Positions 1 through 64,000 of a DNA stretch of 64,000 nt are shown one piece after another. Numbering within the stretch: the first letter of the stretch is position 1; every line of letters starts with the position of its first letter. Below the pieces are notes generated by a model. That model saw only the letters and a list, made by a program, of their open reading frames with translations, was not told where the DNA came from and made no database searches. The DNA lies in contig JAJDCO010000015.1 of NCBI GenBank assembly GCA_029260795.1, positions 62,001 through 126,000 on the forward strand. Direction: 5' to 3'. The position numbers were made by a program, and so were the translations under genes. Source of the DNA: Planctomycetota bacterium (GTDB lineage: Bacteria > Planctomycetota > OFTM77).

Positions 1-2345
1 TCCTGCGTCTGGAGGGGCGGAGCCGATCGGGCCAGCTCACGCTCCGCCGGTTGCGTGCGGAGACGGGCGGCGCCCGGCTCGATCTTCGAGGTGTCCTCGA
101 TCATTCTCGGGTGTTCGAGGGCCGAGGAGAAGCGGAGGTCACCACCTTGCGCTGGTCCGAGGGCCCCCGGACGCTCGTTAACCGCGCACCCTTTTCATTG
201 CGGTGGACGCCCGCAGGTTGGGGCCTGGAAGACTTCGAGCTCACCGGTCCGTCGAGCAGCATTCAAGGGCGAGCTTCAGGGACGGCCGAGGGTCAGATCG
301 ACGTGACGGCCGAGCTGGCGGGCTTCGACACCGACTGGTTCGGAAAGCATCGCCCCGCCGACTGGCCCGAAGCCCAAGGGATCGATCTCTCCCTCTCCGC
401 ACAAGGTGCCGGTCACGATCCAGAGATTCGCGCTCGGGGATCGGTCTCCCGAGTCAGCTGGCGGGACATCCCTCCGATCGCGCTCCGTGTGGACATCGAG
501 CGGACGCCGGATCACTTGTCCTTGACCGCCCTCGACATCCAAGATCTCGAGGGGATCGGATCGGAGACGGGATGGATCCGCCTCACGGCCTCGGGCGAGC
601 TTCCGGATCTCTGGACGCGCGGCGCCTCGGGTTGGGAGGACGCCCCGATCCAGCTCGAGATCTCGGCGCGAGCTCCCGACCTGGCTCGCCTCACTCCCGT
701 CGTTCGAACGCTCCTTCCCGAATCGGTGGACCTTCCGGACCTGAAAGGCCGAGCGACCCTCGAGGCATCGATCGGTGGCCGTGTCGACCAGCCAACTGGC
801 CGGCTGTGGCTCTCTGGAGAATCGATCGCTATCGAGGCACCCGAGGGCACGTCTTGGCCGGAGTGTCACTCGGGACGCGTGGAGCTTCGCTTGGTTCAGG
901 ACCGGGATCGATGGCAGATTCAGACGGCACAGCTCTCTGGCTCCCAAGGGCGTCTGCCCGTGGGCCCCTCTGTCCGAGAGACTGACTCTCCCGACTTTCA
1001 AGCGCGGCTTCGTGGGGCCCTGCTCGAGAACATCGACCTGGGGCGGCTGGTGCGCACCGGTGAGCTCGCGCCGCTCGGCCTCGATCTCCACGCGGACCTG
1101 TCGGTTCCGGACCTGACGTTTCTCGCGGCCGGAATCGCGGCCGTTCGTCGGACCGGCGGCGAGGTCGAGATGCACGTCAACGTGACAGGTCGAACCGACG
1201 ACCCGGTCGTCAAGGGCACGCTCCGTGTGCGCGATGGGAACCTCCGCCTCGAGAGTCGGCTTCCCGGCCTGGACTCGTTGACGGGCCTGATTCGATTCGA
1301 CCGCGATCGCATCTCGATCGAGGATTTCGACGGCGAGATGGGCGCCGGCCAGTTCTCACTCTCGGGCGAGGTCCGCTTCGACGGTCCCGAGCCCGTGCTC
1401 GACGTGGCTCTGATCAACGGCCGCGACCTCTTGCTCTACCGAGGAGAAGGCTTCAAGACGCGTACCAACGCGGATCTGAAGCTGAGCGGACCCTGGAGCG
1501 CCATGAATCTGTCGGGCCGCGTCGAGCTCACCGACAGCCGATACGTCAAGAACTTCGACCTGATCCGGATGCCTCGCCTCGACGTGCTGCTTCAACAAGG
1601 CCAAGCCGAGGTCGTCAACCGGGAAGGGCTCCGCCTCTTCTCGCTTCGTGAAGCCCCCTGGCGCGACCTCACCTTCGACGTCGCGGTGACGAGCCTGCGA
1701 CCGTTTCGCGTCCGCAACAACGTGCTGACGGCTGCCCTCCGCCCCGACCTCCGGCTGCGCGGCAAGGGGGAGCTCCCGCACCTGATCGGCAACGTCTACG
1801 TCGACTCGGCATCGATCTCACTCCCCTCGACGACCTTGGAGTTCGAGCAGGGGCTCATCCAGTTCCTCGACACCAATCCTTTCGTTCCGCAGCTCGGCCT
1901 CGCCGCTCAAACTCGAATGCTGGGCTACGACATCAACGTGTCGGTCTCCGGAAACTACGTCGAGCCCCGGATCGCGATCAGCTCGGTCCCCCCCCTTCCT
2001 CAGGACGATCTGGTCATGCTGGTCACGACCGGCCGCCCGCCCGAGGAAGGCTTCAACGAACGAAACCGTCAAAAGGCCATCACGGGTGTCGTGGTGTTCC
2101 TGGGCAAGGACCTGCTCGGGAAGATCTTCGGAAGCGAGTCGACCGAAACCGAGCAATCGGTCTGGGAGAAGTTCGAGGTCACGACCGGCCAAGATGTGAC
2201 TCGAACCGGTCAAGAGACGATCGAGGCGAGCTTCCTGATGGCACGCGACGCCATCTCTCGCGACAACGCAATCTACATCGTTGCCGAGCGGGACGCCTAC
2301 GGTGACTACAATGGCGGGGTGCGACTCGTCTTCCGGCTATGGTGA
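1..2345 (+). CDS. tamB: TamB-like translocation/assembly protein, C-terminal part
   Basis: This is the C-terminal part of a TamB (DUF490/AsmA-like) protein, which spans the periplasm and works with TamA to deliver beta-barrel proteins or lipids to the outer membrane. The frame is open to the window's left edge. The first start-like codon (TTG at 51) is probably internal, because the residues before it already have the alternating hydrophobic pattern of the TamB repeat, and family members are usually over 1000 residues. Visible features are long runs of short beta-strand repeats (L-x-G-x-L-x-L type) and a C-terminal DUF490 block with PRIAISSVPPLPQDDLVMLV around residues 640-660 of the visible part. 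The tail, ending in VRLVFRLW, fits a final strand that inserts in a membrane barrel. The stop overlaps the tamA start by 7 bp, so the two are co-translated. Family confidence is high; the 5' end is missing. Confidence 0.88.
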   Translation, partial: LRLEGRSRSGQLTLRRLRAETGGARLDLRGVLDHSRVFEGRGEAEVTTLRWSEGPRTLVNRAPFSLRWTPAGWGLEDFELTGPSSSIQGRASGTAEGQIDVTAELAGFDTDWFGKHRPADWPEAQGIDLSLSAQGAGHDPEIRARGSVSRVSWRDIPPIALRVDIERTPDHLSLTALDIQDLEGIGSETGWIRLTASGELPDLWTRGASGWEDAPIQLEISARAPDLARLTPVVRTLLPESVDLPDLKGRATLEASIGGRVDQPTGRLWLSGESIAIEAPEGTSWPECHSGRVELRLVQDRDRWQIQTAQLSGSQGRLPVGPSVRETDSPDFQARLRGALLENIDLGRLVRTGELAPLGLDLHADLSVPDLTFLAAGIAAVRRTGGEVEMHVNVTGRTDDPVVKGTLRVRDGNLRLESRLPGLDSLTGLIRFDRDRISIEDFDGEMGAGQFSLSGEVRFDGPEPVLDVALINGRDLLLYRGEGFKTRTNADLKLSGPWSAMNLSGRVELTDSRYVKNFDLIRMPRLDVLLQQGQAEVVNREGLRLFSLREAPWRDLTFDVAVTSLRPFRVRNNVLTAALRPDLRLRGKGELPHLIGNVYVDSASISLPSTTLEFEQGLIQFLDTNPFVPQLGLAAQTRMLGYDINVSVSGNYVEPRIAISSVPPLPQDDLVMLVTTGRPPEEGFNERNRQKAITGVVVFLGKDLLGKIFGSESTETEQSVWEKFEVTTGQDVTRTGQETIEASFLMARDAISRDNAIYIVAERDAYGDYNGGVRLVFRLW

Positions 2346-4429
2346 ATCCGGCTGGGCCACGGCGACAAGCCCTCCCTGCGCTGCGACTCCTGCTCCTGAC
2401 TCTTGTCGGCGGCTGTGCCGGGCCGGCGACCGACAGCGAGCCCACTGGCCCGATCAAGCCCTATGAGATTCACTTTCGCTTCTATCTCCAGGATCGAGCC
2501 CTGAAGCAGCAGTCGTACTCGATCAGTCGACTTCGAAGCAAGCTTGCCGACGAGATCAGCGACTTCGAGCAATACGGCTTTCGACGCTCCGACGTGGATG
2601 ACGCGGCTTATGAGCTGCAGGAGTTCTACCGGGGTGAGGGCTTTCCGGAAGCTCGAGTGGAGTACGACTACGTCGCCGATTCCCGAGAAGGTCGAGCGCG
2701 ATTCCGGATTCAGGAGGGGCCCCGCATCTCGGTGTCGGAGATCTACTTCCAGGGCAGTGAGGCCTTCTCTGAGGAGCAGCTTCTTCGATTCTTCACCGGT
2801 CCCCGTCGCGGCCTCCTGGACGTCGGCGCGCTCTACTACGTGCGGGACGAGATCGATGGATCGGTCAAAGCCATCCAATCCTTCTACTTCGATCAGGGCT
2901 TCCTCGATTGCCGAGTGACCCTGGGGTCGGAGATCGAGGGCCCGACCGCGGACGAGCGACAGCTGGTGGTCTCGATCGAAGAGGGCCGACGGTTCCGCCT
3001 CCGACACTACGAGCTCCCGGCCGAAAACCTCGCCGTGCCCGTGAGCGAAATCGACGCCGCTCTCGCCGACATCGTCGGAATGCCCTACGCCCCGAGCCTT
3101 CCTTTTCAGGTCAAGACGCGCATCGAGGAGTTCTATCGGCGCCGCGGCTTCGCAGACGTCAAGGCGAGCGTCACGCCCTCGATCAACGCCTCCGAAGCCT
3201 CGGTTTCGGTCGAGATTCAACTCGAGCCCGGGGAGCCCGTCCACATTCGGTCCATCCGAGTGGTCGGCAACCAGCAGACCGTCCAGTCCTTCATTCTCTC
3301 TCGCCTCGAGATCGAGGAAGGAGACCTGTACAACAGCAGTGCCGAGCGCCAGTCCTTTCGCAAGCTGTTCGAGACCGGGCTGTTCTCGGTCGTGAATCTC
3401 AAGCTCGAAGGGAAGGGGACGGAGCGAGACCTCATCGTGACGGTCGAAGAGGCTCCGTCCATCGAGATCTTCGTCGAGCCTGGCTTGGGCTCCTACGAGC
3501 TGCTTCGCCTGCGAGCGGGATTCCGCGAGCGGAACCTCTTCGGGCGAGGCATCGGGTTTCGAGTTTCGGGCCTGGTGTCGTTTCGTAGCGAAGAGATCGT
3601 CGTCGGCCTGACCGAGCCCCGATTGTTCGGAAGCGATCTGATCGCGGATCTCCCGGTCTTCTACAAGCGTCGGGAGGAGCCATCCTTTACCACTCAGGAC
3701 GTCGGTTTCAACGTGTTCCTCACCGAGAATTGGACGCGCAGCCTGCAGACGACGCTCGGCTACGGACTTCGAACGACCCGATTGTTGGAGCTCCAAGCGG
3801 ACACGCCCGAGGCCGAGATCGACGACATCTTCGACCTCGCCAGCATCAGCTTCCGAGCCAAGGTCGACTCTCGCGATGACGTCTTTGCGCCCTCTTCGGG
3901 ATCGCTGTCCTCGAGCTTGTTCGAGTGGGGTGACCGTACGCTGGGAAGCGACGTCGACTTTTTTCGCATCACGCTCGGACACGGTCACTATCTGAATCTC
4001 CTCGATGGAACGACCCTCGCCGGGAGCTTCCGCACCGGCTTCATCGTTCCGACCAACCAGACCGAGGAGATCCCCATCTCTGAGCGATTCTTCAATGGCG
4101 GCGAGAGCACGGTTCGGAGCTTTCGCGAGTCCGATCTCGGGCCCAAAGACGCCTCGGGCGACCCGCTGGGTGGTGAGGTCTACAACGTCTTCAACGTGGA
4201 GCTGCGTCAGCTCCTCATCGAGCAGCTCTCAGTGGCGATCTTTGCCGACTACGGCAACGTGGCCCCCCGATACAACGACTATGTGGATGGCTTTCGTCTC
4301 GGGCTCGGCATGGGGCTGCGGTATCAGCTTCCGATCGGTCCTCTGCGAATCGACGTCGGAGTCAATCCGAACAAGCGAAGAGACGAAGATGCGGTGGTTT
4401 GGCATCTTGCGATCGGAATGCCCTTCTGA
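2339..4429 (+). CDS. tamA: TamA/BamA-family outer-membrane barrel protein
   Basis: This 696-residue Omp85-family protein has an N-terminal hydrophobic export signal, about four POTRA-like repeats (roughly residues 35-350), and a C-terminal surface-antigen (D15) beta-barrel (roughly 370-696). The barrel includes an FFNGGESTVRSF block, which matches the conserved barrel-lid region of BamA/TamA, and ends in a terminal strand. Directly after tamB with a 7-bp overlap, it is the expected outer-membrane partner. The signal ends in LTLVGGCAG, which looks like a lipobox with a cysteine at about residue 26. That would make the barrel lipidated, which is unusual for the family. BamA itself is a less likely identity because no skp, lpx or fabZ neighbours are present and TamB is adjacent. 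Confidence 0.88.
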   Translation: MVNPAGPRRQALPALRLLLLTLVGGCAGPATDSEPTGPIKPYEIHFRFYLQDRALKQQSYSISRLRSKLADEISDFEQYGFRRSDVDDAAYELQEFYRGEGFPEARVEYDYVADSREGRARFRIQEGPRISVSEIYFQGSEAFSEEQLLRFFTGPRRGLLDVGALYYVRDEIDGSVKAIQSFYFDQGFLDCRVTLGSEIEGPTADERQLVVSIEEGRRFRLRHYELPAENLAVPVSEIDAALADIVGMPYAPSLPFQVKTRIEEFYRRRGFADVKASVTPSINASEASVSVEIQLEPGEPVHIRSIRVVGNQQTVQSFILSRLEIEEGDLYNSSAERQSFRKLFETGLFSVVNLKLEGKGTERDLIVTVEEAPSIEIFVEPGLGSYELLRLRAGFRERNLFGRGIGFRVSGLVSFRSEEIVVGLTEPRLFGSDLIADLPVFYKRREEPSFTTQDVGFNVFLTENWTRSLQTTLGYGLRTTRLLELQADTPEAEIDDIFDLASISFRAKVDSRDDVFAPSSGSLSSSLFEWGDRTLGSDVDFFRITLGHGHYLNLLDGTTLAGSFRTGFIVPTNQTEEIPISERFFNGGESTVRSFRESDLGPKDASGDPLGGEVYNVFNVELRQLLIEQLSVAIFADYGNVAPRYNDYVDGFRLGLGMGLRYQLPIGPLRIDVGVNPNKRRDEDAVVWHLAIGMPF

Positions 4430-4540
4430 TTCTCGATGCTTGGTCGCTCCGAATGCATCGGGTAGCGTCAGCGAATCCTCCCGTACCTCAAGGGGCGAGC
4501 CTCCGAGCCGCCCGGGCCCTTTGAACCGGATCGAGATCTC

Positions 4541-5875
4541 ATGAATCGCCCTTGGACTCCCGATTCCTGGCGACAGAAACCCGTTCGTCAGATTCCCAGC
4601 TACGCGGATCCCGCTCGTCTGGAGGCGGTGCTGACGGACTTGGCCGCCCTGCCACCACTCGTAACGAGCTGGGAGATCGAAACCCTCCGATCCCTGTTGG
4701 CCCAGGCGGGGCGCGGGGAGGCCTTCCTGCTTCAGGGGGGAGACTGCTCGGAGAGCTTTGCCGATTGCACCTCGAACGACATTGCGGACAAGCTCAAGAT
4801 CCTTCTGCAGATGAGCCTGGTGCTGATCCAGGGCGCGACCAAGCCGGTGATCCGAGTGGGGAGATTTGCAGGTCAGTATGCCAAGCCTCGCTCGGCCGAT
4901 ACCGAAACTCGTGGCGATGTGACCTTGCCGAGCTACCGAGGTGACATGGTCAATACCTCAGAGTTCACGCCCGAGTCGCGACGACCGGATCCCGATCGCA
5001 TGCTGCGAGCGTACGAGCGCTCGGCGCTGACGTTGAACTTCATCCGCTCGCTCGTCGAAGGCGGCTTTGCCGACCTCCACCACCCCGAGTATTGGGACCT
5101 CGAGTTCGTGCGCGCGGCACAATCGCCGAAGTATCGGGAGCGCGTCGCGGCACTGGAACGATCGCTGCGCTTCATGGAGACGATTGCCGGTCCTCGTGTG
5201 GGCGGCGTCCTCAGCCGAGTCGACTTCTACTCCAGTCACGAAGGCCTGAACCTCTACTACGAAGCAGCCCAGACGCGCCGCCCTCCTCGCCGTGAGGGGT
5301 GGTACAACCTCTCGACTCACCTCCCCTGGATCGGTGATCGAACGCGGGCGCTCGACGGTGCACACGTCGAGTACTTCCGAGGCATCGAGAATCCGATCGG
5401 TGTCAAAGTCGGTCCGTCGATCGAGCCCGACGAGTTGGTGGCGCTGACGGAAGCGCTCAATCCGACCAACGAGCTGGGACGCCTCACACTCATCCACCGA
5501 TTCGGCTCCGAGCGCATCAGCCAAGGCCTGCCGCCACTGTTGGAGGCGATCCAAAAGGCCGGCCGAGCCGTCGTCTGGTGCTGTGACCCGATGCATGGAA
5601 ACACCGAAGCGACCTCAAGCGGCTTCAAGACCCGGAGCTTCGACCGGATCTTGGAAGAGCTGAAGGGCGCGATCGATACGCACCGAGCTTCGGGGACCAT
5701 TCTCGGCGGAGTCCACTTCGAGCTCACGGGTGACAATGTCACCGAATGCGTTGGCGGCGCGGGTGGCCTCTCCGAAGAGGCCTTGCAGGAGTGCTACCGC
5801 AGCCAAGTGGATCCCCGCCTCAACGGAGATCAAGCGATCGAGATTGCACTCTTGCTGGCGGACTGTCTCGCCTGA
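4541..5875 (+). CDS. aroG: Class II 3-deoxy-7-phosphoheptulonate (DAHP) synthase
   Basis: This cytoplasmic enzyme condenses phosphoenolpyruvate with erythrose 4-phosphate, the first step of the shikimate pathway. At 444 residues it fits the class II (plant/mycobacterial type) family. Signature blocks visible in order are LLQGGDCSESF (residues about 65-75, with the metal-binding Cys), RVGRFAGQYAKPRS (about 105-120), SSHEGLNLYYE, THLPWIGDRTR (PEP-binding region), GVKVGPS, WCCDPMHGN (metal His) and GGVHFELTGDNVTEC near the C terminus. The start ATG follows a 110-bp gap after tamA with only a weak ribosome-binding site. No other shikimate gene lies in the window. The symbol follows mycobacterial usage for this class. 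Confidence 0.95.
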   Translation: MNRPWTPDSWRQKPVRQIPSYADPARLEAVLTDLAALPPLVTSWEIETLRSLLAQAGRGEAFLLQGGDCSESFADCTSNDIADKLKILLQMSLVLIQGATKPVIRVGRFAGQYAKPRSADTETRGDVTLPSYRGDMVNTSEFTPESRRPDPDRMLRAYERSALTLNFIRSLVEGGFADLHHPEYWDLEFVRAAQSPKYRERVAALERSLRFMETIAGPRVGGVLSRVDFYSSHEGLNLYYEAAQTRRPPRREGWYNLSTHLPWIGDRTRALDGAHVEYFRGIENPIGVKVGPSIEPDELVALTEALNPTNELGRLTLIHRFGSERISQGLPPLLEAIQKAGRAVVWCCDPMHGNTEATSSGFKTRSFDRILEELKGAIDTHRASGTILGGVHFELTGDNVTECVGGAGGLSEEALQECYRSQVDPRLNGDQAIEIALLLADCLA

Positions 5876-5878
5876 TCA

Positions 5879-5899
5879 CCGCTCGTCCGAGCGGCTTTC
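5879..5899 (+). terminator. Possible terminator after DAHP synthase
   Basis: The hairpin CCGCTC-gtcc-GAGCGG lies three bases after the DAHP synthase stop and is followed by CTTTCGG. The stem is perfect but the T-run is short, so termination is plausible rather than proven. It also sits at the edge of the tandem-repeat block, so it could instead be a repeat hairpin. Confidence 0.4.
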
Positions 5900-5904
5900 G
5901 GCGC

Positions 5905-6175
5905 AAGCCGAGAGAATCGAGGCCAGAGAGTCGAGCGAAGCCCGGCGACTCTTCGTCACTACCCTCCGGCCCCAGTTGATTCTCAGCTCAAGTCTTCCTC
6001 GGCGATGCTCGGCCGAGGAGGAATCGGAACCGGAGAGCGATTCGAAGCCCGGCGACTCTCCGTCACCGCCCTCCGGCCCCAAGTATCGAGATTTCGTTGC
6101 CCCTCCTCGGAGGAAGCAGAACCGGAGAACGGTGGGAAGCCCGGCGACTCTTCTTCACCGCCCTCCGAGTTCATC
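5905..6175. repeat. Three tandem imperfect intergenic repeats with hairpins
   Basis: Three copies of a unit of about 75 bp contain the core GAAGCCCGGCGACTC, followed by a CACCGCCCTCCGGCCCC-like segment. The cores start at 5937, 6044 and 6136, giving spacings of 107 and 92 bp. A purine-rich arm (AATCGGAACCGGAGA-like) precedes each core. Before copies two and three are inverted repeats: TCCTCGGC with GCCGAGGA around 5996-6019, and a small CTCC/GGAG hairpin around 6104-6115. The translated repeats fall in different frames from copy to copy, so this is not a coding repeat. The block fills most of the 574-bp gap between convergent DAHP synthase and miaA. It resembles REP/BIME-type elements. The rest of the gap (6176-6449) shows nothing recognisable. 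Confidence 0.75.
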
Positions 6176-6449
6176 TCTTCACGCTGGAGCTGCGCCTGAC
6201 CAGTTCGGTCATCCAGCTCCGAGCCGCGTTGTGTTTCAGTATCCTCCGGGAGTATTGCAGACTCCGTGCCAGAGAATCGGAAGTCGCCCACGCAGACGAG
6301 GAATCACGAGACCCTCGATTCAGTAGGCCTCTTCAGCCGATCACTCCGTCTGTCCGCACGCCGCACCACTCGGCTCTCGTCATTCCCGAGAGACCCGAGC
6401 CCGGATTCGTCTCGGTGACGTGACAAGTGGACCGCACGAGCGGCATCGC

Positions 6450-7388
6450 TCAGAGGAGAGACCGACGTACGATCTCGCGAGCCAGCTCTTGGGAGGACAG
6501 CTCGCCCGCCTCTTCGCCTCCCGCGATCCAATCGATCTCGGAGAAGGAGCGGAACCACGTGGCCTGTCGACGCGCGAAGCGCCAGGTCTCCCGGGAGATG
6601 GTGTCGGCGAGATCGGCCTCGGCCAGACGCCCCGCCCGGACCTCGATGGCCTGTCGATAGCCCAGCGCCTCCCCAGCCTCCCGGCTGAAGCCACCCGCCT
6701 TCTCGATCGAATCGACCTCGGCGAGGAGCCCGGCCGCGACCATGCGTCGAGCACGCGAGACAATGCGCGAACGGAGCCACGCCGGGTCCCGCCGGACACC
6801 GATCAACACCGGCACCACACCGGGGATCTTGCGTGTCCGCTCGCGCTGGAGCTCGGTGATGGGACGCCCGGTCAGCTCGAACACTTCGAGCGCCCGGACG
6901 AGCCGCTTTTCATCGTTGGCATGGATGCGGGCGGCGGCCTCCGCGTCGATGGACGTCAGGCGTCCATGAAGCGTCGGTCCCCCAGGCTTCGCGGTGTCCC
7001 TCAGGATGCGCGCCCGGACCTCGGGATCTGCTGGCGGACCTTCGAACAGCCCGTGCACCAGCGCTCGCAGGTAGAGCCCCGTCCCCCCGCAAAAGAGCAC
7101 CGGAGTCTCTGGCGAGATCTCGGCAAGCTCCGCTTCGACCGTTCGAAGAAACCGCCCGACGTTGAACGACTCCCAAGGCTCGACGAGATCGAGGCCATGG
7201 TATCGAAGCCGAGCTCGCCACTCAGGTGAGGGCTTGTCGGTCCCCACCTCCATGCGGCGATACACCTTGATCGCGTCCATGCAGAAGACGTGGGCGCCGA
7301 GCACTGCGGCAGCACGTGCCGTCGCCTCGTCCTTCCCACTCCCGGTCTGACCGGTGACGACGAAGAGGCGTCGTGGGCCGAGACTCAT
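6450..7388 (-). CDS. miaA: tRNA dimethylallyltransferase
   Basis: MiaA transfers a dimethylallyl group to the N6 of A37 in tRNAs that read UNN codons. The protein is 312 residues from the ATG at 7388, which overlaps the stop of the upstream M16 peptidase gene by 4 bp. The longer open frame upstream is not family-like. Motifs in order are the P-loop GQTGSGKD (about residues 11-18; most homologues have TASGKT), MDAIKVYRRMEVGTDKP (substrate-binding Asp, residues about 32-48), CGGTGLYLRAL, DEKRLVRALEVFELTGRP, GEALGYRQAIE and the C-terminal RRQATWFR. The downstream side is the tandem-repeat block, so this is the last gene of a three-gene minus-strand operon. Confidence 0.95.
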   Translation of the reverse strand: MSLGPRRLFVVTGQTGSGKDEATARAAAVLGAHVFCMDAIKVYRRMEVGTDKPSPEWRARLRYHGLDLVEPWESFNVGRFLRTVEAELAEISPETPVLFCGGTGLYLRALVHGLFEGPPADPEVRARILRDTAKPGGPTLHGRLTSIDAEAAARIHANDEKRLVRALEVFELTGRPITELQRERTRKIPGVVPVLIGVRRDPAWLRSRIVSRARRMVAAGLLAEVDSIEKAGGFSREAGEALGYRQAIEVRAGRLAEADLADTISRETWRFARRQATWFRSFSEIDWIAGGEEAGELSSQELAREIVRRSLL

Positions 7389-8677
7389 GACTCCGGCGGC
7401 AGGATCAACGAGGTGACGCAGTCTTCGGGTCGGATCCGCTCCCGGAAGACCGACTCGAGCTCGTCGAGATTCAGGGATTCGACCGCCTCGTAGACGGCGA
7501 AGGGGGACACCTTGCGAAAATGCGCACTGAGGTACGTCTGTGCACACGACTCGACGGAGTCGAAGCTTCGAATGTAGGAACCGAGGTATCGGTCCCGGGC
7601 TCTCGCGAAAGCCTTCTTGTCCAGGCCGCCACTCAGTGAATCGGCGAGGACGTCCAAGAGCGCCTTTCGAAACGACTCGGGCTCATCCGACTCGCCTCCC
7701 AAGACGGCGAAGGCAAAACCACGCTCGCTGGCCTGGCTGAAGGAGAAGGACTCGTCGATCACTCCCTCTTCGTAGAGACGAGCGTGGGCAGCCGATGAAC
7801 GTCCGAGCGCCAAGTCCAGTCCGATCGCAAAGGCAACATTCGCACGCAACGCGTCCGGCCCCGTCACGGATGTGGGGGGCAGCCCTTTGAACCCCAGCGC
7901 CACCCGGGGTCGAGCGACCTCTCGACGCTCGACGACTTCTCGGGCGGCCGGCTCGAGCGGCTCGACAGGCAGTCGACGCTCGACGCTCGGTGGCGGCCCA
8001 AAGCCGATGCGCTCGAGCTGGGCGGCGACACGGTCGGCGACCTCGTCGGGATCGACCGGGCCCACGACGACCAAGGCCATGTTCGAAGGATGGTAGAACG
8101 TGCGGTGGCAAGTATAGAGCGTCTCGGGATCGATCTCGGATATCGACTCGATCGTTCCGGCGATGTCGATGCGCACCGGATGCCGGGCAAACAGTGCTCC
8201 CAACAGATTCGTGTACAACCGATAGTCCGCGTGATCCTGATACATCTTGATCTCTTGAGCGATGATCCCTTGCTCCTTCGCGACGCCTTCGGCCGAGAAG
8301 TGTGGAACCAAGACGAAATCGACCAAGAGATCGAGGTTCGGCTCGAAGCCGTCGGTGCAGGTAAAGAGGTACGATGTGTTCGCGTACGACGTGGCCGCGT
8401 TCGTATCTGCACCGCGTCGGTGGAAGAGCTCGCTGACGTCGCCTTCCGGCTTCTCGAAGAGCTTGTGCTCGAGAAAATGCGCGACGCCATCCGGGACCTG
8501 ACGCTCCTCACCGTCTACCGAGAACGCGCTGTCGATCGAGCCGTATTCGGTGCCGATCACCGCGAATGTCCGCGCATGCTGCGGCTTGACGCCGACGAAG
8601 AGCTGTAGCCCGTGAGGGAGACGAGCCTGGCGGACGTCCTCCGTCAGGATCCGGTTGACGATCGGCTCGAGTCTCAT
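7385..8677 (-). CDS. Peptidase M16 family, catalytic subunit (YmfH-like)
   Basis: This 430-residue zinc peptidase is of the pitrilysin/insulinase family. The inverted zinc motif is present as HFLEH (HxxEH, about residues 64-68), followed by the KLFEKPEGD segment typical of the Bacillus YmfH and processing-peptidase-like branch. The third ligand Glu is expected about 70-80 residues later, in the LVDFVLVPHFSAEGVAKEQGIIAQEI region. The protein has two half-domains and no signal peptide. It overlaps the upstream M16-like gene and downstream miaA by 4 bp each, so the three are translationally coupled. The neighbour lacks the zinc motif, and the two probably form a heterodimer as YmfF/YmfH do. The substrate cannot be told from sequence. 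Confidence 0.88.
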   Translation of the reverse strand: MRLEPIVNRILTEDVRQARLPHGLQLFVGVKPQHARTFAVIGTEYGSIDSAFSVDGEERQVPDGVAHFLEHKLFEKPEGDVSELFHRRGADTNAATSYANTSYLFTCTDGFEPNLDLLVDFVLVPHFSAEGVAKEQGIIAQEIKMYQDHADYRLYTNLLGALFARHPVRIDIAGTIESISEIDPETLYTCHRTFYHPSNMALVVVGPVDPDEVADRVAAQLERIGFGPPPSVERRLPVEPLEPAAREVVERREVARPRVALGFKGLPPTSVTGPDALRANVAFAIGLDLALGRSSAAHARLYEEGVIDESFSFSQASERGFAFAVLGGESDEPESFRKALLDVLADSLSGGLDKKAFARARDRYLGSYIRSFDSVESCAQTYLSAHFRKVSPFAVYEAVESLNLDELESVFRERIRPEDCVTSLILPPES

Positions 8678-9957
8678 GCCGAAGGGCTCCTCAACAGGTA
8701 GATGGTCTCACACCGAATGCGTGGTGCGACCGCGACCAGATCCGCGGGCTCGAGGGCCGCAAAGCGACTCGGCAGCTCACCCAGCGCGAAGGAGTACCCG
8801 GCCAACATCCGCTCGAGGTGCTGATGGCTCCAAGCACCGGGGCTGTCGGGTACGCTTCTCAACCGTCCGACCACGGTCTCGCGCGCAGCCGAGAACTCGT
8901 CCGCTCCGATGCGGCCTGCCGCCATGTCCTCGAGCTGCTTGCGGATCAACGCGAGGGCGGGCTCGAAGGCCTCGGCGTCGATCCCGGTCGAGATCATCAT
9001 CAGCCCTTTGTGCGATTCCAGGCTGGAGTGCACCGAGTACGCGAGGCTGGCCTCTTCACGCACGCTGCGGAAGAGCTTGGAGAACATGCCCCCACCCAAC
9101 AAGGTGTTGTAGAGGTGCAGCGCCACGTAGTCCTTCTCGGTGCAATCGGTGAGGTCGACCGGGCAACCGATGAGCAGCCTGGCCTGCTCGACCTCCGACT
9201 CCTCGATCACGATCTGCTCGGGACGCACCGGATGTGCGACGGGCGGCCCTGGCTCGTCGTCCTTGGGACCCTGAACGCAGCTCCCGGCAAGCAGGCGAGC
9301 TGTGATCGCTTTGACGTCGAAGTCGCCGACAGCATAGATGTCCAGTGGCGCGTGAGTCAGCAGACGGTCCAGCCGGGTGCGCACTTGAGGGTTGGTGAGG
9401 CTCGAGAGCCTTTCCAGCTCTCCGTACTCGTGGATCCCGTAAGGCTCGTCCGGATACATCGTCTGCAGGAAACGCTCGTGGGCCCAGCCGTCTTTGTCGT
9501 CCTTGAGCCCCTCGAGCTGACGGCGCAAGTTGAGACGCTCCTGCTCAAAGCTCTCAGATCGATACTCCCCCGCCTCACCCACTGGCTTCGTCATCAGGGC
9601 ATCGAAGAAGTCGAGCAGGCGATCGGTCAGCCCGGCTCCCCTCGGAGGCAGAAAGCGCTCTGCCGCAAAGGACAGCCGACCGACGAACAAGTTCCGCTCA
9701 CCGATCTTGGAGAGGTTCAGGCCGACCGAGGATCCGTAGAGCTCCTCGAGATGAATCGTGATCGATCGGAGATCGGGAAACCCCTCGCAGCCGCGTTTGG
9801 CAAGCGATTGGATCAGAGACAGCTCGGTGGCGTCGGGCTCCAGCCGGTTGTGGAAGTAATACCGAACGCCGACGCCCTTGAACTTCTGTGTGGGGAGGCA
9901 GTGAATGCGCACGCCTCCGGAGTCATGGACCGTCTGAAACTCGAAAGACGATTCCAA
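8674..9957 (-). CDS. Peptidase M16-like non-catalytic subunit (YmfF-like)
   Basis: This M16-fold protein has no HxxEH motif where the active family has it: the region reads LAKRGCEGFPDLRSITIHLE, so it is likely a catalytically dead partner subunit. The first residues after the proposed start (FEFQTVHDSGGVRIHCLPTQ) align with the usual N terminus of YmfF-type proteins. The start is taken as TTG at 9957, preceded by GGGAGGG at about nine bases. The frame stays open to a GTG at 10062, which has no ribosome-binding site and would add 35 unlike residues. The protein is 427 residues from the TTG. The stop overlaps the next M16 gene (ATGA). It heads the M16-M16-miaA operon. Confidence 0.8.
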   Translation of the reverse strand: MESSFEFQTVHDSGGVRIHCLPTQKFKGVGVRYYFHNRLEPDATELSLIQSLAKRGCEGFPDLRSITIHLEELYGSSVGLNLSKIGERNLFVGRLSFAAERFLPPRGAGLTDRLLDFFDALMTKPVGEAGEYRSESFEQERLNLRRQLEGLKDDKDGWAHERFLQTMYPDEPYGIHEYGELERLSSLTNPQVRTRLDRLLTHAPLDIYAVGDFDVKAITARLLAGSCVQGPKDDEPGPPVAHPVRPEQIVIEESEVEQARLLIGCPVDLTDCTEKDYVALHLYNTLLGGGMFSKLFRSVREEASLAYSVHSSLESHKGLMMISTGIDAEAFEPALALIRKQLEDMAAGRIGADEFSAARETVVGRLRSVPDSPGAWSHQHLERMLAGYSFALGELPSRFAALEPADLVAVAPRIRCETIYLLRSPSA

Positions 9958-10103
9958 GGACAGCGCCCTCCCGCATTCTTGGTCACTCAGGTCGCGATCG
10001 AGTCCCGCCGGGGTCCCGTCCTCGAGGAGATCGCCGGCGATCCTAGTGCAAGAGACTCCCACAAGTCAATGAATATCATAAGCTTGCCGACTCAAACCGC
10101 CTC

Positions 10104-10132
10104 TTGCCGCCAGTCGCTTCGCCACCTAGAAT
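10104..10132 (+). promoter_or_regulatory. Sigma70-type promoter for the 10235 gene
   Basis: TTGCCG at 10104-10109 and TAGAAT at 10127-10132 are separated by 17 bp. They lie about 100 bp upstream of the ATG at 10235, in the divergent gap with the M16 operon. Hexamers and spacing match the sigma70 consensus well. Confidence 0.6.
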
Positions 10133-10234
10133 CGTCGTCAGGCCTACGGCACGGCGGCTGCTGAGCCCGATGGAACCTTGAGGCCAGCTCGTCCACGGCC
10201 AACCTGCTCACGATTCGACACCGGGAGGATAGTC

Positions 10235-11059
10235 ATGTCCCTCTTCGCATCCCTGGTTTGCTGGCTCCTGATGGCGCAGGATGCCACGGACATCCTGGAC
10301 AAGGGGATCGAGGCTCAGCAAGGCGTTCGGCCCCGCGAAGAGATCGCCGACCTCTACATCGATTGCGATCTCACTCGGTTCGAGAACAACTCCCGCGTCA
10401 CCGTCTCGGTCAAGCAGTACTACAAGTTCGCCGACAAGCGCGCCCGGGACGACAAGATCCTCACGGTCATCCTCGACCTCAATGCGGGCGACGAGACCGC
10501 GGTCAAGGAGGCCTACAACGGCAAGAGCTTCTGGGTGCAAAACGGCGAAGATCTCACCGTTCTCGACAGTGACCCCGTCTGGCAAGAGACCAAGAGGGGC
10601 ATCCGCGAGCGCCTGAAGCTGATCCAGATGTTTCGACGCATCTTCTTTCTCTCGAGCCTCAAGCAAGAGATCGTGCCGATCCGCCGACTCGAGAATCAGA
10701 ACGGCCTGCTTCGCATCGAGGCCAAGCCGAAAGACCCCATCGCATGGGGCATCGATCATCTCGAGCTGGCCTTCGACGCCGAAAGCCATCATCTCCGGGT
10801 CGCGACCATCTTCCCGCTGAAGGATGAGAAAAGCGACGGCGCCGGGAACCGGTTGGTCGATCAGAAGACCCATCTCGAGTTCCGCGACTACAAGCCGGAG
10901 ATCAATGGCCAAGGACTCTCGGTCCCCGAGTTCCTCGAGCTGCGGCAGGAGAATCGCCCGGACATGCGCCTCGAGCTGCGCATGTTCCACTTCAACTTCA
11001 ACCAAAAGGTCTCGGACGCGCGATTCGATCCGCCGCAAGCCCCCAAGAAGCCTCGCTGA
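10235..11059 (+). CDS. Exported LolA-like hypothetical protein
   Basis: This 274-residue protein of unknown function starts at the ATG at 10235, with GGGAGG six bases upstream. An open frame from 10178 exists but lacks a ribosome-binding site. The N terminus (SLFASLVCWLLMAQ) is a short signal-like hydrophobic segment. The remainder is a beta-rich chain in which ranges such as DLYIDCDLTRFEN, YYKFADKRARDDK, EAYNGKSFWVQNG and LEFRDYKPEINGQ repeat the pattern of LolA/outer-membrane-lipoprotein-sorting folds (substrate measured against a half-barrel). That fold assignment is an inference from strand pattern. It stands alone between divergent M16 genes and the convergent glycosidase gene. Confidence 0.75.
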   Translation: MSLFASLVCWLLMAQDATDILDKGIEAQQGVRPREEIADLYIDCDLTRFENNSRVTVSVKQYYKFADKRARDDKILTVILDLNAGDETAVKEAYNGKSFWVQNGEDLTVLDSDPVWQETKRGIRERLKLIQMFRRIFFLSSLKQEIVPIRRLENQNGLLRIEAKPKDPIAWGIDHLELAFDAESHHLRVATIFPLKDEKSDGAGNRLVDQKTHLEFRDYKPEINGQGLSVPEFLELRQENRPDMRLELRMFHFNFNQKVSDARFDPPQAPKKPR

Positions 11060-11095
11060 CGAGCTCGACGACTCACTGCATCGCCGGGCTCGGGC

Positions 11096-14000
11096 TCACT
11101 CGGAACTCCTCTTCCGGCGGCGAGCAGCTCGGCGCTCGAGCTGCTTCCAGTCGCTCGGGCGTCCCAAGAACACCAAACGAGTTTGACCTCGCTCCAGCGG
11201 TATCACGTGCTCCTGAGCCCGCGGCGATAGAGGCTGACGAGTCCAGGGCTCATAGAGGGGCGCTGCCTGCGGCAAGCGCAACACGACTTGCCCATCGCGA
11301 AAGCCGTGGATCGTGATCGACGTGGCTGATACCGAGAGTGCTTCGCCCGTCTCGAGGTAGAGATGCACGCCGGCCTGCTCGGCGACGTCGCGAAGAAACG
11401 CCGCTGGCGGTGCCGGTGCCATGGCGAAGACGTCTCTCCCACCGATGCTCGTCGTGCGTGCAACCACCGCGGGCCGCCCATCCATTCCCTGAGCCCACAC
11501 CTCGGCGCCAGTCACCGCCGTCGGCTCCACGCGCGGAGCCGTGACGTCAGCATGTCCCCAGCGCAGCCCGGCCGAGCGACGGAGAGCTCCTCGCTCCGGC
11601 ACCTCCACGATGAGCGGACCGTACGGAGAGTGCGAGACCGCCAGCGGAAGCCCGGTCAGCCGAGAGGGGCCTCGGTCATCGATGCGATCGGACCGAACGA
11701 GCCCACACGGGCCCAGCCAGAGTCGAGTGGTCGGCGAGCTGGCTCGCAATCTCTGAATGGCCTCTCGAACCCGACGCGTGGGTGCCACGGCGTTCAGGAA
11801 GATCGAGAGGCGGTACGGTCGAACATCCGGCAGATCGTCCAAGAGGAACTCGTCGACGGGCGCTCCGAATCGAGCCAGGGCTTCCCGTGCAGCAGGAACC
11901 GACTCGAGAAAGGCGCGACCCCAACCATCTTCATACAGCGGCGCCCTCTCGTCGACGAAGACGGCCACCTCGGCCACGGAGCGCCGATCGTCCTCGAACA
12001 GCGCATCGTGAATGGAACGGAGCCGTGTCAGCACATCCGCCAGCGCTGGATCGTCGAACTGGCCGGGGGCGTAGATGTCGAACCACCACTGCGGAGTTCC
12101 TCGTTGCAAGCAATGACCGAGCTCGCGCAGTTGAATCGACTGACCTTCCTCGACGTCATCCGTCAGCCCGTAGCCGTCCCGGTAGAGAGCGCTCGCGCGA
12201 TCACCCGGCACCTCCAAGAGGTGCGTTCGAATGTCGTTCTCGCTGAACCAGAGCACCCCGTGATGCTGCAGGGACTCGATCGGCGCCATGAAGTGCGAGT
12301 AGCCCGAGCCGAGTGAGCGGCTGCCATACGCCGTCGGCGCACACAGGAAGTCGACCGTTCGAGAGCGCAGCAGCCGGTCAAGCGCGAAATGCCCCCCATT
12401 GATGTGTCGATGGTGCCCCGTGTGGACGAGCACGTAGCCGTAGAATGCACCCACGACCCACTCACCTTCGCACTCGTCCCGAGCGACGCCGGCCAAGCCC
12501 GCGATCGCCGAGGCGACCTGCTCTTGATGGAAGCGAAGAAAATCGATGGCTGGCCGCTCGCGTTCCGGGTCACGCCAGATGCCGAACGTCGACGACTGCA
12601 GCGCCTCGAGAGTCGGAACCTCCGCCGACTCGAACTCGACCGGTCGGTTCCAGGCGCGACAGAGACTCTCGACGTCTCCGCGATAGCGACGGCGGAGCCA
12701 GATCCGAAATGCCGCTTCGGCGACCGGGCCGAGATCGCCCCACCGCGACGGACGCCGCTCGTCGTGCCAGTGAAACCACTCCTCGGTCCCTCCTGATGCC
12801 AGGCAGATTCCGATGACGCGATCGGCGTACGGCGAAGCGCGAAGGTGTGCGACATAACGGCGCAGCGCGTCGGCAGCCCAATCTCGCCAGCGAGGGGACG
12901 CCCACGAGGCACAGGTCTTGGCGATCTCGCCGTCGTCATGCACCATCTGCAGAGGCATGCGGCTCTCGTCTTCGTGCGCGTGGCCTTCGGCCTCGGGGTT
13001 CAGCTCGTCCCACCAGGGGGGAGAGGACACGAACACTCGAGGCAGAATCCAGCCGTCGGGCTGTCGGTCCAGAAGCCGAGTCGCGACATGATCGACGAAC
13101 GAGAAGTCGAAGCGATCGGGCCCGACCGCCGCTGGAGGTGCCAAGTCGAAGACGTGATAGTCACAGGTCGTGGGGAACGAGAGCAATCGAGTTCCGATCG
13201 CGGCGAAACGATCGACGAACTCTTCACGGGGATGATAGGTCGTGTAGGTCAGACCGCTGCACGGCTGCCCGTCGATGGCCAACGCAGGTCGTCCATGATG
13301 CCGCACGATCGACGCCCGAGCGTGTCGCCGCGCTGGCGGCTCTCGGATCTCGAGCACATGGGTACCCCGTCGGCGCCCTCGCTTCCAGTGCTCCAGCCGG
13401 CTCGGGCCCGCCGGAAGGTGCGGTGGCAATCGAACGGTTTCGCCCGCCTTCCAACGGCTCAAGAGAACACCGTCGGGCGACAGCAAGACGAGCTCGCCAT
13501 CGTCGGGCCCTCCGGTCAGCACTGTGCCCAGGGTGTCTCCGGGTTTCGCGTGCTCCGGCGCCTCCAGAGTGCCGTCGCTCATCGACCAGGCCTCCAAGGT
13601 CAGCGCATCGAAGCTCCAGCAAAACGAACGGCCGACCGGCGGCGACAGAAGCTGCAGCCTCAGGCTACGCAGCGGCGCGCGGAATCCTGCCGGCCCCGCA
13701 TCGTCGAGCTGCGCCAGGTCGAACGTCCAACGCTGACCTCGCCCCGCCCGCAGGTTGCCGGGCCGAGCAATGGTCGAGATGCGTCCTCCGACGTCGCCGA
13801 TCGACCAGAGGAACTGAACGGTCGCGTTTCCTTCGAACTGGCCTTCGAGTACCAACTTCGAGAAGGGTCGCGGCCACCAGAGGTTCGCCTTCAACGACAG
13901 CGCGGCCCCGTGTCGAGCGGCCGTCCAGGACCAGCTCAGACGCCGACCCAGAGGGCCGGCGACGGTCTCGAGAGCATGCCGACTCGCGAACGTCTGCAGG

Positions 14001-14152
14001 ATGCCATCACCCGAGGGTCGCCATCGGGTGACGATGGGTTGCTCGAAGCTCTCGAGCTGATGTTGCTCGACGAGGTCCTCGCCTCGTTGGGCGGGGCTTT
14101 GCGGACCGCGAGGGGCCTCAGATCCGCTTGAAGAATCGATCGAGCTCTTCAA
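11096..14152 (-). CDS. GH42-like beta-galactosidase family protein
   Basis: This large (up to 1018 residues) glycoside hydrolase is probably of clan GH-A, near family 42. About the first 270 residues form a beta-sandwich or CBM-like region. A TIM barrel begins near IDGQPCSGLTYTTYHP (residue about 295). The predicted acid/base Glu lies in GICLASGGTEEWFHW (about 455) and a candidate nucleophile Glu in VLWFSENDIRTHL (about 636). The distal part has a trimerisation-like flavodoxin region (VAVFVDERA). No signal peptide is visible, so the protein appears cytoplasmic. The start at 14152 overlaps the end of mutL by 35 bp; a shorter start cannot be excluded because no clear ribosome-binding site is seen. 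The exact substrate is unknown. Confidence 0.75.
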   Translation of the reverse strand: MKSSIDSSSGSEAPRGPQSPAQRGEDLVEQHQLESFEQPIVTRWRPSGDGILQTFASRHALETVAGPLGRRLSWSWTAARHGAALSLKANLWWPRPFSKLVLEGQFEGNATVQFLWSIGDVGGRISTIARPGNLRAGRGQRWTFDLAQLDDAGPAGFRAPLRSLRLQLLSPPVGRSFCWSFDALTLEAWSMSDGTLEAPEHAKPGDTLGTVLTGGPDDGELVLLSPDGVLLSRWKAGETVRLPPHLPAGPSRLEHWKRGRRRGTHVLEIREPPARRHARASIVRHHGRPALAIDGQPCSGLTYTTYHPREEFVDRFAAIGTRLLSFPTTCDYHVFDLAPPAAVGPDRFDFSFVDHVATRLLDRQPDGWILPRVFVSSPPWWDELNPEAEGHAHEDESRMPLQMVHDDGEIAKTCASWASPRWRDWAADALRRYVAHLRASPYADRVIGICLASGGTEEWFHWHDERRPSRWGDLGPVAEAAFRIWLRRRYRGDVESLCRAWNRPVEFESAEVPTLEALQSSTFGIWRDPERERPAIDFLRFHQEQVASAIAGLAGVARDECEGEWVVGAFYGYVLVHTGHHRHINGGHFALDRLLRSRTVDFLCAPTAYGSRSLGSGYSHFMAPIESLQHHGVLWFSENDIRTHLLEVPGDRASALYRDGYGLTDDVEEGQSIQLRELGHCLQRGTPQWWFDIYAPGQFDDPALADVLTRLRSIHDALFEDDRRSVAEVAVFVDERAPLYEDGWGRAFLESVPAAREALARFGAPVDEFLLDDLPDVRPYRLSIFLNAVAPTRRVREAIQRLRASSPTTRLWLGPCGLVRSDRIDDRGPSRLTGLPLAVSHSPYGPLIVEVPERGALRRSAGLRWGHADVTAPRVEPTAVTGAEVWAQGMDGRPAVVARTTSIGGRDVFAMAPAPPAAFLRDVAEQAGVHLYLETGEALSVSATSITIHGFRDGQVVLRLPQAAPLYEPWTRQPLSPRAQEHVIPLERGQTRLVFLGRPSDWKQLERRAARRRKRSSE

Positions 14153-15956
14153 AGGTCAGCTTCAGGGTGGTCGGGCGACTGTGTGGACAGGTTTGCGCAT
14201 GCGGCACGTTCCGCGCGCGCTCGAGAAGCGCTCGGATCTCTTCGGGTTGAAGAGAGTCTCCGAACATCACCGACGATCGGCAAGCCATCGTGGCGAGGAT
14301 GTCGTCGAGCAAGTCGTCGGCCAAGCTGTCACCGGACTGCTGCTGGAGCTTCCCGGCGAGGTCTTGGAGAAGACGGGGAAAGTCGATGCGCCCCAGCGCA
14401 ACCGGAACCGCGTGAATGGCGACCGTGTCCTCGCCGAACTCGGCGACCTCGAGTCCGAGCCGACGCAGTGCTTCACTGGCCTCGAGAACACTCGCCACCT
14501 CCGACCGCTCGAGCGTCACGAGCTCCGGCATCAAGAGGCGCTGCACGGGAACGGCACCGCTCTGCAGATTGCGCTTGAGCTCCTCGAAGGTGACTCGCTC
14601 GTGGAATGCATGTTGATCGAGGATTACCAGGCCGTCCCGATCCTCCATCAAGATGTAACGTCGATGCATCTGGCAGTATCGTCCCGTGCCGTGGACCGAG
14701 CCGAAAGCGACCGGCTCCTCGAGGCGACCCGAAGCCGCCAGCCGCGCAGCGGTCGGATCCGGATGCTGCGGTTGCAGTCCAGCCGGCATCGGAGACGGTG
14801 ACGCCTCGGAACGATCGATCGCCGCTGCGTCGGGGGCCCGCTCGAGCCACGTTCCGTCGGGGGCGAACTCGGGCGGCGCCGGCCGAGCGAACCAGTCGAC
14901 CGGCTCGCGCAGCTTCGGAGTTGACCGCGGTGGGAGCTCGTCGGGAGCCCGCAACCGGATCCGTGGTGCGATGTCCGACGCCTCGAGGGCTTCGCGGATG
15001 GCCCTCAGGACGTGTCGATAGACGGCGTTCTGATCTTCGAATCGTACCTCGATCTTGACCGGATGCACGTTCACGTCGACACGCGCCGGATCACAGTGAA
15101 GGTAGAGGAACGCGATCGGGAAGCGACCGTCGGGCAAGAAGCCGTGGAAGCCCTGGCGAATCGCATGGGAGAGCGATTGGTTCTTGATGTAGCGTCCGTT
15201 GAGGAACAGCATCTCCAAGCGCCGGTTCTTGCGGGAGACGCTGGGCGTCCCCACGAAGCCCTCGACCCGAACACCATCCCCGGACGAAGCGACCGCCACC
15301 AGATGGTCTCCGACCTCGGCACCGTAGTGGGCGGCGATGCGATCTCGCAAGGAGCGCGCGGCCGCCAGCTTGAGCAGCTGCCGACCGTTGTGGTTCACGG
15401 AGAAGCTGACCTCGGGGTGTGCGAGCGCGAGACGAACCAGCCAATCGACGATCTGACCGACCTCGGCCGAGTCGCTCTTGAGGAACTTTCGCCGGGCGGG
15501 AACGTTGTAGAAGAGGTTGCGCACCTCGACCGTCGTTCCGGGAGCTGCGCTACTGATCGCGGGACCGTGGATCCGACCGTCACGGCACTCGATCTCGCCG
15601 CCGTGCTCTTGAGCCAGCGGCCGTGACCGAATCGTCAAGTGTGAGACGGAACCGATCGAGGCGAGGGCCTCCCCTCGAAAGCCCAGCGTCGCGATGTGAA
15701 AGAGGTCGTCGGGTTGATCCAGCTTGCTGGTCGCATGCCGCTCGACCGCGAGCACCAGCTCGTCGAAAGCGATGCCTTCACCATCGTCCACTACTCGGAC
15801 GAGCTGCTTGCCCCCTTTCTCGATGGCGATCTCGAGGCGCCGAGCCCCTCCGTCGAGAGCGTTCTCGACCAGCTCCTTGATCACGGACGCAGGTCGCTCG
15901 ACGACCTCACCGGCCGCGATCTGACCGATGACGAGCTCGGACAGTCGTCGAATCAA
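14118..15956 (-). CDS. mutL: DNA mismatch repair protein MutL
   Basis: MutL is the mismatch-repair ATPase that couples MutS recognition to strand incision. At 612 residues it carries the GHKL ATPase motifs: IAAGEVVERPASVIKELVEN (residues about 12-31), the DDGEGI box, ATSKL and LGFRGEALASI. The C-terminal domain holds the endonuclease metal motif DQHA-x2-E-x4-E (DQHAFHERVTFEE, about residues 445-457), plus MACRSSV and CPHSRP near the end. The protein is therefore predicted to nick DNA itself, as in bacteria without MutH. The TTG start at 15956 overlaps the holA stop by 4 bp. It is co-transcribed with holA and the quinone genes. Confidence 0.96.
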   Translation of the reverse strand: MIRRLSELVIGQIAAGEVVERPASVIKELVENALDGGARRLEIAIEKGGKQLVRVVDDGEGIAFDELVLAVERHATSKLDQPDDLFHIATLGFRGEALASIGSVSHLTIRSRPLAQEHGGEIECRDGRIHGPAISSAAPGTTVEVRNLFYNVPARRKFLKSDSAEVGQIVDWLVRLALAHPEVSFSVNHNGRQLLKLAAARSLRDRIAAHYGAEVGDHLVAVASSGDGVRVEGFVGTPSVSRKNRRLEMLFLNGRYIKNQSLSHAIRQGFHGFLPDGRFPIAFLYLHCDPARVDVNVHPVKIEVRFEDQNAVYRHVLRAIREALEASDIAPRIRLRAPDELPPRSTPKLREPVDWFARPAPPEFAPDGTWLERAPDAAAIDRSEASPSPMPAGLQPQHPDPTAARLAASGRLEEPVAFGSVHGTGRYCQMHRRYILMEDRDGLVILDQHAFHERVTFEELKRNLQSGAVPVQRLLMPELVTLERSEVASVLEASEALRRLGLEVAEFGEDTVAIHAVPVALGRIDFPRLLQDLAGKLQQQSGDSLADDLLDDILATMACRSSVMFGDSLQPEEIRALLERARNVPHAQTCPHSRPTTLKLTFEELDRFFKRI

Positions 15957-17077
15957 CTTTGCCTCCCCACGGGCTCACCTGCCATCGCGACGAGACCTTC
16001 CTCGAGGATTTCGTCCGGCCGTTGTCGAGCGCCCGACTTCAGCTTTCGATCCAGCTCAAAGAGCCGCCTCAACACCGCCTGAGCGGCGGGAGCCGACCAA
16101 CGCTGCATCTGTTGTCGGAGCCGCGGGAGGAAGGGTGATCGGACTCCGAGCTCCCGAGTCAGCTCGTCCTCGCTCCCACCGGCTCGAACGATGCCGTGTC
16201 CGCGAGCGATCTGCACGAAGGTCCGATGAAGCGCCGAGACCAAGAATCCGGCGATGACGCCCGGATCCTGGACCTGGCGGCCCTCCAGCTGAACGCCTCC
16301 CTCGAAGAGGCGTCGCAGGAGCTCGAGTGCCCGAGGGAGATCCCGCACTCCCATCGCCTCGGCCAGCACGAATGAAGAGCCCTCGCCCGAGCGCGCCGCC
16401 AGCTGCTCGATCGTGTCCGTCGTCACGACTCCGGGTCCCTGACTCTGAAGGATCTTCTCGAGCTCGTTCATCAGCTCGTTCAGGGACGTCCCCGAGATGT
16501 CGTAGAGCAACCGGGCCTCGGGCAACCCGATCTTCAGACCCAGCTCACGTCCGCGCGCGGCGATCCACTGAGCCAACGGCGTGTCGTGAGGCGGAGCGTT
16601 TGGCTTCCAGGGCGGAGGGCTAGCGTAGGGTGCTTCGCACTCCACCATCACCCCCGACTGCGCCAGTGCCTTGAAGGCTTTGCTGTTTGCTCGCAAGCTC
16701 GCAGCGGCGCAGACCAAGACGTTCTCCGTCTTGAGCGATGCCAGCGCACGCTCGAGGAGCTCGCCATGAGCGACTAAGAGCGCACTGCCGTTTCGCAGGA
16801 TCACCATGCGGCGGCCTCCGAACAGGGACGACATCCGGATATCATCGAGGATGGCACTGATCACAGGCGGCTTGCCGGTCGCCTCGTCCTCCTGGCCGTC
16901 ATAGTAGACGAGGTCCAAGTCATCGGGCGCCATCGCCTCGAGGCGCGCTCGTACCGCTGCGATGCCGCGGTCGTGGAAGTAAGCTTCCGGGCCGAGGAAG
17001 GCATACACCGGCGCGACCTCGTCGCGCTCGATCGCGCGCAGGAATTGCTCGAACGGCAGAAGTGACTTACGTGCCAT
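15953..17077 (-). CDS. holA: DNA polymerase III delta subunit
   Basis: HolA is the clamp-loader delta subunit that opens the sliding clamp. The protein is 374 residues from the ATG at 17077; the open frame continues to 17191, but that part overlaps ubiA and is not family-like. Family features are FEQFLRAIERDEVAPVYAFL followed by GPEAYF (the N-terminal pseudo-Walker region), DDIRMSSLFGGRRMVILRN (clamp-contacting segment, residues about 75-95), the domain II segment SLNELMNELEKIL, and a C-terminal collar domain. The catalytic Walker motif is degenerate, as is normal for delta. It lies 5 bp after the ubiA stop and overlaps mutL by 4 bp. Confidence 0.9.
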   Translation of the reverse strand: MARKSLLPFEQFLRAIERDEVAPVYAFLGPEAYFHDRGIAAVRARLEAMAPDDLDLVYYDGQEDEATGKPPVISAILDDIRMSSLFGGRRMVILRNGSALLVAHGELLERALASLKTENVLVCAAASLRANSKAFKALAQSGVMVECEAPYASPPPWKPNAPPHDTPLAQWIAARGRELGLKIGLPEARLLYDISGTSLNELMNELEKILQSQGPGVVTTDTIEQLAARSGEGSSFVLAEAMGVRDLPRALELLRRLFEGGVQLEGRQVQDPGVIAGFLVSALHRTFVQIARGHGIVRAGGSEDELTRELGVRSPFLPRLRQQMQRWSAPAAQAVLRRLFELDRKLKSGARQRPDEILEEGLVAMAGEPVGRQS

Positions 17078-17082
17078 CGGGC

Positions 17083-17952
17083 TCAGCCCAATCGAAAGAC
17101 GTCGAGGATACCGGCGGCCATCAGCACCAGGCTGACCACGCCATTGACGTTGAAGAAAGCGACATTGAGGCGAGACAGATCTCCAGACCACACGAGCCGG
17201 TGCTCGTAGGCGAGGAGCAGAGCCACCGCGGTCAACCCGACAGCGTAGCCGGCGCCGAGCTGTGGCGAAAGGAGCCCGACGACGATCAAGAGACCCACCA
17301 TGGAAGCATGGAGTGCCGCCGCGATCCGGATCGACCGCAGGATCCCGAAGCGTACCGGGATCGAGTGCAAGCCGCGCCGACGATCGAAGTCATGATCTTG
17401 GCAGGCATACAAAATGTCAAACCCTGCCACCCAGGTGAGCACGGCCAATCCCAGGAGGATCGGGATCCACGGTCGGTCGTCGAAGACCCCCGTGACCGCC
17501 AACCAGGCCCCGAGCGGTGCCAGACCCAAGGCCAGACCCAGGACGAGGTGCGAGCCCGCCGTGACTCGCTTGGTCCACGAGTAGCCGAGCAGCACGATCA
17601 GTACGGGAATCGACAAAGCAAAGCACAAGGAGTTCAGCTGCGCCGCACCGACGAGGAAGGCGGAGGCCGAGAGGATCACGAAGACCGCCACGGTCGTGCG
17701 ACCGACTCGACCGGCTGGGAGTGCCCGACCCCGCGTGCGCGGATTCTCGGCATCGATTCCGTGATCGAGCCAACGATTGAAGCCCATCGCCGCCGAGCGA
17801 GCCCCCACCATCGCGACCAGAATCCAGCCCAAGGTCGACGTCGCGGGCCAGCCTTGCGCCGCCAGAAACGCGCTCAGCAATGCGAAAGGCAGTGCGAATA
17901 CGGTGTGGGCCAGCTTGATGTCGGAGGCGATGACGCGCAGGGCGGACAACAT
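17083..17952 (-). CDS. ubiA: UbiA-family prenyltransferase
   Basis: This membrane prenyltransferase attaches a polyprenyl chain to an aromatic acid in quinone synthesis. At 289 residues with about eight to nine transmembrane helices, it has both Asp-rich motifs: FNRWLDHGIDAENPRTRGRA (residues about 59-78) and DILYACQDHDFDRRRGLHS (about 174-192). It sits in an operon with ubiX and ubiE, as expected for menaquinone or ubiquinone synthesis. Without the early genes it cannot be decided whether the substrate is 4-hydroxybenzoate or a futalosine-pathway 6-hydroxynaphthoate-type acid (MqnP-like). It starts 30 bp after the ubiX stop. Confidence 0.92.
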   Translation of the reverse strand: MLSALRVIASDIKLAHTVFALPFALLSAFLAAQGWPATSTLGWILVAMVGARSAAMGFNRWLDHGIDAENPRTRGRALPAGRVGRTTVAVFVILSASAFLVGAAQLNSLCFALSIPVLIVLLGYSWTKRVTAGSHLVLGLALGLAPLGAWLAVTGVFDDRPWIPILLGLAVLTWVAGFDILYACQDHDFDRRRGLHSIPVRFGILRSIRIAAALHASMVGLLIVVGLLSPQLGAGYAVGLTAVALLLAYEHRLVWSGDLSRLNVAFFNVNGVVSLVLMAAGILDVFRLG

Positions 17953-17982
17953 GTGCTCACTCGTTTCCCAGGTGGTGGGCTC

Positions 17983-18570
17983 TCAACCACTCCATCGTTC
18001 GATCAACCCGGCATCGATTCCAAATCCGTCGAGGGCCTTCGTCACAACATGGTCCACAAAGTGATCGACAGTCCGGGCTCCGGTGTACAGGGCAAGCATG
18101 GCAGGCACGATGCGCGCTCCCTGACGCGAAAGCCGGAGCAAGTTCTCGAGGTGGAGTGCACTCAGGGGGCTCTCCCGAGGTATGAGCACCAGGGGCCGAC
18201 GCTCCTTGAGAGTCACATCGGCGGCTCGCTCGAGCAAGTTGCTGGAGCTTCCGCTCGCCAGGCGGGCGAGAGTGCCCATGCTGCAGGGAGCGACGATCAT
18301 GCCTCGGCAAGGAAACGTGCCGCTGGCAGGTGCCGCGCCCACGTTGGCCTCACCATGCAGGGTCACGCGCTCGTCGTCGTGCCAAGGGAGGCCGCTCCGT
18401 CCCGAGATGCCGGCCTCGCGCGCGAGCACCTGCCAACCTCCTCGCGAGACGATGACCTGGGGACGCATATCGAGGCGGCACAGCGTCTCGACCAGGCGAA
18501 GTCCAATCTGGCAACCGCTCGCTCCACTGATTGCGACGACGATGTTGCGCTCACTCGGGGTGTCGGACAC
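17983..18570 (-). CDS. ubiX: UbiX-type flavin prenyltransferase
   Basis: This enzyme makes prenylated FMN, the cofactor of UbiD-type decarboxylases used in quinone synthesis. At 195 residues, it shows the flavin-binding NIVVAISGASGCQIGLRLVE (residues about 9-28), IVAPCSMGTLARLASGSSSN (about 91-110), RAADVTLKERRPLVLIPRE and the C-terminal DHFVDHVVTKALDGFGID. The start is GTG at 18570, one base after the CPBP gene stop. No ubiD lies in the window, so the partner decarboxylase must be elsewhere. Confidence 0.94.
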   Translation of the reverse strand: MSDTPSERNIVVAISGASGCQIGLRLVETLCRLDMRPQVIVSRGGWQVLAREAGISGRSGLPWHDDERVTLHGEANVGAAPASGTFPCRGMIVAPCSMGTLARLASGSSSNLLERAADVTLKERRPLVLIPRESPLSALHLENLLRLSRQGARIVPAMLALYTGARTVDHFVDHVVTKALDGFGIDAGLIERWSG

Positions 18571-18571
18571 T

Positions 18572-19321
18572 TCAGGCTCGGCTCAGGTAGAAGAAGACGT
18601 CATAGAAGGTGTGCGCGTAGACGGCTACCGCCAGGCCCCGCAGTGCGAACAGGGCTCCCAAGATCACTCCGCCCAGGAATCGGAAAGCGAATGAGGCGGT
18701 CTCCAAGCTGTCCGCTTCGGGCCCGATATAGTGGAAGGCCGAGAAGGCTGCCGCTGAAACGAGGATCGAGATCGCGGCCGCTCCGGGCGGCCTCAGACCC
18801 AGCCAGCGTGCCAAGACGAGGTAGACCCAGCTCAGGAGAATCAGCCGAAAGAAGATCTCCTCGTAGACACCCGCGCCCACCGACAGAATCAGGTCGATCA
18901 CCAGGTCCTCATCGCCCTCCGCCATCGACAGCGGAAGGATACCCTGGCGCAGCAGATTGACCACGGGCCCGAGCGTGACTCCGTAGAAGGCGGCCTCGAG
19001 CACCATGGGCGGGTAGTAGAGGCCCACTCGCACGCCGCGCCTCACCAAGACGATCATGGCCGCGAGGCAGGCGGCGAGGAAGGTCACGTTGAGAACCGGG
19101 ACACCATAGGGACCGAAGACTTCGAACAGCCCCTTGAAGAGGACATCCGCTCCATTGCGCCAGCGCGATCCCGAGACGATCAGACCGACCTCGTACAGCG
19201 CGACCAACGGGACGATGTAGAACAAGCCTAAGGCGAGCCCGCGTGATTCGCGCAGGTACGCGTTCAGCCCGCCCTGGCTCTCTCGAGCCGTCCTGTCCCC
19301 TCGCCTCCGCGGGTCACTCAT
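18572..19321 (-). CDS. CPBP family intramembrane glutamic protease
   Basis: This 249-residue multi-pass membrane protein is of the CPBP (Rce1/CAAX-processing-like) family. The paired catalytic motifs are GVYEEIFFRLI (EExxxR, about residues 152-162) and FSAFHYIG (FxxxH, about 192-199). A later motif-3-like segment is at GAXFALRGLAVAVYAHTFYD. In bacteria such proteases act in maturation or immunity, or as membrane regulators. Here the gene sits inside a quinone operon, 9 bp after ubiE and 1 bp before ubiX. The substrate is unknown; a role in processing a membrane partner of the same operon is only a guess. Confidence 0.88.
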   Translation of the reverse strand: MSDPRRRGDRTARESQGGLNAYLRESRGLALGLFYIVPLVALYEVGLIVSGSRWRNGADVLFKGLFEVFGPYGVPVLNVTFLAACLAAMIVLVRRGVRVGLYYPPMVLEAAFYGVTLGPVVNLLRQGILPLSMAEGDEDLVIDLILSVGAGVYEEIFFRLILLSWVYLVLARWLGLRPPGAAAISILVSAAAFSAFHYIGPEADSLETASFAFRFLGGVILGALFALRGLAVAVYAHTFYDVFFYLSRA

Positions 19322-19330
19322 CTGCCGAGC

Positions 19331-20095
19331 TCAGGTGACCCCGGCGGGTGTCGACGGGCTGGGCCGTTCGACACGGACCTGAGCGATCGGCTTCTCTGCC
19401 ACGTGGATCACCGTGATGCCCCACGTCAGCGGACGGATGACGACGTTCTCGAAGCCGACGGCCTCGAGCAGTCTCGTCAGCGTCTCCCGATCCGGGAACC
19501 GAGCCACCGATTCGGGGAGGTATCGATAGGCGTCGTCCGGGCTGCCGGACACCCACTGGCCGACCTGGGGGAGGAACCGGTGGAAGTAGAAGCGATACAG
19601 GTGGCGAAACCCCGCGGCCTTGGGCTCGCTGAATTCCAAGACCACGGCGCGACCGCCGGGAGTCAAGACGCGAAACATCTCCGCCAGCCCGCCGCTGAGG
19701 TCGGCGACGTTGCGGATGCCGAACCCGACGGTCACGACATCGAACGAGCCGTCGGCAAACGGCAATCGAAGACTGTCCGCCACTCCGAAGCGGGGCCCCT
19801 CATCCGGATGGGAGCGTCGCTGCCGCTTCTCTTCGGCGAGCTCGATCATCTCGGGGCAAAAGTCGGTTCCCACGATGGTCTCGAGCTCCGGATGGCTCTG
19901 AGCGAACTGCAGAGCGAGGTCGCCGGTTCCGGTACAGATGTCGAGCACACGCTCCTGCCCGGTCCGGACCTCGGCAGCACGAACGGCCGCTCGACGCCAA
20001 GCGACGTCGCGGCGCAGGCTGAGCAGCCGGTTGAGGAAGTCGTATCGCCGAGAGATCGCCGCAAACATGCGGCGGATCTTTGGCCCTTCGGGCAT
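19331..20095 (-). CDS. ubiE: Demethylmenaquinone methyltransferase / UbiE
   Basis: This SAM-dependent C-methyltransferase acts at a late step of menaquinone (and/or ubiquinone) synthesis. It is 254 residues from the ATG at 20095, which has GGAG seven bases upstream. The longer open frame to 20311 is rejected because the predicted -10 box lies on the alternative ATG at 20128. Motifs are MFAAISRRYDFLNRLLS at the N terminus, the SAM loop LDICTGTGDLAL (residues about 56-67), GTDFCPEMIELA, VGFGIRNVADLSGGLAEMFR and GGRAVVLEFSEP. It is the first gene of the minus-strand operon. Confidence 0.95.
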   Translation of the reverse strand: MPEGPKIRRMFAAISRRYDFLNRLLSLRRDVAWRRAAVRAAEVRTGQERVLDICTGTGDLALQFAQSHPELETIVGTDFCPEMIELAEEKRQRRSHPDEGPRFGVADSLRLPFADGSFDVVTVGFGIRNVADLSGGLAEMFRVLTPGGRAVVLEFSEPKAAGFRHLYRFYFHRFLPQVGQWVSGSPDDAYRYLPESVARFPDRETLTRLLEAVGFENVVIRPLTWGITVIHVAEKPIAQVRVERPSPSTPAGVT

Positions 20096-20127
20096 CTCGC
20101 ATCTCCGGGGGTCCGTTCGAAGGGGCA

Positions 20128-20156
20128 TTATTAATCGAGCCGGACGAGAGCGGCAA
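20128..20156 (-). promoter_or_regulatory. Sigma70-type promoter of the ubiE-mutL operon
   Basis: On the minus strand TTGCCG (20156-20151) and TAATAA (20133-20128) are separated by 17 bp. The start of transcription would fall near 20120, giving a leader of about 25 bases before the ubiE ATG. Confidence 0.65.
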
Positions 20157-20199
20157 GAGCGCCCTGGTTTCGCGGTGCTTGTGGGCGCTGCGATGGAAC

Positions 20200-20238
20200 C
20201 CGGAAAAGAAGAAGGCCCCCGCCGTTTGGCGAGGGCCT
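20200..20238 (-). terminator. Rho-independent terminator after the YVTN lipoprotein gene
   Basis: Read on the minus strand, AGGCCC-t-CGCC, loop AAAC, GGCG-g-GGGCCT (20238-20213) forms a long stem with one mismatch. It is followed by TTCTTCTTTTCC, a good T-rich tail. It lies about 40 bp past the stop at 20277 and just upstream of the ubiE promoter. Confidence 0.8.
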
Positions 20239-20276
20239 CTTCATCGAGTCGGTCGAGCGGTTCGAGACCGGGAGGC

Positions 20277-22907
20277 TTACTGCTCCCAGTAGTCGGCCAG
20301 GACGGTGACACCGGGCGTCACGACCTCACCGATCTTGTCGGCGAACTCCTGGTCGAAGATCTCGACGACACCGCGATCATAGCTCGCGATATACACCTTG
20401 GTCGGCGTATTGACCGGGATGGCTCCGCCGGGAACGAAACGCTTCTCGTCTTTCGAGTTGCTGACCGCGTTGCTCGGGCCGACGTTACCGCCACCGAAGA
20501 GGCAGCCCACGTTCGTCAGATTGTCGAACGCGATGTCAGCCGGAGGACCCGCAGTCTCGTAGGTCTGCAGAACGGTCCACTCCCGGGTCCGGAAGCCGGG
20601 CGTGCTGTTGAAGAAGCCCGGAGTCGGCGGGAAGGGAATGATTCCTTGCGGCGAGTTGGTGAGGGTCAGGCGAGACACGCGGCCGAGGCCCCGCGAATCG
20701 GTGTGACACACGAAAACGCCACTGCGCAGGTCATGCGGATCGAGCTGGAGCTTGCTGGCTCCGAAGAATCCCGTCACCTCGCCGAGCACGTCATCCGGCC
20801 CAACACCATTCGGCGCCGCCGGGCCCGACTCGAAGAGCGTGACCGAGTTGCCGCCAGCGTTGGAGATGTAACCGAAGTAGACGCCGCTGAAGTAGCCGAA
20901 GATGGACTGACGCGAAGAGAGCACGACGTCGTAGGGACGGTTGATCAGCGACGCCAGCGTCTTGCGGACCGTTTGGTCGTTGACGTTGATGATGCTGACG
21001 GTGTTCTCGAGGAAGTTGCAGACGAAGACGTCTTCGTTGTCCGGCTGGACGGCGATTCCTCGCGGACCCCGACCGACCGGCACCCGACTGAGCTCGGTGT
21101 GGATGGTCGACGACGACATCCGTGTGTCGACGATCGAGATGTCGGAGGTGCTGAAGTTGGAGACGTACAGCAGCTTCAAGTTCGGAGCAAAGGCGAGCTG
21201 CTCGGGATCCGGAGTCGCGATCGACTCGTAGATCGTGAAGAGATTCGAGTTCACGACCTGGATCGCCCGAGCGTTCTTGTCGACCACGTAGAGCAGGTTG
21301 CCGATCTGCTGACGCGACGAGTACGAGCAGGGAATCGTGGTCGCTGGCGCCGGGCCCGGGCCTCCGACCGTACAAGGCACCGGCTCGGCACCGGGGATGA
21401 ACGGGTTGGAGAGCGAGGTCGGCGGCGTCGAGAGTGCCGGAGGGTTCGGCGTCGGCGGATCCGAGATCGTATTGGTCGTGACACCGAAGCCACAGACCGC
21501 CGAAACGTGGAAGCCGGTCGCCGCATTCGGGTTGGTCTGGTCGAACTGCGGAACACCCATGAACGTGAAGCCGTCGATGAAGTTTCCGACATGGATGTCC
21601 GACACGGCACCGATGATCGGAGGACGTTGCAGGAACGGGCTGCCCGAGCTGTCGAGCACCAGGCTGTCGACGCCGTTCGAGCCGATGTTGATTCCGGACG
21701 GGTTGTCCGGCGTCGGTGCGCCCGTGGTCGCGCCACCCCCATTGAGATCGATCACACCCATTCCAGGGTTACCACCGATCGAGCCCCAGTAGATCGCTTC
21801 GGGAGAAACCGGAGCATTGACGAGCGCGGGACCGGTCGCGGTTCGGAAGGTGACGCTGGCCCGCTCGGTGAGCAGGTTGGCGAACAGATCCTCGACGGCG
21901 GCGCCCTGCGTGTCCTCGGGCTGGAAGACGTTGTAGGAGACGTCCGACAGTCCGGGAAGCGGGATGATCGGCTGGATGCGCCAGGTACAGAGATTGTGCG
22001 GGGAGAGCGAGTCGGCGTTCACCGGCAGCACCAGCGGACCGATGTTCAGCGTCGCCGTCGCGGGGTCGGAAGGCGGAATCCCCGACTGCGGGCCGAGGCC
22101 CGGCAGAATCGGCTCGGAAAAGGTCACGAACAGGTCACTGAAGATGTCGACGTTGTTCGAATTGTTCGCTGGAGAGATCGCAATCACGCGCGGCGGATAG
22201 ATGTCCGGCCCCACGCTCACGCCCGTGCAACCCTCAGTCGCGATCGGCTCGCCCGTAATCGAGCGCACCGTCTGGAACACGTTGATCGAGACCTGGCCGA
22301 TCGGGAAAGTCTCGAGAGTCCCGAGGTCGCCATCGGAGTCCGCGATGAAGAGGAAGACGTTGTCGCCGAGGTTCTGGGCCTCGGCCGGGAAACCGGGAAC
22401 GGCGTTGACGGTGCCGTCCGGCAGGCGCTCTGCGAAGACGTTCTCGACGATCTGACCGGTGGCTTCATCCAGTCGAAAGCCCTTGCCGTTGTGCATCGCC
22501 ACGCCCTTGACGATCTGACCGCTCGCATCGGTGATGGTGATCGCGCCCGTCAGGAATCCCTTCGGTCGCAGGATCGGATCGTCGTCGATGATGGAAGACT
22601 TCGAGACCGGTCCCGAGAAGGTGACCCGCAAGAAGTGATTGCCCGGCGTGCCGTCCGGAAGCTTTGCCTCGATCGGCCACGGCACCGGCGCAGCGATCAA
22701 CTGGCCTCCGACTCCGATTTCCAGCGGAGAGAGGCGGCCGAATCCGTTGCTGACCTCCTGGATGCTCACGTCATCCAGAGCCGCAAGGCCACCAGAACTG
22801 CCTCCGGTGTTACATGCGATCATCATCGTGGACAGGGCCACGAAGACGAGTACCGGACCCAGTCTCACGAACGGTGACCCGTCCCGAGTCACTGATCGAT
22901 CCTTCAT
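20277..22907 (-). CDS. Ig-like/YVTN beta-propeller lipoprotein
   Basis: This 876-residue exported lipoprotein has an N-terminal signal with a cysteine in ALSTMMIACNTGG (about residues 27-39). The N-terminal half contains SbsA-type Ig-like domains, for example PRVIAISPANNSNNVDIFSD and FVTFSEPILPG (around residues 235-270), and a similar block near VTFSGPVSKS. The C-terminal half (about residues 540-870) is a YncE/YVTN-type propeller with repeats such as LLYVSNFSTSDISIVD and DVFVCNFLENTVSIINV. It probably sits on the outer membrane or cell surface. Function is unknown; binding or adhesion is possible. AGGAGG lies upstream of the ATG. It is a single-gene transcript with its own terminator. Confidence 0.85.
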   Translation of the reverse strand: MKDRSVTRDGSPFVRLGPVLVFVALSTMMIACNTGGSSGGLAALDDVSIQEVSNGFGRLSPLEIGVGGQLIAAPVPWPIEAKLPDGTPGNHFLRVTFSGPVSKSSIIDDDPILRPKGFLTGAITITDASGQIVKGVAMHNGKGFRLDEATGQIVENVFAERLPDGTVNAVPGFPAEAQNLGDNVFLFIADSDGDLGTLETFPIGQVSINVFQTVRSITGEPIATEGCTGVSVGPDIYPPRVIAISPANNSNNVDIFSDLFVTFSEPILPGLGPQSGIPPSDPATATLNIGPLVLPVNADSLSPHNLCTWRIQPIIPLPGLSDVSYNVFQPEDTQGAAVEDLFANLLTERASVTFRTATGPALVNAPVSPEAIYWGSIGGNPGMGVIDLNGGGATTGAPTPDNPSGINIGSNGVDSLVLDSSGSPFLQRPPIIGAVSDIHVGNFIDGFTFMGVPQFDQTNPNAATGFHVSAVCGFGVTTNTISDPPTPNPPALSTPPTSLSNPFIPGAEPVPCTVGGPGPAPATTIPCSYSSRQQIGNLLYVVDKNARAIQVVNSNLFTIYESIATPDPEQLAFAPNLKLLYVSNFSTSDISIVDTRMSSSTIHTELSRVPVGRGPRGIAVQPDNEDVFVCNFLENTVSIINVNDQTVRKTLASLINRPYDVVLSSRQSIFGYFSGVYFGYISNAGGNSVTLFESGPAAPNGVGPDDVLGEVTGFFGASKLQLDPHDLRSGVFVCHTDSRGLGRVSRLTLTNSPQGIIPFPPTPGFFNSTPGFRTREWTVLQTYETAGPPADIAFDNLTNVGCLFGGGNVGPSNAVSNSKDEKRFVPGGAIPVNTPTKVYIASYDRGVVEIFDQEFADKIGEVVTPGVTVLADYWEQ

Positions 22908-23644
22908 CCTCTGTTCCTCCTCTTAGACATCCTGCCTGGGCCACTCTGCGAGGTCGTCTCGGAGAGTCGCTTACCCGATCCGGGATCCGGCATGTCCGGG
23001 AACCTGCCTGAATCCAACTTAATGCCACACCAGGCCCCGGACCGGGCTCGCGTTGTTTCTTGGCTCGTGCTCCCTCTCGTCAGGAGCCCAGTGGATCGAC
23101 GTTGTGGTGGTGCACCCACGTTTTGGAGCACCTCGCCCTGGTCAACGTCCGTCCATCCTGCACGCTCTGCCGAGAAAGCAAGGCGCGTACCGCAAGAAAA
23201 ACGCGTACCGGACAGAGACTCTAAACCTCGTTCAGATTGAGAATTAGTGACAACCTACGAATCGTTTCCGACGATCGGCTCGACGGGGCACGAGCGATTC
23301 TGCCCGTCCGCCTGTGTGCGCTTCCGCCCGAGGGCAGCCGGGCCAGTCGAAGGCGGCGCAATTCTACGGGGGCTGCCAGTGGCACACCACACCAAAACCC
23401 GGTGTTGCAAAGACCTACACGACCGCGAGCTGCCTCGCCTCCCCTCTCCACAACGAGCGCCGGTACGCCGGCTCTCCGGGCTTTCCCAGAAGGCTCGATC
23501 CGCGAACGGCGGGATCGATCCGTCGCTCGCATTCAATCCTCCGGATTGCTAAGCTCCACTCTCGGCTCGCACGCTGAGTGGGCGGCGGCGGCGAGCCCGA
23601 TGGGTCGTGCGCACCTCGGCCGCCCCTCCCCATTGGGAGACGGC
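22908..23644. other. Intergenic region between divergent lipoprotein and ruvB genes
   Basis: These 737 bp have no convincing gene; short open frames here lack ribosome-binding sites. An 18-bp-period direct repeat CGCGTACCG lies at 23184-23192 and 23202-23210, separated by an A-rich spacer. A small inverted repeat CAATCC-tcc-GGATTG lies near 23533-23547. I find no tmRNA, RNase P, SRP or tRNA signature on either strand. Both flanking genes must be transcribed from here, but I cannot place a promoter with confidence. Confidence 0.5.
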
Positions 23645-24676
23645 ATGGAACGTGTCTTCGACATGGCCCCGGACGACCGGGGCGCTGAGGCTTCGCTGCG
23701 ACCGAGCACGCTCGAGGAGTTCGTCGGGCAGGATCGCATCCGCAAGAACCTCCGGGTGTATATCGAAGCGGCTCGACGTCGCGGCGAGGCGTTGGACCAT
23801 CTGCTCTTCTCAGGGCTGCCGGGACTCGGCAAGACGACCCTCAGCCTGCTGATCGCCGCCGAGATGGGCACCGAGTTCAAGGCCTCGTCCGGACCGGCCC
23901 TCGAGAAGCCGGGCGATCTGGTCGGAATCCTGACCAATCTGAAGCGCGGTGACGTCTTCTTCATCGACGAGATCCACCGCCTGTCGCCCGTGGTCGAGGA
24001 GTACCTGTACTCCGCCATGGAGGACTTCAGCCTCGACCTGGTCATCGACCAAGGACCGAGCGCACGCTCGGTGAAGATCCACCTAGAGCGATTCACACTC
24101 GTCGGAGCAACGACCCGGGAAGGAATGCTGACCCAGCCGTTTCGAGCCCGCTTCGGCGTCCTCGAGAAGCTGGAGCCTTACCCCTGGGAGCAGCTGGTCG
24201 AGATTCTCGTCCGGTCGGCTCGTCTCCTCGAGATCGGGCTGGAGCCGTCGGCAGCCGAGCTCATCGCAAGACGAGCTCGCGGTACGCCCCGCATCGCCAA
24301 TCGTTTCCTTCGGAGGATCCGTGACGTCGCACAGGTCGAGGGAGTTCCCTCGATCCACGAGCAAGTGGCCCAACGCGGCCTGGCGATGATGGAGGTCGAC
24401 CCGTTGGGCTTGGAGGCCCTCGACCGCAAGCTCCTCGGCCTGATCGCCGATCTGGGCGGAGGGCCCGTCGGACTCAAGACGCTGGCCGTGTCCGTCGGCG
24501 AGGACGCCGGCACCATCGAAGACGTCTACGAGCCATTCCTGATCCAGCAGCAGTTCTTGATCAAGACTCCCCGAGGCCGAATGCTGACCGAGCAGGCCTA
24601 CCATTACCTTGGGCGCCGACTCCCCCCGCGTCCCACCTCTGGCGACCTTTACTCCTCGGAGTCGAGCACCCCATGA
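23645..24676 (+). CDS. ruvB: Holliday junction branch-migration helicase RuvB
   Basis: RuvB is the hexameric AAA+ motor that drives branch migration with RuvA. It is 343 residues from the ATG at 23645, which has GGGAGA six bases upstream. The open frame runs back to 23237, but RuvB families begin with the RPSTLEEFVGQ segment seen at residue about 18. Motifs are Walker A GLPGLGKTT (about 58-66), Walker B FFIDEIHRL (about 105-113), sensor I VGATTREGML, the arginine-finger RARFG region, and the C-terminal winged helix with QFLIKTPRGRMLTEQAY. ruvA and ruvC are not adjacent. The next gene starts 52 bp downstream. Confidence 0.97.
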   Translation: MERVFDMAPDDRGAEASLRPSTLEEFVGQDRIRKNLRVYIEAARRRGEALDHLLFSGLPGLGKTTLSLLIAAEMGTEFKASSGPALEKPGDLVGILTNLKRGDVFFIDEIHRLSPVVEEYLYSAMEDFSLDLVIDQGPSARSVKIHLERFTLVGATTREGMLTQPFRARFGVLEKLEPYPWEQLVEILVRSARLLEIGLEPSAAELIARRARGTPRIANRFLRRIRDVAQVEGVPSIHEQVAQRGLAMMEVDPLGLEALDRKLLGLIADLGGGPVGLKTLAVSVGEDAGTIEDVYEPFLIQQQFLIKTPRGRMLTEQAYHYLGRRLPPRPTSGDLYSSESSTP

Positions 24677-24728
24677 TTCGACGGCTTCGTCCGATTCGAT
24701 CCTCGAATCTCGATGCAGGAGGGAAAGC

Positions 24729-27135
<2,407 letters not shown>

Positions 27136-27193
27136 CGGACGCGAACCGAGACCGCCGGAAGAGCGGCCCGGTCCGCCTGGAGAAGCGTTGCGC

Positions 27194-28354
27194 TCAGTCG
27201 TTGGCGAGCACCTCGAGGTGCTCGATGTGGAACACACGGTAGGTGATACCGCCCGTGTTCCGAATCCGCCCACGAATCCCGACCAGGCGACCCCGGTAGT
27301 CTTCGAGTCGGAACTTCCCCTTTTGCCCGTGGCCCGACTTGCTCTGAAGGAAGTACTGCGTCTGTCCGCCTCGCACCAGCTGGAACGGGTAGATTGGCGT
27401 CGGTCCGACCAGTCCCTTGGGAACGGCCTCGACCCAACCGATGGCGTCGAAGCGCGAGGAGCGCTCGGGCTTCTCCGGCTCCTCCTCCTCGATCGATTCA
27501 ATCTCGTTGCGCTTCTCCTGAATCATGCGCTCGAGATCATCGCGCTCCCGCTTCAGCTCGCGCTGCTGACGAGCCTCTTGTTCCAGGCGCTCTCGGCTCG
27601 ACTCGAAGGCCTGAATGTCGGCCAACACCTGAACGGCGCTCTCGCGAACCGGACCGACCGAAGCTCCATCGCGAAGCGCTACCGCTTCTTGCCTCCAGCC
27701 CGAGAAGTCGACTCCTTCCGGGTTGGCGAGGGCTGCCGAGACGGCCGCCTGCAACTGGGCGAGCGCGTCGGCGCGACCGGTGGCCGCCTCGCGCTCGGCC
27801 GCGGCCTTCCGGGCCAATGGGCTCGACTCGCGCCAGCGGCGGTCACGGTCGGCGGCCGCCTTCTGAAGAGAGGCGGCGAGCCCTGCTCGCGTGCCGGCCT
27901 CGGCGACTTGTGCCTCTTCGATCCACGCCCGAGCACCGGGCGGCGACAAAACCTTCAGCCAATCGGACTCCCGATCGATGATCCGGAGGCGAGTGCCTCG
28001 TTGGACCCGCGTGATCGGGTAGTTGTTCTTCGAAGTGGCGACCGCGCGCAAGTTGACATTGTCGCCCAAGACTTCGCCCTGAGCATCGTTGCCAACCTGA
28101 ACGTAGTCACTGTGCACGTAGCACTCGAAGCCGCCCGGGACCTCGATCTCGAGCCAGCCTCCCAGACGCTCCTCGGTCACGACCAGCAGGGTGCCGGACT
28201 CGAGCGTCTCGGTCACCTTGTAGTTCTGGTTGGCCCCAGCTCGTAGCTCTGCGCGACCGGTCGTCTTGACGACTCGGTCGGCGTCTTGCGCGAGCGTCGG
28301 ACCGACCCACAATACGGCCACGAACCAACCGACCAGCAACCCCGTACCGCCCAT
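27194..28354 (-). CDS. Exported SH3-domain coiled-coil protein
   Basis: This 386-residue protein begins with a signal peptide (LLVGWFVAVLWVGPTLAQ, cleaved near residue 22). Two bacterial SH3-like domains follow: TTGRAELRAGANQNYKVTET through HSDYVQVG (about 30-87), and DNVNLRAVATSKNNYPITRV through ARAWIEEAQV (about 95-150). Next is a long coiled coil rich in Arg and Glu (about 155-300, including RELKRERDDLERMIQEKRNE) and a C-terminal OB-like segment (YRGRLVGIRGRI, about 355-366). SH3b domains of this type usually bind peptidoglycan or proteins in the periplasm. GGGAGG lies upstream of the ATG. Function is unknown. Confidence 0.82.
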   Translation of the reverse strand: MGGTGLLVGWFVAVLWVGPTLAQDADRVVKTTGRAELRAGANQNYKVTETLESGTLLVVTEERLGGWLEIEVPGGFECYVHSDYVQVGNDAQGEVLGDNVNLRAVATSKNNYPITRVQRGTRLRIIDRESDWLKVLSPPGARAWIEEAQVAEAGTRAGLAASLQKAAADRDRRWRESSPLARKAAAEREAATGRADALAQLQAAVSAALANPEGVDFSGWRQEAVALRDGASVGPVRESAVQVLADIQAFESSRERLEQEARQQRELKRERDDLERMIQEKRNEIESIEEEEPEKPERSSRFDAIGWVEAVPKGLVGPTPIYPFQLVRGGQTQYFLQSKSGHGQKGKFRLEDYRGRLVGIRGRIRNTGGITYRVFHIEHLEVLAND

Positions 28355-28525
28355 GTCATCCTCCCGTTGCCATGCCGTCGTTCCGGTGCTCTCCGCCCAG
28401 AGAGCCTCCCGAATCGCCGTGCACCAACTCCTGGCGATTGACGCCGCTGGCCGTGTGCACTAACGTCCGGTCGATCGGCATTATTGGGCATGCCGAGAGC
28501 CCGTGCAAAGGGAATTTCCCACTAC

Positions 28526-29233
28526 ATGATGCGATCGACTCCTGCGACTGCCCCCATCCTCGGTGGGATCGTCCTCGTTGGCCTCACGGGCCTCCTCGTC
28601 TGGACGACCGCCTGTGCGTCCAGGCCGGAACGTCCTCCGGCGGAGCGCATCGCCTCTCTTCCGTTCGGCCTCGACGACCTCGAACACCTCGCCACCCTCG
28701 CCGGACCGGGCGAAATCTCTTTTACGACTCGAGAAGACTCCGGAGACCGAACCGTTCTCCTCACGGTCGTGGATGCTCCCCCCCTGCGCGTGCGCCGTAC
28801 CGTCATCGATGCCGATCGCTATGGCGAATTCGTGCCCCAGGTGGTCGAATGCCGCGTCCTCTCCGCAGCTCCTCACTCGCTGCGCCTCGAGCTCGAGATC
28901 GAGGTGCCGCTCAGCAACTTCGTCTATCAGCTCGAGTACGACCTCAGTCGAGCCGAGACGGTCGGCGTATCTTGCCCGGAAGGGGCCTTCGCAGGGAGCC
29001 GTTGGCGATGGGATTTCCTTCCGCTCGATGAGGGTCGAAGCACGTTGCTCTGCTACTCGTCGGACTCTCGTATCGGAAACGACAACATGCTGCTCAATCA
29101 AATCCTCGCCTTTCATCCCGACATGGAAACCGGCTTCAGCTTCTCGTCCGGGCTCGCACTGATTCGGGCGATGAAGTCGGAGAGCGAAAGGGCCTTGGCA
29201 GAATCACCCTCCTCGGACGGAGGCGACTCATGA
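28526..29233 (+). CDS. START/polyketide-cyclase-like exported protein
   Basis: This 235-residue protein has an N-terminal hydrophobic segment (ILGGIVLVGLTGLLVWTT) that may be a membrane anchor or a weak lipobox (TTAC). It is followed by an SRPBCC/START-like domain: the VDAPPLRVRRTVIDADRYGE to FVPQVVECRVL stretch (about residues 75-105) is typical of COQ10-type lipid-binding folds. The start is the ATG at 28526; an in-frame ATG at 28484 exists. The stop overlaps the next small membrane protein gene (ATGA), so the two are coupled. A lipid or quinone ligand is possible but not shown. Confidence 0.72.
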   Translation: MMRSTPATAPILGGIVLVGLTGLLVWTTACASRPERPPAERIASLPFGLDDLEHLATLAGPGEISFTTREDSGDRTVLLTVVDAPPLRVRRTVIDADRYGEFVPQVVECRVLSAAPHSLRLELEIEVPLSNFVYQLEYDLSRAETVGVSCPEGAFAGSRWRWDFLPLDEGRSTLLCYSSDSRIGNDNMLLNQILAFHPDMETGFSFSSGLALIRAMKSESERALAESPSSDGGDS

Positions 29234-29418
29234 CGATCGACGACGGGGGCAGCGCACCCTTCGACGCTCGACAACGCGCCGGGCGATACCTGGCCGCCCT
29301 CGCCCTCTTGGTAATCGGCGTCCTCGGAGGCTCCTACACGGGCAGCTTACTCCTCTGGATCATCGGTCCTTTGGGCGCCCTTCTCTTGGCCGCCGCGACC
29401 TATCTTCGGGATCGCTGA
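29230..29418 (+). CDS. Small two-helix membrane protein
   Basis: This 62-residue protein has an acidic N terminus and two predicted transmembrane helices (LAALALLVIGVLGGSYTG and LLLWIIGPLGALLLAAATYL). The ATG overlaps the preceding START-like gene stop by 4 bp, which supports real translation. No family is recognised. It probably works with the START-like protein at the membrane. Confidence 0.68.
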   Translation: MTIDDGGSAPFDARQRAGRYLAALALLVIGVLGGSYTGSLLLWIIGPLGALLLAAATYLRDR

Positions 29419-29439
29419 CGAGGACGGGCTCGAGGCAGC

Positions 29440-30705
29440 TCAAGACTCTCCGCGGATCCGTTCGGCGCAGCGGCGCGCGGCATCGAACACCTGCCAGATC
29501 GGCACTTTCGCATCCAATGCCCGGCGACGGCAATCTTCATACTCTGGCGAGCAGCGAACGCCTGCGGGCGTCTCGCACCACTTGACGGTCACGGTTCCGA
29601 AAGGCGTTTCGACCGACTCCGTTCGACGGTTCAGGAGGCTCCGCGTCCACTCGCTCCGACGCACACCGAGGGTCGTGGTCTCACTCAGGATCACCTGCTC
29701 CAGCCGATGCGCATCAACCGGCCGCACCAGAGCTCCGAGAATCACACCCGGTCGCCCCTTCTTCATCTGAATCGGAATCGTGTAGGCATCGAGCGCACCA
29801 GCGGCCAGCAAGCGCTCGAGCGCGAATCCGAGCACCTCTCCTGTGCTGTCGTCGAGATTCGCCTCGAGCACGACGATCGAATCACGATTGGAGTCGATAT
29901 CGGATTCGACCGCGTCGCCCAATACCACACGCAGCAGGTTCGGCGGATTCTCACGCTCCCGATCCCCGAGGCCGTACCCAATGGCGATCGGTCGGTAGGT
30001 TGGCGGTGGTCCCGGCTGTGCCAAGGTCGTCACGATCGCCGCACCGGTTGGCGTCACGAGCTCTTCGCGCAACCCGGACGGCCGGACGGGAAAGCCCCGA
30101 ACAAGCTCCAGCGTGGCCGGGACGGGCACGGGCATCTTGCCGTGGGCACAGCGCACGAAGCCTTCACCGAGTGCGAGCGCTGAGCTGTAGATTCGATCGA
30201 CGTCGAGGAGCTCCAGCGCAATGGCCGTCCCGACGATATCGATGATCGCGTCGACCGCGCCCACCTCGTGAAAGTGCACCTCCTCGGGAGGCACGCCGTG
30301 GACTCGCCCTTCGGCAACCGCGAGCCGGCGGAAGATGTTGGAAGCCCGCTCGGCGGCTCGAGCCGGAATCTCCGCCAGCGAGATCAGCTTCTCGATCTCG
30401 GGCAGGCGGCGGTGGACACCGGGCTGCTCTGCGTGATGAGAGTGTTCCTCGTGCCCGTGATCGTGATCTGCGCCGTGGGCATGGCCAGGCGAAGGTGAAG
30501 AGTCCATCTCGAGGTGAACTCGAAGGTCGATTCCGCAGATCCCGCCGCGAACCTTGGGCGTAGCCTCCAGCCTCCAGCCCGGAACTTCGAGCCGTTGCAG
30601 CTCGGCCTCGATCTCGGCGAGGGGGGCTCCCGCGTGTACGAGCGCGCCCAACATCATGTCTCCGGCGACCCCCGAGAAGGCGTCCACGTAGAGCAATCGG
30701 CCCAT
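29440..30705 (-). CDS. larC: Nickel-pincer cofactor biosynthesis protein LarC
   Basis: LarC inserts nickel into the pincer nucleotide cofactor of lactate racemase and related enzymes. It is 421 residues from the ATG at 30705, matching MGRLLYVDAFSGVAGDMMLG, the family N terminus. A His-rich stretch (HAHGADHDHGHEEHSHH, about residues 73-90) is a likely metal-binding loop. VHFHEVGAVDAIIDIVGTAI (about 149-168) and RPSGLREELVTPTGAAIV are conserved family blocks. Here LarC is one uninterrupted frame; in Lactobacillus it is split by a programmed frameshift. No larB, larE or larA is visible nearby, so the client enzyme is elsewhere. Confidence 0.92.
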   Translation of the reverse strand: MGRLLYVDAFSGVAGDMMLGALVHAGAPLAEIEAELQRLEVPGWRLEATPKVRGGICGIDLRVHLEMDSSPSPGHAHGADHDHGHEEHSHHAEQPGVHRRLPEIEKLISLAEIPARAAERASNIFRRLAVAEGRVHGVPPEEVHFHEVGAVDAIIDIVGTAIALELLDVDRIYSSALALGEGFVRCAHGKMPVPVPATLELVRGFPVRPSGLREELVTPTGAAIVTTLAQPGPPPTYRPIAIGYGLGDRERENPPNLLRVVLGDAVESDIDSNRDSIVVLEANLDDSTGEVLGFALERLLAAGALDAYTIPIQMKKGRPGVILGALVRPVDAHRLEQVILSETTTLGVRRSEWTRSLLNRRTESVETPFGTVTVKWCETPAGVRCSPEYEDCRRRALDAKVPIWQVFDAARRCAERIRGES

Positions 30706-30733
30706 CGTCGCTACTTTGAAACGTCCAACTTCG

Positions 30734-30763
30734 TTGCCACAGGACACGGTAGGATCTTATCAT
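30734..30763 (+). promoter_or_regulatory. Sigma70-type promoter for the HEAT-repeat gene
   Basis: TTGCCA (30734-30739) and TATCAT (30758-30763) have an 18-bp spacer. They are about 55 bp upstream of the ATG at 30820, in the divergent gap with larC. Confidence 0.55.
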
Positions 30764-30819
30764 GGGGTCGTCCGCTCGACCTGCCTGACGCCGAGCATCC
30801 TACGGGAGTCTCCAGGACC

Positions 30820-32517
30820 ATGAGCATTCGCACCGTTCTCTGGGTGGGAACCTTCGCGATACTGTTCGGCGTTTGCGCCGAATCGGCCATCGCACACGGC
30901 GGACGTTACCGCGGCCCGTCGTCGTTACTTCCTCCAGGCCTCGCACCGACGACGCCCAAGGGCGTGCCGGGCGGACCGACCACTCCCTCCGGCGGCGGCC
31001 AAGACCGCTGGGAGTTTTGGTGGGTCCACAACTTCGACACGGTCTCGCGTCTGCGTGACCGCGCCGGTCAGTGGCACGATGCCCAGCAGGGGCAGCGGGC
31101 CTACGAGAAGATCACGGACGACCTCCGGGAGGAGGTCCGGCGAGAGCTCCTCGAGCTGCTCGGGGACTCCTCGAACGAGGTCGTCAGCGCCGCCGCGTTG
31201 GCCTTGGGCAAGATCGGCCTTCCGGAATCGAAGGATGCTCTGCTACCGCTGCTGAGCTCAGGCAGCCAAGACGTGCGAGTCAGCGCGATCCTGGCCTTGG
31301 GCCTCCTGGGAGACGAGGTCGGCTTCGACCCGATCGTTCAGGTACTTCGGAGCAAACGGGCCACACAAGACCTGGTCGCCTTCGGGCACCTCGCCCTAGG
31401 CTTGATCGGCTCCGATGCGGCGCTGAAGGTTCTCGAGGCGCACACGAGCAAGCTTTTGGCCGACGCTTCGGGGAGCCGCTTGGCTCCGACTCGTCACTCG
31501 GCGGTCCTGGCGCCCACTCTGCTCGCCTTCGGCTTGTCGGGCCGCAAGACTGCCATCCCAGCCCTCCAAGAGGTGCTTCTCGGCGATACGAGCCTGGATG
31601 CCGATGTTCGATCGGCGGCCGCTTCGGCGCTCGGGAAGATCCCCGATCCCACCAGCGTGGCGATTCTGGCCCGTGCCCTCGAAGACAAGGACATCGAAGT
31701 CCGGCGCGGCGCGGCCTTGGCCTTGGGGGAGATCATCGGGCCGGACGATGCCGAAGCGGAGCGGCGCCTGAAGATCTTGGCTCGCGGGGATTCCGACCCA
31801 CAGGTGAAGAGCTTCGCGTTGATCTCCTTGGGCAAGAGCCAGAGCCCCACGGCTCGCGCATTTCTCGAGAGCTCCTTCAAAGAGCGGGGCCAGCACACGG
31901 TGCGGGCCTTTGCGGCTCTCGGGCTCGGCTTGATGGGCGACCGAGCGAGTGCGCCACTGCTGCACGCGGCACTGGGCAAGGACAAGGAGTCGAGCCTGGT
32001 CGGAGCGATCACCCTGGCGATCGGGCTGCTGGGCGACAGCACGGCGGCGCCGAAGCTCATCGAGCTGGCGAACGGCTCAGGCGATCCGACGGTCCGAAGC
32101 AATGCCCTCCTCGCCCTCGGTCTGCTCGGCGACCCAGCGGTCCTTCCTCGGATTCAGGGGCTCCTGACGCCGGACCTGCAGGCAGAGATGTTGAGCTCAC
32201 TGCTGGTCACCTTCGGATTGCTCGGTGACCGAGCGAATCTCGACCGGGCGGAGATCTTGTTGAAGCGCTCGCGCTCGGAGACGGTCAAGGCCGCGGCGGC
32301 GTTCGCGCTGGGTCGGATCGGAGATGCGGCGTCGGCGAAGCTGCTCGTCACGATCGCGATGGCGAAGAGCGAGTCGGACACGACACGTACTCAGGCCGTG
32401 ATCGCACTCGGTAACCTGCTCGAGGACCGTGCGATCTCCCGCCTGTCGGAGATCTCGGCCGGCGTCAACTACCGATCAAAAACGCTCTACCTGACGGAGA
32501 TCCTCGATCTGCTCTGA
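30820..32517 (+). CDS. Exported HEAT-repeat protein
   Basis: This 565-residue protein starts at the ATG at 30820, preceded by CCAGGA. It has a signal peptide (VLWVGTFAILFGVCAESAIA, cleaved before HGG). A short linker is followed by tandem HEAT/PBS-lyase-type repeats from about residue 110 to the end, for example AALALGKIG, AILALGLLG, ALALGEIIG, ALGLGLMGD and AFALGRIGD spaced by about 35 residues. Such solenoids are protein-interaction scaffolds. The ligand is unknown. The next gene, a metalloprotease-like lipoprotein, starts 202 bp downstream. Confidence 0.85.
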   Translation: MSIRTVLWVGTFAILFGVCAESAIAHGGRYRGPSSLLPPGLAPTTPKGVPGGPTTPSGGGQDRWEFWWVHNFDTVSRLRDRAGQWHDAQQGQRAYEKITDDLREEVRRELLELLGDSSNEVVSAAALALGKIGLPESKDALLPLLSSGSQDVRVSAILALGLLGDEVGFDPIVQVLRSKRATQDLVAFGHLALGLIGSDAALKVLEAHTSKLLADASGSRLAPTRHSAVLAPTLLAFGLSGRKTAIPALQEVLLGDTSLDADVRSAAASALGKIPDPTSVAILARALEDKDIEVRRGAALALGEIIGPDDAEAERRLKILARGDSDPQVKSFALISLGKSQSPTARAFLESSFKERGQHTVRAFAALGLGLMGDRASAPLLHAALGKDKESSLVGAITLAIGLLGDSTAAPKLIELANGSGDPTVRSNALLALGLLGDPAVLPRIQGLLTPDLQAEMLSSLLVTFGLLGDRANLDRAEILLKRSRSETVKAAAAFALGRIGDAASAKLLVTIAMAKSESDTTRTQAVIALGNLLEDRAISRLSEISAGVNYRSKTLYLTEILDLL

Positions 32518-32719
32518 GAGAGAGCCGCCGGGCTCATCGACACTCGAGGTATTGGCGGATCCGGGCTCAAGATCGTCCGTGGAGGCACCGATAAGAGCGA
32601 GGACCTCTCCGCTTCTGCAGGTCATTCAGAATCCAGAGATCGGGGCGGACTCGATCGAGATCGTCGGCGCGCGGTCGTTTTCCCGGGCCGGCTTCAACCA
32701 TTCACGAGGAGGGATGTCC

Positions 32720-35395
32720 ATGCTCGCAAGGCGCGTGGATGCGATGCTCCGGCCGGGTCGCTGGGCGATCACCGGATTCGCGTTGATACTGGCCGGGTGT
32801 GGCGGCGGCGGTGGTGGTGGCGGGTTCCTTCCGCAAAACCCCACTCAGGTCACTATCAACAACATCAGTGGCGACCAGTCGGGCGCCGTCCGCGTCGACT
32901 ACACGCTGGCGGATCCCGATCAGAACTCGGTCAACGTGATCGTCGAGTTCTCGACCGACGGCAGCACGTTCACGGCAGCGACCGAGCAGGCCGGGGACCC
33001 GACGACCGAAGGAGTCTCCCAGCTCCAGACCAGCTCGGCAGGATTCCCGCACGTGTTCGTTTGGGATTCGTCGAGCGACGCGCCCAGCCGGAACACCAAT
33101 CTCGCATCGGTGCGAGTCCGTGTCGACGAGAACAACGCCGGGCCGTCCGCCACGAGCAACAACTTCACGCTCGTCAACGATCCGAACGAGACGACCCCGC
33201 CCGGCGTCCAGAGCACCGGAGCAACCGCAGTTCGGAACAGCGGGAACGACATCATCTCGGTGACCTTCAACGAGGAGATGCGCATCAGCTCGGCGCAGAA
33301 CGCGTCCAACTTCTCGTTGATCTCGGCTCAGGACTTCTGCGGCAACCCGATCGACTTGACGGGTGCGACATTCTCCTATGACATCTTCACCCGCAAGACT
33401 CACATCACGCTGAGCGGCAATCTCGGCTTTGGCACTTCGTTCACGATTCAGGTCGGAAGCGGTGTGCGAGACATTGCGGGCAACACCCTGGGCTCGAACG
33501 TTCAGCGCAGCGGCACGGTCGGCGGCGACGACGAGGGGCCCGAGCTGATCGATGTCCTGTTCGTGGGCTCTGGAGTCGACGACTTCACGCCGGACCTCGG
33601 TGAGTTCCTCGATCTGACCTTCGATGAGGACGTCACCACCGACTGCGGCATCATCGACTTCACGGACACCGACCTGGTGTTCTTCCCACAGATCAACACG
33701 ATCGGCGCCGGTGCCACGATCGCGACCACCTCCAATCCCCGGAAGCTTCGAATCATCCTGGGCACCGGACCGTCCTTCACACCCGGCTCATCGGTGATGA
33801 ACATCGCCGATGCGATCGATCCCCCGGACACGAAGTACAACGACGTCTTCTTCGACTTGGCGGGCAACCGGCCACCCACTCCGGGCTCTCCCTCTCTGTC
33901 GGAGCTGCTCCCGATTCGGGCGGACGACTCCTCCAATCCGATCGTGGACGTCCTGACTCTCGAGGGTGTCCCTTCCATCCTCAATGGCACCGGCTCGGCC
34001 GGTGGCACGCTGCAGGTACCGCAGAACTGGTTCACGATCGACCTCGAGTATCGCGATCCCGGCCCGGCACGCGTGGACGACAGCACGATCGTCATCGCGA
34101 ACGACCGGACCCTCGTCAACAACGCGGGTCAGGACATCAATGCGGGGACCAATCTGGTCAGCTTCCTGACCGGCCTTCAGGTCGACGACGAGATGGCCAG
34201 CTTCCAGGTGCCGCCGAACTTGGTCTTTCCGAGCGGATTGAACACCTTGTCCGTCACGGTCGACGACAACTCGGGCAACACGTCGTCGACGAAGAGCTTC
34301 TCCTTCCAGACGGTTGCGATCTCGAACGGCATTCAGCCATTCGAGACGAACGTGAACCCCTCACAGATCTGGTTCCTCGACTTCAATCGTGATCTCGACA
34401 CGCTGGCACTCAGCTACCAAGGCGGTTCGGACACGATCACGATCCAAACCTCTCGCACCGCCAGCTCTCCAGTGCTGGCTCCGAACGGCGCGCCGGACTT
34501 CGATGAGCTGCTCTTCATCCACGGGCTCAACAACGACGGCAGCATCACGTTCTCGGTCAATGGCACCGGCAAGCAGAACAACGCCTTCATGCGGGACTGG
34601 ATCATCTCGGAGATCGTCGACAAGCTTCCCGAGTACTTCCCCGGCGTGAACATTCTCTTCACGAGCTCACCTCCCGGTATCTTCCCAGGCGGTGCCTTCC
34701 AAGTCGGATACAACTCGGCGAGCTTCTCCCAGATCACCGTGTCGGCCTACTCGGGCGGCACCGGTGCTCTCGGAGTGGCGCTCGTCGATTCCCAGAATGA
34801 CAACCAGGACAACAACGCTCTGTTCGCCGGCTCGAGCCCCGACCCGGGCGTCGACCTCGGCATCTTCCCTGGCGTCCTCTACGATCTCGAGGTGAATCTG
34901 AGCGCCGGCAACTTCTGGCGCCAGACCTTCGACCCGTTCATCCCCGGACGAGCCGATCCGGGAGCGGGCCCACAGCTCGGCCCCGTCGGCGACCAGAGTA
35001 ACGACAAAGCCATCCTCCAAGACATCGCGGGCACGGGCGCCGCGGTGACCGACCCCGACGACGTGGCGCGACGCGATGCGATCCTCCTCGCCGTCGATCG
35101 GTTCTCTCAGCTGGTCGCCTTCGTCCTTGCTCACGAGTGCGGACACTCGATGGGTCTGGTCGAGAACGGCGCCATGCCGGTGGGCCTTTACGGCAACCTC
35201 ACGGGCAGCTTCCCCGGAAGCAGCGACGGACACATCGACGTCACCAAGTGTGGAGCCGCCTGCACCTCGCTCTTCCCGGGCAACAGCGTCAACGTCATGA
35301 TCCCGGCCGTGAGCTTCGAAGGCTCCAACCAGGCCCTGTCCAGGTTCAATCCGCTCACTCTCGCGTATTTCCACGAGCGAGCGCTCTACAACTGA
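32720..35395 (+). CDS. Metzincin-like zinc protease lipoprotein with Ig-like domains
   Basis: This lipoprotein of about 891 residues has a lipobox in ITGFALILAGC followed by a run of eight glycines. The start is taken at 32720, with AGGAGG seven bases upstream; ATG at 32714 is also possible. The middle holds SbsA-type Ig-like domains (for example VTFNEEMRISSAQNASNFSL and LTFDEDVTTDCGIIDF). Near the C terminus lies FVLAHECGHSMGL, an HExxHxxG zinc motif, and about 40 residues later NVMIPA, a likely Met-turn. The usual third ligand of metzincins at the next position is not His or Asp (the motif reads HSMGLVE). A His in DGHIDV may substitute. Secreted or surface proteolysis is predicted. Confidence 0.78.
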   Translation: MLARRVDAMLRPGRWAITGFALILAGCGGGGGGGGFLPQNPTQVTINNISGDQSGAVRVDYTLADPDQNSVNVIVEFSTDGSTFTAATEQAGDPTTEGVSQLQTSSAGFPHVFVWDSSSDAPSRNTNLASVRVRVDENNAGPSATSNNFTLVNDPNETTPPGVQSTGATAVRNSGNDIISVTFNEEMRISSAQNASNFSLISAQDFCGNPIDLTGATFSYDIFTRKTHITLSGNLGFGTSFTIQVGSGVRDIAGNTLGSNVQRSGTVGGDDEGPELIDVLFVGSGVDDFTPDLGEFLDLTFDEDVTTDCGIIDFTDTDLVFFPQINTIGAGATIATTSNPRKLRIILGTGPSFTPGSSVMNIADAIDPPDTKYNDVFFDLAGNRPPTPGSPSLSELLPIRADDSSNPIVDVLTLEGVPSILNGTGSAGGTLQVPQNWFTIDLEYRDPGPARVDDSTIVIANDRTLVNNAGQDINAGTNLVSFLTGLQVDDEMASFQVPPNLVFPSGLNTLSVTVDDNSGNTSSTKSFSFQTVAISNGIQPFETNVNPSQIWFLDFNRDLDTLALSYQGGSDTITIQTSRTASSPVLAPNGAPDFDELLFIHGLNNDGSITFSVNGTGKQNNAFMRDWIISEIVDKLPEYFPGVNILFTSSPPGIFPGGAFQVGYNSASFSQITVSAYSGGTGALGVALVDSQNDNQDNNALFAGSSPDPGVDLGIFPGVLYDLEVNLSAGNFWRQTFDPFIPGRADPGAGPQLGPVGDQSNDKAILQDIAGTGAAVTDPDDVARRDAILLAVDRFSQLVAFVLAHECGHSMGLVENGAMPVGLYGNLTGSFPGSSDGHIDVTKCGAACTSLFPGNSVNVMIPAVSFEGSNQALSRFNPLTLAYFHERALYN

Positions 35396-35411
35396 TCGAG
35401 GAGGATGCACC

Positions 35412-36446
35412 ATGAAAGCACTCAGTCTCGTCGTGCTCCTTCTCGGGAGCTGGGCCTCTTGCCTCCAGGCGCAGTCACTCGGTCACGAAGCCGCTCGAAG
35501 CGAGCTCGTCGTCACCGGCGAAGCTCGCCTCTTGAACAGTGACGAGCGTCTCGACCTGTTCGAGATTCGCGTCACCGAGTCCGTGCGCGGTGCGGCCGCC
35601 ACGCGGATCGTCGTCGCAGTTCCTCGGCGAATCTCCAACCACACGTCGCTGCCGGTAGGTCGCCCGGTTCTCGTTCATCTCGTTCGCGCACCGGAGACGG
35701 CTCTCTTTGCAAGTGCTCGCAACTTGCACGGAGACGTCCATGTTCTGAGGCCACAGCCGCTGGGGACGATCTCTCTCACCGACCCCGAAGGAGCCGAGCT
35801 CCTCGATGTCGCTCGGCGACTGGCCGACCTCGATCGCATTCCCGTTGAGCGCGCCGCCGACCGAGCACGTGCGATGAAAGACCTCTTTCTCGCCTACCTG
35901 AATCGTGACTTGCCGGTCACCGTGGGCAGCCTCAGCCGCGACCTGCAAGCTCATCGGGCCGCCTTGGCCGAGCTCGATCGGACCGAGCGAGATGCCATCG
36001 TCAATCGAATCTTGACCGCGGCCGATCCCGACATCATCGCCGAGCTGATTCACGTGGCGAGTGGTGCCGAGATACACGAGGCCGCTCCAGCGATTCTGGA
36101 CCGAGCTCTCGAGGACACGACCGGTCGGCTGGTCATCCACGCCGCGGGAGCCCTGAATGTTCTCGGTGTCACGGATCTCGAGACCACTTGGAAGCAAATC
36201 GCTGTCGGTGAGGACCTCGAGCGAGCCCGGCGGGCCAGCGAGCTGGTGCTTCGAACCGGAGCGCGCTCCGCGTTGCCTCGCCTGGGCGAGATCCTGTCGA
36301 CGGCCGATCGTGATCGAGCGCTCGTCGTCTTGAGCACGCTTCGAACCCTTCCGAGTCGAATGACGGCCGGGACCGCTCGCACGGTGGCGGAAGACCACGA
36401 GGACGAGACCGTCCGCGTGGCGGCCCGCCAGCTCCTCCGACGCTGA
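35412..36446 (+). CDS. Exported hypothetical protein with HEAT-like C terminus
   Basis: This 344-residue protein starts at the ATG at 35412 with GAGGAGG upstream, 16 bp after the metzincin gene, so the two are co-transcribed. The N terminus (LSLVVLLLGSWASCLQAQ) is a signal peptide. A beta-rich domain of about 100 residues is followed by helical repeats (IIAELIHVASGAEIHEAAPA, AAGALNVLGVTDLETTWKQI) that resemble HEAT units. No enzyme motif is visible. A scaffold or partner role for the adjacent protease-like lipoprotein is inferred only from position. Confidence 0.7.
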   Translation: MKALSLVVLLLGSWASCLQAQSLGHEAARSELVVTGEARLLNSDERLDLFEIRVTESVRGAAATRIVVAVPRRISNHTSLPVGRPVLVHLVRAPETALFASARNLHGDVHVLRPQPLGTISLTDPEGAELLDVARRLADLDRIPVERAADRARAMKDLFLAYLNRDLPVTVGSLSRDLQAHRAALAELDRTERDAIVNRILTAADPDIIAELIHVASGAEIHEAAPAILDRALEDTTGRLVIHAAGALNVLGVTDLETTWKQIAVGEDLERARRASELVLRTGARSALPRLGEILSTADRDRALVVLSTLRTLPSRMTAGTARTVAEDHEDETVRVAARQLLRR

Positions 36447-36459
36447 CATCTTTCGGAAT

Positions 36460-36483
36460 GCCCCGGAGCCCGATCTCCGGGGC
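36460..36483 (+). terminator. Strong hairpin after the 35412 gene
   Basis: A perfect 9-bp stem (GCCCCGGAG with CTCCGGGGC, loop CCCGAT) lies 14 bp after the stop and 12 bp before the next ATG. There is no T-run, so it may terminate weakly or attenuate the next gene. Confidence 0.5.
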
Positions 36484-36494
36484 AACTCCTTCCC

Positions 36495-36986
36495 ATGCTC
36501 TCCTCTCCTACTCCCTCCTCACTCCCCCCTCCCCCGCTGGGTGACGGCTCCTCGCGAGCTCCTCGCCTCCTCGTCGAGGCGTGGCTGGTGCGCCGTTCGC
36601 AGGCTGGCTGGGAAGTGTTGCTGCTCCGCCGGAGCGAGCAGCAGGGTGGATTCTGGCAGGGCATTTCCGGCAAAGTCGAATCGGAAGACGCCGACCTTCG
36701 TGCCGCCGTAGCGCGCGAGGTCCAAGAAGAGGCCGGCTGGCGGCTGGTGCCCGCGACACCGGTGACTGCGCTGGGTGCCGAGCGTGTGTTCCGCGGCTAC
36801 GACAGCCTGTGGTATCGCAAGCGCAGCTTCCTGGTCGCACTCGACTCCGGTGGATCGACGCCCCCCATCCTGTCCGATGAGCACGTCGCATACCTCTGGG
36901 CTCCGCTCGACGAAGCGGCTTCGCTCGTGGACTTGGAGGTCTACCGCGAGGAGCTGAGATCACTGGCGAAAGCGCTGGCCGACTAA
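36495..36986 (+). CDS. NUDIX hydrolase
   Basis: This 163-residue protein of the NUDIX superfamily hydrolyses nucleoside-diphosphate-linked compounds. The nudix box reads GKVESEDADLRAAVAREV then QEEAGW (about residues 57-80). It keeps REVQEEAGW, but has Asp where the first Glu is expected and one residue more than the usual G-x5-E-x7-REUxEE spacing. The N terminus is Ser/Pro-rich and unlike the family. No ribosome-binding site precedes the ATG, and the 36460 hairpin sits immediately upstream, so the start could be a little different. The substrate cannot be told from sequence. Confidence 0.8.
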   Translation: MLSSPTPSSLPPPPLGDGSSRAPRLLVEAWLVRRSQAGWEVLLLRRSEQQGGFWQGISGKVESEDADLRAAVAREVQEEAGWRLVPATPVTALGAERVFRGYDSLWYRKRSFLVALDSGGSTPPILSDEHVAYLWAPLDEAASLVDLEVYREELRSLAKALAD

Positions 36987-37068
36987 GAGGTCGACGCGCG
37001 GCGCGACCGACGTCCTCTCGCCACCCATCCCAGGCATCCGAGGACTCGGCGACGATCGACGCTCTCTG

Positions 37069-37794
37069 TCAGGCCCCGGCGTTGTCCAGGCGGTTTCGGA
37101 GGTCGCGAAGCTCCTCCTTGAGAGCGTCGACCTCACTCTCCAACGACTCGATGCGCAGGATCCATTCTGGTTGGGCAGTAGGCGGCCTGGCTTCGGAGGG
37201 TGTCGGTTTGGACGCCGAGATCGTGGGAGCGGCAACCGGCGTCGGCTCGTCATCGGACCGCCTCGGAGTCACCGGTGGCAGCACCTCGGGCTCTTCGGTC
37301 GACGGCACGAGTCGATGCTCCCAGCGCTCGGCTCGCTCGCCGGCCCGACGCGGCAGCTCGCGTACGAGTGGGCTGGGCCGAGCGGCGAGCTGATTCAGAG
37401 TGGCGAGCACGGCATCGTGACCCGTGAAGGCATGCAGCCGCTCGGTCCGAGACTTGAGCTCGTTGAGCGTCTGGGGTCCACGAAGCATCAAGACGGACAT
37501 CAAGGCGAGCTCGGGCTTGGCGAGTCCGAGCTTCTCGTCGGCGCGATGCCCCCAGCGGACGGCTCGTCCACCCTCGCGGCTGCGTTGGAGGATCCATCCC
37601 TCGAGCTGAAGCGAGCGCAGTGTGCCTTCGATCTCGAAGATCTCGAGAGACATGATGGGCTCCCGGCTGCTCTTTTGGTTGCAGCCGAGCTGGAGGGCAT
37701 TGAGGGTGAGCGGGTACTGATCGGGAGTCGCGAGCTGCTTCTCGATCAGGGTTCCGATGATTCGACGCTGCGTCCGGTCCAGGCTCTCGCCCAC
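37069..37794 (-). CDS. yceH: YceH (DUF480) family protein
   Basis: This 241-residue protein starts with GTG at 37794 and has GGAGGAG upstream. It matches the UPF0502/YceH family: LDRTQRRIIGTLIEKQLATP, YPLTLNALQLGCNQKSSRE and WGHRADEKLGL are family signatures, arranged as two winged-helix domains (residues about 1-160). A Pro-rich linker follows, then a C-terminal coiled coil (about 205-238). Function in E. coli is poorly defined. It is followed after 39 bp on the other side by the grxD-bolA pair on the same strand. Confidence 0.9.
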   Translation of the reverse strand: MGESLDRTQRRIIGTLIEKQLATPDQYPLTLNALQLGCNQKSSREPIMSLEIFEIEGTLRSLQLEGWILQRSREGGRAVRWGHRADEKLGLAKPELALMSVLMLRGPQTLNELKSRTERLHAFTGHDAVLATLNQLAARPSPLVRELPRRAGERAERWEHRLVPSTEEPEVLPPVTPRRSDDEPTPVAAPTISASKPTPSEARPPTAQPEWILRIESLESEVDALKEELRDLRNRLDNAGA

Positions 37795-37833
37795 CCGCGG
37801 CTCCTCCAGAATGGTCTCGAGACGAAGGCGAAA

Positions 37834-38163
37834 TCAGCCAGCCTGGCCGACGTCTTCCTTGAGAAGGCCGCCCAGCTCACCGCGCGTCTCGAGCTCCGAG
37901 ACGATGTCGCAGCCTCCGACGAGCTTTCCGTTGAGGAACAGCTGCGGAATGGTGGGCCAGTTACTCAAGGCACTCAGCTCGACACGAATCTGTGGATCCG
38001 CGAGGACGTTGACGTCTTTGAACTGGGCTCCGTGATGCTGGAGGATCTCGACGACCCGCGCCGAGAAACCGCACATCGGCATGTCATGTGTCCCCTTCAT
38101 GAAGAGGATGACCTTGTTCTCTTGGATGTCCTTGGAGATTTGGTCGCGCATGGGATTCGACAT
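37834..38163 (-). CDS. grxD: Monothiol glutaredoxin, CGFS type
   Basis: This 109-residue monothiol glutaredoxin carries and transfers [2Fe-2S] clusters. The CGFS active-site motif is in KGTHDMPMCGFSARVV (about residues 23-38), with the conserved WPTIPQLFLNGKLVGGCDIV (about 69-88). It is 18 bp downstream of bolA. GrxD and BolA proteins form cluster-bridged heterodimers, so the neighbour supports a role in Fe-S trafficking or iron sensing. Starts at the ATG at 38163 with GGAGA upstream. Confidence 0.96.
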   Translation of the reverse strand: MSNPMRDQISKDIQENKVILFMKGTHDMPMCGFSARVVEILQHHGAQFKDVNVLADPQIRVELSALSNWPTIPQLFLNGKLVGGCDIVSELETRGELGGLLKEDVGQAG

Positions 38164-38181
38164 TTCGATGACTCTCCTGTC

Positions 38182-38433
38182 TCAGGCTTGTTGGCTCTTC
38201 CACTCGCTCGGCGTCAGCGTCTTGATCGCGAGAGCATGAATGTCTCCGCCGATCTTCTCCTGCAGCGGCGCATAGACCATACGGTGCTGCTCGATCAGGC
38301 TCGTCCCCTCGAACTGCGGCGCGATCACGAGAACTTGGTAGTGATCGCGAGTACCGGTCAGGTCCGCCACATGGACCTCGGAATCCTTCAAGGCACTCTG
38401 CAGGGTCTGCTGGATCTCTTCCGGGGTGATCAT
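38182..38433 (-). CDS. bolA: BolA/IbaG family protein
   Basis: This 83-residue protein has the BolA fold: HYQVLVIAPQFEGTSLIEQH then RMVYAPL, containing the conserved His ligand region, and GGDIHALAIKTLTPSEW near the end. It acts as the partner of monothiol glutaredoxin GrxD, encoded next, in Fe-S cluster handling. It is closer to the short IbaG/BolA-like subfamily than to E. coli BolA. The 164-bp gap before it contains the transcription start, but I cannot place the promoter. Confidence 0.93.
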   Translation of the reverse strand: MITPEEIQQTLQSALKDSEVHVADLTGTRDHYQVLVIAPQFEGTSLIEQHRMVYAPLQEKIGGDIHALAIKTLTPSEWKSQQA

Positions 38434-38597
38434 GTCGTCGCGGTTTCCTTCGGAGGGCTACGGCGAGCAGGCTTCCGGCTGCCGCGCTCCGCGATGGATC
38501 GACAGGACAGGCCGGTTGCCGCCCTTTCTAAGCACAAGCGGAAGGTTTTGCCACCCCTCGCCTTCATGGAATCATCGGCTGAACGCCACCCGAGCGC

Positions 38598-39383
38598 TCA
38601 ACGCCCATCGTCCTTCTTCTCCTGCTGCCCATCGACCCGGTCCCGCCAGCCCTTGCGCTTGACCCAATGATCGACCTCCTCGGCGTTCTTGAACGTCTCA
38701 CCCGAGATCTCGAACAGCGCCCAGCCCACCGCGGGTGAGACGTACTGCCACTCCGCGAATCGCTCCTGCCAGTAGGAGGCCGGCGGGTTGCGATCGGAGT
38801 TCACGTTGCCTGGCTTCGGCCGCTCGATCCAGTCTGAGAGAAGAGGCGCCGCCCGATAGTCGCGGCTTAAGCCGAAGGCCGCGATCAGGCCGCGCTTGGT
38901 GTATTGGTCGCCGGAACGAAAATCCTTCTCGATCAGAGGTACCAACGTTCGCTCGGCGACTCGGCCCAGTGACATCGCCGCCTCTTCCCGCAGGGTCGGT
39001 GCTTCGGCGTTGACGGGATGGCGGAGGGACGACAGCAGCGGCTTGAGGGCGGAGGGATAGCCCAGGGCACCCAGTGCTCGAGCCCCTGCCTCGCGCACGC
39101 TGACCTCTCGATCCTTGAGGAGCTTGCCGACCGGCTTGACCATCGAGTCGTGGCGCCCCTTCGCGAGCAGGGCTTTCACCGCCTCGACGCGCTCGTCCGC
39201 ATCCTTCGACTTGATGGCGCTTTCGAACTCTTTGACCGCGTCCCGTGCCGCGTCTTTCTCGAGCTCCTCGGGCTGCTCCCAAAGCTTGGGCGCCCACCCA
39301 CTCGGGTTCTTTGCCGGCTTCTGATCCTGCCCGGGAAGCAGTGTCGTAAAACCGATCGCGAGCACGAGCCAATCGAGTTTCAT
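38598..39383 (-). CDS. Exported HEAT-repeat protein
   Basis: This 261-residue protein starts at the ATG at 39383 with GGAG six bases upstream; the longer open frame to 39557 is not supported. A short signal (WLVLAIGFTTLLPG) is followed by HEAT-type repeats (ALLAKGRHDSMVKPVGKLLK, GARALGALGYPSALKPLLSS, AAMSLGRVAERTLVPLIEK). The C terminus is short and basic. It is the third HEAT-rich exported protein in this window. Function is unknown. The gene stands alone on the minus strand between bolA and the radical SAM gene. Confidence 0.78.
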   Translation of the reverse strand: MKLDWLVLAIGFTTLLPGQDQKPAKNPSGWAPKLWEQPEELEKDAARDAVKEFESAIKSKDADERVEAVKALLAKGRHDSMVKPVGKLLKDREVSVREAGARALGALGYPSALKPLLSSLRHPVNAEAPTLREEAAMSLGRVAERTLVPLIEKDFRSGDQYTKRGLIAAFGLSRDYRAAPLLSDWIERPKPGNVNSDRNPPASYWQERFAEWQYVSPAVGWALFEISGETFKNAEEVDHWVKRKGWRDRVDGQQEKKDDGR

Positions 39384-39538
39384 GAGGAGCTCCCGGGTCC
39401 GGAACAGCAAACGAAGCCGCGGGCGTGACGGTTCGCCGGCGGAAGGTGATTCAGGAGACCTCATGGTACTCCTGCCGTCTCGGACCACAACGATTCGCTC
39501 GGGGACCGCTCCGACCCCGAACGCTGCGACGGCGCGAA

Positions 39539-40435
39539 TCAGAGCCCGCGCTGCCACTCCGGCTTGAGCGGAAGCGCCCCCTCGAGGGCGGCATCGAAGC
39601 TCGCGAGAAGAGACTCTCGATCACCCGGGAGTCGCCCACCCAGCGGTAGGTAGTTCGAGGCATGGTTGCAGCGGAAGATCGAGCCTTGAAGATCGAGGTG
39701 ACGAACGATCTCGCGGGCTTCGATCAACGTCTCGGTCGGATCGAGGAGCTCCCGCTCGCCTCGCTGGAGCTCGTCGGCCAGAGGCGTTCCCGAAACCGGC
39801 GTCACGGTCAACAGGGACACAAAGCGCGGCTGCATGCGATTCAACGCCTCCGCCGTTTCCCGAGCATGGATGAGTGAGTCCGCTCGCCCCGCGATTCCCA
39901 GGAGCACCATGACCGAGACCTTGATGCCGCCCACTCCCGCACGCCGGGCGGAGTCGACGATCTCGTCGACGGTGGCTCCCTTGTCGATGCCGACGAGGAC
40001 CTCGTCTCGTCCGCTCTCCAGCCCCATGTACAAGATGCCGAGACCGAGCTCCCGCAACCTCACCAGCTCGAAATCACTCTTCGCAGCCACGTCACGAGCG
40101 TTGGCATAGGCACCGATCCGGCTCACGGACGGGAGCGCCTCGGTGATCTCCCGGAGGATCACTTCGAGCCGCTGGGCCGAGAGGCACATGGCATCGCCAT
40201 CGCACAAGAAAACGCGGCGCACGCCTCGGGGACCGAAGGTACTCCGGGCCAGCTTCAAGTCCTCGCGAATCTCCGCTGGAGGACGCACGCCGAAGCGCTT
40301 GTCGCGATACATGTCGCAGAAGCTGCATTCATTGTGGGAGCAGCCGACGGTCACCTGGAGCAGGTAGCTATCGGCCTCGCTCGGTGGCCGAAAGATGCGG
40401 CCTTCGTATCGCACGCGCGGGCCTCCTCGATGCAA
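39539..40435 (-). CDS. Radical SAM protein, CX4CX2C type
   Basis: This 298-residue radical SAM enzyme has the cluster motif CSHNECSFC (residues about 32-40), CX4CX2C. It belongs to a family in which four residues separate the first two cysteines (the GCSHN-x-C-x-FCxMY type). Further blocks are RRVFLCDGDAMCLS (about 75-88), LGILYMGLESGRDEVL, and VMVLLGIAG. Members are often misannotated as coproporphyrinogen oxidase (HemN). Their reaction is unknown. It ends at 39539, beyond the HEAT gene start at 39383, with a small gap, and is preceded by a divergent promoter region. Confidence 0.85.
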   Translation of the reverse strand: MHRGGPRVRYEGRIFRPPSEADSYLLQVTVGCSHNECSFCDMYRDKRFGVRPPAEIREDLKLARSTFGPRGVRRVFLCDGDAMCLSAQRLEVILREITEALPSVSRIGAYANARDVAAKSDFELVRLRELGLGILYMGLESGRDEVLVGIDKGATVDEIVDSARRAGVGGIKVSVMVLLGIAGRADSLIHARETAEALNRMQPRFVSLLTVTPVSGTPLADELQRGERELLDPTETLIEAREIVRHLDLQGSIFRCNHASNYLPLGGRLPGDRESLLASFDAALEGALPLKPEWQRGL

Positions 40436-40576
40436 TCGACCAGGTCCTGAGAAGGCGGCAGTCTAGCACGAACGCCAGCGGGCAGATTCTCCTCTGGTCC
40501 GTGACCGATTCGAGTCGATCCCTTTCCCGGGGCGACGCTGCGGGCGAGCTCCGGGCGAACCCGCAAAAGCGACCGC

Positions 40577-40606
40577 TTGCGAGCCGCCCAACCGACTGCT
40601 TAAATA
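40577..40606 (+). promoter_or_regulatory. Sigma70-type promoter for the 40672 gene
   Basis: TTGCGA (40577-40582) and TAAATA (40601-40606) with an 18-bp spacer lie in the divergent gap with the radical SAM gene. Transcription would start near 40613. Confidence 0.5.
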
Positions 40607-40671
40607 GTGCGCAAGAAGGTCGGCACGAGCGATCAGTGCTCCATTCGGCGCAGAGAGCGAGAGTTGGAAGG

Positions 40672-41331
40672 GTGGGAATCAATATCTCCATTACCTCCGT
40701 TCAGACGGATGACCAGCACGCGATATCTCGTATTCTCCACAAGCTGCTCGAAGATGACCGACTCGCCTTGTCCCAGATCCCCCAAGACTTGCCGGTCACG
40801 CCGGATCTGTTTGTGATCTCCAAGCCCGAGAAGGGCTGGGTCAGCATCGTGTTCCCGGAAGAAGTCCGACACCTCTTCTGGAACTGCGGCCACTCGCTCT
40901 CCAAGAAGCTGGGCCGACCGACTCTCAGCTTCCACGTCGAGAGTGGCCACGTCTGGACGTACGACCTCTTCGACGACAAGGGGGAGCACGCCGACCGGTT
41001 CAACTCGCACCCGGACATCTGGCAACGCGAGAGCCAGGAGGATGCCGTCAGCCTCCACGGCTCCCCGGACGAGCTGGTGCGCGTCCTGAAGCTCGACGGT
41101 GTCGGAGCTTGGAAAGAGCATCTCGACAACGCCGGCTCCGAGTCGGAGGATACCGAGCCCGCCGTCTGGGAGCTCGCCTCCTTCATGGAGAAGATCGGCA
41201 TCGTCTATCCCGATCCGGACACCGAAGGCGACGAGTGGATCGGTGACAAGTTCATCGTCGAAGAAGAGGACGAGGAGGAGGAAGGCGGCTTCGATCGCAT
41301 CCCTCGCCACGGACACAACCCTCAGCTCTGA
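40672..41331 (+). CDS. Conserved hypothetical acidic protein
   Basis: This protein of about 219 residues is not recognised. The start is uncertain. GTG at 40672 lies directly against GGAAGG, which is too close; GTG at 40636 is in frame but has a poor ribosome-binding site; the frame is open to 40384, before the predicted promoter. The region ITSVQTDDQHAISRILHKLL begins a globular domain, with KGWVSIVFPEEVRHLFW and SFHVESGHVWTYDLFDDKGE inside. The C terminus carries a very acidic tail (EEEDEEEEGG). No signal or membrane segment is seen. A cytoplasmic role is likely. Confidence 0.68.
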   Translation: MGINISITSVQTDDQHAISRILHKLLEDDRLALSQIPQDLPVTPDLFVISKPEKGWVSIVFPEEVRHLFWNCGHSLSKKLGRPTLSFHVESGHVWTYDLFDDKGEHADRFNSHPDIWQRESQEDAVSLHGSPDELVRVLKLDGVGAWKEHLDNAGSESEDTEPAVWELASFMEKIGIVYPDPDTEGDEWIGDKFIVEEEDEEEEGGFDRIPRHGHNPQL

Positions 41332-41348
41332 CGAGGAGCCGGGCTTCC

Positions 41349-43262
41349 TTACTCGATCGTGAACACGGCCATCGAGCTTCGCAGGCCCCCGCCACGCAGG
41401 AAGGCGCGCGCCTCGATCTCGTAATTGCCGGCCGAGAAGAGACCGGGCGGTATCGTGACCGTCATCCGCAACGACTGTTTGTCGGGGCTCGTCTGGAGGA
41501 TCGGCGCCATCGCGGGCCAGTACGGCATCAGGTCGTAGTCCTCGAGCCCCAAGTGCGGCACCGAGAGGCGGAGATCGAAGCCGATCACGCGGTTGCCCAC
41601 CGCCGGGACTCCGCCGATCAGGATCTCCGCTTCAAGCGACTGAGCGCTCGAGACGACGCTCGGGCTGACCGTGATCTCGATGTCGGCGTCCTGGTTGGCT
41701 CCGGTGTAGAGCAGACCGGGTTCCGTCGCCGTCTCATTGCCTCCCGGGTCAGTGAGCCGGACACGGTATCGATAGAACTTTCGGAGCACCAGACCCGTCG
41801 GCGCAAAGGTCTGTCGAGTGCGCCACGCCGGCGAGCCCGGGACGAACAGCTCTCCGGGCGCCACCTGACCATACTCTAGCGAGCCGCGGACCAGCTCGGG
41901 AGTCGTGGCAGGGGTCAGACACGCCTCGACCAGCCGAGCCTGCCCGATGCCACTGAGCCGGATCTCCGGCACAGGAGGCGGCGAAACGTCATTCTCCGAG
42001 GTGCGTCCCACGCGATACGGCGCGTAGAGCGGATCGCCCACCGCCAAAGTGACCCATCGAAGACCCGGAGTGCTCGCCATGGCCGCTTCGCCGAACGTGT
42101 AGCCGGCGAGCAGATAGTAGGCGATGGTCTCGGGGTAGGGATGGCCATTGACGAAGGGCTCGGCGATGGCGCCAGCACCTCCGGTCAGGCCGCGCTCCAA
42201 GGCGCTGCTCAGAAAAGCCGACGGCATCGACTCCCGAAGGTAGCGGGCCGAGTTGCTATTGAGGTCGATGGCGACGGCGCCCGGCACCCAGTCGTAGACG
42301 TCCAGGTAGCGACCGTAGTTGTACCAGCCGGAGTAGAACAGTGCCGAGGACGCCACGGCGGCAGGTGCGCCTCCTTCGAAGACGGCACCGCTCTCGCCGA
42401 TCGCCTTGTCGTTGCTCGTGCTCTCCCACTGAACCGTCAACCCGGCGGCCTCGAGCAAGAAGCGGCCGTACGCGATTCCTTTGTCAGCCTCCGCGTAGGT
42501 CATCCGATCGAATGGGTAGCCGGACGTGAGCTGCTCGTCGGTGTACTTCCCATAGCGTGTGTCGAGATAGGCGGTCCCGTGATACCCCGGCGCGATCACC
42601 GATGCGGCGAGGTAGCGCTCGGCGTAGAGCGCGCGCTCGACCAGCTCGTTCGCATGAGCCGCGCTCGATCCGGTCAGCCGGGAGACCAGGTACATGGGTT
42701 GGCCGCCAGCATGGTAGCCATGATGAAACCGGTCGAGGTCGGTCCCGTAGCCCGGATCACCGTCGAAGTAGGCGTTGCTCCACCAGTAGGCGGGCAGGTC
42801 GGGAGTCAGTCGATCTCCCAGGCGATACGGATCGGCGAGCAGAGAGTCGAGTGCGCGCTTGCCGAGCCCGAGAGCCGTCAGATCGACGACATAGGGCATC
42901 CCGTAGCAGAGCAAGATGTGATCGATGTTGGTCGTCCCGATCTGGCTCAACGCCGCTCGAAGCGGAAGGACGACCTCGTCAAAGAAGTCGGTCCAACCAG
43001 TCGGTTGGGAGTAGAACTCGTAGGGTGTCGAAATGCTCAGCCCCAAGAGCTGGCCTTGGGGCACACCCCGCCGTGCGGCATAGTGACGGGCCACCTGCTC
43101 GGAGTCGACCATGCCGTTTCCGTCGCGATCGAGATCGGTCGCGTTGAACACGATCAAGACGCGGTCGGGCAGCTCCGGTCCGGGAACCGTCTCGGGTCCG
43201 TTCGACCCGCCCCACGTCAACGTCGCGAGCACGAAGATGAGGATTGACGTAGCGCTGGCCAT
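41349..43262 (-). CDS. TIGR03790 family exported protein
   Basis: This 637-residue exported protein of the TIGR03790 family (uncharacterised, found in several environmental phyla) has a short signal (SILIFVLATLTWGG). Early blocks are PDRVLIVFNATDLDRDGNGM and VDSEQVARHYAARRGVPQGQ (about residues 32-70), then ILLCYGMPYVVDL, and later ATSALFYSGWYNYG-type and GHPYPETIAYYLLAGYTFGE segments. The DLDRDGNGMVD segment resembles a calcium-binding loop. A C-terminal beta-sandwich (about 430-637) follows. The function is unknown. It stands alone, convergent with the acidic protein gene. Confidence 0.87.
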   Translation of the reverse strand: MASATSILIFVLATLTWGGSNGPETVPGPELPDRVLIVFNATDLDRDGNGMVDSEQVARHYAARRGVPQGQLLGLSISTPYEFYSQPTGWTDFFDEVVLPLRAALSQIGTTNIDHILLCYGMPYVVDLTALGLGKRALDSLLADPYRLGDRLTPDLPAYWWSNAYFDGDPGYGTDLDRFHHGYHAGGQPMYLVSRLTGSSAAHANELVERALYAERYLAASVIAPGYHGTAYLDTRYGKYTDEQLTSGYPFDRMTYAEADKGIAYGRFLLEAAGLTVQWESTSNDKAIGESGAVFEGGAPAAVASSALFYSGWYNYGRYLDVYDWVPGAVAIDLNSNSARYLRESMPSAFLSSALERGLTGGAGAIAEPFVNGHPYPETIAYYLLAGYTFGEAAMASTPGLRWVTLAVGDPLYAPYRVGRTSENDVSPPPVPEIRLSGIGQARLVEACLTPATTPELVRGSLEYGQVAPGELFVPGSPAWRTRQTFAPTGLVLRKFYRYRVRLTDPGGNETATEPGLLYTGANQDADIEITVSPSVVSSAQSLEAEILIGGVPAVGNRVIGFDLRLSVPHLGLEDYDLMPYWPAMAPILQTSPDKQSLRMTVTIPPGLFSAGNYEIEARAFLRGGGLRSSMAVFTIE

Positions 43263-43642
43263 CTCTGGTCACCGAGCTCCCGATAGTGCGAATCACTCCC
43301 CAATGACGAACGGCCCCTCGTCACCGAAGCGGGAACGATCGCAAACTCAGGACCGGATCAGGCCGGAACACATCGGGTCTCGGAGCGAGGCGCTCAGGGC
43401 GGTCCTGCGCGATCCTGGAGAAGAGAGAGCCGGTTGGCTCGATCGCACTCTGGGGCGCCGTGTCGATCGGGCGCGACATCTCGTGGAGCGAGGACCACGC
43501 GCTCATCCCGACCGAGGCTTGCCGTTCCCTCCGTCCTGTCCCGCGACTTCACTTTTTTTTTCGATGAATCCCGAATCCCACCATCCAATAACCTCGCGGA
43601 TTCGGTGGCCGATGCACGGGCCGTGAACGCTTACGGAAGATC
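43263..43642. other. Intergenic region before the ECF sigma gene
   Basis: These 380 bp separate divergent genes. I find no gene. A run of nine T (43554-43562) and an AT-richer stretch (43555-43600) stand out against the GC-rich background. I cannot identify a -35/-10 pair or an autoregulated ECF promoter with confidence. Confidence 0.4.
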
Positions 43643-44245
43643 ATGACCGACTGGATACCCGACCAAACCGCCCTTCGACTCCCGCGAGGAGACGCCCAAG
43701 CCTGGGACGCCTTCTATGCGGAGACCGTTCGGCCGTTGTTCGCGCATGTCCAGAGCCGTCTCGGAAGCGACTCGGAGACGACAGAAGAGCTGATAGCGGC
43801 CATCTACTTCGAGGCGGCGCGCTCCGCTCGCAACTACGATCCCACGCTCGCTCCCCCGTTCGCGTGGCTGAAGGGCATCGCTCGTCACCGGATCTCGCGT
43901 CACCTGGAGCAACGGCGCCGCGAGCGTCAACGGAGTCGTTCTTGGGCACCCGACGCCGAGATCGAGCCGGCTCTAAGAGCTGCCGCCGAGGAGGAAGAGT
44001 CTCCCGAGCTGGTGCGGGCACGGGTGGCTTCGGTCATCTCGGAGCTGGACGCTGAAGAGCGAGAGCTCCTGCTGGCCAAGTACGTCGATGGCGTGTCCGC
44101 CGCCGAGCTCGCCGATCGCATGACTCGCACCCCCACCGCCATCCACTCTGCACTCCAGCGCGCCCGAGACAAGTTCAAGCGCCTCTATGCAGGGGAGCAG
44201 AAACGCGAGGAGCACCCGACTTTCGTGAGGAGCACGCAACCATGA
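43643..44245 (+). CDS. ECF-type RNA polymerase sigma factor
   Basis: This 200-residue sigma factor has region 2 (DAFYAETVRPLFAHVQSRLG then AAIYFEAARSARN, residues about 22-65) and FAWLKGIARHRISRHLEQRR. An acidic linker follows (ALRAAAEEEESPE), then region 4 (ISELDAEERELLLAKYVDGV then SAAELADRMTRTPTAIHSAL, about 137-176). It lacks the zinc-finger signature of some anti-sigma fusions. The stop overlaps a small membrane protein gene (ATGA), so the two form an operon. The signal it responds to is unknown. Confidence 0.92.
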   Translation: MTDWIPDQTALRLPRGDAQAWDAFYAETVRPLFAHVQSRLGSDSETTEELIAAIYFEAARSARNYDPTLAPPFAWLKGIARHRISRHLEQRRRERQRSRSWAPDAEIEPALRAAAEEEESPELVRARVASVISELDAEERELLLAKYVDGVSAAELADRMTRTPTAIHSALQRARDKFKRLYAGEQKREEHPTFVRSTQP

Positions 44246-44472
44246 ACGATCCTCAGCTCGAACGGCTGCTCGGACGGCACTATGCGCCCTCGACGCCTTC
44301 GCCCGAGTTCGTCGCGCGGCTGCGACGAGCCTCCCAACAGGTCTATCGCGAGAGCTTTCTGAGCCCTTGGCGCCAAGTTCCTTGGTGGCTGTGGACGGGT
44401 TTGCTCATCGTTGCAGGCCTCGTCCTTCTCGCGTTCTGGCGACCCTGGGAGACCCTGAGCCCATTGACTTGA
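44242..44472 (+). CDS. Small single-pass membrane protein next to sigma factor
   Basis: This 76-residue protein has a basic N-terminal region (LERLLGRHYAPSTPSPEFVA) and one transmembrane helix (WLWTGLLIVAGLVLLAF). The ATG overlaps the sigma factor stop by 4 bp. Position and topology suggest a very small membrane anti-sigma or regulator, but the usual HxxxCxxC zinc-finger motif is absent. That role is an inference from context. Confidence 0.72.
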   Translation: MNDPQLERLLGRHYAPSTPSPEFVARLRRASQQVYRESFLSPWRQVPWWLWTGLLIVAGLVLLAFWRPWETLSPLT

Positions 44473-44500
44473 CCCAAAAGACCGAGTCGCCTCACGTCGA

Positions 44501-44530
44501 CCCGGGTTGATCGATACGCCGATCAACGGG
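44501..44530 (+). terminator. Possible terminator between convergent genes
   Basis: A hairpin with GTTGATC/GATCAAC arms, extended by CCC/GGG across a bulge (44501-44530), lies 29 bp after the small membrane protein gene. There is no clear T-run. Confidence 0.4.
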
Positions 44531-44645
44531 CCGATCGAGCGCACTGCGTTACGTAGAACGGGATGAGTGATGTCTCCTGATCTTGACGCAGGCGTGCTCC
44601 GATCGGCCCGGTGATCGAGTTTCTGTTCCGGCGTGCACGCTTTCT

Positions 44646-47018
44646 TCAGGACGCGTGTCGCGTGACTCCGCTGGGGTCACACTGAACGTCCCAACGCTGG
44701 CCGCGAAACAGGAGATTCTCGACTCGCAGCTCCGCGACTTCGTCGGGCAGTCGAGGTCTCAATGTCAGAGAACCGTCGACGACGCTCGCTCCGAGCAGTC
44801 CTTCGATGAGGGTCGTGATCCCGAGACAGCCGACGGCCATCGCATAGTCGCCACCCATCGTCTCTTCGCCGGGAATCCCGATTCCGTTGAAGTCGACGAC
44901 GGCGCGCCCCATCCATTGAAGCAGTCGCCAGGCGAGCGAGCGGGCCGCGGACTGGCGCTCACCTTCGACCTCGAGGAGCGCCTGGGCGATCAGGCTGTTG
45001 TGCCAGAACCAGACGCCCCGGCCGCCTCCCACGGTCTTGGCGAACCCGGCCTCCGGCACGAGCCAAGGGTTTTGGGGATCCAACAGCACCTCGATCACAC
45101 GGGCAGCCGCCGCCGGCTCGAGAGCCCGGTTCAGCAGAGCGACGGCATTCACGAGCAGGATGTCGTACGAGAACATCCAAGACTCGGAATCGTCGGTGCC
45201 CCGCGGGATCAGCAGCCCGCCCGGGATGCGTCTTCCGTCCGGCGCCACTTGATCCGCCTCCTCGAGGAATCCGCCTTGCGATCGAGGTCGATTGGCGAGC
45301 TCGCGAATGACCCGCGCGTCCGCGCGGACACTCTCGGCTCGGGCGCTCACCGATCTCGCATCCAGCCCGCGCGCGAAGCGCTCGAGACATCCTGGCGCCG
45401 TGGCGACGAGATACGATGCGTTCTGCGTCTCCTCGCCGGCCAGCCACAGGGGCGCATCCGGATCGAAGGGATGGTAGTGCTCGAAGTAGACCTCGGTCGC
45501 GATCTCGAGGTAACGATCGACTCTCGCCCGATCACCGGTCCAATCGCCGTAGCGCATCAGGCCATCGATCTGTCGAAGTAGGCCGACCGCGCCCTCCGAC
45601 TTCCAAAACCGCGCCTGGCGAGGATCGAAAGGCACGAAGGCAAAGTCGAACCCATCGGCCGGATGATCGATGATCCCTCGGTTCTCCCCTCGCCGGGGGC
45701 TGGCCCACAAGAAGTCCAGATTGCGTCGAGCCGCTGCCTGCAACCGAGGATGTTCGTGATAGAGCAAGGATGGATAGACCAGTGGGATGTCTTGCCCGAC
45801 GTGGCTCTTCCCGAGGTATCCGAGCGCACCGGTCGTCAGCACACCGTTCGGCCACACGAGCGAGACGAGCACGTCGGTCGCCCAACGGAAGTAGCCATCG
45901 ACATGGATGTCGCCGCTTCGGAACACGAGCGGATGCTCGCCACTCGCATCGACGGCCGAGTCCTCCCAAACGCGACGGAATGACGGCGGCGCGCTCGGTG
46001 CGGCCTCCGTCCGATGGCCTCGAAGGCCAACGCGCACAGTCTGAACCTCCGGCGAGCTCTTCAGCGGAATCTCGGTCACGACATCGAAGGCTGCTGCCCG
46101 TGAGCGATCGAGGCCGAGCACCTGAGCCCGCTCGGCGCAGAACGCATCGACCGGTGCCCAACGAAACTGGGGAGGCTCCTCGGACTCGACGATCAGCTCG
46201 GCATCGAGCTCGACTTCGGAGCTCCGGAAGGTCAGCGATCGATCCTGAAGCATCGGCTCCAACAGCCCGTCCTCGAAGTTGCCGAAGCCGAAGGGCGCTC
46301 GCAGCGTGTCGATCGGCTCCTGAAAGTCGAGGGGTGGCACCGTGAGCCGTTTGAGCAGGTGGCGAGTCTCGATGAACAACCGCCCCCCCGACGGCACCCG
46401 GAGCTCGACCTCCCACCAACAGCTCAGGGCCGGCGACTCGGGGACACAGACCCGAACGCGCGCGAACGGTGACGCATCGTCGCAGGCTTTGAGCTCCAGC
46501 TGCCCCGGGCTCCTTCGAAAGCGTGCGTCGAGCTCGGAGAATCGAACACGTTTGCCGTCCGACTCCACACCGAGCTCGAGTGCGATACCGTCTTCCCAGA
46601 GATCCTGGGCCCGCTTTCGAGGCTCGGTTCGCAGAATGCCGTAGCCCGGGAAGTTCGCTTCCACTCCATCCCCGAACGCAAAGCGCTCACCCCAGGTGCC
46701 GAGAAACGCGATCAGATCACAGCGATCCTCAGCCCGCGGCACGATCCAGTGCGGCACGTATCCCAGGTGCATCCAAGGCAGCGCCTTGTGTCCCGTGACG
46801 AGCGAGCGGCTGCGCACATGAGGACTCCACCTGCCATCGTCACCGCGGGCCCAGTCGTATCCGAGAGGCAGACGGCAGGTGCTCGAGTGAAGGTGGAGCA
46901 AACCCGCCCCCCAGCGTCCGATGATGTCTCCGTTCGCCTCGAAGTCGGAGGTCGTCTCGGCATCGGGACGGGGTACGAGGTCCCGGCGCCCGCCTTGCTC
47001 CTTCGAGGAACCGCTCAC
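44646..47018 (-). CDS. Alpha/alpha-barrel glycosidase-like protein
   Basis: This 790-residue cytoplasmic protein has the layout of the six-hairpin glycosidase superfamily (GH63/GH78/GH95-like). It has an N-terminal beta-sandwich (about 1-300), an alpha/alpha barrel (about 330-690, with GIIDHPADGFDFAFVPFDPR, SEGAVGLLRQIDGLMRYGDW and WLAGEETQNASYL), and a C-terminal small beta domain (SLTLRPRLPDEVAELRVENL). Candidate acids are in LAGEETQN and GGFLEEAD. No signal peptide is seen. It is the last gene of an operon with an ADP-ribosylglycohydrolase-fold protein and two oxidoreductases, whose stop it overlaps by 4 bp. The specific family and substrate are unknown. Confidence 0.78.
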   Translation of the reverse strand: MSGSSKEQGGRRDLVPRPDAETTSDFEANGDIIGRWGAGLLHLHSSTCRLPLGYDWARGDDGRWSPHVRSRSLVTGHKALPWMHLGYVPHWIVPRAEDRCDLIAFLGTWGERFAFGDGVEANFPGYGILRTEPRKRAQDLWEDGIALELGVESDGKRVRFSELDARFRRSPGQLELKACDDASPFARVRVCVPESPALSCWWEVELRVPSGGRLFIETRHLLKRLTVPPLDFQEPIDTLRAPFGFGNFEDGLLEPMLQDRSLTFRSSEVELDAELIVESEEPPQFRWAPVDAFCAERAQVLGLDRSRAAAFDVVTEIPLKSSPEVQTVRVGLRGHRTEAAPSAPPSFRRVWEDSAVDASGEHPLVFRSGDIHVDGYFRWATDVLVSLVWPNGVLTTGALGYLGKSHVGQDIPLVYPSLLYHEHPRLQAAARRNLDFLWASPRRGENRGIIDHPADGFDFAFVPFDPRQARFWKSEGAVGLLRQIDGLMRYGDWTGDRARVDRYLEIATEVYFEHYHPFDPDAPLWLAGEETQNASYLVATAPGCLERFARGLDARSVSARAESVRADARVIRELANRPRSQGGFLEEADQVAPDGRRIPGGLLIPRGTDDSESWMFSYDILLVNAVALLNRALEPAAAARVIEVLLDPQNPWLVPEAGFAKTVGGGRGVWFWHNSLIAQALLEVEGERQSAARSLAWRLLQWMGRAVVDFNGIGIPGEETMGGDYAMAVGCLGITTLIEGLLGASVVDGSLTLRPRLPDEVAELRVENLLFRGQRWDVQCDPSGVTRHAS

Positions 47019-48364
47019 GCCTGCAGCGCCAGCTCTCGGGTCCGCTCCGCCAAGGCCCGAAAGGAGGATGGATCGTATCCCGCCACCGCACTGTGCAACG
47101 TGTCTCCCAGCGGACCGACCCAGCGCTCGGGCAGCCGCTTCGCTCCCAGCATCGCTCCCACCAGAGCTCCCGCAGTGGCACCGTTACAGTCGGTGTCCCA
47201 GCCTCCGCGCACCGCGAGCGTGATGGTCCGACCGTAGTCCCCGGCACCGTAGAGAAGCGCCAAGACGACCAGACCGGCATTGGGCAACGTGTGGACCCAG
47301 TTGTAGTGTCCGACCTCCTCTCGCAGGCGCTGAGCGGCCTCGCCCCAGCCGAGGCCATGGCGATGCCAGGTCCGGCAGCGTTGGACGAGCTTGGCAAATC
47401 GGGACTGCGTGGGGACGCAGTCGAGCCCCGTCGTCAGCACGCCATCGAGATCGTCCTCGACCAGAGCGGCCGCGCTGGCGGCAGCCACGAACATCTCACC
47501 GTAGACGCCGTTGCGGACGTGGGAGAGGCGCGCGTCGCGATAGGCGAGCTCGGCGGCTCGGGCCGGTCGGCCCGGCGAGACCCAACCGTAGACGTCGCCT
47601 CGAATCTGCGCCCCGATCCATTCACGGAAGGGGTTCCAAAAGGTCGCGCTGTCGGGGCCGGACCGGCCTTGACTCAGATTGCGATAGGCGGCTCGCTCGG
47701 CAGTGTAGGTGAGGTGATAAGGCAGAAGCTCGAGCCAGCTGCGACCGACGTCGTCGGTCGTGAATCCGAGTCCTCGCCGCTCCATGAGGTCGAGACCGAG
47801 GATGGGATAGTCGAGGTCGTCGTCACGCGGCATGCCCTCGATGGCACCCCGCAAGCAGGGGCCAGGCTCGAGGATCTCGGGGTAGCGCAGGCGCTCTGGG
47901 GTGTCTTCCGGCAAGGGCGGAAAGTAGTCGACGAGGTCCGGCTCGCCGATGTGCTCCAGCAGCTCGCCAATGTGCTCGTGGCTCCACCCTTCGACGGGCT
48001 TGCCGAGCAGGCAGCCGGCGGCACGGCCTAGCCACGCACCCAAGAGGCGATCGGGGTCGACCTCGACGGGACAGGCCTCCGGGGCGCTGATACGAGACGA
48101 CGCTCGGAGGTCACTCCACTCGGTGGGCTCCGCCGCCGTGAGGATCCCGTCAGCCGGAAGCTCCTGGAGCTTTTGACGCAGCTCGACGGCCGCATGCCAA
48201 CGCTCTTCGCTCGGAGCCATCGCGACGACCGCGCTCAATTCGCCTTCGAGGGAAGAAACGTCGGCGCCCTCTTCGCGTCGCTGAGCGAGCTCCGCTTCCA
48301 GGATCTCCTTCAGCTCAGCGTCTTCGAAAGGTTGACCGGAATCCATGGCGCGCTCCCGCTTCAT
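47015..48364 (-). CDS. ADP-ribosylglycohydrolase-fold protein
   Basis: This 449-residue protein has the ADP-ribosylglycohydrolase (pfam03747) fold. Metal-binding segments are GAWLGRAAGCLLGKPVEGW (residues about 109-127), the acidic DDDLDYPILGL (about 181-191) and the terminal RGGWDTDCNGATAGALVGAM (about 385-404). An N-terminal helical extension of about 100 residues precedes the fold. Homologues cleave ADP-ribosyl bonds, but those in sugar operons may act on other ribosyl- or glycosyl-type bonds. Its neighbours here are oxidoreductases and a glycosidase-like protein, which favours a sugar role. Overlaps the downstream gene by 4 bp. Confidence 0.85.
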   Translation of the reverse strand: MKRERAMDSGQPFEDAELKEILEAELAQRREEGADVSSLEGELSAVVAMAPSEERWHAAVELRQKLQELPADGILTAAEPTEWSDLRASSRISAPEACPVEVDPDRLLGAWLGRAAGCLLGKPVEGWSHEHIGELLEHIGEPDLVDYFPPLPEDTPERLRYPEILEPGPCLRGAIEGMPRDDDLDYPILGLDLMERRGLGFTTDDVGRSWLELLPYHLTYTAERAAYRNLSQGRSGPDSATFWNPFREWIGAQIRGDVYGWVSPGRPARAAELAYRDARLSHVRNGVYGEMFVAAASAAALVEDDLDGVLTTGLDCVPTQSRFAKLVQRCRTWHRHGLGWGEAAQRLREEVGHYNWVHTLPNAGLVVLALLYGAGDYGRTITLAVRGGWDTDCNGATAGALVGAMLGAKRLPERWVGPLGDTLHSAVAGYDPSSFRALAERTRELALQA

Positions 48365-48366
48365 GC

Positions 48367-49425
48367 TCAGTAGTCGGCCGGGCAGACCACCTGACCTCGC
48401 CGTGCCGAATCGTAGGCCGCCTCGACGAGCTGGAGAGTCTTGAGGTGATCTTCACCCGAGACCTGAGGCGACCGCCCTTGCTCGATGGCACAGAGGAGGT
48501 CTCCCATCGCGCCGATGAAACCGTCAGGGTACCACTGCCCTTCGCACGGGGGCCGAAATACCGTGTGCGGATCGGAAGACAGGCGCACGGTAATCGGGTC
48601 GGAGTGCGCGACATCCCCTTCGACCAACCCCTCGGTGCCTTCGATCCCGAAGTACTGGTGGACGTCGCGTCCGGGAAGGGAGGCATTGTTGTCGAGCACG
48701 ATGGCGTGTTGACCGTCGGGGAAGTCCATGGCGATCGACGAAACGACATCGCCTTTCATGTTCTGCCCCGGCCGTTTCGGGAGCGAAGCAAAGAGCCGCA
48801 CGGGCTCCATTCCCATCCAGTACCGCACGAGATCGAGATGGTGGATCGTCCAGAACAGGATTTGGAAGCGCTCTTCGCGGCCATACCAGGCGTCCTTCGC
48901 CCACGACTGTGAGTCGGCGAAGTTGCGCATCTCCCAACGGACCAGGTAGACGTCGCCCAGGTGGCCGTTCTCGATCAGGGAGCGGGCCGCTCGAAAGCGA
49001 GGCGCCCAACGAGCGTTCTGATTAATGGCGAGCACGATGCCACCCTCGCGAGCCATGTCCACGATCCGGCGCGCGGTCGGGAGGTCGTGGGCCAGCGGCT
49101 TTTGGATGAGCAGATGCTTTCCAGCCGCAACGGCTGCCTCGACGACTTCGAGTCGTCCCGAGTCGGGAATCGCGATATCCACGACGTCGACGTCGTCACG
49201 CTCGACGAGAGCCCGCACATCCGACTCGACGTGTTCGATGCCGAACTGATCCGCCACCGCCCGTGCAGCCTTGGGCAGCACGTCGCAGATCGCGGAGACC
49301 GTGAAGCCGGCCTTCTTGTAGGCCGGAAGATGGGCATCGCGAACGATGCCGCCTGCACCGACGACACCAATGCGGAGCGCGGTCTGCGGCCGAGGCGGTT
49401 GCGAGGCGATCTCGGGCAGGGGCAT
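48367..49425 (-). CDS. Gfo/Idh/MocA-family oxidoreductase
   Basis: This 352-residue NAD(P)-dependent dehydrogenase has a Rossmann GVVGAGGIVRDAHLPAYKKA near the N terminus (about residues 20-39). At the usual EKP catalytic site it reads HLLIQKPLAHDLP (about 104-116), with Gln replacing Glu. AINQNARWAPRFRAARSLI and FWTIHHLDLVRYWMG (candidate catalytic His region, about 195-209) follow. It oxidises or reduces a sugar or cyclitol; the substrate is unknown. It lies 4 bp after the second such enzyme and 2 bp before the ADP-ribosylglycohydrolase gene, so the operon is tight. Confidence 0.92.
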   Translation of the reverse strand: MPLPEIASQPPRPQTALRIGVVGAGGIVRDAHLPAYKKAGFTVSAICDVLPKAARAVADQFGIEHVESDVRALVERDDVDVVDIAIPDSGRLEVVEAAVAAGKHLLIQKPLAHDLPTARRIVDMAREGGIVLAINQNARWAPRFRAARSLIENGHLGDVYLVRWEMRNFADSQSWAKDAWYGREERFQILFWTIHHLDLVRYWMGMEPVRLFASLPKRPGQNMKGDVVSSIAMDFPDGQHAIVLDNNASLPGRDVHQYFGIEGTEGLVEGDVAHSDPITVRLSSDPHTVFRPPCEGQWYPDGFIGAMGDLLCAIEQGRSPQVSGEDHLKTLQLVEAAYDSARRGQVVCPADY

Positions 49426-49429
49426 GCGC

Positions 49430-50440
49430 TCAGCTCTCCTCGTTCTGTCGGTACATCTCTTCCATGATCTCGACCACCGTCAGAGCCTCGTCGATCGTGG
49501 CTCCGCGGGGAGGCCGTCCCGTGAGCACACAGTCCGTGATATCGCGAAGCTCACGCGCGTAGTTCTCTTCACCCTCGAATGCCGGGTGGGACTGTCCCGA
49601 GAACCCGGCTGGAAGCTCGCCGACGGCTTGTCGGCGGAACAGTCGTGTGAAAGGCGGGTGCAGGCCGATCTCGAGCGTACCGTCGATGCCGTAGAGCTCG
49701 ATGCGCCAGCTCTCGATCCAGTCGTTCGCCTCCCACCCGCAGCAATCGCCCGCCGCCAACACCTCGCCGAACTCGAGTAAGAAGGCGGCGGAGTCCTCGA
49801 AGGGATGCTCGGGCAACCCTTCGAGCTTGCGAATGCGCGATCGATGTGCCGTCGGCTTGCCCAGCATGAGGATGAGCAGATCCAACATGTGGCAGAAGTC
49901 GAGGTAGACCAGGCCACCGCGATCTTCGGCGTCGCAGAACCAAGGATCGGTGAGCCAAGGCGCCATCACCGCCGCGTGAAAGCGCACGGTCGTGAGACGG
50001 CCCAGGCGTCGATCGGCCAGGAGTCGCAACGCCGGCTCGACCGAAGGTGCATATCGCAGGTGATAACCGACTTGGCAGAAGACGCCGGACTTCGCGACCG
50101 CCGCCTGGACGGTGCGGAGGGTCGCCAGGTTGTGGGCACCCGGCTTCTCGATGAGCATCGGTACTCCGCGCTCGGCCGCCTCGAGAGCCATCTCGGCATT
50201 GAACCGGTTGGTGCCCTCGATGATCACGAGCTCGGGTCGCAGCTGGTCGAAGAACCGCTCGGTCGTGTCGAGCACGGGAACGCCCTGCGCGCTCGCGAAC
50301 GACTCGCGATGGGCCGCCTCCGGCTCGAAGGCTCCGATGAGATCGAGCTCGGGGATGCGGGTGAGCACGTTGGCTCGGCCGCCCGCATGCGGATGGCTGA
50401 CACCCAAGAATCCGAGGCGAATGGACTTTTCGGCACTCAC
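49430..50440 (-). CDS. Gfo/Idh/MocA-family oxidoreductase (second copy)
   Basis: This 336-residue oxidoreductase starts with GTG at 50440, with GGGAG eight bases upstream; the open frame runs to 50713 without support. The Rossmann fingerprint is altered (IRLGFLGVSHPHAGGRANVL, residues about 7-26). The EKP motif is intact in PMLIEKPGAHNLA (about 95-107). LDFCHMLDLLILMLGKP (about 176-192) carries a likely catalytic His. The first gene of the sugar operon. The replaced nucleotide-binding glycines and SHPHAGGRA are typical of a divergent Gfo/Idh/MocA branch whose substrates are unknown. Confidence 0.9.
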   Translation of the reverse strand: MSAEKSIRLGFLGVSHPHAGGRANVLTRIPELDLIGAFEPEAAHRESFASAQGVPVLDTTERFFDQLRPELVIIEGTNRFNAEMALEAAERGVPMLIEKPGAHNLATLRTVQAAVAKSGVFCQVGYHLRYAPSVEPALRLLADRRLGRLTTVRFHAAVMAPWLTDPWFCDAEDRGGLVYLDFCHMLDLLILMLGKPTAHRSRIRKLEGLPEHPFEDSAAFLLEFGEVLAAGDCCGWEANDWIESWRIELYGIDGTLEIGLHPPFTRLFRRQAVGELPAGFSGQSHPAFEGEENYARELRDITDCVLTGRPPRGATIDEALTVVEIMEEMYRQNEES

Positions 50441-50502
50441 GTGCCATCTCCCGATCGGTAGTCTTTCATGGCGAGCTCGCGCGGAAGCTACCAGGAGCGG
50501 GG

Positions 50503-50555
50503 CGAACATTGAACTTTGAAGTTGGAACTCCGAGCAGGCGCTTCGAGCGTCGAAT
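50503..50555. repeat. Degenerate intergenic repeat, AACGTT-related
   Basis: Read on the minus strand, GCTCGGAGTTCCAACTTCAA followed by AGTTCAATGTTC resembles the segment GCTCGACGTTCCGCCTTCAA then CGTT at 58702-58725. This supports a shared repeat of at least 24 nt between the two intergenic loci. It lies between divergent genes (50440 minus, 50567 plus). Confidence 0.55.
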
Positions 50556-50566
50556 GGGGGATTGAA

Positions 50567-51265
50567 ATGAGCCAGCGCATCGTCATCTCCGGGACCAGTC
50601 GCGGACTCGGCCTCGAGTTCACTCGCCGATACCTCGAGCGCGGCGAGACGGTTTTCGCTCTCGCGCGGAATCCGAACGACTCCGAGGGCCTGCAGGCTCT
50701 GGCTAAGCAGCACCGCGAGCGCCTGACGCTCATCGCCTGTGATGTCACCGACGACGATGCCGTCGCGCAGGCGGCATCTCAGATCCAGAAGGCCGTGCCG
50801 GCGATCGACCTCCTCCTCAACAACGCGGGCGTCGGTAGCGGAGCGTCACGCTCTTTCTTGGAGGCCGACCTCGACGACGTCATCGGTGTGCTCCAGGTGA
50901 ACCTCTTCGGTCCCTGGCGGCTCAGCCGGGCGCTGGTCGGGACGGTCCAGGCTGGCGAGAGCCCACGCATCGTCCAGATCTCATCTCTGATGGGCTCGAT
51001 GACGGACAACGGCAGCGGTGGCTCGTGGTCCTACCGCATCAGCAAGACGGCGTTGAACATGTTCAACCGCAACCTGGGACACGAGCTCGAAGGCGTCACC
51101 GTCGCAGCCCTGCACCCGGGCTGGGTGCAGACCGACATGGGTGGCTCGTCGGCTCCGCTCACGATCGAGGAATCCGTGGCCGCCATGGTCGAGACGATCG
51201 ACGGCCTCTCGGCTGAGCACACCGGACGCTTCTTTGATCGACACGGCGAGGCGTTGCCCTACTGA
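50567..51265 (+). CDS. Short-chain dehydrogenase/reductase
   Basis: This 232-residue classical SDR has the cofactor motif ISGTSRGLGLEFTRR (residues about 6-20), the structural NNAG (LLLNNAGVGSG, about 83-93), the active-site Ser in QISSLMGS and Tyr/Lys in SYRISKTALNMF (about 155-166). The ATG at 50567 has a GGGGGA ribosome-binding site. The best family resemblance is to C-factor/sniffer-like SDRs, but the substrate is unknown. It is transcribed away from the sugar operon. Confidence 0.92.
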   Translation: MSQRIVISGTSRGLGLEFTRRYLERGETVFALARNPNDSEGLQALAKQHRERLTLIACDVTDDDAVAQAASQIQKAVPAIDLLLNNAGVGSGASRSFLEADLDDVIGVLQVNLFGPWRLSRALVGTVQAGESPRIVQISSLMGSMTDNGSGGSWSYRISKTALNMFNRNLGHELEGVTVAALHPGWVQTDMGGSSAPLTIEESVAAMVETIDGLSAEHTGRFFDRHGEALPY

Positions 51266-51359
51266 TCGAGGTTTGCGGTCTTCCACACCGCGATCGCGGC
51301 GCTGGCCGCAGTCGGTTAGCATCGCGACGGCCCCAGGTCCTGATCGCGGAGACGACCCC

Positions 51360-52007
51360 ATGAGCGACGCCCCCATCTTCGAGCTGATCGGCTCGGGTGA
51401 TCTCGAAGCCCTCGAGAAGCTTCTCGCCGAGCACCCCGAGCAGGCGCGGATGAAGAGCGAGCGTGACATGTCGCCGCTGATGTTGGCGCTCTATCATCGG
51501 CAGCCGTCCATGGCGATGCGCATTGCTCAAGCGGCTGGCGAGCTCGATCTCTTCGAAGCAACGGCGCTGGGCCGAGCCGAGCGGGTCGCCGAGGTCCTCG
51601 ACGCAGATCCTGGTCAGGTCGAGTCGGTCGCGCCCGATGGGTTTCGCGCGCTGCACATCGCGGCTTTCTTTGGACACACCGAGCTGGTCGAGAAGCTTCT
51701 GAAGCGCGGCGCTCGAGCCGACGTCGTGGCCGCGAACGGCTCGGATCTGCGGCCCCTCCACAGCGCCGCCGCCTGCGGCGACGTCGCGAGCGCTCGCCTT
51801 CTTCTCGAGCACGGCGCTCCCGCGGACGCACAACAGGCAGGTGGCTGGACCGCCCTCCACTCCGCCGCCAAGCACGGCAACCTCGAGCTCGCGAAGCTGC
51901 TCCTCGAGCACGGCTCCGATCCGGAGAAGCCCGCTGCCGATGGTACGACGGCCATCGCGTTCGCAGAAGCCAACACGGAGATGTTGGAGCTGTTGGGAAA
52001 GGGCTGA
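51360..52007 (+). CDS. Ankyrin-repeat protein
   Basis: This 215-residue protein starts at the ATG at 51360. It is built of about four to five ankyrin units, the clearest being PDGFRALHIAAFFGHTELVE, DLRPLHSAAACGDVASARLL and GGWTALHSAAKHGNLELAKL (residues about 95-190). No signal peptide is seen, so it is likely cytoplasmic. Ankyrin repeats mediate protein contacts; the partner is unknown. A strong hairpin follows its stop. Confidence 0.88.
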   Translation: MSDAPIFELIGSGDLEALEKLLAEHPEQARMKSERDMSPLMLALYHRQPSMAMRIAQAAGELDLFEATALGRAERVAEVLDADPGQVESVAPDGFRALHIAAFFGHTELVEKLLKRGARADVVAANGSDLRPLHSAAACGDVASARLLLEHGAPADAQQAGGWTALHSAAKHGNLELAKLLLEHGSDPEKPAADGTTAIAFAEANTEMLELLGKG

Positions 52008-52030
52008 GAGGAGCCACGGGACTGCTCCGA

Positions 52031-52059
52031 GCGCGGGGGCAGGAGGGTCCCCCCCGCGC
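52031..52059 (+). terminator. Probable terminator after ankyrin gene
   Basis: A perfect 9-bp stem (GCGCGGGGG with CCCCCGCGC, 11-nt loop) lies 24 bp after the ankyrin stop. There is no T-run. The remaining gap to 52269 shows nothing else. Confidence 0.5.
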
Positions 52060-52269
52060 AGGCGTCCGCTCCGCTGCCACGGCACGATCGTCGGTTCGAG
52101 GAACGTCGACCGTCAGCTCCGCGAACGCACTCCACTGGATCGGGGCACCTCGACGGCAGTCCCCGGATCTGGCAAGGCCGCCGCGAATCCGTTCTACTTG
52201 TGGCCCGCGCCGGATCGTCCGGCGTCCTGCCGCTCCTGCCCTCGCCTCGCTCCGGCGAAAGGACCTTCA

Positions 52270-53793
52270 ATGAAGCTGTCCGTTTGTCTCCTGACCCTCT
52301 CGGCTTGGCTCTTTCTCCCCTTCACCGCGCTCGCGCAGCCATCGCTCTCCGAGCAGCTCGCCGCCGCCTTCGAGACGACGCCGGACGACACGGTCGCGCT
52401 GACCGAGCACACGCTTTCACTGCCCGATGAAGACCCGATCGAGTACTACGTCACGACGGGCTACAAGCAGCTCTCGAAAGAGAGCGGGGACGCGCGCGCC
52501 AAGATCTTCCACATGGCGTACATCAAGAAGGACGAGACGCCGGCGGCCCGACCGATCACGTTCGCCTTCAACGGAGGCCCGGGCTCGTCGTCGGTGTGGC
52601 TGCATTTGGGAGCTCTCGGTCCACGGCGAGTGGAGATGGGCGAGGACGGCGAGCAGCCGCCCCCACCCTATCGCGTAATCGACAACGTCGGCTCGTGGCT
52701 GAGCTTCACCGACCTGGTCTTCATCGACCCCGTGAGCACCGGCTTCAGCCGCGCGGCCAACGAGGAGAACGCGGGCGAGTTCCACGGACTTCGGGGTGAC
52801 ATCGAGTCGGTTGGCGAGTTCATTCGCCTCTACCTCACCCAACACTCGCGCTGGGAGTCGCCGAAGTTCCTTTGCGGCGAGAGCTACGGCACAACGCGCT
52901 CCGCTGGCCTCTCTAAGCACCTGCTCGACGACGGGATCGCCCTCAACGGAATCGTGCTCGTCTCGTCGATCCTGCAGTTCCAGACGGTCTACTTCGATGC
53001 CGGGAATGAACTCCCGTACGCACTCTATCTGCCGACCTACGCCGCCACCGCCTGGTACCACCGTCGCCTCGCGCCCGAGCTGCAACGCGACCTGCGCTCG
53101 ACCCTCGACGAGGTCGAAGCCTTCGCGCAGAACGAGTACACGGTCGCTTTGATGAAAGGAGATGCGCTCCCCAAAGGAGAGCGTCAGCGCATCGTGAAGC
53201 AGCTGGCGCGCTACACGGGCCTCGACGAACGCTACCTCGAAGAGACGAACCTCCGGATCCGGATCCAGCGCTTCTGCAAGGAGCTGCTGCGCGACCGCGA
53301 CCGCACGGTCGGCCGACTCGACAGCCGCTATCAAGGCATGGATCGGGACCAGGCCGGCGAGAATCCGAGCTACGATCCGAGCATGTCGGCGATCCGTGGC
53401 CCCTACACGGGTGCGTTCAATGCCTATGTGCGCAACGAGCTCGGCTACAAGAGCGACCTCCCCTACGAGATCCTCTCCGGTCGCGTGCATCCCTGGAAGT
53501 TCGGCAGCGAGTCCGAGATGGGATACGTCGAGGTCGGCCAGGATCTGTCGGCAGCGATGAGCCAGAACCCCTCGCTCAAGGTGTTGGTGGCCTGCGGATA
53601 CTACGATCTCGCCACTCCGTACTTCGCCTCCGAGTACACGATGAATCACCTCGGCCTCGATCCATCCCTGCGCCCGAACATTCGTTTCACGTACTACGAA
53701 TCGGGACACATGATGTACGTGCGTGTCCCGGACCTGATCCAGCTCCGCCGCGACGCCGAGTCCTTCTATCGCACGACGCTCGACTCGCTCTGA
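52270..53793 (+). CDS. Serine carboxypeptidase-like S10 family peptidase
   Basis: This 507-residue exported protein has a signal peptide (LTLSAWLFLPFTALA, cleaved near QPS). S10 motifs are FAFNGGPGSSSVWLH (oxyanion region, residues about 98-112), the nucleophile Ser in CGESYGTTRS (about 202-211), the Asp in GYYDLATPYF (about 443-452) and the His in ESGHMMYVR (about 477-485). AAGGA lies upstream of the ATG. S10 carboxypeptidases remove C-terminal residues from peptides. It heads a trio with an M1 and an S9 peptidase on the same strand. Confidence 0.9.
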   Translation: MKLSVCLLTLSAWLFLPFTALAQPSLSEQLAAAFETTPDDTVALTEHTLSLPDEDPIEYYVTTGYKQLSKESGDARAKIFHMAYIKKDETPAARPITFAFNGGPGSSSVWLHLGALGPRRVEMGEDGEQPPPPYRVIDNVGSWLSFTDLVFIDPVSTGFSRAANEENAGEFHGLRGDIESVGEFIRLYLTQHSRWESPKFLCGESYGTTRSAGLSKHLLDDGIALNGIVLVSSILQFQTVYFDAGNELPYALYLPTYAATAWYHRRLAPELQRDLRSTLDEVEAFAQNEYTVALMKGDALPKGERQRIVKQLARYTGLDERYLEETNLRIRIQRFCKELLRDRDRTVGRLDSRYQGMDRDQAGENPSYDPSMSAIRGPYTGAFNAYVRNELGYKSDLPYEILSGRVHPWKFGSESEMGYVEVGQDLSAAMSQNPSLKVLVACGYYDLATPYFASEYTMNHLGLDPSLRPNIRFTYYESGHMMYVRVPDLIQLRRDAESFYRTTLDSL

Positions 53794-53837
53794 TCCCCAA
53801 CGACCACCCCGTCATCTGCTGAACGAAACGAGAAACC

Positions 53838-56378
53838 ATGCCCTGCTTCGATCGTGAGCGCGATGGCGGTCCGGACGGATTCACGTCCTCGACCACCGAG
53901 CCTCAGTACGCACCCGACGTGCCTCTGCGGCCGACTCATATGGACATCGCGCTCGACGTCGACCTCACCCAAAGGCGAGCCGAGGCGCGTTTGCGACTTC
54001 AGGTGACCGCGTCGGCCAAGGCCCGCACGCTGCGTCTCGACGCGGTCGGTTTGGACATCCGGTCGGTTGCAGGAACGCCGGCACTCACGAGCCGATCGGA
54101 CGGTCGACACTTGACGATCACGTTCGAAGAAGCGCTCACGCCGGGCGCCCAAGCCGAGGTCGACATCCAGTACACCATCGATCGACCGATCACCGGCATG
54201 CAGTTCTCGACTCCCGACCCGTCCTATCCGAACCGGCCCCTCCTGGTCGCCACCGATCACGAGACCGAGCGAGCACGCTACTGGCTGCCGTGCATCGATC
54301 ATCCGACCGTGCGGTCGACCTTCGCCCTGCACCTGACAGTACCCGACGATCTGGTCGTCGTGGCCGGTGGCAGCTGCGAGAAGGAGGAGCCGGCGTCCTT
54401 GGGCCGCAAGACGAGCCATTGGCGCCTGGACTATCCGTGCCCGGCCTATCTCTTCTGCTTCGCGGCCGGTGAGCTCGTGACTTACGAAGACGAGAGTGTC
54501 GACGGCCTCTCGATCGCCTATCACGCACCGAAAGGCACCGACCCTCGCGACCTCGCCCGCTCTTTCGACCGCACGCCAGCGATGGTGCGCTGGCTTCAGG
54601 AACACCTGGGTGCCAAGCTTCCCTTTCCGAAGTACCACCAGATCGCGGTACCCGACATCGGCGGCGCGATGGAGAACATCTCGCTGGTGACCTGGGATGC
54701 GCAGTTCGTCCTCGACCAGACGCTCGCAAAAGAGTGGGCGCATCTCGACGACATCATCAATCTCCACGAGATGGCGCACAGCTACTTCGGTGACGCCATC
54801 GTCATCCGGCACTTCGACCACGCCTGGCTCAAGGAGTCGTGGGCGACCTACCTCGAGGTGGCATGGCTCGAGGACGTGCGCGGCCGCGAGGAGCGCGACT
54901 ACGAGCTCATCCTCGAGCGGCAGGGCTACTTCGCCGAAACGAAGGAGTACGTCCGCCCCATCGTGACGCGTCACTACGACTCGAGCTGGATGATGTTCGA
55001 CCGCCACTTGTATCCCGGCGGATCCTGGCGGCTGCACATGCTCCGCGGCCTTCTCGGCAACGAGGTGTTTTGGACCGCGGTGCGGGACTACGTCGCTCGC
55101 TATCAGGGCGAGGTCGTCGAGACGGATGACTTCCGCCGCGTGCTGGAGCAGCACTCGAGCCGCGATTTGGTCCGCTTCTTCGATCAGTGGATCTATGGCC
55201 GAGGCTATCCCAAGCTCAAGGGCACCTTCCAGTACGACGCCGAAGCCGGTCTCGTGACCCTCCGACTCGAGCAGACCCAGGTCGACGCGGATCGTCAGAT
55301 CGGGCTCTTCGACCTGGCCCTCGACATCGAGGTCGAGGACGAGCAGGGCATCCGACGAGGACGAGTCGCCTTCGAAGGCGCTCACGGCAGCCTGGCGATT
55401 CCCGTTCAGGGCGCTCCTCGGCAAGTTCGAATCGATCCCGAGCTCACGACGCTGTTCGAGCTCGAGCTGGATCCCGGCGAGGACATCCTGGAACGGACAC
55501 TGACCCAGGCACCCGACCTCGCCAACCGCCTCTGGGCCGGTCGCACGTTGATCCGGGCGGGAACCTCGTCTGCTTGGACCCGGCTCGCCCGTGCGCTCGC
55601 CACCGAGCCCTTCCATGGAGTGCGCGCCCAGCTCGCCAAGTCCCTCGCCGAATCGCGGCGCGGAGAGGCGGTCGACATCCTCGCAGAGGTCCTGCTCCGG
55701 GAGACGGAGCCACGAGCTCTCGAGCCGATCGCTGCGGCCTGCGGGGAGCTGCGAGACGAGCGCCTCGCCGAGGCCCTGCGGAGCTGGCTCGATCGGAAGG
55801 ACCTGCCGTATCGCGGTCACGCCCGCGCACTCGAGTCACTCGGCGCGCAACGCGATCTTCGAGATCTCCCCCGCCTGATCGCAGCCGCCGACGATCCGGG
55901 TTTTGGCGGTCTCGTGCGTTCCGGCGCCCTGGCTGGGCTCGGACACCATCGATCCCGTCAGGCCTTCGAGCAGCTTTCGACTCGCCTTGCCTATGGGGCC
56001 GAGCGTTGGGAGTGTCGCGTCGCGGCGATCGTGGGGTTCGCGCGTGCAGCCGAGTGGCAGCCAGAGGAGCTTCGAAAGCAGGCTCGAGAGGCCTTGGTCG
56101 ATCTTCTGCGGGATCCGACCGAGAAGGTCCGGCGGACGGCGATCGACGGGCTGGTTTTGCTCGGCGCGACCGAGGCGAAGGCCGCGGTCGAGGCCACCGA
56201 AAGCTCTTTCGCCGCTCAATGGGCACCCTGGGTTCGACGTCGAGTGCAAAAGCTCGCAACCAGCGGCGACGGCGCCGCGAGCGAGAAGCTCCGCTCGCAG
56301 ATCGAGAAGCTCGAGAAGCGCGTTGCCGATCTCGAGTCCCATCAACGAGACGAGGCCGCCGAGGAGGCTGCCCGCTAG
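53838..56378 (+). CDS. M1 family aminopeptidase with HEAT-like tail
   Basis: This 846-residue M1 metallopeptidase has GGAMENISL (substrate-binding GAMEN, residues about 276-284), the zinc motif HEMAHSYFGDAI (HExxH, about 310-314), and the third ligand Glu 18 residues on, in LKESWATYLE (about 333). The catalytic domain is followed by a beta domain (about 450-540), HEAT-like helices (about 590-800) and a short coiled coil (LEKRVADLESHQ, about 826-837). No signal peptide is seen, although both neighbours are exported, so it may be cytoplasmic. It removes N-terminal residues from peptides. It lies 44 bp after the S10 gene. Confidence 0.92.
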   Translation: MPCFDRERDGGPDGFTSSTTEPQYAPDVPLRPTHMDIALDVDLTQRRAEARLRLQVTASAKARTLRLDAVGLDIRSVAGTPALTSRSDGRHLTITFEEALTPGAQAEVDIQYTIDRPITGMQFSTPDPSYPNRPLLVATDHETERARYWLPCIDHPTVRSTFALHLTVPDDLVVVAGGSCEKEEPASLGRKTSHWRLDYPCPAYLFCFAAGELVTYEDESVDGLSIAYHAPKGTDPRDLARSFDRTPAMVRWLQEHLGAKLPFPKYHQIAVPDIGGAMENISLVTWDAQFVLDQTLAKEWAHLDDIINLHEMAHSYFGDAIVIRHFDHAWLKESWATYLEVAWLEDVRGREERDYELILERQGYFAETKEYVRPIVTRHYDSSWMMFDRHLYPGGSWRLHMLRGLLGNEVFWTAVRDYVARYQGEVVETDDFRRVLEQHSSRDLVRFFDQWIYGRGYPKLKGTFQYDAEAGLVTLRLEQTQVDADRQIGLFDLALDIEVEDEQGIRRGRVAFEGAHGSLAIPVQGAPRQVRIDPELTTLFELELDPGEDILERTLTQAPDLANRLWAGRTLIRAGTSSAWTRLARALATEPFHGVRAQLAKSLAESRRGEAVDILAEVLLRETEPRALEPIAAACGELRDERLAEALRSWLDRKDLPYRGHARALESLGAQRDLRDLPRLIAAADDPGFGGLVRSGALAGLGHHRSRQAFEQLSTRLAYGAERWECRVAAIVGFARAAEWQPEELRKQAREALVDLLRDPTEKVRRTAIDGLVLLGATEAKAAVEATESSFAAQWAPWVRRRVQKLATSGDGAASEKLRSQIEKLEKRVADLESHQRDEAAEEAAR

Positions 56379-56415
56379 CGCGTCCAGTTCGTTCCGTCCA
56401 GAAAGGCCTCGACTC

Positions 56416-58677
56416 ATGCTCCTCCTCCATCCGTTCTCGTTCCTCGGCATCCTGTTGGGACTCGCGCTCGGTGCGCCCGCGCAAGACGACCCCAAGCAGC
56501 CGCTTCAACCGCTCACACTCGAGCAGACCGGCAAGCCGGGAAGCACCGTTCGCTTCTCGGGCCGCGCTCCGAGCGTTCGTTGGGCCGAAGACGGCAAGCA
56601 CCTCATTCTGCCGGACAAGCAGGATGTCTGGGTGCACCCGCTGACCGGTGCCGAGCAGAAGCCGGAAGCGGCGGCCGAGAAGCCCGACCTGCGGCCCGCC
56701 TTGGAGAAGGGCTTCCGGGAGCTTCCGGGCTTCGATGAGGAGGCCGCGAACCGGGCGAGCCGAGCCTTTCGGTCTACGGCCTCGGACGACGACCGAGCGC
56801 AGCTGATTCGCTTCGAGAACGATCTCTACTTTCATGGTGGCGGCGAGACCATTCGCCGCTTGACAGCGGACGATGCCCTCGAGTCCGATGCCACGCTCAG
56901 CCCGAACGGCAGCTTCGTCGCCTTCACCAAGCGCAACGATCTCTACTTCATCGAAACGGCGACTGGTCGCGAGCATCGCGTCACACACGATGGCTCGGAG
57001 GACATCTACAACGGTCGCCTCGACTGGGTCTACCAAGAAGAGATCTACGGACGCGGCAACTACAAGGCGTTTTGGTGGAGCCCCGACTCGTCTTCGATCG
57101 CCTTTCTCCGGTTGGATGATCGTCAGGTGCCTCGCCTCACGATCGTGGATCAGCGCTCGCGCCATCCCCGCGTCGAGGTCGCGAACTACCCCAAGTCGGG
57201 TGACCCGAATCCGGAAGCCCGCCTCGGTGTGCATCGGGTGCGCCAGCGCGAAACGAGGTGGATGGATCTCGGGACGTACGGAACCGAGTACTTGATCGTG
57301 AACGTCGGCTGGCGTCCGAACAGCCGCGACGTGATCTTCCAGGTCCAGGACCGCATCCAGACCTGGCTCGACCTTTTGGCGGGTAGCCCGAGGACGGGTG
57401 AGGTTCGTCGGCTGCTCCGAGAGACCTCGGAGTCCTGGGTCAATGTGCTCTCGCCGCCGCGCTGGTTGGAGGACGGCAGCTTCCTGTGGGAGAGCGAGCG
57501 TACTGGCTACCTGCACCTCTATCACTACGCGGCGGACGGTGAGCTGAAGCGTCCGATGACTCAGGGCGCCTGGTCGGTGACCGGAATCGAGGTGCTCGAC
57601 GAGAAGGCCGGTGAGCTCGTCTTCAGCGGAACCAAAGATGGCGAGATCAATCGCCATGTGTACCGCCTCGGTCTGGATGGCAAGGGTCTGCGCCGCCTGA
57701 CGGCCGGCGATGGCTCGCACAGCATACGCTTCAATGGCGATCGCAGCCTGTTTCTCGACAGCCTGTCGAACGTCGCCTCGGCTCCGTCCGTCCGGCTGTG
57801 TCAATCCGACGGATCCGTCGTCCGTGAGCTCGGGGCGGCCGAAATCCCGGCGCTCTCCAAGTATCACTTCTCGCTCCCCGAGCTGCATCGCATCCCGACG
57901 CGCGACGGATTCGAGATGGATGCGACCCTGATCAAGCCGCCTGATTTCGATCCGAATCGATCCTACCCGGTCTGGTTGATGACCTACTCGGGTCCGGCGG
58001 CGCCCTCGGTGCGCAATCGGTGGTCCGGAAGCGCTTGGTCGCAGTTTCTGGCCCAGCAAGGGATCCTGGTCTTCCAGGTGAACAACCGATCGTCGAGCGC
58101 ACGCGGTCAGCTCTACTCGGCAGCCTGCTACCTCGATCTCGGCCGCTCGGAGCTTCAGGACCTCGAGGATGCGATTGCGTGGTTGACCCGACATCCATGG
58201 GCCGATGCCGAGCGCGTCGGTATCTCGGGCGTCAGCTACGGTGGCTTCATGACCGCCTATGCGCTGACCCACAGCAAAGCATTCCGACTCGGCATCGCGG
58301 GTGCGGGAGTGTACGACTGGCTGCACTACGACACGATCTACACCGAGCGCTACATGTCGACGCCGTCCGAAAACCCGGAGGGCTACCGCAGCTCGTCCTG
58401 CATCGAAGCCGCCGCCGACCTCCACGGTCACCTGCTCCTCTGGCACGGCGAGATCGACGACAACGTCTACGCAACCAACACCAGCCAGTTCGCGCTGGCC
58501 TTGCAGCAGGCGGGCCACCACTTCGAGATGATGATGTATCCCGGCTCGCGCCACGGCGTCGGCAGCTCGGCCCAACGCTGGCATCTCCGCCAGCTCGAAT
58601 GGCGAACCATTCAGGCTCAGCTCACGCCCGAGGCCGCGATCCCCGCCCGCCCCACCGACGCCACCGGCGGCGACTGA
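56416..58677 (+). CDS. S9 prolyl oligopeptidase family (DPP-IV-like) peptidase
   Basis: This 753-residue exported serine peptidase has a signal peptide (LLHPFSFLGILLGLALGAPA). An N-terminal propeller (about residues 60-470) contains DWVYQEEIYGR, which holds the paired Glu that binds the substrate amino terminus in DPP-IV. The catalytic domain has the nucleophile Ser in ISGVSYGGFMTA (about 604-615), Asp in HGEIDDNVYA (about 677-686) and His in SRHGVG (about 711-716). It would release dipeptides with proline or alanine in position two. It starts 37 bp after the M1 gene and closes the peptidase trio. Confidence 0.93.
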   Translation: MLLLHPFSFLGILLGLALGAPAQDDPKQPLQPLTLEQTGKPGSTVRFSGRAPSVRWAEDGKHLILPDKQDVWVHPLTGAEQKPEAAAEKPDLRPALEKGFRELPGFDEEAANRASRAFRSTASDDDRAQLIRFENDLYFHGGGETIRRLTADDALESDATLSPNGSFVAFTKRNDLYFIETATGREHRVTHDGSEDIYNGRLDWVYQEEIYGRGNYKAFWWSPDSSSIAFLRLDDRQVPRLTIVDQRSRHPRVEVANYPKSGDPNPEARLGVHRVRQRETRWMDLGTYGTEYLIVNVGWRPNSRDVIFQVQDRIQTWLDLLAGSPRTGEVRRLLRETSESWVNVLSPPRWLEDGSFLWESERTGYLHLYHYAADGELKRPMTQGAWSVTGIEVLDEKAGELVFSGTKDGEINRHVYRLGLDGKGLRRLTAGDGSHSIRFNGDRSLFLDSLSNVASAPSVRLCQSDGSVVRELGAAEIPALSKYHFSLPELHRIPTRDGFEMDATLIKPPDFDPNRSYPVWLMTYSGPAAPSVRNRWSGSAWSQFLAQQGILVFQVNNRSSSARGQLYSAACYLDLGRSELQDLEDAIAWLTRHPWADAERVGISGVSYGGFMTAYALTHSKAFRLGIAGAGVYDWLHYDTIYTERYMSTPSENPEGYRSSSCIEAAADLHGHLLLWHGEIDDNVYATNTSQFALALQQAGHHFEMMMYPGSRHGVGSSAQRWHLRQLEWRTIQAQLTPEAAIPARPTDATGGD

Positions 58678-58680
58678 GAC

Positions 58681-58750
58681 TTCAACGTTCGAGACGTTCG
58701 GCGCTCGACGTTCCGCCTTCAACGTTGGGCGTTGAACGTTGAACGTTGTC
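58681..58750. repeat. Degenerate AACGTT/TTCAACG intergenic repeat
   Basis: This 70-bp gap between convergent genes is built of overlapping GTTCAACGTT-like units (AACGTT at five places). It includes an inverted pair TTCAACG-TTGGG-CGTTGAA that can form a 7-bp hairpin. Half of it resembles the 50503-50555 locus. Such arrays are scattered in several environmental bacterial genomes. A hairpin here could also serve as a bidirectional terminator. Confidence 0.65.
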
Positions 58751-59516
58751 AAAAGGTCCACCCTGCCACCAGCCCAATGCCTTCGCGCTCGCCAAACCAG
58801 GCGATCCCTCGGAGGAAGAGCGGATAGGACCAGACGTCGAGGGCGAGGTAGAGGCCGACTCCTCCCGTCGTGAGGTCGTCGCGGACGGCGAACGGGCCCG
58901 GGGTGTCGAGGCGATAACGACCTGCGATGCCATCAAAGTAGCCGCCGGCGCGTGCGGTGACGCGACCGGGCCCGTCCAAGCCATCGTCCGTGGAATCGAT
59001 GAGGTCCCAGCCGACTCCCAGCTGCGCGTACAGCTCGGCATATCGCATCTCGAGAGACTGCCGCCAGGCGGTCTCGTCGGCGGTGATCCAGGCACCCGAA
59101 GCACCGAGATCTCCTCGCACTCGCCCGCTCAGTCGAGGCTGAGCTTCAAAACCCAGTCGAAGCCCTCGACCGTCCAACCGGGGCTCTTCGATGAACGTGT
59201 CGTCGTCGACGGCTTCGACCAACAAGTCGAAGAACAGCGTCGTCTCCTCCCAGGGCGTGACGGCGCCCCGAAGAGCCGCCCGGTTGAAAGTGAGCTCCAC
59301 GGTTCGGTTGCCGAAACCGGAGCCTCGCGGAAAGCCCTCGAAGCGCACATCGCGCTCGAATGAGTCATAGAGGACCTCGAACGCACGCTGAAGAACAGGT
59401 GGCTCGTCGAGAGGCCCAGACGGAACGGGGTCCTCGTGCGCGACGGATTGGCACGCGACTCCAATCGACCCTACCAGGAAAGCCATGGCAGCTCGGACCA
59501 ATGAAGCAATCCTCAT
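58749..59516 (-). CDS. Exported lipoprotein, unknown function
   Basis: This 255-residue protein starts at the ATG at 59516, which overlaps the stop of the preceding zinc-ribbon gene by 4 bp. The signal ends with a lipobox-like FLVGSIGVACQS. The rest is a beta-strand-rich chain of alternating residues (for example TVELTFNRAALRG, RGLRLGFEAQPRL, GGVGLYLALDVWSYPLF, ending in GLVAGWTF), a pattern that fits an outer-membrane beta barrel. This is only a topology inference. No enzymatic motif is seen. Confidence 0.74.
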   Translation of the reverse strand: MRIASLVRAAMAFLVGSIGVACQSVAHEDPVPSGPLDEPPVLQRAFEVLYDSFERDVRFEGFPRGSGFGNRTVELTFNRAALRGAVTPWEETTLFFDLLVEAVDDDTFIEEPRLDGRGLRLGFEAQPRLSGRVRGDLGASGAWITADETAWRQSLEMRYAELYAQLGVGWDLIDSTDDGLDGPGRVTARAGGYFDGIAGRYRLDTPGPFAVRDDLTTGGVGLYLALDVWSYPLFLRGIAWFGEREGIGLVAGWTF

Positions 59517-59827
59517 AGTATCCTCATGAGAAACAGCAAGAAGACCAAGGCTCCGGAGATCGACAGCGCCAGGATGATCAGCAGTGTGTTTCGGACCAAT
59601 CGCTTTCGGGAGCGACCTCGTGCCCCCGGAGCCGCGATGCCCAGCTCGCTCTCGAGAAACGCCTCGTATCCCTCGGTGTCCGGAAGATCGAGACCATCCA
59701 GATAGGTCTCGTCGGACCATCCGGTCTCGGCATCCGAGCCGCACTCGCGACAGGCGAGGGCACGGGCCGGAATGAGCTCGCCGCAGTTTGGACAGGGGAC
59801 CGAACGCTGAGATCGATCACGAGCCAT
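59513..59827 (-). CDS. Zinc-ribbon single-pass membrane protein
   Basis: This 104-residue protein has an N-terminal zinc ribbon with CPNCGELIPARALACRECG (two CxxC pairs, residues about 12-30) and a C-terminal transmembrane helix (LLIILALSISGALVFLLFL). It is the first gene of a pair with the lipoprotein gene. Function is unknown. The 362-bp gap upstream separates it from the TRL gene. Confidence 0.75.
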   Translation of the reverse strand: MARDRSQRSVPCPNCGELIPARALACRECGSDAETGWSDETYLDGLDLPDTEGYEAFLESELGIAAPGARGRSRKRLVRNTLLIILALSISGALVFLLFLMRIL

Positions 59828-60189
59828 CGGTTCATTCCGAAGAGAGTCTCGAGGAGATCGTGAGCACGGAGGTGAGGGTTTGACAATTCGTTCGGATCAT
59901 CAAGAGCAAAAAAAAGTGTGATGCTCATATGGGGGGATGGTGGTGAGACAAGAAGAAACGCTCGACCCAAGCGTCTTTTGGACAGCCAATTAGGGTCTAG
60001 TGACCCAGGTGCCTCCACCCGGCATCAGGTCGGTGACGACTTAGGGAGAAGGCCCAAGTCGTACTTGACTGTCCCCATGAGCTTTACTATTCTCCGCGCG
60101 GTTGTAGGGTTTGCTCGCCGGGAAAAGGTCTCGGCGACGATCCCCGTCGTACCGGGGAGACCCACGGAAGATCACAGTAGGAGGAAGTG
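59828..60189. other. Intergenic region between zinc-ribbon and TRL genes
   Basis: This 362-bp divergent gap contains the TRL promoter listed separately (60065-60093) and a poly-A/T stretch (run of eight A at about 59910) that may belong to the minus-strand promoter. No gene is seen. Confidence 0.45.
60065..60093 (+). promoter_or_regulatory. Sigma70-type promoter of the TRL gene
   Basis: TTGACT (60065-60070) and TATTCT (60088-60093) have a 17-bp spacer. Transcription would start near 60100, giving a leader of about 90 bases before the ATG at 60190. Confidence 0.7.
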
Positions 60190-60510
60190 ATGCGCAAGTT
60201 GACTCTGCTTGCCGTCCTGTGCGTTCTCTGTGTCGCGTCCGCGTGCACCGGTCCGGCACCGTTGCAGGGCATGATTTTCGCCGACATCAACTACCCGTCC
60301 TACTACCAGGGCGTCGACGCAGTCGGCCCTGGTGGCAAGACGGGCAAGGCTCAGGCCATGTCGATTCTCAGTCTCGTCGCCATGGGTGACGCGAGCATCG
60401 ATGCGGCATGCAAGGATCAGGGGATCTCCAAGATCGCCACCGTGGACCACAAGTTCACGAATATCTTGGGTGTCTATCAGACCTGGACCACCATGGTCAC
60501 GGGCGACTGA
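60190..60510 (+). CDS. TRL domain-containing lipoprotein
   Basis: This 106-residue lipoprotein starts at the ATG at 60190, with AGGAGG upstream. The signal ends in a lipobox (LCVLCVASACTG). The rest matches the TRL family: GGKTGKAQAMSILSLVAMGD then ASIDAACKDQGISKI and FTNILGVYQTW. TRL proteins are small lipoproteins of unknown function, widespread in Gram-negative bacteria. It has its own promoter and terminator. Confidence 0.88.
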   Translation: MRKLTLLAVLCVLCVASACTGPAPLQGMIFADINYPSYYQGVDAVGPGGKTGKAQAMSILSLVAMGDASIDAACKDQGISKIATVDHKFTNILGVYQTWTTMVTGD

Positions 60511-60543
60511 TTGCCTTCTTGATTCTGACACCCACCGGGTCGC

Positions 60544-60561
60544 GGGAGGCTTCGGCCTCCC
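60544..60561 (+). terminator. Terminator after the TRL gene
   Basis: A perfect hairpin GGGAGGC-TTCG-GCCTCCC with a UUCG tetraloop lies 33 bp after the TRL stop. It is followed by CTTCCC, with no long T-run. Confidence 0.65.
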
Positions 60562-60750
60562 CTTCCCGGATCCCTTCTCCCCCCTCCCCCCGCTCATCTC
60601 TCCACAAAAACTCGAACCCTCCCCTCAACGACCTCGGCTCGGGTCCCGTATCAGCAACCGGTCCCACCGTCGTGCTCCCTGCGCTCCGGCGGCTGCCGGT
60701 CGTGGACCTCCTGCCTCTCGACAACCCGACCACGACTTGGAGGGAGCTTC

Positions 60751-61596
60751 ATGACGACTTGGCTACTCTGTGCTCTTTGCGCTCTCGCGCTGCAGGATCG
60801 CCCGACCCCACCGGGCGGATCCGTCGAGCGGTTCGCCGCTCCCCACCCGCCGATGAGCGGCACCGCGGGCTGTATCGGCTACGCGACCGGACAGGGATCG
60901 GCCGGACGATCGCACGCGGGTGGTACCGCTCTCGGACTGAAGGCCGAGGCGAAGCTCGTCGCCGCCACCCATGGTGCGATGCATGCCATCGCGGAGATTC
61001 CCGTGCGACCGTCGAGCGCTCCGACTCCGCGCGGAACGGCGGGAGGTCCCACGACCCGTTCCGGAGGCCCGCGCCGCGCCCAGCTGAGCCGGACAACCGA
61101 TCGGCCCGATGCCGAACGGCGAGCACCTCGACGCTTGGTCTACGGGTTCACCGCGATCGCCGAGCACTCACTCGTCTCTCGCCCTGATTCTCGGCCCGAC
61201 CGTGCCGAGCTGTACTTGTACGATCGCGAATCAGATTCGGACTCCGTTGAGGGCGGCGACTTCTATCACGCGATCGTCGAGCGAGGGAACTTGATCGAGG
61301 AGTCCGGTGATCGTCGCCTCCTCGAGATCTTCGTCGCGGCCGGGCGCGAGAGCTGGCTGCGTCCCTTCGAGCAAAAGCGGCTGGACTCGTGGCCTCCACT
61401 GCCCGGGGTGCCACACTCGACGGAGGTCGTCGGCCCCCGTCTCGAGCAAACGGTTCGCGATCTCGAACGGGCGCGGCGCGGACGCCCTCGCCGTCAGCTT
61501 CGAGCGTTGACTTCGATCGAGCGCCGAGACACCTCGGGAGGAGCCTCCTCGTTCGGCTCGGCCCGGAGTGACGATCGAGACCGTCGAAAACCCTGA
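60751..61596 (+). CDS. Hypothetical exported protein
   Basis: This protein of up to 281 residues starts at the ATG at 60751, with GGAGGGA about eight bases upstream. The N terminus (WLLCALCALALQ) is a short signal-like segment. A Gly/Ala-rich region and a long Arg/Pro/Thr-rich stretch follow (for example AQLSRTTDRPDAERRAPRR), then a more ordered part, LVYGFTAIAEHSLVSRPDSR and GGDFYHAIVERGNLIEESGD (about residues 130-190). Nothing is recognised. The low complexity makes the reading less certain than that of its neighbours. Confidence 0.5.
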   Translation: MTTWLLCALCALALQDRPTPPGGSVERFAAPHPPMSGTAGCIGYATGQGSAGRSHAGGTALGLKAEAKLVAATHGAMHAIAEIPVRPSSAPTPRGTAGGPTTRSGGPRRAQLSRTTDRPDAERRAPRRLVYGFTAIAEHSLVSRPDSRPDRAELYLYDRESDSDSVEGGDFYHAIVERGNLIEESGDRRLLEIFVAAGRESWLRPFEQKRLDSWPPLPGVPHSTEVVGPRLEQTVRDLERARRGRPRRQLRALTSIERRDTSGGASSFGSARSDDRDRRKP

Positions 61597-61609
61597 GACC
61601 ACCCGGCGA

Positions 61610-61648
61610 AAAGAGGCCCCGGTCCCCCTTCCCGGGGGGACCGGGGCC
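61610..61648 (-). terminator. Strong rho-independent terminator of the globin gene
   Basis: A perfect 14-bp stem (GGCCCCGGTCCCCC with GGGGGACCGGGGCC; loop 61629-61634) is followed on the minus strand by TCTTTTC. It terminates the minus-strand globin gene and may work in both directions for the 60751 gene, which ends 18 bp away. Confidence 0.82.
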
Positions 61649-61774
61649 GGCGGTGCCGACCACCCGTTCTCGAACCGAGGAGGCAATTCGGATCGAGGTG
61701 CGCGCGCGAGCGGGCCAGGTGATGTCAGGAGGCAGACCGGGTGGCCGACCTTCGCAGCCGCAAGGGCTCAGCGT

Positions 61775-62245
61775 TCAGTCGAACCTCAGACCGTTTTGGA
61801 TGATGGCTGCCACCTGAATCGTGACACAGCGCCACGCGCCTTCCGTAGCCGGCGTCCAGCGATCGCCTTCGAAGGCGGCGACCGTGAACTGAAGCGACTC
61901 CGAGAAGGCTTCGAGATGGAGAGGCCGTACTCCCCGACGTGCGCCGATTCGTCCGAGTGCCACAAGCTCGGGTGCGAGTTGAACCGGGTCGTCGAGTAGG
62001 GCGGCGATACGTTGCACCCAAACGGCGAGCAGTCGAGACGACTCACCGTCCGGATCGGGGAAGAAGACGCGCAGGGTCGGATAACGTTCGAGCAATCGAT
62101 GCAGCACTGCGGGGGCGAGCACGTCGAGCCGTGGAATCACACGACTCAAGGTCGCCTGCACCCACGACGTCGCGTCGATCGGTGCCGAACCCGAGCTCAC
62201 GCTCCGTGAGCCGGCCCCTTGTCGCTGCGGATCGGACCGCTCCAT
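61775..62245 (-). CDS. Globin-fold protein lacking the usual haem ligands
   Basis: This 156-residue protein starts at the ATG at 62245, with GGGGGAGG five bases upstream. A Ser-rich N terminus of about 25 residues precedes a globin-like domain. VLHRLLERYPTLRVFFPDPD (about residues 47-66) matches the E-helix region. RLLAVWVQRIAALLDDPVQL follows, then LVALGRIGARRGVRPLHLEA (F helix, about 89-109) and DRWTPATEGAWRCVTIQVAA (about 122-141). In haem globins of this class the F-helix pattern is LG-x-x-H-x-x-x-GV; here the His is Gly (LGRIGARRGV), and the distal E-helix Gln is also not present (PDGESSRLL). It is a candidate non-haem globin sensor. Confidence 0.76.
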   Translation of the reverse strand: MERSDPQRQGAGSRSVSSGSAPIDATSWVQATLSRVIPRLDVLAPAVLHRLLERYPTLRVFFPDPDGESSRLLAVWVQRIAALLDDPVQLAPELVALGRIGARRGVRPLHLEAFSESLQFTVAAFEGDRWTPATEGAWRCVTIQVAAIIQNGLRFD

Positions 62246-62400
62246 TCGAGCCTCCCCCTGACGGCGCCCGCGGAGGACGGACCGTATCGGACCGAACTTC
62301 GGCAAGGCTCCCGCTACCTACATGGCCTCAACTTCCCTGGACACCTGTATTCTCGGCCGAGGCCCCAGACGCTTGAGGGGTTTTCGAGGGGGGGGGTGGG

Positions 62401-62443
62401 AAAAAGGGGAGCGGACCCGATCGAGGCGTCTCGATTCGGGTCC
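62401..62443 (-). terminator. Rho-independent terminator of the 62479 gene
   Basis: On the minus strand a 13-bp stem with one bulge (GGACCCGA and TCGAG arms, loop 62426-62429) is followed by a CCCC then TTTTT tail (complement of 62401-62405). It lies about 36 bp past the stop at 62479. A run of about nine G on the plus strand (62388-62396) sits just beyond. Confidence 0.78.
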
Positions 62444-62478
62444 CTCGGTGGAGCGGGCTGGGATCGCCGGAGCTCCGA

Positions 62479-63342
62479 TCAGTTGCGGGTCGCCTTCAAG
62501 AGGAGGATGAGCGGGGTGTCGGCATCCGAGACGCCTCGCGGAGCGAGCCCTATGATGATGTACTCGTCGAGGGGCACTCGCAGCGTGGTTCCAATCCCAG
62601 CCAGTCGATCCCCTTCGTTCACCATGACTTGGAGAGTGATCTCGGCCTGCCCGCTGCTGTCCCCGAGCATCCGTAGCTCACCTTGAACGCTCAGGGTTCC
62701 TGCATTGTGGCTCCCTTTCACTTCGAACTGCTCTCCCTCGATCGTGCGCACGCCGGCCGTCATCGAGATTCCGTAGTCGGCCAAGTGCATGCGCTCGAGC
62801 TCGTGGCGAATCTTTTGCTCGGCAACGGCGCGTCCACCTGGCGCGAGCGTCTGAAGGTCCAACATGCACGAGGACGGCGCCACGTCGAGCGACTCCAACA
62901 GCCGCTTTGCGGCCTGCACGTGCTCGGCATCGTCGCGCACGACGATCAGGTTGCGCTGTCCATCGACGACCATCCGTCCGTGGTCGGATACTTGAGTCTG
63001 CAAGGCCTCGGCGATCGAGCTCGCCCGACGATGGCGCACTGGCAGGATGACGGTCTCTCGACGACTCAACTGGTCTTCGACGCGGACGTCGAGCGCCGCG
63101 ACGAAACGCTCCCAGTCGGCGATCTCTTCGGGCGGCCCGAACAAGATCAGACGACCCGTCCTCTGATCGATCGTGACTCGAACGGTGCTCGTTCCGACGA
63201 GGTTCCTCACCTGCCCGAAGAGCTCGTGCGGGTCGGCATGCTTGGACGTGATGATGCGCAGCTCGTCCTCGAACGTTGCCGCCTCGATCGTTCCGTTCGC
63301 GCCCGCAAGAAAGAGGCACATCCACAAAAAGCTGGTCATCAT
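62479..63342 (-). CDS. Exported protein with secretin N-domains, no secretin pore
   Basis: This 287-residue protein starts at the ATG at 63342, overlapping the anti-sigma stop (TGA inside ATGATG). A signal peptide (FLWMCLFLAGANGTIEA) is followed by two secretin N-type (NolW-like) repeats: VRVTIDQRTGRLILFGPPEE (about residues 53-72) and RRETVILPVRHRRASSIAEA then RMVVDGQRNLIVVRDDAEHV (about 95-145). The C terminus is a beta-rich segment (LRVPLDEYIIIGLAPRG) that resembles the end of a secretin barrel but is too short for a pore. Its place after a sigma factor and anti-sigma factor is striking. Function is unknown. Confidence 0.72.
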   Translation of the reverse strand: MMTSFLWMCLFLAGANGTIEAATFEDELRIITSKHADPHELFGQVRNLVGTSTVRVTIDQRTGRLILFGPPEEIADWERFVAALDVRVEDQLSRRETVILPVRHRRASSIAEALQTQVSDHGRMVVDGQRNLIVVRDDAEHVQAAKRLLESLDVAPSSCMLDLQTLAPGGRAVAEQKIRHELERMHLADYGISMTAGVRTIEGEQFEVKGSHNAGTLSVQGELRMLGDSSGQAEITLQVMVNEGDRLAGIGTTLRVPLDEYIIIGLAPRGVSDADTPLILLLKATRN

Positions 63343-63842
63343 CGAATCTCTCCAGTGGGAGTCAGGGAAATCGTCTCGGACAGGGGGTAGATCCAAACGG
63401 CATGAACATCGGGTGACTCGGTCGGCATCGTCACGCACAACACGTCCTCTCCTATCGCGATCACCGCGGGCGCGACGGTCGAGGTCTGAACAATCCCTTC
63501 GGTCGGCGGCTGCTCGGGGTCGACGCGATGCGTCAGCGCCCACCACAGCGACAGTCCAATCAGGAGCACGGCGGCCGTCAGCTCGAAGCGAGCTCCCCAG
63601 GACGTCACCGAGGTGGGAGCGCTCCGCTCTCCGAGGACGGGAGCCAACGTCTCTTCCGCCCAAGCACCGAGCAGAGCGCGAACTTCGCCATAGCCGTCCC
63701 GCTGCTCGAGACAGCTCGCGCATCCCTCGAGATGCCGAGCGAGCAGCTCGGCCTCGAACGGCGCGAGCTCGCCATCCCAGCTCCGGAGCAACAGCACGTG
63801 AAACGGCTGGCATCCGTCGGTTCCGTCTAGCCGCGTTTCCAT
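63339..63842 (-). CDS. Putative zinc-finger anti-sigma factor
   Basis: This 167-residue protein has the zinc-finger anti-sigma signature ARHLEGCASCLEQR (HxxxCxxC, about residues 36-48) in a short N-terminal domain. A transmembrane helix follows (LTAAVLLIGLSLWWAL, about 88-103), then a periplasmic tail of about 60 residues. The gene begins 16 bp before the sigma factor stop and overlaps it, so both are made together. It would hold the adjacent ECF factor at the membrane until a signal releases it. Confidence 0.88.
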   Translation of the reverse strand: METRLDGTDGCQPFHVLLLRSWDGELAPFEAELLARHLEGCASCLEQRDGYGEVRALLGAWAEETLAPVLGERSAPTSVTSWGARFELTAAVLLIGLSLWWALTHRVDPEQPPTEGIVQTSTVAPAVIAIGEDVLCVTMPTESPDVHAVWIYPLSETISLTPTGEIR

Positions 63843-64000
63843 CGATCGAGCTCCTTTCTCAGGGTCTCGCGAGCCGCATGCGCATGAGCGCGTGCCGTGC
63901 TTGCCTCGATCCCGAGTGTGCGGGCGATGTCGTCGTAAGGGCGGCCCTCGAGATCCCGAAGAATCGCGACGTCCCGCTGACGAGGAGGCAGTGCCAGGAC
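63827..64000 (-). CDS. ECF sigma factor, C-terminal part (cut by window edge)
   Basis: Only the last 57 residues are in the window; the gene continues past 64000. They are sigma region 4: LPPRQRDVAILRDLEGRPYD then DIARTLGIEASTARAHAHA, a helix-turn-helix that binds the -35 element. It overlaps the anti-sigma gene start by 16 bp. Together with that gene and the secretin-domain gene it forms a regulatory operon. Confidence 0.9.
   Translation of the reverse strand, partial: VLALPPRQRDVAILRDLEGRPYDDIARTLGIEASTARAHAHAARETLRKELDRWKRG

Follow-up and report, generated by a model that had tools for sequence, protein, structure and literature searches.

A minus-strand operon encoding two Gfo/Idh/MocA proteins, a DraG-fold protein and a glycosidase-like protein in a Planctomycetota bacterium

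Gene content and setting of the operon

We analyzed a 64,000-nucleotide stretch (the window) of the 8.1-Mb, 160-contig genome of a Planctomycetota bacterium. A block of four genes lies on the minus strand at positions 44646-50440 and reads, 5′ to 3′, g1-g2-g3-g4:

g1, 49430-50440, minus strand: open frame of 336 aa with a GTG start and GGGAGA ahead of the start
g2, 48367-49425, minus strand: open frame of 352 aa, Gfo/Idh/MocA (GIM) protein
g3, 47015-48364, minus strand: open frame of 449 aa, ADP-ribosylglycohydrolase-fold protein (PF03747)
g4, 44646-47018, minus strand: open frame of 790 aa, glycosidase-like, with a C-terminal GH65C domain as its sole family match

These genes form one packed operon, as the first-pass annotation had described, with gaps of 4 bp between g1 and g2 and 2 bp between g2 and g3 and a 4-bp overlap (GTGA) between g3 and g4. 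The block is flanked by a divergent short-chain dehydrogenase gene that starts near 50564 and by an ECF-type sigma-factor gene that ends at 44245, and the operon thus stands alone. No sigma-70-like promoter was found, two terminator-like sites were no more than expected by chance, and an Rfam search of the window returned zero matches. Profile matches to a planctomycete-type sigma factor and to TIGR03790 suggest a Planctomycetota origin. The four proteins had been called apparently cytoplasmic and, consistent with this location, none carries a hydrophobic N-terminus or a membrane-like segment (maximum hydropathy of 1.78 in a 19-residue window). No transporter gene is present among the four.

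The families proposed earlier for g1, g2 and g3 were borne out by matches to PF01408, PF01408 and PF03747, respectively. Just 22 PF01408 matches exist in the whole 8.1-Mb genome, two of which adjoin here, and g1 and g2 are therefore unlikely to lie side by side by accident (by our own estimate, for ~7,000 genes, ~0.07 adjacent PF01408 pairs are expected by chance).

The dehydrogenase pair and the glycosidase-like protein

Both g1 and g2 exceeded the Pfam cut-offs for PF01408 and PF22725, which represent the Rossmann and C-terminal domains. The PF01408 match of g1 (2.1e-12) covers only profile positions 18-120, and its PF22725 match scored 3.6e-12; g2 matched PF01408 at 6.2e-21. The glycine loop of the g1 Rossmann fold is degenerate and shortened (GFLGVSHPHA). 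The EKP motif is retained (E98-K99-P100), and the protein is one residue shorter ahead of the active-site His (LDFCH184), with the Asp of D-x3-H shifted by one. In 294 genomes of the phylum, with seven candidates scored per genome, no g1 relative was found at E ≤ 1e-25.

The second dehydrogenase belongs to a QKP/NQNxRW subfamily. It retains Lys109 and His195, and the usual Asp four residues ahead of the His is Phe; among its homologs this Asp varies, while the His is retained. The first-pass annotation had taken the QKP motif of g2 and the degenerate Rossmann motif of g1 as signs that the two roles may differ. Both features are real, but QKP is no sign of a changed role, as it occurs in 17 of 18 g2 homologs (32-37% identity) and in the closest solved structure, 5uhw (1.1e-31). 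We therefore rejected it as an anomaly and regard it as a subfamily trait.

The top models and structures for g2 are sugar and cyclitol dehydrogenases, comprising the inositol, levoglucosan and disaccharide 3-dehydrogenase models and DgpA. Of the equivalog models, that for inositol 2-dehydrogenase scored highest with g2 (120.7 bits, cut-off 355), which also matches 4hkt, an inositol 2-dehydrogenase; the best equivalog score of g1 was 57.8, again against a cut-off of 355. Neither protein reached the equivalog cut-offs for inositol 2-dehydrogenase, levoglucosan dehydrogenase or disaccharide 3-dehydrogenase. The inositol matches bear on the main rival to redox-assisted cleavage, a sequential catabolism in which g4 and g3 would hydrolyze two bonds of a heteroglycoside in the normal way and the GIMs, in the manner of inositol dehydrogenases, would merely oxidize the sugars or cyclitols set free. 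This order of events would also fit an operon without an elimination enzyme, and the candidate acid/base Glu motifs of g4 (see below) would make redox activation unnecessary. However, the g2 score lies far under the inositol dehydrogenase cut-off, two adjacent but dissimilar GIMs suggest an oxidation and reduction pair rather than a single oxidation, and kinase, isomerase and aldolase genes are absent from the operon. We consider sequential hydrolysis somewhat less likely than redox-assisted cleavage, though not by a decisive margin.

Two further loci (L203 and L212) carry a QKP GIM in tandem with a second GIM beside a phytanoyl-CoA-dioxygenase-like (PhyH-like) gene, named by eye. Because the same tandem recurs in both, the GIM and QKP-GIM pair may be a reusable module. 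These PhyH-like-GIM-GIM groups, which contain relatives of g2, together with the closest solved structure to g1 (6nor, 3.9e-17), which we take to be a gentamicin-pathway dehydrogenase, would also suit a biosynthetic role, in which the cassette would modify a sugar or pseudosugar on a natural product or on a surface glycan. That role appears improbable, as the operon has no glycosyltransferase, aminotransferase or nucleotidyltransferase and its two hydrolase-like enzymes favor breakdown.

The fourth protein had been described as glycosidase-like, a label that is owed to a 39-residue C-terminal match and a weak architecture. The match, to the GH65 C-terminal domain PF03633 (25.1 bits, above the cut-off of 22; 1.5e-5), corresponds to a GH65C beta domain at residues 748-786. 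A catalytic glycoside hydrolase domain was not recognized: g4 matched no catalytic domain of any GH family, the GH65 catalytic (alpha/alpha)6 domain PF03632 had no match in g4 or in the whole genome, hhalign of g4 with five GH65 proteins gave a probability of 1.7%, and no relatives were present in the PDB. For g4, single-sequence AlphaFold2 prediction gave a low-confidence model (pLDDT 35), too poor for use in a fold search. It has a beta-rich N-terminal part, about a dozen helices in a barrel-like arrangement (about 364-742) and a terminal beta sheet. In GH65 enzymes, the order is beta-sandwich, linker, (alpha/alpha)6 barrel and C-terminal sheet, and in clan GH-L the general acid lies between barrel helices 5 and 6 and the base between helices 11 and 12 (PMC8626586). 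The predicted domain order of g4 is suggestive of this build. Likewise, two GEET motifs (528-531 and 717-720) fall near the clan GH-L acid/base positions in the low-confidence model, which is suggestive of candidate acid/base loops.

Full-length relatives of g4 were found neither in the PDB, plasmids or phylum searches of up to 397 genomes (two candidates scored per genome in the large searches) nor in 38 genomes reached via g3 relatives. Scanning 84,980 species genomes with a sequence pattern, an approach that reaches close relatives only, also yielded no full-length relative. The best trace elsewhere was a weak C-terminal match in L158/L160 (E 0.003). Other weak matches (L159 and L161-L163) were short, lay in unrelated proteins and were judged to be chance.

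The DraG-fold protein and its genomic neighborhoods

The fold assigned to g3 in the first-pass annotation was upheld by structure prediction. The protein matches PF03747 over its full length (2.8e-53, profile positions 1-287 of 287), and its AlphaFold2 model (pLDDT 94) adopts the all-helical DraG/ARH fold, with target-normalized Foldseek TM scores of 0.79 to MJ1187 (1t5j), 0.76 to 3g9d and 0.75 to 6g1q (0.75-0.76 for ARH3/DraG). An N-terminal extension of ~100 aa, mostly helical, is common to g3-type proteins. A two-metal site is predicted from D181, D182 and D183 together with D390, D392 and C393. In ARH3, the two Mg ions are held by Thr76, Asp77, Asp78, Asp314, Asp316 and Thr317 (PMC8141533); by motif correspondence rather than coordinate superposition, the equivalents of the four Asp ligands in g3 are D182, D183, D390 and D392. 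In all of 57 sequences, the five Asp residues of the g3 site (181, 182, 183, 390 and 392) are unchanged. Neither Thr ligand is retained in the family: Thr76 is replaced by Asp181 (57/57) and Thr317 by Cys393 (Cys in 51 and Ser in 6 of the 57).

The fold and the metal-site Asp residues, which match those of DraG and ARH3, would accord with g3 being a true ADP-ribosyl hydrolase that acts on a protein, a nucleic acid or a free conjugate and shares the operon just for regulation. Another residue, H282, is kept in 56 of the 57 sequences and, by our own inference, may correspond to the conserved His that contacts the pyrophosphate in ARH1 and ARH3 (PMC6309922). However, g3 scored far below the equivalog cut-offs for DraG (23.7 against 337 bits) and Tri1 (16.2 against 490 bits), the two ARH3 Thr positions are changed as above, no ADP-ribosyltransferase is present in the operon, and the family occurs in sugar-catabolic neighborhoods. 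An ADP-ribosyl hydrolase in this operon is thus very unlikely. The low scores and the neighborhoods elsewhere make it improbable that g3 removes ADP-ribose from proteins, in line with the non-protein substrate proposed earlier, and the family's label of ADP-ribosylglycohydrolase is probably misleading.

We then considered 111 g3 neighborhoods, of which 31 surround homologs from the phylum and 80 are loci drawn from 84,980 scanned species genomes. The protein has at least 574 relatives, spread over Bathyarchaeota, Thermoprotei, Gammaproteobacteria, Chloroflexota, Bacillota, Actinomycetota and others. Among 76 operon-like neighbors of g3 homologs, the top families were a second ADP-ribosylglycohydrolase (11), ABC permeases (7), GIM (6), MR_MLE (5) and HpcH/HpaI aldolase (4), and rarer neighbors included nucleoside hydrolase, PfkB, AP_endonuc_2, GH32 and DUF2961. 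This context is one of sugar catabolism, not of ADP-ribosylation. Only a few of the 80 scanned loci have a close GIM, as in L083, where a GIM immediately follows the g3 homolog. By profile count over the 111 loci, a GIM lay within 1.5 kb of a g3 homolog in 6 cases against ~3.8 expected, and we rejected a general association between GIMs and g3 as weak.

The partners g1, g2 and g4 occurred together in none of the 111 neighborhoods, and tblastn around the 31 phylum homologs did not find them. Conservation of the four-gene set in relatives, which the first-pass annotation had named as support for a joint pathway and whose absence it would have taken as refutation, was thus not observed: none of the other genomes searched has the set, and the nearest genomes compared (59, then 99 relatives) are all related at the phylum level only. 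It is apparently peculiar to one little-sampled lineage, and a literature search found no paper on this combination.

Two loci nevertheless carry related groupings. In L128, from a distant bacterium (isolate SKW262), the order is AP_endonuc_2 (a TIM-barrel isomerase), GIM, GIM, g3 homolog, GIM, a small gene and GH38 (mannosidase-like), all on one strand with neighbors within ~50 bp. The resemblance to the operon is striking, in that a GIM tandem, a g3 homolog and the gene of a large glycosidase are again tightly packed. It differs in its extra AP_endonuc_2 and third GIM, in the GH38 identity of the glycosidase, and in its GIMs being just 23-25% identical to g2. The proposal of a joint pathway has the support of this independent combination in L128 but not that of a conserved set. 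L149 contains a sugar ABC importer, a g3 homolog, a CehA-like protein, a DUF2961 protein (the GH172 family) and a QKP-type GIM. An 850-aa gene in L149 was rejected as a g4 homolog (BLASTP E 0.31); by eye, it is CehA/PHP-like.

A possible glycoside pathway and its relation to known systems

Taken together, these data tentatively suggest, at somewhat less than an even chance, that the operon serves cytoplasmic glycoside catabolism, in which the dehydrogenase pair oxidizes and re-reduces a sugar and g3, g4 or both perform the cleavage. The glycoside would be imported by a transporter encoded outside the operon and would serve as the common substrate of all four proteins. One of the NAD(P)-dependent g1 and g2 would oxidize or epimerize a sugar hydroxyl of the glycoside, and the other would later restore the alcohol. 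As a two-metal DraG-fold glycohydrolase, g3 would act on a small molecule rather than on an ADP-ribosylated protein, cleaving a furanosyl-type or N-glycosidic bond. A second bond, probably alpha-pyranosidic, would be cleaved by g4 as an inverting glycosidase with a GH65/clan GH-L-like build. The exact order of oxidation, cleavage and reduction is rather unlikely to be as drawn.

In favor of this catabolic reading we counted the packing, the adjacent GIM pair, the sugar/cyclitol matches of g2, the neighbors of g3 homologs, L128, L149 and the g3 metal site; against it we counted the uniqueness of the set, the at most marginal enrichment of GIMs near g3 homologs, the missing 3-keto cleaver, g4 without a catalytic match and the missing transporter. 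Since the genome has 22 stretches matching PF06439 (3-keto-disaccharide hydrolase), on other contigs, 3-keto-glycoside chemistry is likely present in the organism. None of the four operon genes encodes a known 3-keto-glycoside-cleaving enzyme of the PF01261 (AP_endonuc_2) or PF06439 type, whereas PF01261 is present in L128. A sugar-catabolic role for the operon is sensible but unproven. What is new about the operon is the way in which known enzyme types are combined; it does not represent a novel type of system.

The operon by itself is a single-lineage combination; the more general point, and a testable one, is which substrate the g3 family acts on. It is conceivable, though we would not expect it on balance, that the DTDC-type PF03747 branch (g3, ~450 aa, the relatives above in bacteria and archaea) is a family of small-molecule glycosidases that, in the g1-g4 operon and L128, works with a GIM redox pair on an oxidized or epimerized glycoside. 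If so, a widespread branch annotated as ADP-ribosylglycohydrolase would be a sugar-cleaving family whose annotation misleads in many genomes, and its members would be new cleavage partners for redox-assisted glycoside breakdown.

Several known systems share parts of this arrangement. DraG, ARH1 and ARH3 share with g3 both the fold and the Asp ligands of the two metals; g3 is set apart by Asp and Cys in place of the Thr ligands, the ~100-aa extension, the unmet equivalog cut-offs and the sugar-catabolic contexts. The E. coli yegTUV operon (PMC10819704) likewise places a predicted ADP-ribosylglycohydrolase, YegU, with a putative nucleoside symporter and a putative sugar kinase, but it has no dehydrogenases or large glycosidase. 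In the levoglucosan pathway of Bacillus smithii (LgdA-LgdB1-LgdB2-LgdC; PMC7676230), a sugar 3-dehydrogenase is encoded beside cleavage enzymes, and net hydrolysis proceeds via oxidation, elimination, hydration and reduction, so that the 3-dehydrogenase acts first, oxidation precedes cleavage and the reductase acts last. The g1-g4 operon has no elimination/hydration enzyme and instead has DraG-fold and GH65C-bearing proteins. The E. coli ycj cluster (PMC11543891) also joins sugar dehydrogenases (YcjS/YcjQ) with a GH65-type enzyme, the kojibiose phosphorylase YcjT, and with the isomerase YcjR. Unlike the g1-g4 operon, it encodes a transporter and a phosphoglucomutase besides the isomerase, and it lacks an ADP-ribosylglycohydrolase; compared with YcjT, g4 is recognizably GH65 only in its C-terminal domain.

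Neighborhoods of g3 homologs

Around a homolog of g3, the 449-aa ADP-ribosylglycohydrolase-fold protein of the operon, we found in Anaerolineales what looks like a complete cluster for furanoside uptake and catabolism:

L149:5442-16814, short ADP-ribosylglycohydrolase, sugar ABC importer, g3 homolog, CehA-like protein, DUF2961, QKP-type Gfo/Idh/MocA oxidoreductase (QKP-GIM), DUF6282

At six loci (L090, L103, L110, L121, L123, and L125), a shorter (∼325-aa) second gene of the ADP-ribosylglycohydrolase family, its membership verified by an individual scan in L103 only, lies directly 3′ of the 450-aa g3 homolog. Because the shorter gene directly follows the longer one, this arrangement suggests paired or two-subunit enzymes. 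Members of a ∼300-aa protein family (10 in 8 loci: L049, L050, L053, L054, L062, L064, L066, and L069) were frequently divergent neighbors of g3 homologs, and the single member scanned (L049:8564-9484) is an AraC-type regulator.

Oxidoreductase trios and 3-keto-disaccharide hydrolase domains

Two loci around relatives of g2, the operon's QKP-GIM, each carry a trio on one strand, in which the dioxygenase was named by eye:

L203:9261-12291, phytanoyl-CoA-dioxygenase-like gene, GIM, QKP-GIM
L212:9260-12269, phytanoyl-CoA-dioxygenase-like gene, GIM, QKP-GIM

The Rossmann loop of the first GIM in L212 is atypical (AGVNFDHMH), and this gene and the QKP-GIM share 4 bp. The source genome of the window contains 22 stretches with 3-keto-disaccharide hydrolase (PF06439) domains, C2:25478-27229 among them, several domains being in tandem inside a single protein.

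Other genes in the window

41349-43262, minus, 637-aa TIGR03790-family protein
43643-44245, plus, ECF-type sigma-factor gene adjoining the TIGR03790-family gene
within 7385-10062, match to YfmH (EF-P 5-aminopentanol modification-associated), 442 bits

The YfmH-matching gene is overlapped by 4 bp by a minus-strand neighbor, possibly a YfmF-like partner.
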